From the NCBI GenBank assembly GCA_016748015.1, contig JAAOMT010000586.1:1-64000 (forward strand): a stretch of 64,000 nucleotides of DNA, in the 5' to 3' direction. A program made the position numbers and the translations under genes. The DNA is from Geosiphon pyriformis. Its lineage: Eukaryota > Glomeromycota > Glomeromycetes > Archaeosporales > Geosiphonaceae. The notes below the pieces were generated by a model. That model worked only from the letters and a program-made list of their open reading frames with translations. It did not search any database and had not been told where the DNA came from. Every line of letters starts with the position of its first letter. Position 1 is the first letter of the stretch. Below are positions 1 to 64,000 of the stretch, one piece after another.

Positions 1-670
1 AAAGTATTTTCTGAACAATGAGATACGATTGAGTAGATGTATATTGATAGGAATTTTTAGTTTGAAAAATCTAAATAATTTTCTCCTAATTATTCTAACA
101 ACCATTCCCCGCATTATATCCAATTTTGATGGAAAACATCTAATAAAAGCCAAGGAAATTTAGAATGACGAAAAAAGTAAAAACTCATTCTAAAGTGTAG
201 TCACACTTAGTACCTAAATTGTTCCTACCCCTAAAAAGTTAAACTTTAGGCAAGGCTTACACTTTTTACAACGCACGACCAACCACCCGGATATATAAAT
301 TTATCTTGAATCTTTTCTTAAATAAAAAATAATTATTGCTGTGAAATTTTCCATTAAAGAATTGATTAATTGTACCGTATAATTCGGCACAAAAAAATCT
401 TTTCATTTTATGCTTTATTAACTTTTATAGACCGAGTTCACTTGATACTTTCATAGTGAAAATTATCAGAAAAAATTTGAATTTGGTCAAGTTTTTGTAT
501 TTATTCGAGCTTGGCAAAACAAAACCCATAAATAGCGGAATAAATAACTGAAGTTTGCATCGTTTCAAAATCATGTTCCCAATATTTCACAAGAGTTGAG
601 GTTTTGAATCATAACTCCCAAAAAGAAATCTTAGCATCAGAATTTTAATGTTACATGAAAAGTAGAATCA
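1..670. other. Intergenic, no gene seen
   Basis: AT-rich DNA upstream of the first duplicated unit. I see no open reading frame of note, no repeat and no RNA gene. It probably includes distal promoter sequence of the downstream ubiquitin-ART gene. Confidence 0.6.
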
Positions 671-2247
671 CTGTATAAGGTAAAATGACAAAGAAAAGAT
701 ATGTGGCGAGTTGTGATATTAACTTTCCACAAAAACCTTATTAGACTCATTGATAAATGGTTCTAACCGTGTAACTAAGGTCTTTTAAACAAAGTAAAAG
801 TATTTAAAGAAGATATTGCTGCTTCTGCCTTTTTCCAGTTCTTACATTATCACTGAACTTCTATTTAAAAAAATGTCAAGCAATAACGCACTACTTTTGG
901 CTGCTGGCCTTTCAAAAATTCTTAACCAAGCTGTTTTGACCCAGGAAGATGCTAAGAAGAAGGCTGGGTTTTCTCGCAAAATAATTGACCTCGACGCCTT
1001 ACATAAAATAAGTTTGGTTGGTGGTAATATTTATTCTGAAAAGGCTATTGCCAATCATCAATCAAGACCAATCTACAAAGTAGGCTCGACTGAAACTGCT
1101 AGTACTCATCAAGTCTTTGTCAAGACCCTGACTGGAAAGACTGTAACTATTGAGGTTAACTCGAGCGATACTATTGATTACCTAAAACAAAAGATCGCAG
1201 CAAAGGAAGGTATCCCCCTAGATCAACAACGCCTTATTTTTGCTGGAAAACAACTTGAAGATGACCACACCGTGGCTGAGTATGATATTCAACGAGAGAG
1301 TACAGTCCATCTCATGTTGCGTATTCGTGGTGGTTATGCTAATCCCAGTATTCATGTTATCAGTTCTAACTGCTTAGATCCACAATTCGACTTTGACTTT
1401 ACCAATATTAAAGATACTAGGAGTTTCACTCGAGGAGTGTTACCCTATGTTCGTCCATGTGGTTGGAACCGAATTGCATTGAAAGTGTCAGATAAATATG
1501 GGTTGGATAATGAATGGCTTGGAGTCTCTTCAACTGCTTGGCCCGTTTCTTACCATGGAACTGGTAAACATAATGCAAAATCAATTGCCGAAGAGGGGTA
1601 TTTGTTGAGTAAAGGAAAACGATTCATGTTTGGCCATGGAATCTATTCAACCCCTGATATAAAGGTTGCCGAGTTATATGCCGAAAAGTTCACCTTTAAA
1701 GGCATTCAATATAGTATTGTTGTGCAGAATAGAGTCAATCCCGCAACACTTGCTCGCATCCCCCGGGAAAAAACAGGTCTTGGTGAATATTGGATATCAT
1801 CCCAAAACGAAGATATCCGCGCATATGGTATCTGCATCAAGAGACTATGATGACAGCGATTTAATTTTGGCTTTCTTTATTGGATGAGGAAACACTATTT
1901 ATAATGTTAGCTTCTAAATTATTAGTTTTTTTACCAAATATGAAATATTTCTCCTATGTTGTATTGTTTATCTACCAAAAGCTCAATGATAGTAGTTTTA
2001 AATTTTTGCTTTTTAATAAAAATTCATATTATGCAAGATAATAAAATTTATTTTGGAAAACTATGGAAATTCACCGACTCTTAACAATTCAAGAATTATA
2101 TTAAAAGACAAATTGGAATTAATTATAGTAATATTTTAGATATTTTGAATCGGTGAATCTGGTGAATGTGGGATAGCCTTGTTAAACAAAACTTCATTAT
2201 TTCAATATATATTCTTTCAAAACAAACTTTATAATATATGTACTCCG
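671..2247 (+). repeat. Segmental duplication, unit 1
   Basis: This unit matches 2811-4495 over promoter, coding sequence and 3' flank. Shared landmarks are the ggtaaaatgacaa / ggtaaagtgataa block near the left end, a conserved leader (around 790-850 and 2953-3013) with the pyrimidine-rich run ctgcctttttcc, and a 3' flank that includes aactatggaaattcac. Offset is about 2.16 kb at the start codons and 2.27 kb at the stops. The difference of 102 bases is fully explained by a 34-residue longer linker in the second gene. Confidence 0.85.
873..1850 (+). CDS. Ubiquitin fused to PARP-like ADP-ribosyltransferase domain, copy 1
   Basis: Single-exon gene of 325 residues. The start at 873 was chosen because the paralogue starts at the same place ([16 protein letters not shown]) after an in-frame stop; an upstream in-frame start at 816 would add 19 residues. 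Residues 1-78 are an unrecognised N-terminal region and linker. Residues 79-154 align end to end with ubiquitin and finish in RIRGG. K6, K11, K27, K29, K33, K48, R42 and I44 are kept, but K63 is Arg and M1 is His. Residues 155-325 look like a PARP-type ART domain: YHGT with H228, GHGIYSTPD with Y258, and GEYWI with E305, matching the H-Y-E triad in order. Seen: motifs and order. Known: such domains move ADP-ribose from NAD+. Inferred: that it is active, and that cleavage after RIRGG could release the ART part. Confidence 0.82.
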
Positions 2248-2286
2248 GGGCTACACAAAATTAAAACGATTATTTCAAAATAAGAT

Positions 2287-2556
2287 ATGTCTGCCGCAAA
2301 GATTATGCATTGGACCAAAAAGGATTGGCGACTTATTCTTTCGACAGTTAAATCCTCTATAAGCACTGATTCGTATGCAAAATTTCGTATATGGTGTCAT
2401 AAAAGTGAGCTTCACAATTCTAATCAAACTGGTCGTATAATTTATCCAATGATTATGACCGCTGAAAAAGCAATATTTCAGGAAAAAAACACTCCAATGT
2501 ACAAGTGCAAACTTGTGAAAGATCTCCAAGATAATCTTGGTTTTGTGACTTTATAA
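2287..2556 (+). CDS. Small hypothetical protein between the duplicated units
   Basis: An 89-residue open frame from ATG, lying between the two duplicated ubiquitin-ART genes and absent after the second one. It has two Trp (HW, DW), basic stretches and no membrane segment or motif I recognise. An almost equally long frame exists on the other strand (2275-2529), so coding status is doubtful. It may be a remnant of a larger gene. No function is proposed. Confidence 0.25.
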   Translation: MSAAKIMHWTKKDWRLILSTVKSSISTDSYAKFRIWCHKSELHNSNQTGRIIYPMIMTAEKAIFQEKNTPMYKCKLVKDLQDNLGFVTL

Positions 2557-2810
2557 TCGCCAATAGAAAATATGTGAAGGAAAGTTAAAAATTGGATTCT
2601 CCAAAACCGAAAGCAAGGAACAGAGGATTAATTGGAGAAGGCAGTCTTTTACGTAGAATGCACTTCCATTGCTCGATTTATTGACTCGATGTTAAAACGT
2701 GTTAAAGAAGTTATAAAAAATAAAGGGTTATGTGACCTAGTGATATACGTTTTTTTTCATTAATGAAGTCATATTAAAAAAATACTGATTAAGCAAGCTA
2801 TCGATCTATA

Positions 2811-4495
2811 ACCGTAGTAAGGTAAAGTGATAAGGAAATAATATGTGGGCGTACAGCGATGTGTGATATGAGCTTTCCAACAAAACCTCAATTCAGGAAA
2901 TAATCTTGTTCATTGGATTTATTAATAAATGCCTATGACTGCGGTCTTTTAAACAAAGTAAAAGTATTTAAAGAAAATATTGGTGCTTCTGCCTTTTTCC
3001 AGTTCTTACACTCTTACTTAGCTTTCATTTAAAAAAATGTCAAGCTATAACGCACTACTTTTGGCTGCTGGCCTTTCAAAAATCCTCGACCTACCTGTTT
3101 TGACCCAGGAAGAGGCAACGCAGAAGCCTGGTTTTTCTCACCAAATAATTAATGTCGACGCCCTACATAAAATAAATTTGGTCGGTGGCAATGTCTATTC
3201 TAACCAAAATACTGAAACTGCTATTGCCAATCATCGACCGAGACCAATCGGAGGTTCGAATGTCGGAACTACCAATCATCAACCAACACCAATCCTCAAC
3301 GGAGGCTCAACTGCTGATATTCCCTTTAATATATTAACAATAAGAGGCACAGGCTGGACTAAACCGAGTGATCAGCCAGAAATAATCTATGTCAAGACCT
3401 TGACTGGAATGACTCTAACTCTTGAGTTTAACTCTAGCGATACTATTGATTGCCTAAAAAAAAAGATCACAGCACAGGAAGGTATCCCCCCAGATCAACA
3501 ACGCCTTTTTATTGCTGGAAAACAACTTGAAGATGACCGCACCCTGTCAGACTATAATATTAACCCAAAGAGTACACTTCATTTGGTGTTGCGTTTGCGT
3601 GGTGGCAATGCTAGTATCCATGTTATCAGTCCTAACTGCTTAGATCCACAATTCGACTTTGACTTTACCAATATTAAAGATACTGAGATTTTCACTCGAG
3701 GAGCGTTTCCCTATGTTCGTCCATGTGGTTGGAAACGAATTGCACTGAAAGTTTCAGATAAATATGGGTTGAATAATGAATGGCTTGGAGTCTCTTCAAC
3801 TGCTTGGCCCGTTTCTTACCATGGAACTGGTAAACATAATGCAAAATCTATTGCCGAAGAGGGGTATTTGTTGAGTAAAGGAAAACGATTCGCGTTTGGC
3901 CATGGAATCTATTCAACTCCTGATATAAAGGTTGCCGAGTTATATGCCGAAAAGTTCACCTTTGGCGGCAATCAATATTGTATTGTTGTGCAGAATAGAG
4001 TCAATCCCGCAACACTTGCTCACGTCCCCCGAGAAAAGACAGGTCTTGGTGAATATTGGATATCACCCCAAAACGAAGATATCCGCGCATATGGTATCTG
4101 CATCAAAAGACTATGATAATAGCGATTCAATTTTGGCTTTCTTTATTGAATGAGGAAACATTATTTATAATGTTGCTAGTCTTTTATCAAATATGAAATA
4201 TTTCTAATATGTGGTATTTGTATCTGCTAAAAGCTCTAAATTTTTATATTAAAGTTTGCTTTTTTAATAAAGATTTCAAATTATGCAAGTTAATTAAATT
4301 AATTTTTGAAAACTATGGAAATTCACTGGCTCTTTACAATTCAAGAATTATATTAAAAGGCCGATAGGAATTATTTATAGTAATATTTTGGATACTTTGA
4401 ATCTGGAATAGCGTTGTTAAATAAAACTTCATCCTATTTCAATGAATATGTTGCTCGAATACAAAAAAATATTCTTTGTAATACATGTACTTTCT
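2811..4495 (+). repeat. Segmental duplication, unit 2
   Basis: Second copy of the unit at 671-2247, in direct orientation, with the same leader, coding sequence and 3' flank. Substitutions and small indels are scattered through both flanks, so the duplication is not recent. Confidence 0.85.
3037..4116 (+). CDS. Ubiquitin fused to PARP-like ADP-ribosyltransferase domain, copy 2
   Basis: Single-exon gene of 359 residues; the ATG at 3037 follows an in-frame TAG, which fixes the start. It has the same architecture as the copy at 873-1850: about 55 shared N-terminal residues, a linker 34 residues longer and rich in Asn, Thr and Pro, then a ubiquitin unit ending LRLRGG, then the ART domain with [13 protein letters not shown] and GEYWI. 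The ubiquitin unit differs from copy 1: K11 is Met, K33 is Gln, K63 is Pro, and the I44-F45 pair reads F-I, while K48, K27, K29, R42 and the RGG tail remain. The ART half is almost identical between copies, so selection seems stronger there. Activity is inferred from motifs only. Confidence 0.82.
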
Positions 4496-5022
4496 TGACA
4501 TGACATTAGACAAGTGTTCTATCAAAGAACAATTATTATTATTTTTATTAAGCTGAATTGCTTTCGTTCAATTTTAGAAATATCGGGCCTTGAATTTTTC
4601 CAATTGTTGTCTTTAATACTTTCCAATTTTCGGTCAATCAAGAATTTCAATCAGAAATAATTTTATCTATAATCTTTTCCGAGGACTTTGCTTTCTCGGA
4701 GTAACTTGATCTTTGCTATTTATCTCGGTTATTCCAAATATTAATCCGATGTTCTTTCATCATATGCGGAAACCGGATCTATTGATTCATTTACGATAGA
4801 AATTTTGTCAACACCCATTGATGATCTCTGGAGTTGCAGCAAAAAATGATAATTTATAAATTCTCTGAAACTTTCATCTTTTATTTGTTCAACCAAACAC
4901 AATTTTAGACTTAAATCTTACAATTTGCTTGTCTGTTGTTCTTAAACTTAAGGACGCATCTCGATGCCTATGAGCTTGAAATTGTCAAACTACCGCTTAA
5001 ATCAGCTATCATTGATATTCAC
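4496..5022. other. Intergenic, probable promoter of lipase-like gene 1
   Basis: Less AT-rich than the deserts, with no convincing coding frame. An in-frame extension upstream of 5023 (to 4936) has no ATG, so the region is best read as promoter and 5' leader of the lipase-like gene. Confidence 0.4.
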
Positions 5023-6534
5023 ATGGATCAAACAAAGGCCCCTCTGATAATATGGTTTCGAACAATTTTATCTAAAAATTCCAGCATCATAATTATTTTA
5101 CTCGCCATTTTATTGATGAGTACATATTCATTGCTCGGAAATTCATTGAAGTTTACTTTGAAAAGAAAATACGAAATGATTTTAGCAAAGCAAGTTTCCC
5201 ACATTAATAACCAACAAAATTGGAATAAAAAATTGGGTCCAATTTCGAATTTAGGGGATTTTCAAAACATTTTGAAACACACGATTGAAGATCAAAAGAC
5301 GAAAGAGTATCAGGAAACGCATGAACAAAGCATTGATACAAAACCTTCAATATTGAGTCCAAGAACATTGCCCGATATAAAGAAAAAGGAAATATTGGTA
5401 GCTTCAAATGACAAAACAGCACTGGATGAAATCAAGCTTCCCGTCACCGATTCAAGATTGAATGAATTTAAAAAATATTTATTTTACGCCCAACAGGCTT
5501 ATTGTCTTTCAAATGAATATAATTTATACCAAGGCATTCATGGTAATCAATTGAAAATTTTTCTCTCTCCACGAACTTAAAAAATTTGAATTTATAGAAT
5601 ATTCAAGAAATTTCACATGTAAAGAATATTAATTTCCAAAATAGCAAAATTAGAAAAAGTGGATGGAGAATTAATAGTCTACTTCAAAGGACCTGTAATA
5701 ACGAAAGAAAAATGGGAGAAAAGAATAAATGTTTTGGTCGATTACCCATATGAAGTCAAGGCGACTGTTGATGGAATATTTTTGGGACAATTCGTTCAAT
5801 TGGGTCAAATTCTACTTGTCAAAATTCTTTCTTTTTTTCGATATAATCCGACTTATCATCAAGTTCGATTAATCGGGCATGACATTGGTGGTGGTGAGAA
5901 TATTCAATTATTACAATATTTTTTTATTTGAATAAAATGAAGAAAAGATATTTTTACTTAATAAAATTTAAATTTGGGCATCATATTCAACTCTTTTTTC
6001 TTCAGTCCATGCTATTCTCACAGCTCTGGCAATAGAAAAATTCAACATGAATTTAGAAATTACGGTCTATACTCTCGGCCAACCACGAATAGGAAACAAA
6101 CAATTTTCACATTACGTTAATAAAAAAATTAAAGTGTACCGTATAACAAGGTCTGGCGATAATATATCACAATATCCACAACCTTCTGATATTTATTCGC
6201 ATCATGAACGAGAACATTGGATTTTACCTGGCGATTGTGATTGTAATACACCTGATCTGGTTTTTGAATGTCGAGGCAAGAAAAGCTCGGATTCAAATAA
6301 TGGGCAGGAATATTTCAATGAGCCAACGGTTTGTTAACCTATTTTGAAGTATATTAAAAGTATTATCGATTTTAACATTGTTTTTACTTTACCTTTTCGC
6401 GACAGTTGTGCAACAAGCAGGCATTCAATAAAAATCCATTCTCAGATGTTGAACATTGGGGTCCATACTTCGGTTACTATATGATTTGCCCAGATATATC
6501 AAAATCAATTCACATGCTTTCTCGAAATTCATGA
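5023..6534 (+). CDS. Class 3 lipase-like protein with Asp at the nucleophile position
   Basis: Four exons: 5023-5542, 5645-5893, 6006-6328, 6406-6534. Introns are 102, 112 and 77 bases, all GT..AG, phases 1, 1 and 0; total 406 residues. The N-terminus is a signal anchor (hydrophobic SIIIILLAILLM near residues 22-33), suggesting a secreted or membrane-bound protein. The alpha/beta-hydrolase core follows: ELIVYFKG, then the nucleophile elbow GHDIGG, where the usual Ser is Asp253, then YTLGQPRIGN, RITRSGD (acid, Asp308), and exon 4 with EHWGPYFG (His381), the place of the catalytic His of fungal class 3 lipases. So Asp and His remain and Ser is lost. It is a paralogue of the gene at 31095-32711 with identical intron phases. 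Lipase activity is doubtful. An Asp nucleophile, as in epoxide hydrolases, or a binding role are possibilities only. Confidence 0.8.
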
Positions 6535-7783
6535 ATTTGAATTCAAAGACAATTCATCAATCAAAAACTTGTAAAAAAGCATTTTAAGCTTCCAATATTA
6601 AAGACAAGATAGATTTATAGTAATTTTGCAAAAGCAAAATATTAATTTTAATTTAATGTAGTCACCTTTATTTTTTGACATAATTCAAATTAAGTTCTTT
6701 AAATTAAAGAAGGCTGTATTTCTACCATTAGCACGGTAAAGTTTAGAGATCGCAGGAGTGTCTAAAATATAAATATTTGAACAGATAAAAAGCAGTGATA
6801 TTTCGTTTTATTTTGGTTGACCATTTTCATGGGTATTTGTCAATTGATGACAATCAGCCATTTATAAAAAGATAAATTTTGAAAAAAAAAATTGGCTCTA
6901 ATTAATTTAAATCATATAATCATAATTGATTGTCAGTTAATAACAATTAAAAGTTAAAAGAAAGAAATTGGGTTTAAAATGTTTATTTTTCAATTAATTT
7001 TTAATTTTTGGTTCTGAATTAAAAATAACTAGTTATTTTGGATTTACAAATTAGTTTTTTAAAACCAAGTTTAAGAAACAAAAAAAATTAATATTATGCA
7101 CATCAAAATTTAAATTCATTTAAGCCTTGAATAATATAATATTGATTTGCTTTACTAGATTTTACCTCAAAAGAAGTGAGTTTCAGATGAGAGGATTGAA
7201 GAAAGGAAAAATCTTTAATAGGTTGATAAGCTTTTATCTAAAATAAGTTCAAGTCTATTCCAAAAACACCGAAAAATGAAGGAGAGCAATGGAAGTTTTT
7301 TATTAGTGTGCCTAATAAGGGTTTTTAATCAATATTGAAATCAAACATTGTATTGATACATATTTATTAATTTAATCACTTATTATTTATTCAATCAAAT
7401 AGTAGATCTCAACATAAAAACGAGGGAGATTTGCTCTAATTTCGGGATTTTGATAAAAGCTTAGTTTGTTTCAAGTGTTAGACATTTGGTTTAAGAATCC
7501 TCCAGTTATTTATAGCTATCTAACATTTATTTGTGTTTTTGTTGCGTTTTTCCCATGATAAAAAATGGAATAAAGTGAAGACCATGCCATTAAATAGTTT
7601 TCCCGAATTGTAGATCAAGGCGGCTCAATTTTTTGACTATAATAATCTTGGTTGACAGGAATTTTTGTCAAAATTTTTTTTCAAAGGATTGAATTTTTTG
7701 ACAACATATTAATTGATATTTTTAACAAAAGATTAAGATTTTAATCAAAATCCACCATAAACTCCCATTTTATAACTGATAAA
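6535..7783. other. Intergenic, no gene seen
   Basis: AT-rich, with many short A and T runs. I see no open frame with coding character, no tRNA and no clear repeat. Confidence 0.6.
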
Positions 7784-7990
7784 ATGATATTTAAAGCCTG
7801 GGAGATCATAACAATTGTTACAATTGGTTTCACGGTCTTATTCATAATTATCAATATCTATTTATTATATATACATAATTATTTGAGCCGAAATACGATT
7901 AAAAGATTATTTGGTCTTCGTCCAAGTTCTGAAAAAGGCCAACAAATTTTACCAATGAACATGCCTCCGATTATTATTACTGCTCCATGA
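7784..7990 (+). CDS. Small single-pass membrane protein, hypothetical
   Basis: A 68-residue frame from ATG. Residues about 8-30 are strongly hydrophobic (ITIVTIGFTVLFIIINIYLL), followed by a basic stretch (RNTIKRLFGLR) and a Pro-rich tail ending PPIIITAP. Local composition is less AT-rich than the flanks, which gives modest support for coding. The topology pattern suggests the C-terminus faces the cytosol. No family recognised. It could also be an exon of a larger gene, or chance. Confidence 0.35.
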   Translation: MIFKAWEIITIVTIGFTVLFIIINIYLLYIHNYLSRNTIKRLFGLRPSSEKGQQILPMNMPPIIITAP

Positions 7991-10900
7991 TCTGTAGAGA
8001 ATTTTACCATTAAGGCCAACCTAATATTCATCTGTCAATGATAAACGGTAAATTGACAATGACCCCCTTTGAATATTTTCCATAAATTCAAATGGATTAT
8101 CGACATGGATTACTCGTGGGAATTTTTTTATTTTTTTTCATCGATTTTTATCATTGTAGCAATGCAAAAAATAAAACAATAAATAAATAGAATAATTATA
8201 AAAATGTTTTTTTTTTCATATGATCTAGATCACTCTCTACCTTTCTTTATCAATCTTAATTCCTTGTACCATGATTTTATCATTGAGTTGGAACCTTTTT
8301 TACTTTATTTTTTAATATTTGTACAGTAAATATTTGTAATAATTTCTCAATTCAATTCTTTCAAAAAATTGTTTGTCTTTCGTTCTTCAAAACCTTTTAT
8401 CATGAATATCCTCATTATTACATGTGAACATAATATTTTTTTAATTTGGAAATCACATTTATCAATTATTAACATGGATGTTCATCATAATAACAGAAAG
8501 AATTGATTCCTAGAAAAATTTGCATGTAGATCTGGAATTACTAGTCTTCCATCCAAAACATTATGATAACCTTTTTTGTTCCCACCTTGAGAATTTTTTT
8601 TGGCTTTATTATCCATTAAAGGTATGTTTTCTTTTCGGAAACAAAAACTCTGGAATGAAAATCTTCGGCAAATAAGTTATACAATTTTGGTATCAATATT
8701 TGAATTTACATATTTATTTAATCAGAAGATTTTCGAAATTTTACAAAAAGATATCCTTTTTTTTATGTATCCTACCATGATTTTATTGAAAATGTTTTTT
8801 TGGGGGATACCAACTTTTAAACTTGAAATGAAAAGTATTTTGTACTTGATCTAAAATTTTTCTCATTTTATTATAATGAGAAAAGAAATTGTATAAGAAA
8901 AGTAAATTTTTGGATCTTGTAAAATTTAGAATTTTCTCAAGGTTTCGACTAATGCTAATTTACTTTTTCCAAAGCTATCAAATGGCTGAGAGGCAAAAGA
9001 ATTTCAATATTTATAAAAGTTTATTAAATTTTTAATCCGTATTTAAATTTATTTATAGATTAACAAAATATTGTTTAATTTGGTCTTTTTGTTATTATAA
9101 ATAAAAAAAATTATTTAATAACTTTTAAACCATATTTTTTTAATAAAGTAATTTCAATATCATAAAATGATGTAAATCTGTTTGACAACTTTTTTAACTT
9201 GAATTCAAGAATAAGAATTACATAACTGAAAAATATTTTGAAGACACACAGTCTGTTTAAGAGTCAATTCAAAATTTCAATTTTTTTGTGAATTTTCAAG
9301 TATTTTTTTAAATTAATTCTAATTTTAATAGTATTATATCAAAATTCTAAAAATTCAAAGTTAATTTTATAAAATAATATTTACAGTATTTACTTATTCT
9401 GGGTCCAGTAATTCAAAACTATCTAAAGTTGGTAACAAAGTTATTAATTTTCAATAAAAAATTAAACTTTTTTTTGTTAATTATGATTTTGTCAATTCTT
9501 ATATGTTATTTATTATTATTACTCAAATTTGTTATTATTGTTGAGAATAGTAAATGCTGATTCCACAGTTTTTATTCATTTTCTTTTTTATGATCATTTT
9601 TATTTAGAATTTTTGATAATATTATTAAAAATAATAATATTTTCTGTAAATGTTTAATTAAAAGTGTTTTGTACTTTTAGTAATTGAAAAAATTACTGTT
9701 TAGATTTTTGTGGCTTAAAATACAAAAATAAATGTTATTTTTTTTCTAAATATTGTATTTATAGAAATAACTAATTCTTTGTTTCCAAATTTTTAGTCGT
9801 AATTTAAATTCTTTCACCAAAAAATTTTACTTTTGATTTTCTTGTTAAGATTATTTTTTATAAATTAAAAACAGTAAAAATATAAAATACCAGTTTTATC
9901 ATTAGTATTATTAAAAGTTTTTGTTTTTTTAATAATATTTATTTTGTAAAAAATAATTTTAGATTTAATCCTTATAAATTGTTGCAAGATCAGTTTTATA
10001 AATATCTTAATCACTATTTTTTTTTGAAAAGGTGGTAATAAGATTATCTGAAGATAAAAAAATAAGCTATACTATCAACAAAAGATAACACAGCTTATTA
10101 TAAAAAAATAATTAATCAAAGAAATTCCAAACTATTCTAAAACATTTATAAATTAGCTTCCTAATTTAATTAGTAATTAATATGCGATTTCTTTAACATA
10201 AATGGAAAAGCCAGCCGGATTTATTCTCAATTCTTCAAGTAAATCAATGTCAGTTGTGAATTAAATCTTTTATCTCATCTTTTCTGTTCTTAAACTTTAT
10301 CGTTCATTGTATTTTTCACTAATTCGCTTAAATATAACAATTAAATCTATTTTTTTAATTGTTAGCTCTGTTTTTAGAAACAATTAATCTTGTTTGAATT
10401 ATTAAAATGCTCTAAGTAGTTTAACAAAAAAACATCCAGTTGAAGGATGCTTTTTTACAACTCCAATGTGTTCAAGCTATTTCACTCTGAACTATTATTT
10501 ATAAACCAAAAATTAGCTTACTTAAAAATTTTAATAGTAATTGTTCCAAGTTCTAAGATTTTTTAAATTAAGTTCAACTTATTGTTTAGCTTCAATTCAG
10601 ATAATACTAGTCAAGTTGGACTATTTAGTATACAGCTTATGGATATGGGTCCCTTACTTAATTTGTATCATTAATTGAAAAAAAAAAATTGTTTCTTCGA
10701 AATTTCAAAGTAATTTTTGGGAATACAAACAATACCCAGATTTCAACCAATCAATTACACTCTTTTTGACAAAAAAACATTAATTAACCAATTTTATTTT
10801 AGATTGTGTGATAATGTCTAAGATTTATTTTTTAACCTTGTTAAATATTAATATATTGAGTAAAGCTATTAGAAATGCAGTTTATTGTAATAATTAACAT

Positions 10901-13340
10901 TTCAAATATTAAAATAACAATGTTTTTAAAGTTATGTTGCGATTTTACACTTATTTAATTTTTTGTAAACAATTAACTATCAGTTTAATTTTGTGATGAT
11001 TCAATATAAATTAATGTAACTTGCTACAAACCTTTTATAAAAATAAAAAAAATCTCATTAATAAAATAATAATTTTTTTTTATATTGTAGAAGATTTGAC
11101 TATATTGCTTATTAATGTTTTGTAAAAACAGTCAATAAAATTTTTGACAGCTTTACTAAAAATAATTAAGTTTAGATACAGTAAAAACTATATATCTAAA
11201 TATTTCAGTTCTTATAATTAATATTTAAAATTCTGCTAACACAATAAATTAAACTTTTTTTATTATTTGAAAAACAAGCTTTTGTTTTAGTTTTAAGTTT
11301 AAAATCTGTTGAAAATTTAATGCAATAAAAATTATTGTTTATTATTTAATTTTGTTCTTAGTTTTAATTATATTATTTAAATTCGAACGACCAAGTTTAG
11401 TTTTAGTATAATTATAAAAGCACAAATTGATTCAAATATTAATTTTTTGTTTTATTTATCAAGTTTTTGTAGTTTAATATAGTATTTTATTTATAAAAAA
11501 AACAGTCACTTTATGTTATTAAAAATTATTGATAGATATTCTATTGTTTTAAGAAATATTAGTCAAGAAATTTAATAATTAATTTTTACTATTAAACATT
11601 AAAAAAATATATTTAATATTATTAAGAACTCATATTATGCTATTATTCTTGAATTATCTTGGTTACAACTGCATATTTTATTAATTAACTAAAAAATATA
11701 TCTTATTATGTTTTTCGATATGTCTAAAATTATAAATATATATTAATCAAATTAAAAAACAAAATTAGCTTTTTAATTATTAATAGATAAGTAATATAAT
11801 TAATGTAATTAGTTTTGAAATTACAAATACTAATTTTGGTAAAAGTTAAAAAATAAGTAGCAATTATTAATAAAAATAACACAACTGTTATAATTTTATA
11901 TTTTAATTAATGTTTTTAAAATTCAACAACAATATTAATTATTTTTGCCAGTTGTTTATTTAATGAATTATAAGATCAAATTTTACTTTAAAGTTAAGTT
12001 CTATAAATAGATATCAAAAAAAGATAAAGTTAACTTTTATTGGAAGATAAAAAAATATTAAGATAATTTTATTTCAGATACTTTTTTACAGCTTTGGAAA
12101 ATATTTGCATATAAAATTAATGATAATATAACTAACAATTAAGTCAACAACTATTTTTAAAGTAAAATAGCTAATTATGTAACATTTATGATTAATATAT
12201 AATTAAAAAAAATATTATAAAGAAATGTTAAATTGCAAAAAAAGTTTTTTTTAATTACTTAAAGTAATAGTGTAAAAACTTAAAATAAAAACATACCAAC
12301 AACTTTTTTTACTTTTATATTTTTATTGTTAACATTTTTCTTAAAAATTAATATTATTTAGTTTTTAATAGATTTTTTAAAAATTTTAACTATTTTAAAT
12401 TAGAATTTTTTTAGAAAAAAATAAGTTTGGTTTAGTTATTCTAAAATTTTGTCTTTTATCAACAATGTATTAATTATATTACAAAGATTAATTTAGCTAT
12501 AAAAAATTTTTTTTTAATTTAAACAACAATATAATTATTAAAATAAATACAAACAAAATTTGGGTGTACTTTTTAATATAATTATTTTTAATTAATTATT
12601 ATTTATTGAAAAAGAAAAAAATTTGTATTTTTAATTACTTTAATTAATTAATTAATAAATTGTGTTATTTATTTAAAAAATTAATCTAATATTATAAAAA
12701 CTAAAATAAATTTTTTTTAACACTCTTATATCTTTTAACAATAAATAAGTAATTTTTTAAAATGTAAATATTTTTAAAAAATCAAATTAAATCATATAAT
12801 TGGTTTTGAAAACATAAAAAGCTTTTAAATATATTATAGAAAAACTGATATTTTTAAAAAAACGGAATTTATACTTAATAGTTTTATTAAAAGTAAAAAA
12901 AATTCAAATTACTTGGTTTTAAGTTGTAAAAACCACTTTTTTTAATTCCAATAAAATAATTTAAAAGCATTGATATTAAACAATATTATTTTAAACTAAT
13001 TAAGTGGGTTTATTTTAAATGTTTAAATTATTATTCAATATGCTGTTTTTTTTAAAAAATCTTAAGTACAATGTTTGATTTTAATAATAACTATCTTTTT
13101 GAATTGTTAACTATTTTGCAAATAATAAACTTATTTTAATTTTATTTAATTAAAAAAAAAATTAAAGAATATATATTTGTTAATTGTATTAGAGCTTTTA
13201 AAAACACAATAATATAAATTTTAACAATAATTAACTAGATTAATAAGAATAATAATAACGTTTGTAAATATTTTTTTAAAGTAATGAAAATTTTGATTTA
13301 AAAAAAATAGAAAGTAGTTAAAAATTAAAAATTTTAATTT
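7991..13340. other. AT-rich gene desert
   Basis: More than 5 kb of extremely AT-rich sequence made of short A/T runs. An 84-residue frame at 8600-8854 starts on a non-ATG codon and is made mostly of AT-codon residues, so it is treated as chance. Isolated less AT-rich patches near 8.0 and 10.2-10.7 kb show no coding sense. Probably old, decayed repeat DNA. Confidence 0.55.
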
Positions 13341-15099
13341 ATAACCCATTCAAATCTATATTCGAAATATACCAGTTGATAGAGTGCCAAGAAAATAAAG
13401 TTTTAAAATTTTTGGCTGACGAATTATTATCTCATCAAATGAACATAAATATAATGACAAACTTTTTTTAAAAAAATGGTAGTTGCCAAAAAATTTTGAC
13501 CTCGGTAAATTCCACGTGTAATAGGGAAAAATTTCATCAAGTGAAAAATCCTGAGGACGTTGGGTACCCGAAATAAACAACGAACACCCCCGAGAAGTTC
13601 ACCGGTGATCATCACGTATTGAATTTTTGATGTCTAAATTCATGTCCCTATATACATTTATTGTTAGCTAATCATAAAGTTTGTAAAACCAAAGGCTTTA
13701 AGCGAGACCCTAAAAACCCGAAAAGGGCACATAAGGAAAATTACCATAAAAAATTAATCTCTCACGAAGAAAAATGACCCTCGTTCTGAAAAAGAAAGGT
13801 CCTGAATTTATTTAGACTTTGAAACGAACCATTGATTGCAAATACTTGTTTTTTAATATGCGCGCGTTAACGTAATTTAGATGAGTCTTTGGGTTCTTTT
13901 CTGAGGAATTAAGGATAAAATTTTAATTCGCAACATTTCTAAAAATTTAAAACGCTAATAGTAGCAAAATTTACCTTATTATTTTAACCATCTTCATAAT
14001 AGTAAAAATTTGATTTACTTGTAAAATTGACAAAGTAACAAAAAATTAAGCCATTTGAAAAAAACCAACTACATATTCTTGGCATACTAATACTATAGGC
14101 CAACAAACTTCCCGAATAGAATATTAAATTTCCAAACGTAGAATTACGCCTCAATTTTAATTTTTAAAATCGATAATCACTTGGCATATGTTAATAGAGT
14201 ACTCGAAAAACCAAAGCCAAAGATTGCCTGGAATGCGTTATGGGTCTCGTCATGATTTGGGGAAATTTTATTCCTTCGTCGTCAGTCACTAGATCATGCG
14301 CCTTTTTCCTTTAATACATCTCAAGCTACGCGTTCTTTGCCAGAGTTTCGAGAGGTAAAACAAAAATTACAGAGAATGTGGAATTTAGGTTCAGTCCCGA
14401 CAAGATTTTCGAGCCACTAACTACATCTGGGTTCATATGATCGAAGGCCTTGTTTTTGGTCCAGAAATTTGTTTCGATCGCAAATCGTTGTGAAGGAGGG
14501 AAGGATATAGAAAAATGATAATATATATTATAATCACGACTTGACACTTATTGTCGGTGGGATTTTTGCATTAAAAAAAAATGTTCCAATGTCTATTTCT
14601 TCAATGGGACTCTGTCAATTGTATATTTTAACCTTTCAGGTAAACGTGCCCAATTACTGATCTAGCTTCCAAGATCAGGCAACTCCCCTTCAAATGCAAA
14701 GTTTTTTGTTTCTTCAAGGAGGGATGTAATTTGTATTAATGGGCAAAATTCGGAATTAACAAGATCTTTTTCTGGATTAACAAATTAAGCTCGCTCGAGA
14801 ACCTCTACTGTTGAAATCCAAAATGTATTCATCTTCACCTTCTCCATCCTTGAGAGGGAAAAACTGTGGTGATTCTTTGAAACTTTGAGATCATAAGAAA
14901 AAAGCTCTTGGGGTATTGAGAGATTTTTCTACTAAAACTAGCCTAAAAAATTTGCCTTCGGAGCTCTTTTTCCTATAGCCATCGAAAGATATCATCCTCT
15001 CTGTGCTCAAATGTCTTCTCTAAATGCATGAGCTTCTTTCATAAAAATCCACGATCAAATAGTGAAAAGTTCATTCTTACAATTATTCAAATAGGGATA
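13341..15099. other. Less AT-rich block, decayed or noncoding
   Basis: Base composition shifts sharply near 13.34 kb to that of the gene islands, yet no frame is long. On the minus strand short open pieces sit in different frames, for example an acidic stretch DGEGEDEYILDFNSRG near 14.82-14.88 kb and ERLKYTIDRVP near 14.62 kb. This looks like remnants of a protein gene interrupted by stops and frameshifts. No family can be named. Confidence 0.3.
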
Positions 15100-15339
15100 T
15101 CACCCTCTTAACGCTTGTAAATTTTTTTTTATAAAAAAACTACGAAATCTAAGCCTTTCGATAAAAATTTCTGCTTTTCTTTGATAAAGTATTGAATTTC
15201 CACAGCTTTTATCTAAAAGTTCCAAATCGTTATATTTAAGGGTGGCTGAAAGGATTGTATAAACTATCACTGAAGATGGATATACTACTGGAGAACAAAG
15301 TTGGCTCAGGAAGATTATACGATTGACGACTGAAATCAA
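15100..15339 (-). CDS. Hypothetical protein or exon fragment
   Basis: A 79-residue minus-strand frame downstream of the Zn2Cys6 gene on the same strand. It has a hydrophobic, helix-like stretch (SPVVYPSSVIVYTILSATL) and a basic C-terminal part. The first half faintly recalls a cyclin-type helical segment, but not enough to name it. It may belong with the decayed pieces at 13.3-15.1 kb. Confidence 0.22.
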   Translation of the reverse strand: MISVVNRIIFLSQLCSPVVYPSSVIVYTILSATLKYNDLELLDKSCGNSILYQRKAEIFIERLRFRSFFIKKNLQALRG

Positions 15340-15532
15340 TGATGTATATGAGTGAAATAATTTTATATATAAATATTCAGGTTCAAAGTGGTAAACTGAT
15401 TTTTAAATTAAAGATTTGACGGCGTGCCTGAAAGACAGGATGAAGATAATGTGTAAAAGGTATATATATTTCAAAGGAAGGAGATTGATGTAAACTTTTT
15501 TTTTGATTTTGTTGAAGGGGATTGTGAATACT

Positions 15533-16800
15533 TTAAGGAGTCGATTGATATGGTGGTATTTCTTGATTTTCGATATTTTTAATTATTACATTTTCATCCA
15601 TAATTTCCTTCCAAATGGATGGTAAGATTGAAGAATCGGGTGAAAACCAATGTTTGGAACCAGCTTTTTGTTGATCATCCATCTTGTAAAGTTCTGGGTT
15701 ATTATCGTTGAAAACGTTTGTTGTTGATCGACTGGTGAATTCATTAGCAGTATCGTTTCTGAGAGAATTACTAGGTGTTGGAACTCCACCTTGCAGAATT
15801 TTATGGAGTGGAGGTAACTGGGTTGAAAAGTTTTCCAAATTTAAAGGGGCGTCCAATAATTGCATCGGAGATACATTAACCAAAGAATCAAGGTCTGACA
15901 GCGAAGTTAAAGCAGAGATTGGCTCCAAAGAGGAGATGTGTACTTCTTTGTTTGGTTTACATAGAGGAGGAAGTTTCTTGTTATGTGAGGGCCGAGCCTT
16001 ATTGATCCAAGGATCTCCTATATGAGCTTCGGTGAATGAATTATTACAGGCATCAAAAGTCGGAGATAACTATACCAATATTATTAAAGAAGATAATCTT
16101 GAGTAATCTATATTAAATTAATTAACTATTAATCACGTGATAAAAACCTGCTGATATACGGAATGGGGTTGTTTTGGGGAATGAGTCTGGCAAGAATCAT
16201 CAAAGTAAACGAAATTTGATAACGAAGAATCATAGGGTGATTTTGGTATAATAGTAGTTTGATAATGTTGATTTGCTGAATAAAGCAAATAATGATGAAA
16301 TTGAAGTTGAAAGATATTTAAATTTTATATTATATATAAACATGCTCACCTTTTTGTTGTTGTTTAGAAGGATAATATTGCGTCTTTGAGGGAGAGACCT
16401 GTAGTATGCTAGGACCTTGATTGGTGTGCGTCTCAATACTCATTGCTGATGATATTTTGGGAGCTTTTTCAATTACTTTGAGGACTCCAGGCGCCAAATT
16501 ACCTTTTGTCTCTAAGATTTCACTTTTTAATTTCCTTTTGAAATCTGGGTCTTGCTTTTGAAGATAAGCATCATCAATAGTACTTAAAATTATCTCTATT
16601 CGATCCTCCCTACTTCTAATTATGTCGAAATTACTTTTCGGAGGACCGCGTTTCTTTTTGTTTGTATCAAATTGACATTCCATCTGTAATTCTTCACAAC
16701 GGCTACATAACGGCGGTCCTGTACATTTTACCTTCTTTTTTCTACATGTTAAACATGCCGCAGTTACCTTTAAACGTTTGATTGGTGGTCCGGGAATCAT
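15533..16800 (-). CDS. Zn(II)2Cys6 transcription factor
   Basis: Three exons on the minus strand: 16800-16350, 16275-16148, 16069-15533. Introns are 74 and 78 bases with GT..AG ends and phases 1 and 0; total 371 residues. The DNA-binding domain is at the N-terminus: Cys16, 19, 26, 32, 35 and 42 fit C-x2-C-x6-C-x5-C-x2-C-x6-C exactly, with a basic KKKVK first loop and a basic linker (KKKRGPPK). Such fungal regulators bind two Zn ions and recognise CGG-type half sites in the nucleus. The rest is Ser/Pro/Asn-rich with no visible fungal_trans middle domain, so this is a short member. An in-frame ATG at 16893 would add 31 residues; 16800 is preferred because it lies close before the zinc cluster in good context (tcaaaatga). 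Target genes are unknown. Confidence 0.85.
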
Positions 16801-18441
16801 TTTGATGGTTGAAAATGACCTTTTTAATTCATAATATGCGCGACCTTTAAGAGTCTTTTTATGTAAATGAAAGAAAATTTCCTTCTGCTTCACACTGACT
16901 TTTAGTTCCGATAGCCAAAATTAGACTATTAACATGAAAAGAATGTTTAACAATAACAAATTAATGAAAGTCAAAGAAAGGAAAGAAAAATATGATCTGT
17001 TACGCAAAGATTAGTTTGATTTTAACTAAAAAGTGAGAAAAACTCAAGCAAAAATGGTAAATATGGAAAATGGGATGAGTTACTCGCGACAGAAGGTAAT
17101 ACAACATAATATATATATATGAGAAATTGGTATCGTAAATTTAACACTGTATGCAGTTTTTTTCCCGATGAAAGGAAATTTTTCTGATTTAATTAAAAAT
17201 CTGGGTTTACCTGAAATCGGGGTTTTCCAAGGTCGGAAATTCCCTCTTTGTGTAATCTGATAATCAATAATAAATTCATGTCCGAATGAACTCCCCCAAA
17301 AAAACATATTTTTTTTTTCGTAAGGGTTTGGGACATTGAAAATCTGAACTAATTTAGAATTCACAGCCGGAAACCCAAATTTATTAGGTCATCCATTAAT
17401 TTAAATAGTATATATAACGGGGGGTGGGGCACTTTTTCAACTATTTATACATTGGTTAACTTAGTTCCACAGAAGTAAGTAACAACCTCCTTGTATATCT
17501 TTTTAGAATAAAGCAAAAAATGGTACAGTTTAATCATAATAAAGCCCATAACCAAACTGACTCAGGCCAAAATTATGTAATAGATCTTCAAATAAATTAA
17601 AAAAAAAAAGTTTTATTTAACTTAACAATTGCGGAGTTTTAGATGACTTTTTACTTGCAGGAAGATCATTTACTCCGAAAATTGCGAATTGACTGAGATC
17701 TGTGTTTCCCTTCATGCAAATTTTCAGAAAGGATCTCTTTTTCAAATTTTACTTTCATGAACCTATTGAGCTATTTTTTGAGCTCATGTACAACTTAAAA
17801 GTCCGATTTCATTAAAGTGGTATCAATCATATTTTTTACTCAAACTCATTGCCCTTATGGTAAAATGGATCTTTCTCAATCTTATACTAAACTATAGCAT
17901 AAAAAATTATTTTGGATTAAAAATTTAATAAAAATTTTTTTTGATATAAATATAAATTCATATTGAGTTTTGGATTTTGGATTTTATTGAAATTTTTTAT
18001 CTAATTAATAATAACAAGGGAAATTTTTTGGAATTCTTGTGTAACATATTCGACTTTAAAATTTTTCCACTTTTTATATTTTGTTTATTAAAATTGGCGT
18101 GGGAATACACATCTCTGGGAACTTTTTTTCAATAATTTGGATACAAACTAAAAAAATACGGCTTCTTTACTAATCAAAAAACGCTATGATTAACATCCTT
18201 CAAATTTTATTTTTCATTTATTATCAGAAAATAATTGTTCGATTTCAAAAAAATCCCATTTTTGATTAAATCATTTCCTAAATTAGACTTTTACATTCTG
18301 AGTTTTTAATATATAATAAAGAATTAATTGAAGAAATAAATTTCGGATTGAGCTTTTATAAGTGGTTCCCGAACCATTTTACCATATTTAGAAAATTAGC
18401 CGATCATTGTAGTCGTGCCATATCGAAATGCGGAATATCCC
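16801..18441. other. Intergenic, upstream of the Zn2Cys6 gene
   Basis: Holds the probable promoter of the Zn2Cys6 gene. A 94-residue minus-strand frame at 17080-17364 has no recognisable domain and no paralogue here; I do not call it. A G-run (ggggggtgggg-like) at about 17418-17428 is unusual in this AT-rich context. Confidence 0.45.
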
Positions 18442-18462
18442 GAAAGTTCTAGAATGAACCAA
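18442..18462 (+). promoter_or_regulatory. Perfect heat-shock-type element next to a CCAAT box
   Basis: GAA-ag-TTC-ta-GAA at 18442-18454 is a perfect three-unit nGAAnnTTCnnGAA site, the binding sequence of heat shock factor, followed at once by CCAAT (18458-18462). HSE plus CCAAT spacing suggests a promoter, but no clear gene starts within 500 bases on either strand. Function is inferred from the motif only. Confidence 0.35.
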
Positions 18463-19035
18463 TCGTGAAAGAGTTTTTACATAATAATTGTTATAAAATG
18501 TGCCGTTTTCAATTTTCTTGGTTTGCTTTATGGTTCTTTAAGGATTAGGATCTTTTTCATATAATTTTTTTCGAGTCTGGACTTCAGATCTATTCAAGAA
18601 ATCTCAATAATTTTTCTAATATAATGTGCCTTTCCAAAATTCTCAATGTTCTTTGAAATGATCCCATTTATATAAAAAAATTATTCCTTTTAATAGATGA
18701 AGTGTGAGACGGCAAAAGATTTTATGTTTCAGTTAATTCCTTTAATATTTAATATTCAGTTTTGTTTTCTCTCTCTTCATCAAATAACGAAAGGTATATT
18801 TGTAACGTTCCCCTTCAGAAAACATTGACGTTTTTAAATGATCAGAATAAAAAAACCGACACTTTTGTAAAATACACATAGTAATTGAGATAATTAATTT
18901 CAGTAAAGAAATGTTTCTCCCTTCTTGAAAGTGATGAATAGAAAAGTACGACCCATTTAAATTACTGGTAGGCGTCTAAAAATGCCGCAAGAGTTTTGAA
19001 CAATTAAATTTAGTTGCTATTTCAGATTCCAACTT

Positions 19036-19227
19036 ATGCCAGGTAGTTCACAAGTTTTTGACATACAACTCAGAAATATTGAAGTAGTTGAAAGAAGGCA
19101 ACAGCAAAATTTATCTGTCATTTTATTGGAGTCTCCAGTAAAAGTTAATTTTTTAAAATTTAAAAGTTCATTGAGAGATGCAACCCATATTTATTATGTG
19201 GATTGTCATTTATTTGATGAAGGATAG
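19036..19227 (+). CDS. Hypothetical exon or small ORF
   Basis: A 63-residue frame from ATG that directly follows a good splice acceptor (tatttcag at about 19018-19025) and can be read as an exon beginning FQLMPGSSQVF. It contains a polar stretch (ERRQQQNLSVILLESPVKV). No family recognised. No upstream exon could be joined with confidence. It may belong to the gene at 19465. Confidence 0.2.
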   Translation: MPGSSQVFDIQLRNIEVVERRQQQNLSVILLESPVKVNFLKFKSSLRDATHIYYVDCHLFDEG

Positions 19228-19464
19228 TTAGCTTTACCTAGACGTGAATTACAGTTTGCCAATCGGTCAAGTCTTTTAAAGCTCTGAGTTATTAACAGAA
19301 AATGTTGAAATTCATAGTTGAGAGATTTATGCAAGCTCCAAAAATAATTTAAATGTGATGCTGAGTGAATATTTATAAATATTATTAAATAATCAATACT
19401 CCTTAAATGACGCAAAGCTTCTAGGCCCGAAAATAGCAGAAAATGAGAAATTAATTTCAACGAT

Positions 19465-20123
19465 ATGCCAAAAAAAGAAAACTTCGTACTTGAAGAAAAA
19501 GTTCATGATATTGAGCAAGATAAAAAATTCCCTCTCGAAGGCATTTCTAATTCTATCCTACATGGGAGTTCAGGTGATTGTAAAATATTCATTTGAATTT
19601 ATTTATTAAGAATTGTCAAATTTAGTCTTTTAAAATTTGTAGTTTACTCAACTCTCTCTCGGCGAAAGATTCGACGAGCTTTAGGTTTAGCAACAGGATC
19701 TTATTATAGATACCGGGTATTCAAGAAATTTTTGGCTTCAATTTATATTTTTGAAAGTGAATTTTCATTTTACTGTATTCAATCCTCGAATTAGGCATCT
19801 AAAACAAGTTTCAAATCTAAATATGAAACTGTACAAAAGAAGTTGAAACTAAAATATAACCAGAAATGTCAATTTCATCCTCTTGGATGCTTTATTGTGG
19901 ATGAGTCCGGCAGATACCATCTAATCTTGAACAAAAAATTATGATTAAACATTGGGCTTGTCTTATCGTAAGTAAAAATTCTCAATTGAGTTATCCTGCA
20001 TAGGTATATGAATCTTATTTTTAAACAAAACAGGCATCTGGTGACGACGTGAAAGTAGATACATTACCTAATTTCGAGGAAATACCAGAATTTAATGTTG
20101 AAAATGCTGTTCTCTTGGAATAA
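19465..20123 (+). pseudogene. Unrecognised four-exon gene, probably frameshifted
   Basis: Exon pieces join cleanly: 19465-19573, 19643-19716, 19795-about 19971, 20034-20123, with GT..AG introns of 69 and 78 bases and a third starting GTAAGT. Exon 1 is acidic and basic mixed (MPKKENFVLEEKV). Exon 2 is basic (RRKIRRALGLATGSYYRYR). Exon 3 has FHPLGCFIVDESGRYHL, and exon 4 is acidic (NFEEIPEFNVENAVLLE). The frame that enters exon 3 ends at TGA 19942. A frame one base off continues through KIMIKHWACLI into exon 4, so one base in the A-run at 19933-19938 seems missing. Without the shift the product is 110 residues. No domain can be named. It could be a gene broken in the genome, or a sequencing error in a homopolymer. 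Confidence 0.4.
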
Positions 20124-22176
20124 GTGGTTTAAGTGTGAATATTATAAAAAGAATAAGTTTAGTTAAAAGACTGAAGAAAGCTATCAAAAATTCAAAAACA
20201 ATCAACACTAAATGTGTGGTCATTACTGACTTATAGAATTTATTGGATAGTTTCAATGGCATGTTAAATTCATAGATTAGAAAAAAAATATATATTAAAT
20301 ATAATTTGACATATAAATTGGAGAAAGTTTCTTATTTTTTTGTTTTCATAATCTTATTAACATTTTATAAAATTTTGTACTTAAAAAGGGCAGCCATTCA
20401 TATTAAGTTAATTCTTATTGAAAGAAAAATATTGGCCATTATAAAAACTTTAAATATTGCATAATTACTAAAAAAAAAAAAATGTAATTTTATCACAATA
20501 TAAGAAAACCGAACAAAAAAAATAATGTGTGCTTATGTTCAAAGTTATTAATAACTTAAATTTGGATTCATTTTTAAATAACAAAAAAAAACATTGTTAT
20601 TTTAAAAACACAACAAAATTGCATGTGTTAATTAATGCAAAAATAAAAAAAAGTGTGAAAATTGGAATTATTCTTAACAAATATGAATATGACATATAAA
20701 AAATTATGATATTAACTATTTAATACTGTGAAAATGTTTTATAAAAGAAATAAGAAATCAATAGTGTTTCGTAAACAATTTTAATGTGAAAAATCATAAT
20801 GTATTTAAAAATTTCAAATGCTAAACTGGCCAGTAAAATGTGATATGTGAGTTTATAAAAAATTATAACATTAATGCAGCAAAAAAATTTGTTACAATAT
20901 TGAACAAATAAGAAATTAACAAAATATCATAATAAAAAATCCATTTTTGCAATTATTAAGTGCTTTAAAATAAAATCTCCCAAAAATTGCTAATGACTCA
21001 AAAATATATATATGATTTTATTTTTACTAAATATTAATGTTTATTTCATGAAAAACATATTAAATTAAACTTATAATTTTATAATAAAATATTTAAATAG
21101 TATAAAATATTTACTAATTGTAATCTTTATTCATAAAAAAATAATACAAAAACATTTTGTATAATAAATTGTTTTAAGTTAAATATTAAAGTTCATTATA
21201 TCAAAATTTCTATTATAATAAAATTATTTAACATACAGTTTATTGCGAAAATAATTGAAAAAAAAAACATAGAGAATTACATGAATGTATTTTTTCTCTA
21301 TTAAGATAATTTTTTTTGTTAAAACACTAATATTTAAATTTTTTGTATTTTCTACCAGTTTTTTCATTAAAAATTGAGCCAAAATGCTAAAATTCTGATA
21401 AGAACAATACAAAAAGATTTCGCATTTTTGTAAAATAAAATATATTTAACAAAATAATTTTTAATTCAGTGAAAATTATACAAATTAAGGAAAATAATAA
21501 TTGAAAAAACCATCTTTTTCTTAAAAAAAATATTCTGCCAAGCAATTTAATATGTTTAAATTAATTTTTCAAAAAATACAGCAATATAAGACTATTTTTT
21601 GTATGTTTCGCCAATAGCAGGTAAAAAATACATCAGTCTTATTTCAACAATTTTCTGGCATTTGAAAATATAATAAAACAGTAATATGAAAAAATCGTTA
21701 ACTTTTTCAGTTTCAAAAAAAAACAACTTAAAATCTTTACAGGTAACCACTTTTTTAAAAAAGTAAAACCCATTTATTTTGATTTACAGAAATAATAACA
21801 ACAAAGATGGGTGTCGAAATTTTTAAAAATTATTGTTTTGAACTTCAAAAATTTATGAAAAGACAATAACAGTTTTAACAGAATAATTTCAAGCAAAAAA
21901 AACTATCTTGTAATAAAATATATTGAATTTTGAATGTTATTAATAAAAGAAAGTACCCATTAAAGAGTTTGGTAATTGTTATAGCTTGGTTAATTCATAT
22001 TACAAGTGTTTTTTAGTTGCAAAAAGCTGAAAAAATAATTTTGATTAATAATATTTATAATATAGTAATTTTCGCTTTTTTTCAAAAAATTTTGCCTTAA
22101 CAGAATATTTAATTTTTATAATATATTATTTGGGATTTATTTTCACATTACTTAATTATATACTTTAATTATTTGT
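20124..22176. other. AT-rich desert
   Basis: Very AT-rich, with many short palindromic A/T runs. A 62-residue minus-strand frame at 21224-21412 is of AT-codon residues only and is not called. No repeat ends or RNA genes seen. Confidence 0.55.
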
Positions 22177-22498
22177 TTGTTTTTTTGCCTGTGCAAGTAT
22201 ATTTCAATCACTATCTGTTTACATACAACCTATTCAAGCTATATATTAAATGCGACTCACGCTCTTTCTACACGTGACCAGCCACTCGAGTCGATCAAAG
22301 ACTATCTTCTATTCAAGACTATTTTCAAAAAATCCAAGTTAAACGTATTTAACGTCACTCACCATCTCTAGCAGCTTTCTCAAACCCAGAGAGCATATAT
22401 GCCCCAGCCATATAACACAATTTGAATCTCTCCACATTAACCAATTTTTTACTAGAGACGAGATCCGCGGCATCGTCATCACTAAATAGACCAATTCT
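22177..22498 (-). mobile_element. 5'-truncated LINE 3' end with C-terminal coding remnant
   Basis: A less AT-rich island on the minus strand. Positions 22498-22355 are an open frame of 47 residues ending in a stop (contains KKLVNVERFKLCYMAGAYM). Downstream at about 22300-22273 lies gtggctggtcacgtgtagaa, which is also present, with variation, at the 3' ends of LINEs A, B and C in this window. The composition suggests a younger insertion than its surroundings. The C-terminal protein sequence differs from LINE A and B, so it is a related but different subfamily. Confidence 0.5.
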
Positions 22499-22533
22499 TT
22501 ACAATTTGACCGATGGGACCCATATTTACTTCG

Positions 22534-22556
22534 TTATTTATTTATTTATTTATTTA
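22534..22556 (+). repeat. (TTTA)n microsatellite
   Basis: About six tandem TTTA units, directly upstream (in minus orientation) of the LINE fragment at 22177-22498. It may be a target site or the tail of a neighbouring insertion. Confidence 0.8.
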
Positions 22557-22619
22557 CTTTAAATATTTATTACTTAATTATTATTGGTTGATTGTGTTAA
22601 TTTATCTAACATGATTTAC

Positions 22620-22915
22620 AAAAATTTACAATACATTAAATAGTTTTAAATTATGAATTACCTCAAACTTCGTAACAAATAAAAAATCCAAGTGTTTTGT
22701 TAAATTTAGCAAAATTTTATAGATTTAGGATAAAATTCATGATACTTCAGTAAAATTTACAAAAATTATATGTGTATTAAAAGTATTATTATACTTTACT
22801 AAGTATAAACCAATCACTATTTACAAATTACATATTCAAACTTAAAAATAGATTATATGCTTTTTACACATGGTTGGCCACTCAAATCAATCAAGTTTGA
22901 TTTACAGTAAAGTTT
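22620..22915 (-). mobile_element. Second LINE 3' end of the same subfamily, more decayed
   Basis: Read on the minus strand, gagtggccaaccatgtgta (about 22892-22872), then a segment with gtaaatagtgattgg, match the 3' end at 22177-22330 (gagtggctggtcacgtgta, gtaaacagatagtgattg) in order and spacing. It is more AT-rich than the first copy. The 5' extent cannot be seen. Confidence 0.4.
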
Positions 22916-24974
22916 TCTTTATCATTTACATATATCTTGAAAATCATAAAGTTTCAAAAATATAGAAAAAAGTTTTTTCTTTCATTCCAATCTATTGCAG
23001 TTGCATTAAGTTTTTTATCTAAAAAATAATTATTGATAAATTCAATGTTTACAGCACTTCTAATCTGTTTTATAATTTTTGAAATTTTTGTTGCTACATT
23101 TTTAAGTTTTCTAATATGATGAATAAATAAATAAATAAATTACTATTAAAACTTTTTAACAATAATTATTTTTGTAAATATTATTATTACCAAAATCAAA
23201 TTTGGACTTAGATTATCAATAAAACAAATTTTTTAACAAATTTTATGAAAATAATTTGGCAAATTAATTAGCAATTTAAACATATAAAACAAAATCAATT
23301 GAGTTTCAATTAATATATTCAAAACTGGTAATCTTGTAAAAAAAAACTTTGCAAAATTAAAAAAAAAAAAAAACAGTTTTATAGATTAAAGCCAATTGTG
23401 TTTTTAAAATTAAATAATTGGAAAATAAAACAGATGTAATTATGGATTAAGCCAATTTTATTGCTAGTTTCAAAAACTGTACAACTAAAAAAAGTTGATT
23501 AATTTGACTTTTTAAAGCTATAATTTCTCTTTAACGCATAAAAGTTATTTATTAAACTAAATTTTTGAAATAAAAAGTAGTATATTATCACAAACTAATT
23601 AGTTTTAATTAATAGCAAAAATCTAATCACATACTATAAAAAATATACTAAAAAAATTATTATAATGACAAAAAAATTTTGAAAATACAAATTTTACACA
23701 AAAATACTTTAAAGACTAATTTAAGACCAACAAAATTAAATAAAAATTAAAAAACAGTTTTAATATAATTTAATTTAGTTTGAAAAATATTAAACCTCAA
23801 CACAAAAACAGCTATTTAATATTTTTTAATAACTGATAATAACTTTTTACTTATTAATAATATTAAAAAATACAGCAGTACCAAAAAAAGTAATGTTGTT
23901 TGAGTTTTTATAGTATTGATTAATTTTTCAGAATGAAGAATACTGTTTGTTAATTAAAAAACACATAATAAGATATAACTTGTTTCGTTTTATAACAAAC
24001 AACAATAATCCTGTTAAACAATGCAATTAAATATTAATCACTGTTTAATTTGATAAATATTTTATTATTGTTAATGTCAAAATCAAAAAAAAGCGTTGTT
24101 GTTTACAATTAAATTAAAGCCAATTATTTTTATTGGCATAATGATACAAAACTAATAAAAAAACTAGAATTAAATAATTGGATCAGAGCTATTTTTTTTA
24201 AAAAAAAACCAATTTTAAAAACATTAGTTGTAATTTTTATGTTTTTAAAAAGTGGAAAATTGTAGTTTTAAAAAACACCAAAAGAATAACTTTACCTTAA
24301 AATTTCAAATCAATTTGCTGCCGTTATAATTGTTAGTGTTAATAGTTGTTTTTTGGGTGTTTATTCTTTTTTAGTTATTTAAAAATATTAAAAGTAATAA
24401 AAATTGTTACAAAAATACAAAAGTTTTTAACACAGACTTTTTATTAAAGTCTTAAAACTTTTGTTGATAGTAAAAACAACATTAAAAATGTTTTTGGTGT
24501 GCTTTTAAAAAAACTTTGGCTGAAAAAAATTTAAGCCAAAAAAGTTTTTGTTTTAATGACAACTAAAAATTGGTTTATTTATGGAAAATGCTTTTAAACA
24601 TTTTGTTTAACTGTTTTTACTGATAAAAAAGTTTTCTGGTTATAATAACAAAATAAAAGTTTTTTTCTTTTGCTTTAATTGTAAACATAAAATCTACCAA
24701 ACTAAAAGAAAAAAATGATTTTACAAATTAATAAATTTTAAAGCCTAAATACAAACTCTTTTTTTTAAAAATTTCAAAAAAATAAATATTAGAAAATTTT
24801 TTATTTTTGTAAAAATCACAGCTAAAAAAAAATAACACAATAATACAATCAAAATACATTAAATCCATATACTTTCATACCAATAAAATATTAATCTTTT
24901 TTACTTACAAGCACAAACAACAAACTTAATATTTATTTGTCAAAAAAACTTAGTATATTAATTTTTAAAAATAA
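22916..24974. other. AT-rich desert
   Basis: Very AT-rich sequence with a short (AATA)n run at 23121-23141. No coding frames. Some of it may be the decayed body of the LINE whose 3' end lies at 22620-22915. Confidence 0.5.
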
Positions 24975-26057
24975 TATACATTGTGTGACAAAAAAATTGA
25001 CTACAAATCGATCACAGTTCCACGAAAATCGTATGTTTTAATATATTGTTAGAAATACCAAAAGTCACTGACTTCAACAATATAAAATTTAATATACAAA
25101 TTTTTCTCGGTAATCAATTCGCAACGTCGCAACTTTGAATTTACCAAATTAATTAGCATGGCTTTTTGCTAAAGAACTCCATAAATCGCTCCAAATCATC
25201 CATATTTTGCAGCATTTGTTTTTTTACTTCACGTTTAACAATTGCCCATAGATTTTCAATAGGATTTAGATCTGGACTACACGATGGTCAGTCAATAACT
25301 TCAAGTACATTTTCTGCAAGAAATACCTTAGATTTTCGACTCGTATACTTGGGATTATTATCTTATTGAAAACGCCACTTGTTCCCAAGTGCTCCATTAA
25401 CTTCTCCAACATGTTGTTGGGAAATTTCAATATAAAACTTAGTATCAATGATATGCAAAAAACAAAGTAACTAGTTTTTCCTTTCATAAAAAGTCGCACA
25501 AAAATTTTTATATGATCTTTTGGTCTTGGCCGAATTTACCGTTTTCTCTTGTACCAATGTCCAATTATTTTTGGGAACAGTAAAATACTGTTTCATTCGA
25601 AAATAAGGGTTTTTTATATATCCCAAGTGATTTAAATGTCTGTCAATTGTGCGAAATAAATATTTACTCCTTTTTTATCTGGTGCAGTAGCAATTTTTGT
25701 AGGAACAAAAAAGATTTTTCATCAACATATTAACCTACTTTTTTCGATATATGTTCTGTAATTTTTTTACAACAACCATTACCGGCTTTGTACTCTATTT
25801 TTTCTATTTTTTTCAACTTTTATACATTGTATTGTACTTAATTTTAGAACGGAACTGTTTGACTTTTACTTGCTACTTTCTTTGAACAACAAATTCATTC
25901 CGAATGTGAATTATAAACAAAGTTACAAATTAATTCTGCTTTGAGAATAAAAGAAATGAAGTATATCACGCGGAATTTTATTTTATTCGGATTGGATAAA
26001 AAATGAAAAGGTTTTATTATGTAATTTTGTCAAGTTTTTTGTCACACACAGTGTATA
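24975..26057 (-). mobile_element. Tc1/mariner transposon, inactivated
   Basis: Imperfect terminal inverted repeats: tacattgtgtgacaaaaaaa at the left and its complement (gtcaagttttttgtcacaca, gtgta) at 26029-26055, both next to TA. Length is about 1.08 kb, typical of the superfamily. The minus strand encodes transposase pieces: RTIDRHLNHLGYI, then DNNPKYTS (DDE second Asp region), then SPDLNPIENLWAIVKR (25275-25228), a hallmark of Tc1 transposases. The frame is broken by stops. One replaces a Gln before DNNP, and one replaces the Trp of the D-W-P-S motif. The N-terminal helix-turn-helix part cannot be recognised. The transposase would cut and paste at TA sites; this copy cannot make it. Confidence 0.8.
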
Positions 26058-28792
26058 TACATATTATACATATACTAAAAATCCAAATTCAAAAACAAAA
26101 ATTATTATTATTAATTTAAAAAAAAATCAAATAATTATGAGCATTATAACTTGATTAAACAGATAATACAAATTGTTTAACTTGTAAATATTGATAGTTG
26201 AAAAAAACACTATAATATTTGAAAAATGAACAAACATACAAAAAACAATACGTTTTAAATAATTTATCACAATTTTGCAAAAAAATTTAAATTATCTAGT
26301 TAAATATATATTAAAAAATTAAATATGATTATAATGAAGCAGTTTTTTGCTGAAAATTAATTCTAAAAAAGCATAATTTTTTTGTGTTATAATCTTATAA
26401 AAGTCTCAAAGCTTTTTATTTACAAATACAAATTAAATGAATAAAAAAAATAATAAAACCACTTTATTATTTAATAATAATACATAAATATAATCAAAAA
26501 TTCTTTTATATTCAAATAAAAAATTGCAAAAAATATATTTTAAACATTTAAAGCCACTTTTTTATTAATATTACTTTTTATTACAATTTTCTAAATATAA
26601 AACTGATTTAAAATCATATAATACTAAAATTATTTAAATTAATATAAAAAACTTTTTTGCTTAAATTTGATTAAGTTCTATAATAAATTATTACAAATAA
26701 ACATTTATAATTTTTTTGATCCTTATAAATAAATTTAATTGATTTTACTATACAAATTCAGAATTTTTTAAATTCATTTTAATTTATGCAGTTTAAACAA
26801 AACAAAATTTTGATTTTTTTTAATTTACAAAGTCTTTATATTCAAATTTATTCAGGTCTAACACAAAAAAAGTTGAATATTTTATTTATTATTTTTAATT
26901 GATTAATTTTTATTTTTTAAAATATTTTTTATTAAGTTAGATTATATTTTGTCACAGCTTTTAAATTAAATTAAACATATTTAAGTGATTTTTTTTAAAT
27001 CGACATATTTTTAAATTTTGTTGAATTTTGATTCTGCATAAGATTATATATAAATAAATAAATTCTAATTTTTCGAGAGATCAATTAAATTTCCTTAATA
27101 TTTTTATATTGTTGTATTTATTTTTTACTTAAAACTTCAAATTTTAATTCCCACATTAATATTTGAAATACAGATAGCAAATATATTTTAACAAAATATA
27201 TAAGTAAAAACCTATTGTTTTTTATGTAAAAAATTAATACATTATATATTTATAATAAAAAATTTCAAAATAAATATTTAACAAGCAAATTTAAAAAAGA
27301 CTCAAAAATCAAATGTCAAATCAATTATTTTATTAATTTAAATCAGAATACAACATAGTTAACAGAATTCTTTGTAAAAAATATTAATGAACTTCAAATT
27401 TCAAGTTTTGAAATTATTAATTGTTTTTTTCAAGATAATATAGTGCTAAAAAAAATTATTATTTTAACAAGAAACATTAATCCAAAAATTTTAACCAAAA
27501 TTTGATATTTAAACCACTATATTGTATTGTTTAAAGCTAAAAATTTCAAAAACTTTTACATTTTCTGATAAGTTTTTTGGCTACTGGCTTTTAATTAAAA
27601 AATCAAATAACACTTAATTTTTTCAATTTTTCAATCTTTTTGAATTTCCAAGAAAGTTTTTATATTATGAAAATATTGATTTTTTTTTCAAAATGTTTGT
27701 ATGACTTTCAAAATTTTCTGTAATTTTGATTCTTTTGCAAAGACAAAAATGATATTTAGAAATAAAAAAATTTGTATTATTGAAAAAATATTTAATTTTA
27801 AAATTATAAAAATAAAATAATTAAGCATTTTTTAATATAAACAAATTTTTTAATGTATTTTTTTATTATACAAAACAATCATTACTTTTAAAAATAATAT
27901 TAATAATCATAAACATGTAAAATCTTCAATCTGATTAAAATTATTAAATATATATTAGCGTGATATCAGATTGAGAAAAATAGTTTCAAATTCAAGCTTA
28001 AAAAAAATATTTAACAAATTTTACTAACAGTATAGACTGAATTTTTCAAAAGTGTGCAAGTAATTGTTCTTTTTGGAAAGCCGAAAGACCACTTGATCGA
28101 CACCATAAAATCTAGACACAAGAATCATTCTAACCTTAAAAAATTATTTGCATAAGCAAAATTTTGAAAAAATCCCCACACTATTACAAAACAATAATTT
28201 TTAAGCTGTTCCCCAAATTAGATTTACAAATAAAAAGAAAAAAAGGGTTACATTCATATTTCAAAAAAGAAATTAGCTTCCACCTATATTACTGATTGAT
28301 AAATATTAAATGGAAACTAATAGTACTAAAAATTAATTCGTTTTCAGCGAAGTTTCGTCATTTAGTTGGGAAAATAGAATAACCTTATTTTATTGAATAT
28401 ATAAATATTAACCCGTCAAAACTTTTGAATTATAAAAGTAAATTAATAGTCTGGCTTAAAATGATTTCATTTGAGAAAGATTTGTATCCTTCTGTTTAAA
28501 AGCAACACTTTTTTTACGCTTACTCTAGGTATTATTTTCGAGTGTACTTATAAATGGGGGTGTTACTAAAAGACAAGGCCTTGCAATTGTAATACCATTT
28601 ATAATGAGTTATCTATAGCTGGAAAAATCCGGAAAATCTTTGATTAATAACAGTTGCGATTTTGTTCATAAGTTTACATCACTTGATCGTTTACAATAAA
28701 GACAATGGGAAAATATTTATTTCCCGATCAAGAATATTCTTTAAATTTAATACGCGCGAAAACCCGAGATAAGGATTTTGTTTTTAAATCAT
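26058..28792. other. AT-rich desert, then less AT-rich noncoding stretch
   Basis: 26.06-28.0 kb is very AT-rich and featureless. From about 28.04 kb the composition becomes that of gene islands (for example tacgcgcgaaaacccgagat at 28751-28770), but no long frame is present. It may be the promoter or 5' region of whatever lies at 28.8-29.1 kb. Confidence 0.5.
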
Positions 28793-29125
28793 ATGACTTC
28801 AAAGTTGGAGAGTACTAGTATAGATATAGAGTTAGAAACCTCTCGTCAATATATAATAAGGCATTATCAAAATTTAAATAAAAAATGATTAGTTTTACAT
28901 TTATTACATTGATATTTAGGCCCTAATGAATTTTTTATAGAATTTGAATTTAAAAAGAGAGAAAGAGAGAAAGAGAGAGAGAGATTCGAATAATAAGGCT
29001 TTCAATTGATAGATTCGGGAAAATAAGGAGGGACTTAACCGAATTAGAAAGTATTCGATGAGAAAAATTTCAAGAATTAGACACGATCCGCGAACAACTC
29101 GGAGAGAAAAAATTCGAATCATAAA
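28793..29125 (+). CDS. Possible small Arg/Glu-rich gene, low confidence
   Basis: An ATG at 28793 opens 31 residues (MTSKLESTSIDIELETSRQY and on). After a plausible acceptor (ttttttatag, 28931-28940) a frame reads a charged RE/RK-repeat, then IRIIRLSIDRFGKIRRDLTE up to a TGA, with coiled-coil-like continuation (EKFQELDTIREQLGEKKF) behind it. The (GA)n tract at 28956-28984 encodes the charged run. Exon joins are not certain, and one in-frame stop interrupts the end. It may be decayed coding DNA or chance. Confidence 0.2.
28956..28984 (+). repeat. Purine (GA/GAAA)n tract
   Basis: A continuous purine run of agagaaag and gaga units, all purine on the plus strand. Such tracts can form triplex DNA and expand by slippage. 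Confidence 0.8.
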
Positions 29126-30238
29126 AGAATGATTAATTCTCTTTTAGAGAAAGAAAGGAATCGAATTGATTCTATGAACCATCATATTTTTTACCAGATT
29201 TTTCGATTAATTTCCTATATTTTTCATAAGAATAAGTATTTTTTCTAAAAATAAAACTAATTAATAAGCTTAAATCTTACAGAAAAGCGAAAAAGGTATA
29301 TGTTTAGCTCTTGTGAAATATTTTTCTGTTATAAATTATAAAAATATGTTGTAAATAAAATATTATTTATATATTGAAATAACTTGAAATTGAAAAGTTT
29401 TACACAATTACAAAATTTTTAATGATCCAAAAATAATTTTATCTAGTATTTGCAATAAGGCTAATTGATTTATTAATTTCTTAAGGATGAATAAATTTTT
29501 TTTATAATATCTAAAAATAATTATATATTATACTTCTTTTCTTTTTAAGATAAAATCTTTGCTTATTTATCAAATGTTCAAATTATATAGCTGTATTTAT
29601 TTTTCATTTTTGTATATTTTAATTTTTAATATTTTGTTTGTTTCTATTTTTAGTCTTGAAACTATTTATTTGTAACAGTTTAATAAGACTAAACTTTTCA
29701 AAATGTTTTAAAAATATGTTTAATCTTATAAATTAATTCAATTAAAAAATGAATTTAATATATTTTTTGTCAAATTATTATTTTTGAAAAAAGAGAATTT
29801 TTTATTCTTTTATTTTAATTTTTAAAATCTTTTCTTTTAATATATGTAAATAGAATATTTAAACCAAAATTTGTATAATTTTTTAAATTCAAAATTACTT
29901 ATATATATTATTAACAAATATTAATAATTTTTTTACGACTACAATAATAGAACATATATATGCTTAACAAAATAGAAGAGGCTCACACACTTGCTACGCT
30001 TGACAAGCCACCTGATTTAAAAAATCATTTCGATTATCGTTTATTTTCAATTTGATATTGTTTTGTTTATATATAATTATTATTTTTTATTTTTAGTATT
30101 TAAATTTCCTTTTTATTTATTTAATTTAAATCATAATATGAGCTGCACAAAAATTTTATTATTTATTTGATTCACATATAAAAATCTTTTATAAAAAATA
30201 TTCATTATTTGCAAACTTAAATTATGAGTTATCTATTT

Positions 30239-30269
<31 letters not shown>

Positions 30270-31094
30270 TAATAAATTCCATCATTGCTTCATTTATTTG
30301 ATTAAACTACATAAGAAGAATTGTCCATTTTGAAACTAATTATTTTATTTAAACAAAAATAAAAATCATAGGATTAATAAAAATATATAAGAATATTGAG
30401 AAGGAAAACGAAGAGAAATAGGTTTTAATTTTTTGTAAACAGCACAAGTTATTCTAAATATAAAAATTAAATATAAAAATTAAAGATCAACAAGATATAG
30501 CCTTTTTTATATACTTTACTTGATGTAATTATCTCGCTTAGAACGAGAATTGCAATACCTTGTTAAATTGGTATCTGTTTTAAAACAATTCACAAAAGGC
30601 AATAAGTATTATAAAAGCATTCGCACAAACATTTTATGAAGTTATTAACTATTAAATTCTTTAAGAAATAGCTTTGGATTATTAGCTTGAAAAATAATTA
30701 AAGTCAGTAGCTTTAAATAGAAATTTTGAAAGTTTAATTATTTAGCTAAATATATTAAAAAAAGGCTAGTTTAAAAGCTAATTATGAGAAACACTACTGA
30801 ATTATTATTGTTAAGTTGAACTTTGACCATAAATTCCAATATGTTTTTGAATCAGCTAAATTTTCTTTTAAAACCTGAATCATTCAAGCAAGGTGTTTCC
30901 AAAATTTTCAATTTCAAACACTTTATTTCTTACCTATGAGACTTTGATTAAAATTAACTGTTGTGAAAACATTAGATGTTTTCCCAGATATTTTAACCCA
31001 GGAAAAATTTGAAATTTCGGAGGATATTTCGACATTCTACAGAGCCATGGAGATTTAATTGGCAGCTAAATTTAACAATCTTAATTTAATATTT
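29126..31094. other. AT-rich intergenic region
   Basis: No gene seen. It includes a (TTTA)n microsatellite at 30233-30266 and a small less AT-rich patch at about 29975-30040. The last few hundred bases are the 3' flank of lipase-like gene 2. Confidence 0.55.
30233..30266 (+). repeat. (TTTA)n microsatellite
   Basis: About eight perfect TTTA units in tandem in AT-rich DNA. Confidence 0.9.
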
Positions 31095-32711
31095 TTACAT
31101 TATTAATATTCTGCTCGAAAACAGTTGTTTCTTACAAAATTGTGCATTTAAGACTTCCATCGATTCAGTATTACAAACTCCAAATGTTATACCAAAATAT
31201 GGTCCCATATGAGCTGCTTCTGGGTCCATTCCAGTTGTATTCTCTTGACCTAGATTGCAATTCTATTAATTAATCAGAGTAGCGTGTTTGATTAATGAAT
31301 AAAATTTATATTCAGTCATGAAACAATAAATATTTAAACCACAAAATTTACATACTGGATTCTCGCCATGACCGGTTAGAATGTAATTTTTATTCCCATT
31401 AACATTCTCATCTAAAAACCCAGTACAAGCCCATACCTCAAAATTATACGGGTTATTTGGATCAGGACATCCACAATCAGGATAATTAATCCAAAACTCG
31501 GTTTCATGATGCTGAAAACCCATCGTGCCAGCTCGTTCTAGATGCTCACGAGGCAAGTAATCATTTGCATGAGTTATTCGTGATATTTTGATATTGAGAG
31601 CATTGATAAGATTGGCGAATTGCGCGAGACCCAAGCGTGGTTGCCCAAATGTTGTTGTAATAATTTGCATGTCTTTTAAGAAGGAATTTGGTTGAAAAGA
31701 CTCGAGAGTTAATTCTAAGCTTGCTAGAATTGCGTAAACTTTTTCAATAAAGTTAGTCGTAGAAGAAATTTAGAAAAATGTCTTTAGAATTTTCTATAGT
31801 CATTTTATAAACTTCAAAATTTAATATTCTAAGAAAATTAATCATATAATAACCTCCACCAATTCCATGACCAGTTAATAACAATTGCCGTCTCCCATGT
31901 CCATTGGTTGAAGGTGGTCTGGCTAATTTCTCAATTTCGTCCAATAGAAGAGGTTTCATTGTTTTTATCTCACCCAACCAAGCCTGATCCAACACTGGTG
32001 CCACCGAGCTCATAGGCATAATTCGACGCAAATTATCATGCTTGTAGACTCCCACAAAAGATTTTCGTTTTTTCCATTGTCGTGGGGTTAAATCAAGGCC
32101 TTTAAAGTATACAATTATTTCACCTGTTTGGGAGACTTTATATGCATGAGCTTGGAGAATATTAAAGAAATGGGTTATTAAACAGTTAATTTTGGAATTG
32201 TTACAGAATATTACAAATCTTACAAAGAACATTTACCAATGACGCCTGGTACAACGTGTCCAATGGAGTTTGAATCTCTCATACAATATGGAATATTTGC
32301 CACTCGAGCCATTCTGTTAAAGAGAGACAAATCAGGGTCACTTGAAAGGATTACGCGTATTGGAAGGCTTGATAATTCAGGTTGTCCTAGATCTTCAAAT
32401 TGGCCTGCTATTTTAAAATTTTTGCTTCGTTTTGAACGAGCTATATCTGAGTATAGGGTACTAATATTTGGATTGAAGCGAAAGGAAGATTTTGAATTGA
32501 ATGAGACCATTCTATGCGGTTGAAAGAATGAAAGTGTTTTATTCACGAGAGACCAAAGTCTAGCCCTAAGAAATTTGCAAGAATCAAAAGAATTTAATGC
32601 AATTGAATCTGAGACATTTGGATGTAATGAATTAATCCAAATTAAAATCAAAAAAAATACAAAAAAAATCCATCTCTTGGATTGAAAAGTGGTTCGTGAT
32701 ATTAATGCCAT
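31095..32711 (-). CDS. Class 3 lipase-like protein with Gly at the nucleophile position
   Basis: Four minus-strand exons: 32711-32237, 32150-31854, 31738-31356, 31262-31095. Introns are 86, 115 and 93 bases, GT..AG, phases 1, 1 and 0, the same as the paralogue at 5023-6534; total 440 residues. The N-terminus carries a hydrophobic signal or anchor (WIFFVFFLILIWI, about residues 14-26). The core reads EIIVYFKG, then the nucleophile elbow GHGIGG with Gly254 where a lipase has Ser, then TFGQPRLG, RITHAND (Asp317), a Cys-containing loop (PDCGCPD) and exon 4 with HMGPYFG (His403). Two of three triad residues are kept and the nucleophile is absent, so hydrolysis by the usual mechanism is not expected. 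The start at 32711 is chosen; an in-frame ATG at 32765 adds 18 residues. The role is unknown; a secreted binding protein or decoy is inference. Confidence 0.8.
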
Positions 32712-35700
32712 AGATATTGGTGTTAAAAATTTTAGAATTGCCAGAACTAGAAAATCAACTACCACTTAAAACTTTATAAAATCAAAGACAAGGGACAAAA
32801 AAATCTCAGCCCAATTAATTAACAAACAAAATACAAATAACTATAAATGAAGAATTAAACTGATTTTGGAAAAAGAAATTCCAGCTTTATTAAGTTTGAA
32901 TATTTTCTTCCATTGTTTTAGAAGAATTCATACAAATATTGAAAAATTATGCGCATGTGAGTAGATTGATTATTGTGAAGACTGGATTTATATCGATCGG
33001 CACTCGGTGGAAAAGTCACCCGTTTTTTCTGTATGGGATTAAATCCTCCATTGAGATTCAGAGATCTGTCACATTAAGTCTATAGCTTGAAGATTGTCTT
33101 GCTAAAAAGTAATAATGTGATTAGGATTTTTAACAAAAGTGATTCATATAAACAATTCGATAAATGTATTCAAGAAACATGAAATAAAGTGTTACATAAT
33201 TTACACTAAATTTCATTTAAATTTAAAAAAGTTATATTTAAAATAAGTTTAATTATTAATCTTAGTATATTTGGCATCTTGAAACAAAACAATTTGGTAG
33301 TAAAAATTATTTAAAAGCTATAAATTAGAAATGCTCTAAATTAAAATTAATAAATAGACATGGCCAAATAAAATAAAACATATCTTTTGGAAAAAACTAA
33401 AGAACAATTGTTATAATATATTTTCGCGTATTAGATAAGTATGTTAAAAAAAGCAAATAAAATGTCGAGTAAAATTTTTATTAAAATTTCTAAAATAATC
33501 TGAATATACTAATAAACTCGTCAAAAGCATTGGTTAAACCAGCACGTAAGAAAGTGGATTATATTATTTCAAATAAACGCTTCGAATAATAATATTAAAA
33601 TATTATCCTTTTTGGTGAATTAAAATTTAAATTGTCTAATTTTGTTAATCAATTTATAGTTTTAATATTATTATAAAAATTTTGCTTACTTTTTATTTTC
33701 ATTAATTCAATGCTATTTTATTTTTTATAAATGTATCATAAATTTTTTATTAAAGAAATTATTAGTAATTTATGATAGATAATGATTATATTTTATGGAT
33801 CCATTAAAAAGAATCTTTAAATTTGGTTTAATTATCTGATTAGCAAGTAATTTCTATTATAAGATTTATATCTGGACCAAATGCTTTCTTAACTTGAAAA
33901 TTAATTCAAGCAAATATGACATATGAAAAAATTTAACTTAAATTGATAAAAATAGATTTTGATTTTTTTTTGACAAATTTAAGCAGTATGCCTCAATTGT
34001 CAGGTTTTATATATTGAAAAGCATTATAAATAAAATAAAATAATAAATATATTATGTAATATAAAACTGAACATTCTTTATAAAAGACATCTGTATTTTT
34101 TAAGGATCAATATTGTAACATAATCAAGCTTTCTTTACTTAAAAATTGCAGAAAATGATTTTAAAAATGCTAGTTGTGTTACTAAAGCATTTCTTTAGAC
34201 CAATTTACCTGAATTATTCACTAATTATTCTTAGTCTTGATTTGAAAAAATTCATAAAAATGTAGCCAAAAATTTACTGAATTAAAGCACTTTATGGTCG
34301 AGAAGTAAACAAGTGTTTTAGATTCTCTTGCAAAGAATTTAATAAAATTTATAAAGAATAAGCCAGAAAGATGTAAGAAACAAATTCTTTAATATTTATT
34401 AATTAATATAATTAGTTGGTTATATGTTTTTAAATAGTTATTTTGGAAATAATTTGTATAACAAGTTATTGAAATATTGTGTAATAATAAATTTTTTTTG
34501 ATATTATATATTAAGCAGTCAATAAAATTAAAATTAATAAAATCAATGTAAATTGTTCAGTTTTAATTATTATTATTAAATAAAAACTCAAATAAAAATA
34601 TAAGTGGATTTTTTTTTAATAATACAAAAAATCATTTGCGTTCTCATAATGAAACTTTATTTTATATTCTAAATAACTAGTTAGTTATTTACAGTAATTT
34701 ATTTATTTTTTCAATAAAAAATTGCTTTATCTTTTATTATTAACTTTATTATTTGTTTTGTTATAAACATAATATTAAAAAATTAATTAATTGTTTTGTT
34801 ATAAACATAATACTAAAAAATTAATTAATTTTTATTATTATTAGGTGTTTTAAATTTAACAATTTAATAATCCTGATCTTATTACAAATTTTTTTAAAAA
34901 TAACCATATTATTATTTCTGATAATTTGAAACAAAAAAACTGTATTAATAGTTATTAATATTATATATTTAGTTATTCTATTTTTCAAAGCTATTAAAAA
35001 ATAAAAATAATTGATGTTTATTATTAAATTTTAGGACATTGATTAATACATACAATTATAATAACTGTTTTAGTTTTTGTTTGATTATTTTCAAATGTTG
35101 TTAGTAATAATAATTAACTCTTGTTTAAATACTTTTTGTTATTATTGTATATTGCAGACTTGTTAAAATTTTTTGTTGCTGTGTGCTAACAAATCTGTTG
35201 TTTTTTAAATAATGTTTAGTTATAGAATATTTCAAATTTTAATCTAAAAACTAAACTATAAAAAATTTACAATTAATCTAAGATTTCTAAATTTCAAAAA
35301 TTTAAATTTGTTAAAAGTATAAGGTTAGCTTATTTTAAGTTTATTAAGTTAAAATTTTTTAACAAGTTTTAATTGCGCATAATTTCCAAAAATTAAAATG
35401 TTAATATTGTAAATTAATTATAAAATGTTAAAACTTTTAAGTTATTGATCAATCCTAGTGAAGGTATATATTTTTTATAAAAAAACCACTTTTTTTATAC
35501 ATTTTTGAATAATATTATTTCAAGTTTTAGCATTATTATTTTTGCAAAAATGTGGCAAATTTTTCTAAGATAAATGTGAATTATGACAAACTTTTTCAAA
35601 TTATTCATATTTTTATTAAATACATAGTATATTTAATTAGACTTGTATATTGTACAAATTATAATAATTTGAATACTAAAATGTGATATGAAAATCTATG

Positions 35701-36780
35701 CTAAATTAATTATAAGAGTTAGAAATAATTTCAATATAATTTTTGGATTAAATTTTAACTGATAAAATGTTCTCCGATTTCCAAAGTTAAAAAAACACTT
35801 ATTATAATAAAACACTCAATTAATTGTATTATTATCTTAAAATTTTGGAATAATTTAAAAATTTATTACAATTTTTATCACCAGAAAAATGTAAGACAAA
35901 TAAGAAAATACAAAAATATTTCACAAAATGGCAAGTTACTACTTATTTAAAACTTAACAAATTAATAATTAAAACAAATAAAAATTCAAATTTGCCAAAA
36001 ATGTATTATTTCTTAAAATAACCAAGAGTATTTAAAATGATATGCTATTTATGCTATTACTTATTAAAAACCTAAAATAAATTAAATTTAAAAAAAAAGA
36101 AAACTTATTAATTATAACGTTTTTTTACAAACAAACATTTATTCTGTTATTTAATTCAAATATTTTACAAACAATAAATTAAAAATTAAACCAAAAAAAC
36201 TTATCATGTTAATGTTAAATTTAATTTATTACCAAAAGTTTTAATCGAAATTAATTTGAATTTTTTCTTGAAATATTCCCAAGAAAAGTGATTTAAATTG
36301 CTTTTAGACTATTATTAACTAATAAAAAAATCAATATTAGAAACAAAAAAGAATTACTTTAAAACAAAACTGAAACCTATTTACAATAAACCAAATAAAA
36401 AATTGTTTAAGCCATTTACTTATTCTTAATCTAAAATTAAGGTTTATAATTTGTTTAAAAACATAAAAATTTAAACATTAATAATATAAAACGCAAAATA
36501 AACTGGTAAAAATTAATTAAAGATTAATGTATTAGCTAAAAGCTAATCCAAACCAGAATTGTTCAATATGCTTCTGTTGTTATTGATTAAAACAAGAGAT
36601 TTTTTCCTATTTATAGCCATAATAAAGCTGGATACTATAATTAGTACTAGTAATACAAAATTGACAAGAGAATCAAAAGAGACAGAAAAAACCAAAGTTT
36701 TATTTTTTACAAGAAAAAAAGCAGGCTCCAAAACACTAGAATTATTAAAAACACCAAAAAAAAGGCTTCAATATTTTAAA
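32712..36780. other. Promoter region of lipase-like gene 2, then AT-rich desert
   Basis: 32.7-33.1 kb is less AT-rich and probably the promoter. 33.1-36.5 kb is extremely AT-rich and geneless. A direct repeat of about 38 bases (ttgttttgttataaacataa plus 18) starts at 34753 and again at 34791. A 104-residue plus frame at 36559-36873 is Lys-rich and may include the start of the transposon protein that follows. Confidence 0.5.
34753..34828 (+). repeat. Tandem direct repeat, 2 x 38 bases
   Basis: Two nearly identical 38-base units in tandem (one substitution visible: atatta versus atacta). A recent slippage or short duplication. Confidence 0.85.
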
Positions 36781-38362
36781 AAAATTGTTATCACAATGAA
36801 TGGTGGAGAAATAACTGCCAGTCGACGTCTTAAAAAGAAAACAAGTACTAATAAGCGAACGTTTTACTACTGAGATCGCAATACGCCGCTTTGTCAGAAA
36901 ACGTATCTCAATATGTTAGGAATTGGACTCATTTGGAAACCGTCAGAAATCATCTGGCAACGAATGGTATTGTGTCGCGCATTCACAGTAACGTAAAACG
37001 ACTGCCGCGATGGAAAACCAAAATAACCATTGATATTACCATCGCTACCGCCGTGAAGAATTTTCTCGAAAACTATGCTGAAATTCATGGGTTACCAAGT
37101 CCTGGTAAAAATGTTAATCGCATTACTCAATCGTTTACACTCTTGCCAGCTGAAACTAGTTACAAATCGGTCTATCGTAATTTTATTGCAGGTCTTGAAA
37201 ACAATAGCACGTTGAAATTGTTAAAATATGATGCGTTCCGAAGTTATGGCACCAATTAACGCCATATATTCAAATCATGAGTCCAAGAACGGATTTATGT
37301 GACACGTGCCAACATTTTCGGAACGGCCTACAATATAATGCTCGAAAGGAAGAAGCGAAAGATTTACTAAAAAGATACAAAGAACATTTAGTTAAAGGCT
37401 AAATTAGAGAGAAATTATTACAACAAAAATACAAAATTAGCAGAACAACAGAGGAAATTGGTAAACGAACATTTTATAACAAGAGGTAAAGCTGATTATT
37501 GTAGCGTTGATGCTACTGCTCATTATAGTTACGATTGAGCACAAAATGTTCACGTACCCCATTCCGATCAACAGGTAAGTAAAATATATTATCTCAGTCC
37601 GCGTAAAGTACATTTATTTGGTATTCAAGATGAAGCAGTAGGCGAACAAATTAATTACGTTCTCGATGAAGACGAAATTATCGGCAAAGGCCCTAATGGC
37701 ACACTAAGCATGGTATTCGACGGGATTAAGAAATTGAATAGAGGTGAAAAACATTTAAAGATTACTTGTGATAACGCCGGTGGTCAGAATAAAATTAATG
37801 CTACCATTTGATTTTATCTATATTTAGTAGTTTGCAGTTATTATGAAAGTATCGAACTAAATTTCATGGTACCTGGACATACTAAATTCAAATGTGATGG
37901 TAATTAAAAAACTCTAGAAAAACAACTGTAGATTGTGTGGACCATATTGTTGAGGTTGTGAAAAGATCGAGTACAGCAGGATTAAATAAAGCTCAGTGTT
38001 ATGACAACGGAAAAGGCTTTCAATACTTAGAACTTAACTCTGTATTGGGGATTTTCTTTAAAAAATTGAGTAGTTTGCAGAAATACCAGCATTTTCTATT
38101 TGAAGCAACTCGACCTGGAATTGTCAAAGCCCAGCTGGTTGCTAATAGTGCTTTTACTGAATTTAATTTATTGAAAACCAGAAAAGCAACTGTTTCTGAA
38201 ATTACTAAAGAAATTAAATCTTTATCAATTTTAATATTAACACCGCCTCCATTGGATTACAAAAGGCAAGAATACCTTTATCATAATATTAGCCCATTTT
38301 TCAGAGATGAATTTAAAGACATTACTTGTCCCAAGCCAGTATTAAATGTAATCAAGTAAATT
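36781..38362 (+). mobile_element. Decayed transposon-type protein gene (DUF7869-like)
   Basis: Pieces in shifting frames follow the order of a widespread eukaryotic transposon-associated protein family. In order: RNWTHLETVRNHLATNGIVS (about 36915), KNFLENYAEIHGLPSPG, TSYKSVYRNF, MSPRTDLCDTCQHFR with a CxxC pair (37277, new frame), HYSYD then a TGA then AQNVHVPHSDQQV (37521), LSPRKVHLFGIQDEAVGEQI, ITCDNAGGQNKINATI then a TGA, FMVPGHTKFKCDG, and finally an intact frame (37937-38359) with RSSTAGLNKAQ and FFKKLSSLQKYQHF. At least three frameshifts and several stops make it dead. I recall the family as DUF7869; a profile search would settle it. Two stops are TGA where Trp would fit, which leaves open that it belongs to the code-4 block next to it. 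Confidence 0.6.
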
Positions 38363-38406
38363 TTATATTAAACAAAAAAATGTTTAAATAAACTTTGTTT
38401 TCTTAA

Positions 38407-39255
38407 TTAATCGCACTTACGTTCAATAACTAAAATAACTATTTTCTCGTTAATTAATAAGTAAATGCTTAACATAATAACAATAGTAAAAACTGTTCCT
38501 AAACTTATTCAAGGAGTTCAATTAAATTGTTTTTCTCTATTTATTTGGGCTTCTAATCTAGCTAATTCTTCCTTTTTTCTTTGCAATTCTTGTTCGTGCA
38601 GAGGAGTTCCACAAATATTTTTAATTTCTCATTCTTTTTGTTCGATCTCACTTCGTAATTGAGAAATTATTTGCTCCTTTCCTCAGTTTCTTTCTCTTCA
38701 TTCTCTCAATGCTTGTTCTTTATGTTTAAGATAGTCTTTATCACCTCTTCATTTTAAATAGTAAGCTTCAGGATCTCTTAATTTTTCAGCTATTCTTTCG
38801 TTTTCCATGGTGCCAACAAATTTACCGGCTTTATTAAGTGGTCTTCCTTCTCCGCGGTTTTTGCCTCATCATTTTTGTAAAGTGAATTTGGGAAACAGCA
38901 CAAGAGTAATATTATCCTCTTTTCACCCTTTTTCTAGTTGATCTATTTCAGAAAAGCTTTCTCCCCAATTCTTTCGTTTTTCTTTTTCATTCATTAACTT
39001 ATTTTCTTTTCCTACTTGCAGGGAAATATAGAAATCGTGGCAATTAATTTCTTCTTTCATTTTTTGCATTAATACCTGTAATACTTCGCCAAATTCTTTT
39101 CAAATTGAGGGTTCTAGTGATAAGAATTCGTCATTTGAAACACGTTGCTTTGGTTCAATAGTAGTGTATCCAAAAGCTATTTCGTTGTGTAATCTCGAAA
39201 TCACTGCTTTTTTCAGCAATAATATTATCTGCAGTGGGTTGCAAACCTTTTTCGG
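38407..39255 (-). pseudogene. Code-4 ORF: coiled-coil protein with C-terminal membrane segment
   Basis: Open for 282 residues on the minus strand only if TGA is read as Trp. Ten of eleven Trp positions are TGA, for example SIWKEFGE, LQKWWGKN, LKWRGDKD, LREWRERNWGK and FNWTPWISLG. The protein has a basic/Gly segment (GKNRGEGRPLNKAGKFVG), then a long charged coiled coil (LRSEIEQKEWEIKNI, ELQRKKEELARLEAQINREK), then a hydrophobic C-terminal helix (LGTVFTIVIMLSIYLLI), so a tail-anchored or membrane-tethered protein. There is no plausible start. Just upstream, a six-A run seems one base too long, and removing the shift would join it to the HIT-like segment, so this was probably the C-terminal part of one larger protein. 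Under the nuclear code it is riddled with stops. Bacterial (mollicute) origin is inferred from the code. Confidence 0.75.
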
Positions 39256-39268
39256 TTAACTCTACTTG

Positions 39269-39705
39269 CTAGGGAGTGGCTGATTTATATTCTTTTGCTC
39301 AACACTCATTTCCGTAACTTTCTTTGTATTTTGGAACTATACGAGCAAAAAAATGAGGAGAGTTTTGACCAGCAAGGTTTCCTGTTGGTATAGTAAAGCG
39401 GAAGCCTGCAGGATGGTAAACTTTGTCTATCTTTTTCATGGTATCCTTAAGAACTGGCAATATTTCGTTTCATTCATCGATGTTCATAAATCTTACGTCT
39501 TTAATATGCTTTTTCCTTGACATCACACAATGGGCTTTTGCATTGGGACGAATATTGGCAAAAGTAAAAAAACTTCCTCCTAAGTCAAATACATAGCAAT
39601 CATACAAACCCTTTTCGCGAAGAACTACACTGTCACAGCCAAGGCAGGCTTCTTTACAATCAGATTTGAGACAAGCATAATTAGGTGTATTGTCTAAATT
39701 AAAGG
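39269..39705 (-). pseudogene. Code-4 HIT-like segment
   Basis: A minus-strand frame with the layout of HIT-family proteins: FANIRPNAKAHCVMSRKKHI, then IDEWNEILPVLKDTMKKI, GFRFTIPTGNLAGQNSPHFF and ARIVPKY. The Trp in IDEWN and the one in NECWAK are TGA. HIT proteins are small nucleotide hydrolases with a His triad, HxHxH; here the motif reads H-F-F-A-R, so at least the second His is lost and catalysis is doubtful. It begins at a frameshift out of the zinc-ribbon frame near 39700 and ends at TAG 39269-39271. The preceding segment has more Cys pairs (CLKSDCKEACLGC), suggesting one zinc-ribbon/HIT/coiled-coil protein broken by two shifts and one stop. Confidence 0.7.
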
Positions 39706-40121
39706 TAAAATGTGTGGAATTGCTCGCCTTTTTCAATTTTGTTTGAACAATTAGTACACCAAGAACAAACATGGTGTTTGCTGTCTTCATAGACACTAAC
39801 ATCTCAATGAAGATAGATTTTACATTGAGGGCAAGTGGCGACAATTCTGTCTCACTTTCATTGGCCATGCTCGTTTAACCGTTTTACTCTTCAAGGCCAA
39901 TCACCACCCTCTTTATTCTTAAATTTTTCTATAGCTTCTCTAAAAATTCTCTTTTTGTTCCTTTCTCATTTTGCACATTTATTTAGTTTTTGTTGCACCA
40001 TATTTTGTGTGCAATCTCAACAGCAAAATTTGTTGGTTCTTTCTTCAGTGTTAGGTACTGGAACTGAAAAATTATTCTCTTCCTTTGTATTATTACAATT
40101 AAAACATTCTCTTTTAGTCAT
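39699..40121 (-). pseudogene. Code-4 ORF: Cys-rich zinc-ribbon protein
   Basis: From ATG 40121 to TAA 39699 this frame is 140 residues if TGA is Trp, and stops after 34 residues if not. Six of eight Trp are TGA (residues 35, 52, 77, 88, 90, 106); two are TGG (75, 121). It has paired cysteines typical of zinc ribbons: CFNC (6-9), CCWDC (33-37), CPQC (97-100), CSWCTNC (119-125), with a basic helix between (KKRIFREAIEKFKNK). It probably binds zinc; no family named. The reading frame then shifts into the HIT-like segment. Alternatives are a fungal mitochondrial origin, since that code also uses TGA as Trp, but no mitochondrial protein resembles it. Confidence 0.75.
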
Positions 40122-40250
40122 GATTACTTATTAATATAGTAAGTTTTAAGCAAAAAAAAAGAGCAAAATAACTATTTATTTAAAAACGAAAAGAACTTTT
40201 TAAATTAAACTGAGAGTAGCACATTAATATCCCATTAATAAAGCTGAATA

Positions 40251-40422
40251 CAGTCAACTCTTTTTATAAGGACCTTTTTTATAAGGATCCGCTGTTTATA
40301 AGTACCACCTGCGCTTTCCCAAATCGTAGATTCTTAATGATTCTACGCTTCATATAACGACCGCTGCTTATAACGACCGATTTTGCTTTGCCCGAGGTGG
40401 TCGTTATAAAGAGAGTTGACTG
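40251..40422. mobile_element. MITE with TA target duplication (pogo/Tc1-like ends)
   Basis: A 172-base nonautonomous element. Left end cagtcaactctttttataag and right end complement cagtcaactctctttataac form inverted repeats of about 25 bases, flanked by TA on each side (40249-40250, 40423-40424). Inside are repeated ttataaggacc and cttataacgacc motifs, also in inverted arrangement. It has no coding capacity. Termini resemble those of pogo/Tigger-type elements, so a DDE transposase in trans moved it. Confidence 0.85.
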
Positions 40423-40442
40423 TAGATGATATTTTGTTTGTA

Positions 40443-40709
40443 TTAATATTTTTCGTCCAGATGTTTTTGTCTTTTGTTTTGTAATGGTACATCATTATCC
40501 TGCTTTCTTCTCTTAATGTTTATTATTTTTCGTTCTTCTTGGTAAATTTCATAAGTAATTTTTTCTTTATCTAGATATTCCTGGAGAGTTTGGGTATTAT
40601 TGATTTTAAAAACGTATGGAGCAATTTTTTCTCGTTCTTTTTTTAGAATGCTTCTAATAGTACTGTAATTCTTGGGTTCCATGGTGGATTTAATGTAAAC
40701 AAGTTTCAT
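40443..40709 (-). CDS. Small charged hypothetical protein, possibly part of the bacterial-like block
   Basis: An 88-residue minus-strand frame from ATG, very rich in Lys, Glu and Arg (LKKEREKIAPYVFKINN, NIKRRKQDNDVPLQNKRQKH). It has no Trp, so the genetic code cannot be tested. It is on the same strand as the code-4 frames and upstream of them, separated by the MITE, and its composition is like theirs and unlike the AT desert to its right. No family recognised. Confidence 0.4.
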   Translation of the reverse strand: MKLVYIKSTMEPKNYSTIRSILKKEREKIAPYVFKINNTQTLQEYLDKEKITYEIYQEERKIINIKRRKQDNDVPLQNKRQKHLDEKY

Positions 40710-41859
40710 ATTATAATTTTATATAGAGATAGGCCTAATAATAACTGCAAGTAAAACGTTTATCTCATTTTGACACCAAATTTAATACAGATTTAAATAT
40801 AATTCAGCTATTATTTAAAATTATAAAACTTAACAAAAAAATTATAAAATTTTTTAAAATAAATACAGTTTATATATAATCAATTACTTAAGTTAATAAA
40901 GCTATGCTAAATAAAAAACACAAAAGAATTTATTAACAATATTGATATTTTTTAAATTTTAAAAAACTTTTTTTTGTTAAATTAAAACAAATTAGTTAAC
41001 TATTGTTTATATTATTTATAAAAAATATTTTATTTTTAATATTTAAATTCAAAATACTTTTAAGATTTACAATAATAAATTTATTTTTAATAATTAAACT
41101 TTTTTTTTGTATTTAATTCTTAATTTAAAATTTAGTAGCCAAATTTGAATTTAATAGTTTATTAAAATTTTTTGGTATTTAATTCTTAATTTAAAATTCA
41201 GCAGCCAAATTTGAATTTAATAGCTTATTAACATTTTTTATTAAACAGATTTTTTAATTCAAGTTTTAAAAACCAAATTTTTGGTTATAATTATATATAA
41301 TATGATATTAACATATTTTTTAGTTATAAGCTAAAAATTTTGTAAATATACTAAAAGCATTTTTTTAAAACTTAATACAATTAAAAAAAAATCAAATTTC
41401 TCTTATTAAAATTTTTTTTACATAAAAACATGTAATTTAAATCTTTTTTATATTAAACACAAAATATATTAAAATATTTGAAATTATATAACCACAATAA
41501 ACATTTTTTATAAAAAGGTTTCAAACAATAAGTTTTAAAATTAAAAGTTTTCTAATTAATAAATTCAAATTATATATATTTATTAGAATATTAATAGTAA
41601 TCTAAAATAGTTTTAATTAGTTTTAATAATTAATTATATATAGTTTATTATATAATTTATGTTTAATATGTAATAATAAAATTATATAAAATAATTAATA
41701 TTATTAGCAAAAAAATAATAATAAATATTTTATAAATTTATAATATTTATGATTTTTTTAAATAATAATAATTTTTATAAAGCTATTTAAAATATTATTT
41801 ATAAAAAAATCAATTAATTAAAATAATAATAATTTTATTACAAAGTTTAATTTTTTTCT
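40710..41859. other. AT-rich intergenic, contains a 66-base tandem repeat
   Basis: Extremely AT-rich with no gene. A 66-base unit is repeated in tandem at 41109-41174 and 41175-41240. The stretch ends at the 5' side of LINE A. Confidence 0.6.
41109..41240 (+). repeat. Tandem direct repeat, 2 x 66 bases
   Basis: Two adjacent units starting gtatttaattcttaatttaa, each containing ccaaatttgaatttaatag; a few substitutions separate them. Confidence 0.85.
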
Positions 41860-41979
41860 CATTAATCTCCTGACCACAATAAGAGCAGAAGATTTTTTGT
41901 CATAGAAATAGCTTTTTTTTTTATTTCTTATCCTTGGTTTTTACAGTTATTTTTCTTTTTATATTTTTTTTTGTTGCTA

Positions 41980-43923
41980 TGGATTTGGTAAGCTTTTCTG
42001 TTGGTAGTTTAAGTATTGGTTTGGCTGAATTGAGGACCCAGTCTAGTGGCAAGAAGAAAGCTCATGTGAATAGTGTGTACTCTCACAGTCTATCATTCAA
42101 GAAGCTAAAGAAACCTAAAACTAGTAATGTGGTTAACTTGTCTGTTGGCCTTATAAGCTTGGGAGATATTGGTGATACCAATGTTGAGTCTGTAGTGTCT
42201 TGAAGAAGTAAAGTTAAAAGTGTTTATAACAATGTAAGTGGTCTTTCAGATGTTGAAAATATGGCGAACATAATTGCTGAAGAAACCAGTTATGCAGAAT
42301 CAGGTAAGGATGATAATATTGATAAAACTATGCTGAAAAAAACTTACACTCAGACATATATGCTGAGCAATCTACTAAAGCAACCTGTGTTTAAACATAT
42401 GAGTAATGATGATAAAGTGCTGGAACTTCTTTTTCATGTAGTTGTTAGATTTAATCAATTGTTAACTGTCAGATCACATGTCCTGAATAGGTGCAATTTT
42501 GAACCAGTCAAATTTTTTGTATTGGATATTGAGTTATCTGCTGTACTGGGTGAAATTATTAGTGATAAATTAATTGCAGTCAAAAAAATTTTTTATTGAG
42601 TTGATGGTTTTAGGAAGGCTTTCACTCCCTTAAAATTTCCAGAAATTATTAGATCATTATTTATATTTAAAATGAGTTTAAAAAAGGCTAAAGAAATAGC
42701 AATTAGTGGGAAGATTTTGGTTAATGATGATCTCAGGAAAGTAAACAGCCAATCGGATCAGGAAGTAATCATCAAGGAGATCTCAGTTGATCTTTCCAAA
42801 TCGGCTATGGAGTCTGTTTTTTCCAAGTTTGGCAGAATTATATCAATTAAGATACAACTGATTGGTCTATAACAAAAGACTTTAATAGAATATGAATCAT
42901 TTGAAATAGCTAATTTGGTCACAGCTAAGTGGTCTGTTTTTTATGAAAAAAAATTCTGTTTGTGTAGCAAAGACAGTTGAAGATAAACAATTGTGGACAT
43001 TAAGAGATTTACATTGGGTCTTGCTTTATACTTTTCCAATTGAAACTATGGCTATAATTTTTCTGGTTTGTTGAAATTATATGATGGGAAAACTTGTTTT
43101 ATTGGCCATAATTTCAGTTCATACATGAATGATAAATGTGTGATAATGTGTTTTGCTAATGAAGCATCTAAATTGGCTGTTATTAGTTCTATTCTAGTGT
43201 TTAAGAGTGTAAATTTATGCTGAGCTGGTCTTTCTTTGGTCTATTGCACCAAGTATAAACAATTTGGTCATATTTCTGATGTGTGTTCAATTGGTGAGAA
43301 TTCTAGAATTCATGATAAGTAGGTGGTAACTTCTTAGAATTGTGTCTACTTGGCCAATATTTATAAAAAAAAGCAGACATTTATTGCTTATCTGGTTTCT
43401 TTTGGTGACAAGACTTGGGTCCAAATTGCTGGTAGTTTTTTCTCTTGTGTGATCTCGTCAGATTCTGTTGGTGCTGGTTTATCTTTGGGTATAAAACCCA
43501 TTTCAATGGTCTTCAATTTTTTTGGTAATCCTTATTTGGTTGATTATTTGGCTTCTTTAGAACACTTTTTGAAGCTTTTGTCAGATCAGGTTTTTGTTAT
43601 CATAAAAAAACTGACTTGTTAAATTGGTGCCTTTGGTAAATATGCTTTATGTATTTTTTCTGGTTGCTCAAACATCTTTGGCTTCTAATTTGAATTTGGA
43701 TATAACTTTAGATGTTATGGTGATGTCTTCTGCCCCCTCTTTTTTGGTCATTATGGACACAATCACTGACTTTAGCTTGAGTAATTTTAAAGTTTTGATT
43801 ACCAAGATGAGTAGATTGGAATCTAAGATGGTGGCTTTAGAAGTATCAGTTAAATTGGTTTTGAACAGGTTGAATTGCTTGTGTTCTGATTTGGATTTGT
43901 CAGCTTTTTTTACTCCTCAATGA
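41980..43923 (+). pseudogene. LINE A ORF1, RNA-binding protein remnant
   Basis: Fragments in order: a basic N-terminal part (SSGKKKAHVNSV, SFKKLKKPKTSN), an acidic part, an RRM-like segment (EVIIKEISVDLSKSAMESVF, then FGRIISIKIQLIGL, a stop at a conserved Trp, QKTLIEYESFEIANLVTAKW), and a zinc knuckle written C-x2-Y-x4-H-x4-C (CTKYKQFGHISDVC) in which the second Cys has become Tyr. The C-terminal part (43624-43923) has a helical segment (LESKMVALEVSVKLVLNRLN). ORF1 proteins coat the element RNA in the particle that is integrated. Stops and shifts make it nonfunctional. Confidence 0.7.
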
Positions 43924-44748
43924 GTAATTTAGTATAGAAAATTGCTACATGTAATGTTTGCAGTATCAATGTTTCTGCTAAGTAAAAAGACATTATCTGT
44001 TGGCATAAAAATTCTGGAAATTTGGTTTTGATAGTTATGAAAACAAAGTTAAGGTCTAGCTATAGACCATTGATTAAGGATAGATTTAGTGGGGTTAGAG
44101 TTTTTTTATCTGAATTGAACAAAAAGTTTCTTGGTGCTGGAGTGGCAATTATTATGGACACTTCTCTGGCTTATTATGTGTGTAAGATTTTTGAAGTGCC
44201 TGGCTGGCTTTTTTCTGTCAAGTTACTTTTTAAGAATAAATTTTTTGTTTCAATTCTGGGGTTTTATATTAGTGCTTCCCTGACTGTTTGTTTTTCTCAG
44301 ACTGGTAATATCAATTCTCTGATAGCTAAGACTATGAATGAGTCTTTTTTTGTTGTATTAGGTGAGAATTTTAATGAGAATGGTTCCTGCAGATGTGTGA
44401 GTTTTAAGAAGTGTCTTGATTTAGAACTGGTTAATTCTTTGTTGAAATGTTTATTTGTTAAGAATTTAACATGAAAAAATTCAAGAAGTGTAGAAAAGAC
44501 AATTGATTACATGTTCATTTCTTTAAATTTAGTTAATGCAGTGGTAAATCACAATGTTTTGAATATTAGTAAATATTTTAATACTGATCACTATGTGGTT
44601 TTTATGTCTATAGGTTTAGGTGGGCTTTTGAATATACAGTTAAACTTTATTTGCAAGCAAGCTAATAGGAACTGATAAAAATTTGATTTTAAAAGTGCTG
44701 ATAATATGAAGTAGAATAATTTCAAAGATGCTGTTACTCATAGAATAT

Positions 44749-45590
44749 AAAAAGTATATTAGCATATAAATTAGCCAATCAGAAGTAGACATAGTAAATA
44801 TGGAATTTTAGGATTCCTCTCAGAGGAATTGCAGGATTCCAAGAATTTCAGAATTTTCATATAAGAAATTGCAGAATTTCAGAATTCCAGGCTAGAGAAT
44901 TGAAGAATTCAAAGAATCTCATACAATAAAATTTATGTATATAGCAGTAGTATTAGAAGCTAAAAAATTAGTCAAGTAGACTTCAAAAGTAAAGAAGACT
45001 AAGAATCAGTAAAACTCTCAGAGTCAATTAGACTCGCAGGTCATAATTATTAAATATCTTTTCTTTAAAAAATAGAATACTATAACTTGAAGTAAAATCA
45101 CTTTCATATTAATAAAATTATCCATTATTCTTAAATCCATGTTATTATTCACTACTTAACCTGCTGGCACAATAGCTCTTGATTATGGCTATTAACAGAA
45201 CACTTATTTTTTATTTTATTTTCTTTATTTCTTTATTTTCTTTTATTTTCTTTTATTTTCTTTTGTTATTCACTAAATTGATTAAAAAGATTAAGTACTA
45301 AGTTATTGATGTCAAGGATTGCCTGGTAAAAGACTTCTGCAAATAGCTAAAGCACGTAAAAAAATTACAGATTACTTATCAGAGAAATACTGGCCATTAA
45401 GCTGAAGAAAGAAATTAACAGAATTGCAATTCTGGGAAGCTATAAATAAACAACTATTGAATCTCTGTCTATTATACAAAAGACTCAACAAAAAACCTTC
45501 AGATAACAACACCTTTAGATTACTATCATCGCAAATAGCTTTTAAGCACCAAGTTATGAGTTTTGTTATTTGATTTGAGACCCCAAATAA
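44749..45590. mobile_element. About 0.85 kb insertion inside LINE A ORF2
   Basis: LINE B runs directly from the end of the endonuclease (KFEEDTVANAAMF) into the next domain. LINE A has the same flanks (NNFKDAVTH and AANTAMFSDEF) about 850 bases apart. The intervening DNA begins with imperfect repeats of gaattgcag/gaatttcag/gaattc motifs (44810-44930), has a (TTTTCTTTTATT)n run at 45205-45265, and no long frame. It could be a solo LTR or a MITE. I could not fix terminal repeats or a target duplication by eye. Confidence 0.5.
45205..45265 (+). repeat. TTTTCTTTTATT-type tandem repeat
   Basis: Pyrimidine-rich tandem array of ttttcttttatt-like units inside the insertion in LINE A. Confidence 0.8.
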
Positions 45591-48500
45591 TTACCTGTAA
45601 CAGCACTACAGCTGCCAATACAGCAATGTTCTCTGATGAGTTTGCAATTACTATGAAGCTTTCAAATCTGTGTGCCATGTGGAACATTGTTTGCAGAATA
45701 ATAACTCTTTTGGCTAATAAAATATTCAAAAAAAAATGGTTTAAAGACTATAATAATATTTTCATCAGAGATTCTTCTAGGTTTCATAAACTGGAGCTTT
45801 TAGTTTTAAGAATTGTCAAGACTTTTCATGAAAAGAGTTCTAACAGATTTGTGTTCCTTATGGAATGCTAGATTTTTTTGGACAGTGTTAAGGCTTTGGT
45901 TATTTAGGGTCTTATAGACTTGGGTGTAAACTTTGATCATGTGCATTCAGCTCTTTTCAGTATAAAGAAGTTATATTGTGTCTTTAAGTTTGCTGAGTTT
46001 TTGCGATCTAAGAAGTTGGGTATTAGGTCAGCCATTAATAAAAGAATAAAAAATTTTGCAGTTGATAAGGATTATACAATCAAAAGTGTGCTAGAACATT
46101 CTTTTAAAAGAGTAGTTTTAGACTATCTGGTCATTAAGAATAAACTGATTCTAAAATCTGAAATAGTTAAGACTAAGGTAGATGTAATCATAGAAAACTA
46201 GACTAAAAAGCATAAGGTGGTGGCAAATTTCCTTAGTGATTGGTCTTACCAATACTGACCTTTGGAGTATGTTTTTAATGATGCTTTTTCTAATGTTATA
46301 TGTTCAGTTAGTTTTGATGAGTTGCTTAGTATGGTTTCTGATTTATCTGATGGCAAAGCTGCTGGTCTTTCTGGAGTCTCAAATAAGCTCTAAAAGCATT
46401 GCAACAAATTGGTTTTGGATATGCTTTTGGTGCTTTTAAATTTTTGTTTGTCTTATAAACAGGTGTCTAGTGCTTGAAAGGAAGCTTGGGTTTCAATAAT
46501 TCCCAAGCCTTATGAGTGAAAGAAGGTTTTTACAAATACTTAATCTATTGTCTTTATTAAAACTACTTGCAAAATCTTTTCTAAGATTTTTTTGGACAGA
46601 ATTTTTACAGCATGTAACACTTTTGATGTTTTATGAGAGAACAATTTCTTGGTTTTAAAAGATATAATAACACAGTCTCCTATTTTTGCCATTGATTTAG
46701 TTATTAAAGACACTTTGGAAAAGAACTTTGAGCTTTGGTTGGTCTTACAGAATATGTAAAAGACCTATAATTCTATTAGATAAGAGCATCTTAGGAAGTG
46801 CTTGGTCAGAATAAAAATGTGTGACAGATTCATTAAATTTTTTGGTGGAATTCACAATGGTCATGTCAACAGGGTTATGACTAATTTTGGATTGATGGAT
46901 AGATATCGAATACATAATGGTTTGGATCAAGGGGAGGTGTTCTTACTTCTTTTTTGGCACATATTTTATGATTTTCTTTTATGTAAAGTCAAGAAACAAG
47001 AAAGTGTGTGTGAATATAGATTGAATTTCTATTTTATTGCCAGGACTGGTCGTGTTGAATTTCAGGCTGAATTAATATTTTTTCTTACTGCTAGTGCTTT
47101 TGTCGATGATACAATCTGAGTTAGTAGCAGTCAGGTTTCAACACAACACATTCTTAATATTGCTAATAAATTTTTCAGGATCAATAATATTTCCATTAAT
47201 AATGATAAGACAGTAGTCATTCCTATTAATTGTCTTTCTTTGTCAATTAGTAGTCTACTTATTTTTATTACCAAAAAAGGTAAATCTCATTATTATCTAG
47301 GTATCTTTTTGTTTATTGAGAGTTTGTTGAAACCTAGTTTGACTAAAGCACATTCAGATGTTAAGTTTTTTGCCAATTTTGTACTTAGAAAAGTCATTTC
47401 AGATAAACAGTTCTTGTATTTAGTGTTAACTGTTTTTTATTCTATTGTTAGCTACAGGATACAGTTCAGCTTTGTTTCTATTGGGATGTGTAAAAAGTAG
47501 GATGCTTTAATTTACAAGAGTTTAAAATTGAAATTTGGTCTGCCTCTTAACTTTCCCAGCAATGTACTTTATTACTCTTTATTGTATGGTCTGAAAACTT
47601 TTAAGCCAGTACAGGCTAAAAGCAAAGTAACTTTTGTTGTATGTTTTGTAAACTCTGTTAAGATATTGGGTTGTTTGTTTTCACATAAGTCTCTTGACTT
47701 GTAGGCTCTAAGTTGGCATCTGCTTTATCTTTTGAGTTCTTCAGCTCATGTAAGGGTTAGTCTTTCTAATAATTTTTTGACAAATGTGATTTGTATTTTT
47801 CTTGGGTGCAAGTTGTCTTTGAGTGGTCCTATAATCAGTTTTTTTTATTTTTGAAATAGTATATCTATGTTGTTTATTCTTAGTAAGTCTGAGTTCTCCA
47901 AATTTTTACCTTCACTTCAATGGTATGGTATAGTTTTTGTAGAGCAGCTTCATAATCAGAAGGGTATAGTCTTTAATTGGAAAACTTTTAGATACTGAAA
48001 AAAGCTGAACTCACATGGCTCTGTTTCTGATTGGTTTAAGCTTTTTGTTGATTTTCTAAATAATGTGGCTTTTTTTACTGCTGGTTCTTCTTCTTTGGGT
48101 AGTATTGAACTTTTGTGCATTTTGAAGTCTAGTAAGTTTAGATATGTTGGTGGTAATTTGTTGGAAGTTGCAGTTAACAGCCTTTCTGTTTATATGGATG
48201 GGTCTCTGATGAACTTAGGGAGTACTAATATAAGAGCTGAAGCAGCAGTTTTTTTCAAGAATGTAAATTTGGGTTTGAGTGTTAGGATTTCTGGTCTGTT
48301 GTCTTCTACTTTGGCAAAGCTGCAAGCTATTGTATTGGCTCTCAAATGTGTTCCCTCTCTTAGCTCAGTTCATCTTTTTATGAACAGTTAAGCAGCCTTA
48401 AATGCATGCAGATTGGAATTGAGTCTGGTATGTCCAGATTTTCAGAATTGGTGTTGGATTAAGCATCAGCATATAGTGAACATTATTAAAAAAAAATTTA

Positions 48501-49600
48501 AGTATTAGTTGATACAAAGTTAAGAGTTATTTAGGTGTCTTAGGTAATAAACATGCTAATACACTTGCCGATGTTGTTTCTTTTTCCCTCTGGTGCCTTC
48601 TTCCTATTTTAGAAGAACATTATATTTTGGTAATGGCAATATTATTTCTGGTAATTCTAGACATTTTATTTGTGAGATCTTTTGGTTTATTCATTGTGCA
48701 CACAGAAAGATTAGTTCTGGATTTGGAGCTTTAGATAATAGTTTGCACTTGGATATTGATTGGCCTTGTTTGTCCTCAGTTTGACATTCTGATTTACACA
48801 TGGCTGCTGACTTCATTAGTAGGCTTACTGCTGGTGCTCAAATATACTTTATGAAAGCTTTGCATTGTTAATTGCCAGTTGCTATTTGAAAGCACCTTTA
48901 TAACAAGTGTTACCCTAGTATATTGTGTTTGTATTGTGGTGATGTTGAGGTTTCAGATCATGTTTTTTCTTGTATGGTCAATAAGTCTGTTTGTTATTAT
49001 TTGTTGGATGCCCATGTGACTGTTTGGTGTGCACTTTTTAGTTTGTTTCTTTTCTTTTTATGTGTGTTTCAATTATTGTCCTCCTGTATTTCGAATATTG
49101 CAGTATGTACAGCTCTTTACAAAAACTTTATTTTTAAGGATTGGTTTTAAAAGGCCACATTTGTTTTTAAAGATATTAAAGTTACAAGTTGGAAGATTGT
49201 GGACTTTGTATGTTCCTTCTGTCTTGCTTTTAGGGAAAAGATTTGGTCAGTCCATGCTAAACACCAGGCTTTTATAGAGAAGAATAGGCTGATACCATGT
49301 AATGATTTGATTCTAAAATTGGTTTCTAGACTGTTTTCATTGTTCTCTGCTGGTGTGGTCAGATTGTTAAGTATTAATAAAGTGTTTGGTGTTGTCTTTG
49401 AGTTTTGCATATCACATTTATTTCTTTTAGATATTGGGAACTCTGTCTCTGTTTATATAGATGCTTAGTGTTGTTTTGATCAGCTTAAGTGACTGGTTAC
49501 ATGTAAAAAATACATGATTTACACCTAGTTTAGATTAATTATTTGATGTATTATACTAGGCAGTATTTGGCTCTCACTTATTAAATAATAATAATAATAA

Positions 49601-49800
49601 AAAAATAAAGTTTAAAATAATATAATTCACAAATAAAAAACACTTATAATTAAATTTATTAAAAATTATTTAAATATAATAAATAATAAAAATAATATAT
49701 ATTAAATAAAAACATAAATTTTATTAATAATTAATAATTTATTATTATTATTATATATATTATTATTATTATTATTATTATTTTTATTTTTTTATTATTT
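49601..49800. repeat. AT-rich spacer with (TTA)n between LINE A and LINE B tails
   Basis: Both LINE 3' tails end in this spacer. On the plus strand (TTA)n occurs at about 49739-49754 and 49760-49781; read on the minus strand this is the (TAA)n tail of LINE B. No gene. Confidence 0.7.
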
Positions 49801-49915
49801 AATGAGTGAAGTCCAAACACTATTTAATGCTATATATCAAAAGAAATGATCTAAATTAAGTGTAAATCATGCACTTTCTACACGTGACCAGTTACTCAGG
49901 TCAGTTAAAACAACA

Positions 49916-52900
49916 CTATACAGCTATGTGAACTAAAACTGCATCATGAATGTCTGAAAAAAACAAATACTGCTTGCAAAAACCAAAACAAACACTGAAA
50001 GTCTCAACAACACCCAACAAATCAACCACACTGGCAGAAAATCTCGACAACAAACCAGGTACTAAAATGGGAGCCAAATCACCTAAAGGAATTAACCTAT
50101 GTTTTTTCATGTATGTGCAATGTCTCGTATGAACCAACCAAATGTCATCTCTGAAGGCAAGACCCAGAAAACGTGTGAAATCCACAATCTTAAAACTGGC
50201 CACTCTGGGGTCATGAAAGACATTGACAGCCTCATGAAACCAATTATTAAAAACAAAACCCTTGTGAAGAGCCATTAACAATAAGGAACCAGAAACACAG
50301 GATGACAAAAGTCACAATATACTTGAAGAGGCGAGGGATAAGCCAAAAAGAGCCTTCCAAGAGCTCACATGGGACTCCAATAACTGTCACCAAGTAGAAT
50401 CATCAACCTTATAGGAAAACACATAATCTGAAACCTCCACATCACCACAATACAAACATATTACACTAGGGTAAAGTCTATTATAAAGGCACTTTTAAAC
50501 AGCCACAGGCAGCCGACAATGCAAAGTCTTCATAAAATAAGTAAGGGCATTAGCCGAGACTCTGCTGGTAAACCCAGTGGCCATATGCAAATCTGAATGC
50601 CATACCAGAGAAGATTATGACCAATCAACCTCGAAAACCAAATCATCCACCAAAAACCTCGAACCCAAACCAATTTTCCAATGTGCATGGCAAATGGAAC
50701 AAAAAATATCATGAACAAAATGCTTAGAATTGCCAGAAACTGCACCACCATCGGCCACCAAAAAGTGCTTATCCAAGTGAGAAGGAAGAAACCAATCAGA
50801 AATAAAATCAGAACCAGCAATCTCATCAGCATGCTTATTCCCCACCACACTTAAGTAACCTTTAACTTTGTGCCAGCCAACTCTCAAATTCTTCCCACAA
50901 ACAATATTAGCAATGTGCTGGCACTCTATCCAACACTGATTGTGAAAGTCAGAACCCAACAAACCCAATTCAGACTTGCACGCATCCAAGGCAGACTGAC
51001 TATTTGAAAACAGGCAAACAGAACTAGAATGGAGAATGCACTCTAGGGCCAAGATGATAGCTTGCAATTCCACCAAGATAGATGACATCAAACCCGAAAC
51101 ACCAACATTCAAGTCCAGATTAATGTTTTCAAAATAAGCAGCAGCATTAGCTCTACAGCCAACTGTGCCCAGATTCTTCAAAGACCTTTTTATGTAGACA
51201 GACAAACAACCAGTGTCAACCTGTGAGAGATGATAGCAAATAGAAAAAAATACACTAGAACCAAGAATACACGAAGAACCAACTACATCCAAAACTGATG
51301 GGGGAGCAGAAAAGGGAGTCACATCATTGAGATACACAGTAGAAAGCTTAAACCAATCTGGGACAGGGCCATGGGAGTCCAACTTTTTCCACCACTTGAA
51401 TGTGAACCAACTAAAGACAGAACCATGATGATCATAAAGTTGATCAACAAAAGCTATACCATAATGCCAGAGAAAAGGGAGAAAACTAGAAAATCTTGAT
51501 TTGCTCAGAACCTCTGACATGGGCACTTCACCATTGAAGCAAAATGCACTGACAAAAAAGCCACCCAGAGACAATTTACAATTGAAAAAAATGCAAATCA
51601 TGCCTGCCAGAAAGTTATTAGAAGCACTGATACAAATATGAACAGGAGAACTCAACAGGTGAATAGAACGTCAACACAAAACTTGCAAATCATGAGATCT
51701 GTGGGAAAATAAGCAACCCAAAACACCATTGGAATTCGCAAAACTGATAAGGGAGACTACTTTGTTCTCTGACTAAATCTGCAAAAAGAACTTCAGATCA
51801 TAAAAGAAGAGATAGTGAATTGTATTACTAGGAAAATCGAGCGGCAGACCAGACTTAAGCTTTAAATCTCTATGAATCATAGCATCCCATTTGTTGTACA
51901 CACCAACTGGAATGGAGTTAAACTGGGTCCTATAACCAACAATGGAATAAAGTACTGCCAAAACCAAATATAAGAATTGTTTATCTGAAACAGCCTTCCT
52001 CAGAACCAGATTGGTGAAAAACTGAATGTTTGAATGTGCTTTAGCCAAACTAGGCCTTGAAAGGCCCTCTGTTGAAAAAAAAATACCCAAATAATGATGA
52101 AACTTGCTCTTTCTAGCAATAGCAATGGGCACACCACTAATGGAAAGACAAAGAATGCTGATTCTGCTATTAATAAGGATGGCCACTGTCTTGTCATTGA
52201 TCCGAAAAAATTCACTAGCAACATCGAGAATATGTTGAGTGGCACTTTGACTGCTGCCGACCCAAATAGTATCATCGACAAATGCGCCAGCAACAAAAAA
52301 AGTAGAAAGTCTAGCCTGAGACTTAGCACAACCACACCTGGAGACAAAATGAGAGTTAAGTCTATAACCACATGCAATCTTCTGCTGCTTGACTTCACAC
52401 AAGAGAGAATCATAAAATATGTGCCACAAAAGAGGAGAAAAGACCTCTCCTTAATCCAAACCATTATGCACATAATAACTACTCATCAGCCCAAAATTCA
52501 TTATAATTTAATTGGTGTGATTCTGATGAATGCCACCAAAAAACCGAATGAACTTGCCACACATTTTAATCCTGACCAAATATTTCCTAAGATGCTCCCA
52601 GCCAACCAAGTTATACACTTTCTACATGTCTTGTAAAACAAGCCAGAATTCACGGTTCTTTTCCAGAGCATCTTTAACAATAGAACCAATAGCAAAAATG
52701 GGAGATTGAATAGTTGTACTCTTCAAAACTAAGAAGTTGTTACCATGAAGAATGTCAAATACACTACATGCCGAAGAAATCTTATTAGAGAGAATCTTGG
52801 AAAGAATTTTATGAGCCATCTCGATTAAAGCAATAGGATAAGTATTTGTCAGCACATCTTCCCACTTATATGGCTTGGAAATCATCGAGACCCAAGCCTT

Positions 52901-54519
52901 CCTCCAAGAACTGAGTACCAATTCATATAACAAACAAGAATTCAAGAGAACTAAAAGGATATCTAAAACAGATCTATCACAATGCTTCCAAAGTTCATTT
53001 GAAATGCCAGAAAGGCCAGCAGCTTTGCCATCAGACAGATCAGAAACCACTCCAAACAACTCATTAAAACTAATTGAATTCATTACACCAGAAAAAGCTT
53101 CATCAAAAACATAATCCAGAGGCTAATATTGATGACACCAATCACTAGAGACATTAGTAACCACTTGATAGGAGTGAGTCCAACCTTCCATAATTTTGTT
53201 CACCCTAGACTTCACAGGATCAAGTTCCAAAATTAGCTCATCACCCACTACCAAGTGGTCCAAAACTACTTTGCAGAAAGGATGCTCCAAAACACTCCAA
53301 ATAGTATGATCCTTGTTCAACTCAAAGCTCTCCATTTTTTTGTCAATCACTGACCTAATCTGAGACTCTTTAGCATAGACTGATTCTGATAACTTGGACG
53401 AACAGTAAGATTTTCTGATTCTGGCCAAAGCTAACCAAATAGTGTTAAAATGGGAACCCAAGAGAAAAAGAGACTTAATAACAGAGGCATTAGCCAGATC
53501 AAAGCCACCCCACAAATCAAGTAGAGAGACAAACTTCCCATGAAATACCAGACATGACGCTTTAACAATTCTCGACACCAAAAGTTCTAATTTATGAAAC
53601 CTAGAGGATGGCTCATTAAAGACACTATTGTAACCCTTGAACCACTTCTTTCCGAAAACACCTTCAGCTGACAAGCACATTATTTGATGAAAAATGTTTC
53701 ACATTGAATCCAGACCTGAATTTTCTGAAGCAACACAGAACTCATCATGAAACATGGCAGCATTAGCCACCGTATCTTCTTCAAACTTGATCTACTTAGT
53801 CTTATCGGCACCCTTAAAATTATATTTTTAACAATTCTTATTCATCTGTTTATGCAACAAGTTCAGACACATGTCCAGAAGGCCACCAAGACCCACAGAA
53901 ACAGAAATGGCATTATGATTAGTGTTAAAGTACTCATCAACAACAAACACATCACAATCCACTACCGCATTAACCAAATTTGATGAGATAAACAAGTAAT
54001 CAATAGTCTGGTAATACCCTGAGAATTGCTCTATGTTGCTACCTTTGCAAATGAGCTCCCACCCAAAGAATTGACCAAGCCCAACTCGAAACATTTTTTG
54101 AAGCTAACACTCTTATGAGAACTGTCTTTATTAAAATTGTCACCCAAGACGATAAAAAAAGACTCATTAACAGCCTTTGCAATCATAGAATTAACATCAC
54201 TTGCTTGAAAAAAATGTATTTTCAGGGATGCTCCAGTATACAGCCCCACAATCGACACAGAGAGTTTGTTTCCGAAGAGCAACTTGATAGAGAAAAGCTG
54301 GCCAGGAATGTCCAAAATTTTACACACATGCTAAGCCAAAGAATTGTTCATAATTATCACCACACCAGAACCTAAATGACCTATGTCCAAACCCAAAGTA
54401 AAAATCCTGACACCATCAAACTTGTTCATGATCCATGGATGGATCTTACCTTTCAGCTTAGTCTCAGTAACAATCAAAATCAGATTGTCTATTTCCTTAT
54501 GCCAATAAATAACATTCAA
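49916..54519 (-). pseudogene. LINE B ORF2: endonuclease, reverse transcriptase, RNase H remnant
   Basis: APE endonuclease: VTETKLKGKIHP (Glu site), VNESFFIVLGDNFN (Asp), and a terminal motif NTNH where copy A has NTDH, so the late Asp is lost. Reverse transcriptase: DLSDGKAAGLSGISNELW, LQDM with the motif A Asp kept, DGLDQGEVFSPL, AFVDDTIW catalytic box (about 52283-52263). RNase H-like: the first Asp position reads VYIKRS in place of VYMDGS of copy A, ELQAIILALE (Glu kept), SNSQSALDACKS, and GNKHADEIAG. C-terminal part LGLAFRDDIWLVHTRH. The long frames 52429-51773 and 51655-50615 are separated by a frameshift. Confidence 0.75.
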
Positions 54520-54539
54520 TTATTTACTAGAATTGTTCA

Positions 54540-56423
54540 ACCCATGAATATTGCACATAGCAATTTTCTAAACTAGACCATTCATTGAGAAGAGGGTTGT
54601 AAATTTGCATTACCAACCAGAGCCAAACTATTAAAGTGAGCAGACAAGCATAACACAGATTTGGAAAGGCCTTCCAACATATTCTCCAATTTGATGACAT
54701 GAGAGATGCTGACAAATTTGAAGCCATAACAGTCTCACCACTAGTGGCTTTACTCGATCCCACTCTCATCACTATATCCTCCCTTTGATTCTGTGATGGG
54801 GGGGTCATTGACAGCTGATATCCAGGGCTAGGCTGGGAAACCACCAGCACAAGTGAATCCAACCTCTTAACCAACTCACCAATTTGTTCTGCGAGGCTGA
54901 TAAGACTGCTTTCAATACTGTTTAGTCGTTTTTCCAAAACACCATCAACACAAAGGAGAGGTTTATTATTATCAGTAGAACCAAGAGTAAAACAGACTAC
55001 CAGAAAGAACATGGAGGGGAGGTGTGCCAATCACAGAAGCCCAAGATTTTCTACCAAAAGCCAAAGGCTGGAAAATAGAGGCAGATTTCTTCTCATAAAT
55101 TTTCACCAACCTAAACTTATCCTGAGCTAAGAGAGGAGTCCTCTTGCTTTTAAGACTAGGAGACACAACAGCTGACTTACAAACCAAAAGAGAGTAACCC
55201 AAAGAATTGCAAGCAGAACATAAAGGGGTGACCAAACGCGACCAGTGGAGACCAACTCTTCTTATAACTGGGGTATTGGCTATGGTCCAAGTTATGTCAA
55301 TTTCAGAACTAAAACACACAGTGGCACAGTGTACATAATTGTAGTTGACAGAATTGCAGTCGATCACACACGTTTTCCCATTCACAGAGCCAATGAAATT
55401 CTACAGATCATGAGCCATCATTTCTACAGGGAGAGTGTAGAGCAATGCCCTAAATTTATCTTTAGTATCTTACGTTTGTTTATCAATGTCAGCCCTGGCC
55501 ACACGAACTGCATCTTTATTAATAAGAATAGACCACTCAACAGCCAATAGATCAGCTTAATCTTGATCTTCTAATTCAATAATTGCTTTTTGCTACAAAC
55601 TGACCAGTTGCATTTTGATTATCTTAATCTTCTCAAACTTAGACACAGCTGCATGCACAGTCTCAACAGAAGTTCCCACAAGAATTTCTTTCAACACAAT
55701 TGCCCGATTCAAATGAGTGTTGACAGGGTGCTTAAGATCGGTATTTACCACAATACCACAATCATTTGTCAATCTTGCTGCAGTCATCATCACCTTTTCA
55801 GAAGTGAAGATAGCATGAATAATCCCACCAAATTTTGAAGAGATAGAGGCCCTCTCAAAACCATTTACACTTGAAAAAATTTTTCTGACAAAATTCAATT
55901 TTTCCTAAGAGGATTTCTTAGCGATAGCCACAAAATCAATATCTAAAGCAAAAGATTTACAAACAAGAACCTGGATGGAAGGCTTAAAAGAGAAAGAAGG
56001 TAGGAGGAAAACAGACTCATTCAAAACACCATCATTATCATTGATAGCATCATAGTTGATTTTTTTCAAAGGCTTTCTCAAAGCTTTCACAGTCTTAATA
56101 CGTGAGCTTTTAGGCATTTGGTTCAGGTCTTCAGCCCCAAGAGCACCACCTTCCCCATAATTGAAGCTGGTTTCCTTCATCAAACACTCCTCTTCCATAT
56201 CAATATTTTCAGTCTCAGTAGTATCACCAGCCTCAAAACCCCTTGAATGACCACCAAACACATTATCAGAAACTCTATCACTACCAATTTTTTCAACCAA
56301 AACACCACCCTTTCTTTTCTTCCTTGACAACTCGAGTTGGGAACCACTACCAAAACCAAAAACTTTAACAGCTTTCCTCATGACAGCAATACTAGGGCCA
56401 ACAGTGGTCTCGTAATTAAGCAA
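54540..56423 (-). pseudogene. LINE B ORF1, RNA-binding protein remnant
   Basis: Starts LNYETTVGPSIAVMRKAVKV, then a basic SRKKRKGG, an acidic part, an RRM-like segment (ILVGTSVETVHAAVSKFEKI, IIKMQLVSL), and a zinc knuckle C-x2-C-x4-Y-x4-C (CSACNSLGYSLLVC) where the His has become Tyr. A coiled coil follows near the C-terminus (LEKRLNSIESSLISLAEQIG). Four frames have to be joined. The coiled coil is expected to drive trimer formation of the ORF1 protein, and the knuckle and RRM to bind RNA. Confidence 0.7.
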
Positions 56424-56527
56424 AAATGGTTTGAATTTATCATATTGAATGGTAAAAAACTTTTTTCAAAAAATTATTTTGGCTCTTTTTGGGAATTTTG
56501 GGATGAACGAGAAAAAGAAGATTATGC

Positions 56528-56528
56528 C

Positions 56529-56562
<34 letters not shown>
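56528..56562 (+). repeat. (TTA)n microsatellite at the 5' end of LINE B
   Basis: At least ten TTA units directly beside the 5' end of LINE B, continuing after a TATA break to about 56581. Together with the (TAA)n at the 3' end it brackets the element. Confidence 0.85.
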
Positions 56563-56571
<9 letters not shown>

Positions 56572-56581
56572 TATTATTATT

Positions 56582-57330
56582 GCTGTTTTGTTTTTTACAG
56601 ATTTACATAATTTAAAAATCTTAATTAATATTTAAAATTATATAATTATAAGATATTATTTAAAATAAGTTATATTATGATAATTAATTTGTATAAGTTA
56701 ATAAATAATTTTGCAGTTTTTATGTTTGACAAACTTTATTTTAATTTTATAATTTAATATTTTAGTATTTTGTATAATTATATAAAAAATTATTTGTTAT
56801 TATTAATTACAAGATTTATTAAAAATATATATTAATTAATATAAAATATTTGGTTTTATTTTATATAAAATTATATTAATCTAATATAAATATATATTGT
56901 AATAATTTTTAAAAAATTTAAATTATTAGTTTAATTACTTTTTAAGTTTGTACTTTTTATATAATAATTATTATTATAACAAACTTTTATAAATTTAAAT
57001 AAAAAAAATTCGTTAGTATATATATTATTAAATAAAAAATATTATTTTTATATAATTAATAATTATTATATAATAATATTAAAAAAGTTTATACATAATA
57101 AATACAATTTATAATCAATAATATTTTTATGCTTAAAACATAAAAAAATAAATTGTTGCTGTATAATTATCTAGTTTAATATATTAATAATACTAATATA
57201 AACTTTAATTAATAATAATTAACTAAAAATTAAAACCAACCAAAAATATTTTTGTAAAAAAATCCAAATTTTTATTTGGTAATATTAAAAAAATTCATAT
57301 ATAATACAATTTATACTTAATAATAATAAT
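56582..57330. other. AT-rich spacer between LINE B and LINE C
   Basis: Very AT-rich, geneless. It separates two LINEs in the same orientation. A short taataataat run near 57315 marks the tail of LINE C. Confidence 0.6.
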
Positions 57331-60300
57331 ATTTTTTTATTAACACTTTATGAATAAGATCCAAATACTATTTAGCACAATACATCAAACTAAGTAATCT
57401 AAACTAAGTACAAATTATGTATTTTCTACATATGACCAGCCATTTAAATCAATCAGAACAATACTATGAATTTATCTTAACAAATACTGTACTAATAATA
57501 CCAGAAAAAAATTGCAAAGCTTGTGAAAACCAAAACTAATAATATGTGCTTTTACACTATTAAGCAATTTGATGATATTATTAGAAAACAATAATGAAAA
57601 CCCATAAGTTCTTAGAAGCACCAAATTATTATACATGATTAAATTTCTTATTTTTATAATTGTTTTAAACCTAGCTCTTACTATTTACATCTTTGTTTAA
57701 TAAGTCATCTCTAAGTTTCTTACTAATTCAATGATCATTTTGCCAACAATTTTAATATATCCAAAAATAGACAAAGTTTTCAAATATCAATTCTTAAAAA
57801 CAAAACATTTGTATAAAGAAATATACACTTTAAAGTCAAAAACACATGTAAAAAACATTTACATGACACAAAATAAAGACAAACTTAATTCCAACATAAA
57901 AACTCACTAAACTATATAAGAATTAAACAATTCCACATAAGTGACAAAGTTTATTATGTATATAAATAAATAGTCAAGAAGTTCTACTTCCCTATAATGC
58001 AAATATAATATATTGGAGTATGTTTTATTATACAAATATTTCTTAACAGCAACTAGCAAATAATAATATAAAGCCTTTATAAAATACAAACACAAATCAA
58101 TAGTAGATTTACTTGTAAAGCCAGATGTCATATGTAAGTTAAGATATTACATCAAAAAAGTTTGAATCTAATTCACATTACCAATTATATTTGTATTAAT
58201 AATATTAAACTTAAGTCCTATCTCCCACCAAGCCTAATAAATGACCCTAAAAATACTATGCATAAAATAATAAATATTTTCAGACACTTCCATTCCACCA
58301 GCCTTAATGTAAACCTCTTTAACAAGTATAGAAAGTATTAAATTCAAGCATGAAGCTAAGTTAGTCAATTTATTAGCATATTTATTGCCTGAAATTCCCA
58401 AATAATTTTTAATCTTAAGCCAAAATATGTCAAGCCTCTTATTTTTAATAGAATTTACTACACTATATTTCTTTATTCAACATCAATTACGAAAATCCAG
58501 CAAAGCCAACTTCAACTTAAATTCACAAACATCTAGAACAGCCTAATTGTCTGAGTATACCACAATACTATTGTTTGCAAGAACACATTCCAAAGCCAAA
58601 GCAATTGCTTGCAATTTAGCCAACATAGAAAAAAACTAAACCACCAATTTTGACATATATGCTCAGATCCAAATTCACAAAAAATGCAGCTGTATTACAC
58701 TTTAACTCATATGTACCTAGGTTTTTTAAAAATCTATCTGTGTAAATATTAATAACATTTAAATTAACATTAAAAAAACACCACCACATCATAAAAAAAC
58801 CACCAAAACTGAAAACATTTAAATGCTATAAGTTATTAAAAAATAACTATGCAATAAGATAACAAAAAAAATTGACCAAATGCTTACATGCCAATTTGAA
58901 CCACACAAAGACAAAGTCTCTAAAATTGAGTTTTTTCTAATGACAAAAACTTTTTTAATTGAAAACTACACTTTTTTTATCATACAATTGTTTAACAAAA
59001 GTGATACAAATTTTTAAACAATCTGGAAACATTATAAAACACCAAATTTTCCAAAACAGAAGACATTAGAGTGCTTTTAAAAAACCAAAATGCTAAAAAA
59101 ATATTGTTGATGAGAAACATATCATAATCCAAAAAAAATTTCACCATACTAGCTAAAAAGTTGTTGACTGGACTGATTTTTAACTTAATAAGAAACTGTA
59201 AAAAATGCACTAAAGACCAACTTGAAACTTGCAAATCAAAGTATTTATAATTGAACAAATAACTGAAAATACTATTAGCATTTAAAAAACACAGCACTAA
59301 AGCCAACTTACTCTTTACTTGTATTTACTCAAAAGATTTTAGACTATACAAAAATAGATAATAAAGAATTTTATTAGAAAAGTTTTGAAACAAATCAATC
59401 TTTATTCTCAAACCTCTCCTAATTAGCGTATTTCATTTATTATACACACTCTTAAAAACAAAACTAAATTGGGTTCTGTAATTAACAATAGAGTGCAGTT
59501 CTGTTAAAACCAAATAGAAAAATTGTTTATTTAAAATAGCTTTTTTTAAAACCATATTAGCAAAAAACCTGATATCTGAATAAGCTTTTACCAGACTAGA
59601 TTTGGACAAACTTTAAAAAGACAAAAAATACCAAGATATTGGTAAGACTTCTCTTTTCACACAATAGAAATTGGCAACTCATTTATTAACAACAAAGTAT
59701 TTTTAACTCTCTGGTTGATAAGAATAACTACTGTTTTTTCATTATTGATTGTAATATTATTAATTTTAAAAAAGCCATTTGCAAATGTCCAAAATATATT
59801 GAATAGCTGCCTAATTATATTTAACCCAAATTGTATTATTAATGAAAGTGCTAGCTGTTAGAAATGAAATTATTTCACTCTGGTTCTTTAATTTGCCAGT
59901 CTTGACAACAAACTTAGTATTAATCTGATAACTACACAAATTCTCTTGCCTTTTGATTTCACACAAAAAAGAGTCATAAAAAATTCTCTAAAGTAAAAAA
60001 GAAAAAATCTTACTCTGGTCTAAAGTATTGTGCATCTAATATCTATTAGACAAATCATAATTAATTATAATCTAATTGATTTTGTTATTGTGAATACTTT
60101 CAAAAAATCTGACAAACCACTTACACATCTTGATCTGAACCAAACTGTTCTTTAGATAATATTAATTTACAGAATTATAAATCTTTTACATATCTTGCAA
60201 AACCAATCAAAGTTCATAACCCTTTTCCAAAACATTTTTAACCACTGAACTGACAGCAAAAATAAGAAATTGGGTGGTAGTGTCTTTCAACACAAAAAAA

Positions 60301-63300
60301 TTGTTACTACAAAGAACATTAAATTCATTATATACTAAAAAAACTCTATTAAAAAGAATTTTGAAAAGAATTTTTTGGGTTGTTTCAATCAATACAATCG
60401 GTCTGGTATTGGTCAAAACACTCTTTCATTTATAAAATTTAGGAATCATTAACACTCAAGCTTTTTTTCAAAATCAAGATATTAACTTACATACCAAACA
60501 AAAATTCAAAAGATCTAAAAACAAAATAAGCACAAAACTGTTACAATGTTTCTATAGCTTATTTGTAATACTAAAAAAATTAACAACTTTTCTATCAAGT
60601 AGGTTTTTGATTATATGCACCATTTTATCATAACTAATAGCACTTATAACACTAGTAAAAGCAGTATCATTAATATAAGCTAATGGCAGATATTAATAAT
60701 GCCATAAATTAAGAACATTATCTAATACTTTTTTCTTTCTAGTCCAGTCTTTTATAATTGCATCAACCTTAAATTTAATCTTAACAGGATCCAGAATTAA
60801 ATCATTATTAGCAACCAAATAATTTAATATTACTTTTTAAAAAAGATACTTTAATACATTCTTGATTATGTGACTGTTATTAACAGTAAAGCTTTTTATT
60901 TTCTTATTAATAGCAGATTTAATATTTATCTCTTCAGTTTTCAATGACTTAATAAGTTTGCAGACACAGTATAACTTCTTTATACCAAAAAAAGCAGATT
61001 TTACATAATCAAAATTAGCATCAGAATCCAATAGAACCTAAATAATTAAAGTCTTACTATGTTTTAAAGATGTCTAATGACTTATTAAAGAAACAAATTT
61101 ACCATTAAAACTTATATGAAAAAACTTGACAATTTTAGAAACTAAAATCTTTAACTTATAAAACTTGGAAAAATTTTTAGTAAAAACACCATTAAAGTTT
61201 TTGAACTACTTCTTTTTGAAAATTTTATCAGTTGATAGACATATCATCTTATAAATAATATTTTATATTGCATCCAAATTTGAGAACTTCTTGGATGTGA
61301 CAAACTTCTTAAAAAATAATATTACATTACCTGCTATGACATTTTTAAATTTGTTTTATTTAATTTCATTAGTATTTTTAATGTTAAACTTTCAATAATT
61401 CTTATTTGTCTGCTTGCACAAAAGATTTAGTTATATATCTAGTAAGTTATCCAAACTTATAAAAACAAAAACAGCCTAATAATCAGTATTGAAATAATTT
61501 TTAACATTTAAAATGTCACAATTTACTATTATATTAATCAAGTTTGAAGAAATAAACACATAGTTAATTGTTTTCATAACATCTTTAAAATTTTTTCATG
61601 TTAATGTTTTTGTAAACAAATTCTTAACTAATAAGTTGACCAGTCCTAAACTAAAGCATTTTTTAAAACTAGCACACTTATGGAAACCATTTTTATTAAA
61701 ATTACCACTCAAAATGACAAAAAAAATTTGTTTACAGCTTTTGCAATCAGAGAGTTAACTTTTTCAGCCTAAGATAAGTACATTAATAGTGTTGTACCAG
61801 CATACAGCCCCAGGATTGAAACAGAAAATTTATTTTTAATGAACAACTTGACAAAAAAAAGACAACCAGAAACTTTAAAAATTTTACATAAATGTCTTGC
61901 TAAGGCAATGTTCATAATAATTACAACACCAAAACCTAAGTAACCAGAGTCCAAACCAGAAACAAATACACAAACATCATCAAACTTATCAGCAATATAT
62001 GAGCAAACTTTTCTCTTTAGCTTAGTTTTAGTAATAATTGAAATCAAATTGTGCATATCTTTATGTCAATAGATAATATTTTTTTGCTTTGCAAAATTGT
62101 TCATACTCTTGACATTGCATGTGGCAATTTTCCAAATCAAATTAATCATTAATGAGAAAAAGTATCTAAATCCAAACTTTTATTGTCTAACTTGGCTAAC
62201 AAGTCTATGACCATATCAAATAAATTGTTTAACTTTTTCTCAAATCTCTTGACAGTTGCTTGATCCAAAACACTACTCTTATTACAGTCTTATTATTAAT
62301 AACTGCATCTAAATTCTTATTTATCATTATATTTATCTCTTAATTCTGTGATAAAAAAGTTACCAATGACTAATGTCCAGAGCTAAACTGGAAAACTATT
62401 GGCCTAAATATGTCTAATCTCTTAACCAGCTTGTTTACTTGCTCTGCAAGACTGTATTTAAGAGTAGCAAACCTATCATTTATATTCACAAAAACCAGCA
62501 GGAAAAACTTTATCTTTGAAGAGAAGCCAAGATTCAATGAATTATTATGCACAGAAAGAAAAAAGAAAAACCTATCAGCAATTATAGTTTAAGAAACACT
62601 ACCAAAAACTACCAAATAAGCAACAGATGTTGAGTGTTTGACATAAATAGCAGTCAATCTGTTTTTATTGGTGTTTAACAATGTTTTATAAAAAGAATAA
62701 CCAAAGAAAAAATTCTTATTTACAAAACAGTTCAATAATATATAATTCAGATTCTTATACTTTATATATTTGACAGATTCCAGATAAAACTAGCATAGAT
62801 TGGTGCCTTTTAGTACTGATGTAATTATTATGGTAGTATTAAATAATTCAGCAAAGTCAAAGTAAACAATTACATATCTGGCCCAAGCAGATGTAATTAG
62901 ATAATAGTTAATAATACATGTTTTTTTACCTACTAAAATAATATAATCTCAAATATTATGTGCATCAGTTTTTACTGACAAAGTATACAACAGTGCTTTA
63001 TTATAATTGCATCTTATAATTTCTTGTTTTTATCAGCTTTAGCAATATGCATGATATTTTTTTTAATTAAAACAAATCATTTAACTATAACTAAATTAGC
63101 ATAATCTGATTGCTTAAATTCTACCACAGCTTTTTGTTACAGCCCTACCAATTATATGTTAATCAACTTAATAACTCTAAACTTAGATAATACAGTATAC
63201 ACAGTCTTAACTAACATCTCAATTGGAATTTTTTTCACAACCACAGTCTAATTTGAATCTCTAACAGACTTTTTGAGATCAATATTTACCAAAATTATTA

Positions 63301-64000
63301 TTTTTTTTATGATATCAGAAGTCTGAACCAAACTTGATTCAAAAATAAATATTGCTTTGATAATTCCAGCAAATTTTGAAAGAGTAAAAGCCTTCCAAAA
63401 CCATTGATTTTTGAAAACAATTTTCTAACTGCCATTAGTTTTTTTTAAAAAAATTTATTAGCAACTTTATTCAGTTCAATATTCATAGCAAAAAATTTTC
63501 TAACAAAAACATTGACCAAGTTCTTTAAAAAAGAAAAAAGCATTAAAAAAATATTCAACAGAATGTCATTATTATTATTATTTAAGAAATTAATTTTTTT
63601 TAATGACTTCTCCAATGTCTTTTTGGTTTATACTCATGAACTTTTAAGTATTTGATTAGAATCTCTCTTAGCAAAAGCATTATTTTTACTATAGTCAAAG
63701 CTGATTTTTTCAACCAAATATTCTTTTTCTATGTTTACATTATTAGACTTAGTGGTATTACCAGCCTCAGAATTTTATAAATAACTGTTTAATTCTTTAA
63801 CAAAAGCCTTTCTGCCATTAATACCATCTTTCAAAGCACATTTTCTTCTTTTCTTCCTAAATAAAACAGATTTAATACTAACACCAGAGCCAAAATTTTT
63901 AAGAGTTTTTTTCATGATAGTGATATTAAGATCAACAATAGTTTCATAATTAAGCAAAAATGGTTTAGATTTATTATATTAAATAGTAAAAAACTTTTTG
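57331..64000 (-). mobile_element. LINE C: most decayed copy, runs off the window
   Basis: Minus strand, same family as A and B. Recognisable pieces from 5' to 3': LNYETIVDLNITIMKKTLKN (about 63957), SLAEQVNKLVKRLD coiled coil (near 62430), endonuclease (TKTKLKRKVCSYIADKF, FGVVIIMNIALARHLC, 62056-61769), a linker domain (FGIKKLYCVCKLIKS), reverse transcriptase (TRPIVLIETTQKILFKILFN, 60416-60207), and a C-terminal part near 58100. The 3' end carries gactggtcatatgtag (complement of 57421-57440) and a (TAA)n tail. The 5' leader at 63960-64000 matches that of LINE B at 56430-56465, so the element ends just outside the window. Far more AT-rich than A and B, and no frame is long. Confidence 0.8.

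Follow-up and report, generated by a model that had tools for sequence, protein, structure and literature searches.

Organization of the Locus

The window, that is, the whole stretch of 64,000 nucleotides of Geosiphon pyriformis DNA analysed here, contains a minus-strand block at positions 38407-40121 that is read coherently when TGA is taken as tryptophan. An earlier note on this DNA had described three minus-strand frames with 18 in-frame TGA codons, coherent only under genetic code 4 and one of them HIT-like, in a decaying fragment marked by one TAG and two frameshifts. These features have been confirmed by code 4 translation (Table 1), by the match of the 201-residue frame to PF01230 (E 9.5e-7, 29.8 bits against a cut-off of 21.5) and by alignment to a relative on contig C330, which revealed the frameshifts. 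The same note had missed a gene to the left of the block, here termed gene 1, and the many copies present genome-wide. The block forms the right half of one member, truncated and in decay, of a family of inverted-repeat DNA transposons that is dispersed through the genome. In this copy, gene 1 has four frameshifts and carries three TGA and two TGG at its five tryptophan sites. The window copy is a relic: the start of gene 1 and both outer repeats are missing, both gene 1 and gene 2 are frameshifted, and a MITE-like insert is present.

Table 1. Features of the truncated element in the window (positions are those of the window).
Feature	Position	Strand	Basis or remark
Truncated copy of the two-code inverted-repeat transposon; neither outer terminal repeat found	36794-40737	.	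blastn matches to other copies begin at 36793-36817; several stop at 40737
Gene 1: DUF7869 protein (probable transposase), lacking about 50-58 N-terminal residues	36794-38359	+	PF25273, E 7.2e-9; frameshift-aware alignment
Gene 2 (cargo): Cys-rich part, HIT domain and C-terminal helical part, membrane segment by eye	38407-40121	-	Code 4 frames, two frameshifts, one TAG
Gene 2, C-terminal piece: 282 aa, 10 TGA	38407-39255	-	Code 4 translation
In-frame TAG separating the middle and C-terminal pieces of gene 2	39269-39271	-	Read from sequence
Gene 2, middle frame: 201 aa, 2 TGA	39272-39874	-	HIT domain at 39323-39571
Gene 2, N-terminal piece: 140 aa, Cys-rich, 6 TGA	39702-40121	-	Code 4 translation
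MITE-like insert: 176 bp, 26-bp inverted arms (92%), TA flanks	40249-40424	.	In the window copy, absent from the C404 copy
Gene 3: small protein of 88 aa, no Trp	40443-40709	-	Open frame; window copy without the NLS-like PRKKRK stretch seen in several relatives
Gene 3 leader, corresponding to the inner portion of the right inverted repeat, whose outer end is absent	40710-40737	-	Comparison of copies

Gene 2 and Other Cargo in Code 4

When aligned to its C330 relative, with which it shares about 53% identity, window gene 2 is a single protein of approximately 550 residues interrupted by the two frameshifts and the TAG. The 531 aligned window codons include 14 TGA, one TAG and no TAA. The C330 gene forms a single frame, 549 codons long, in which TGA occurs 19 times and TAA once, and its HIT domain scores 34.5 bits. 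At the 19 tryptophan sites of the C330 gene, the window has TGA nine times, TGG twice and other codons eight times. A third copy (L009) has TGA at all 10 of its aligned tryptophan sites. The TGA content of the window gene, the single open frame in C330 and the placement of TGA in L009 indicate together that the pattern is beyond chance. Two further copies are heavily decayed, with 10 TAA, one TAG and no TGA in L008 and four TAA and four TGA in L006. The dN/dS ratio of gene 2 is 0.28 between the window and C330; it is 0.89 between the window and L006 and 0.87 between L005 and L006, which corresponds to decay after landing. As the histidine triad appears incomplete (HFFAR, by eye), activity is doubtful. 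In the genome assembly (124.7 Mb, 406 contigs), seven DNA matches to the block have been detected, the block itself counted, and the three gene 2 pieces gave 17, 21 and 6 protein matches, each including itself.

Differing TGA-rich genes occur beside gene 1 or within elements with the same ends, on an arm free of introns. The Cys-rich/HIT type is present in the window, on C404 near 255 kb, on C318 and on C330, a HAD-like type on C397 (with a membrane tail by eye), on C404 near 585 kb and on C150, and a coiled-coil/zinc-like type on C309, C355 and C294. The HAD-like designation is putative and based on motifs, and searches of Pfam and PDB sequences gave nothing significant for this type. The ratio of TGA to TGG is 19:0 in C330 gene 2 and 3:6 in the C150 HAD-like gene. 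Against PHROGs, the TGA genes were only weakly matched and an open reading frame of L025 gave kinase matches.

Gene 1 and the Use of TGA as Tryptophan

In the family as a whole, gene 1 is an intronless gene for a DUF7869 protein of 584 residues. A genome search using a 171-residue piece as query gave 92 matches on 56 contigs (contigs counted from the listing), fragments and distant matches included. From these, 36 copies (the window and 35 loci) were aligned to the intact C355 copy with frameshifts allowed. Of their 95 in-frame TGA codons, 85 fall at five tryptophan sites and 10 elsewhere; 56 TAA and 14 TAG are also present, many of them in old damaged copies. Each of the five sites shows both TGA and TGG, and on a tree of 30 copies at least 17 switches between the two codons are required (at least 2, 3, 6, 4 and 2 per site), with TAA at eight tryptophan-site codons among these 30 copies. 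The 12 least damaged copies were picked by hand. Eleven are those of the 36 with an identity of 70% or more and no more than one frameshift; the twelfth, L026, has two frameshifts. In this group, 39 of 40 TGA codons lie at tryptophan sites, and TAA and TAG are absent. Two copies outside the group, L022 and L036, have gene 1 without frameshifts, at 50-57% identity and with TAA and TAG present. The TGA share in the 12 copies is 0.66 (40 TGA, 21 TGG), similar to the shares of AAA (0.70), CAA (0.70), GAA (0.79) and TTA (0.60).

Selection on gene 1 has been assessed under translation table 4, with a median pairwise dN/dS of 0.10 over the 81 usable of 120 pairs among 16 chosen copies. Ratios are near 0.1 between copies at dS 0.26-0.7, reach 0.44-0.71 in pairs that include an old damaged copy and stand at 0.75, over 166 codons, in the youngest pair (L011/L033). 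Open frames are present in C309, C355 and C150. The position of TGA at tryptophan sites, its switching with TGG and the dN/dS ratios indicate that gene 1 has been translated with TGA as tryptophan under selection for a long time, its copies decaying after landing. Decay as the origin of the TGA codons has been rejected, since TGA lies at conserved tryptophan sites, swaps with TGG and occurs without TAA or TAG in the 12 least damaged copies. A single integration followed by decay has likewise been rejected, given the low dN/dS and the open frames of C309, C355 and C150.

A related possibility is that a fungal transposon acquired genes from an endobacterium on one occasion and then multiplied, with the TGA genes as inert passengers. 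The variety of cargo between elements would fit this, as would the near-neutral ratios of the two gene 2 pairs involving L006 and of the L011/L033 gene 1 pair. However, code 4 extends beyond the cargo to gene 1 itself, where dN/dS is near 0.1 at dS 0.26-0.7, and the repeated exchange of TGA and TGG needs a long-lasting translated source; inert passengers are regarded as highly improbable.

Several old gene 1 copies (L036, L038, L041, L050 and L052, 51-57% identity) hold many TAA codons, yet each has TGA at one or two tryptophan sites. Their sequences suggest that the use of TGA as tryptophan is old in this gene family. Gene 1 is probably the transposase. Two structure predictions were unusable (mean pLDDT 32.5 and 36.5), the DUF7869 profile matched none of 14 prokaryote control genomes, and a literature search for DUF7869 found nothing.

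Element Ends, Target Duplications and Layout

The inverted repeats of the family read 5'-GGGGCRTGCTGCAACAAAACC..., and the terminal motif TGGGGCRTGCTGCAACAAAACCAGACAAAGTGAAC occurs 74 times in the genome at up to three mismatches, with no occurrence of the reversed control. Inverted pairs of this motif have been found in C294, C309, C330, C355, C280, C81 and C370, where they bound large elements (5.2-8.6 kb) and two short members (423 and 541 bp). Both ends are also present in the L032 element (5.7 kb, with inverted repeats of 317 bp at 86%) and in the L027 element (about 4.1 kb), the large elements measuring 4.1-8.6 kb with about 38% GC. With the ends set at GGGGC/GCCCC, a 4-bp AWWT target duplication is found at nine of nine elements read at both ends, namely ATAT in C330, C309, C355, C81, C370 and L032, ATTT in C294, and AAAT in C280 and L027. 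If the ends are moved one base outward, the same flanks are read as a 2-bp duplication (TA, TT or AA).

The layout varies, in that the left part differs between elements and the arm with gene 3 adjoins gene 1 in some of them. Gene 3 sits at the inner side of the inverted repeat and contains no tryptophan. Among 15 rows compared, several of them truncated, gene 3 of L014, L026, L028, L029 and L031 contains an NLS-like stretch (RKKRK or RKRRK). The short members L058 (C81:37691-38113) and L059 (C370:2169519-2170059) have near-perfect ends, target duplications and 44-46% G+C, with an interior that is shared by eye.

Standard-Code Genes in the Same Elements

On the arm across from the cargo of gene 1, C309 and C355 each carry a gene for which two introns are predicted, at corresponding positions in the two elements (DNA read by eye). 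These start with GTAAGY and GTATGY, end with AG and have TACTAAC or CTAAC in the second intron, and in the matched exons tryptophan is TGG. An open frame of kinase type lies 5' of gene 1 in L025, L032 and C280, with three, three and six TGG, respectively, and no TGA. The L025 frame (1845-3392, plus strand) matches Pkinase at E 9.6e-16, the L032 frame (minus strand) is tied to it by tblastx, and the C280 frame scores 28.7 bits, below the cut-off of 31.7. A run of N separates the kinase frame from gene 1 in L032, and in L025 the right end alone has been found. In L057, the kinase-type standard-code frame upstream of the code 4 gene 1 lies at 3361-3762 (plus strand). These host-type kinase frames, TGG-only in L025, L032 and C280, are possibly Crinkler-type effectors of arbuscular mycorrhizal fungi; unlike such effectors, they are located within or next to a transposon in which the remaining genes follow a different code.

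The kinase genes of L025 and L032 show a dN/dS of 0.21 at a dS of about 2.3, which is saturated, and the dS of their gene 1 copies is much lower (0.58), which indicates that kinase and gene 1 have not always travelled together. Since target duplications and the two inverted repeats are present in C280 and L032, both sets of genes lie inside one element. It is therefore well supported that a single family of elements contains genes of both codes.

This arrangement bears on the proposal that the whole transposon was acquired repeatedly and horizontally from a eukaryote with a nuclear UGA = Trp code. DUF7869 is of eukaryotic character, as are the AWWT duplications, and the occurrence of old copies (45-57% identity, many TAA) alongside young ones would agree with repeated arrival. 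The TGG-only genes in the same elements, on the other hand, imply that the variant code does not extend over the entire element, and a lasting source would be required, so that a eukaryotic donor is considered distinctly unlikely.

Where the TGA Genes Could Be Read

TGA was detected in just four of 146 listed kinase matches of the genome (144 of 597 candidates scored), and a change of the nuclear code has been rejected on this account. Four sites matching a UCA-anticodon pattern were found in the genome, none of them a tRNA by ARAGORN, the pattern being narrow and missing unusual or intron-bearing tRNAs, and no element-borne tRNA was detected in 26 loci or in the window. The transposon could nevertheless be solely nuclear if the fungus decoded UGA in gene 1 and cargo by a special tRNA, UGA-to-UGG editing or programmed recoding. 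Terminal inverted repeats, target duplications, predicted introns, NLS-like stretches and the lack of Shine-Dalgarno-like sequence are all eukaryotic features, and every copy seen belongs to one genome assembly. Opposed to this are the number of TGA codons (up to 19 per gene), the avoidance of TGA by kinase genes, the outcome of the narrow tRNA search and the exclusive use of TGG by the standard-code genes of the same elements. A solely nuclear life is thus judged unlikely.

UGA is read as tryptophan in many fungal mitochondria, and nuclear copies of mitochondrial genes (if UGA = Trp there) or of a mitochondrial plasmid would account for the code on this ground. Such an origin is remote, as it sits poorly with an inverted-repeat element carrying standard-code genes and NLS-like stretches, and the cargo matches no mitochondrial type known to us. 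No cox1 was found in the assembly, so no mitochondrial genome seems to be included, and a literature search on the mitochondrial code of these fungi found nothing.

Mollicute partners of these fungi use code 4, and the known UGA = Trp partner of these fungi is the Mollicute-related endobacterium. With rpoB, the sole marker tried, nothing in the assembly exceeded the cut-off of the bacterial family and three weaker matches contained no TGA; free endobacterial contigs have been rejected by this marker. An integrated endobacterial genome fragment would be expected to hold random bacterial genes, housekeeping ones included, whereas here the same element recurs. The search for endobacterial relatives that the earlier note had proposed yielded no homologue in the collections searched: the TGA genes had no match in viral_contigs, none in genome_contigs (a collection possibly without Mollicutes, as a Mollicute 16S oligo gave zero matches there), and none among plasmids and phages, apart from five weak phage matches to the HIT domain. 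Shine-Dalgarno-like sequence was seen at none of 16 predicted starts (by eye).

Chimeric contigs, which the earlier note had named as the main alternative, or endobacterial contamination have also been considered, and contamination of Glomeromycotina assemblies by endobacteria is described in the parts of PMC10507103 and PMC11423566 that were consulted. Such an artefact is very unlikely, to the point of being negligible, in view of the 92 gene 1 matches on 56 contigs, the target duplications at nine of nine elements (the window copy being without outer repeats) and the rpoB result.

A Proposed Element Between Nucleus and Endosymbiont

The block had been interpreted in the earlier note as an integrated endobacterial fragment. 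The reading of TGA as tryptophan and the location of the DNA within large host contigs have held, but it is not a lone bacterial fragment, being the cargo of a eukaryote-type transposon family. The absence of DUF7869 from the prokaryote controls, the introns predicted in neighbouring genes of two elements and the NLS-like stretches of gene 3 all tell against a single endobacterial fragment. The favoured reading, to which a probability of about 0.5 is assigned, is that expression of the TGA genes takes place where UGA is read as tryptophan, most likely in a Mollicute endobacterium, while copies enter the nuclear genome and decay after insertion. The two-code transposon is well supported; its endobacterial half stands as the best, though unproven, explanation. 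More specifically, and more tentatively, a single mobile element may live in both the fungal nucleus and a Mollicute endosymbiont and may have passed back and forth between their genomes in the course of evolution. Its standard-code genes, which appear to bear introns, would then serve the nucleus, and its UGA = Trp transposase and cargo the bacterium.

As a mechanism, gene 1 would be translated as transposase, and maintained by selection, where UGA stands for tryptophan, most likely inside a Mollicute-related endobacterium that resides in the fungal cytoplasm. Copies of the element, or the transposase protein acting in trans, would reach the fungal nucleus, and insertion would follow. In nuclear copies, gene 1 could not be translated and would decay, while the standard-code host-type genes would be kept and exchanged, so that the element would consist of a nuclear half and an endosymbiont half.

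Several observations count against an endobacterial home for the TGA genes, including the lack of a homologue in the searched collections, of a Shine-Dalgarno-like sequence at the 16 starts and of DUF7869 in the 14 prokaryote controls. The predicted introns and the NLS-like stretches likewise speak for a eukaryotic life. To these are added the 10 of 95 gene 1 TGA codons that lie off the tryptophan sites and the TAA codons of older copies, some also at tryptophan sites.

To our knowledge, there is no precedent for a transposon with its own genes in a code foreign to the host nucleus, beside normally coded genes. If the endobacterium is the source, this would constitute a natural and repeated route by which bacterial symbiont DNA enters a eukaryotic chromosome through a dedicated transposon, and whether genes pass between arbuscular mycorrhizal fungi and the endobacteria they harbour would become directly testable. 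If it is the fungus that decodes the TGA genes, an unknown recoding route would be implied. In either case, standard-code annotation fragments such genes, and other genomes may hide them.

Relation to Known Systems

In the material consulted from PMC3627910, Sola2 elements of the amoebae Dictyostelium and Polysphondylium have the target duplication words ATAT, AAAT and ATTT. The present family resembles them in its terminal inverted repeats and AT-rich 4-bp AWWT duplications with the same three words, and in the occurrence of chimeric elements, with one arm conserved and the other unrelated (PMC3627910, same material). It is unlike Sola2 in having TGA as tryptophan in its own genes, the comparison covering ends, duplications and arm structure. 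Sola-2 families have been reported in the arbuscular mycorrhizal fungus Rhizophagus irregularis and possibly belong to this class of transposons; the main text of that report does not contain the words TGA, genetic code, endobacteria or horizontal (PMC11075540).

For Candidatus Moeniiplasma endobacteria, the sections consulted of PMC10507103 and PMC11423566 give 29-33% GC, in contrast to about 38% for the large elements described here, and gene exchange with hosts (MGMT, PknD). The transfers reported in those sections run from host to bacterium, with no shared transposon mentioned (PMC10507103, PMC11423566).

Other Features of the Window

An intergenic stretch of the window at 41000-41900 has about 10-13% G+C, and fragments at 50615-53698 (minus strand) resemble a broken non-LTR retrotransposon, with RNase H and reverse transcriptase-like frames by eye. 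Near the left edge, two tandem genes (798-1850 and 3022-4116, plus strand) are open in the standard code and appear to encode ubiquitin-ADP-ribosyltransferase-like proteins, as named in the earlier note.
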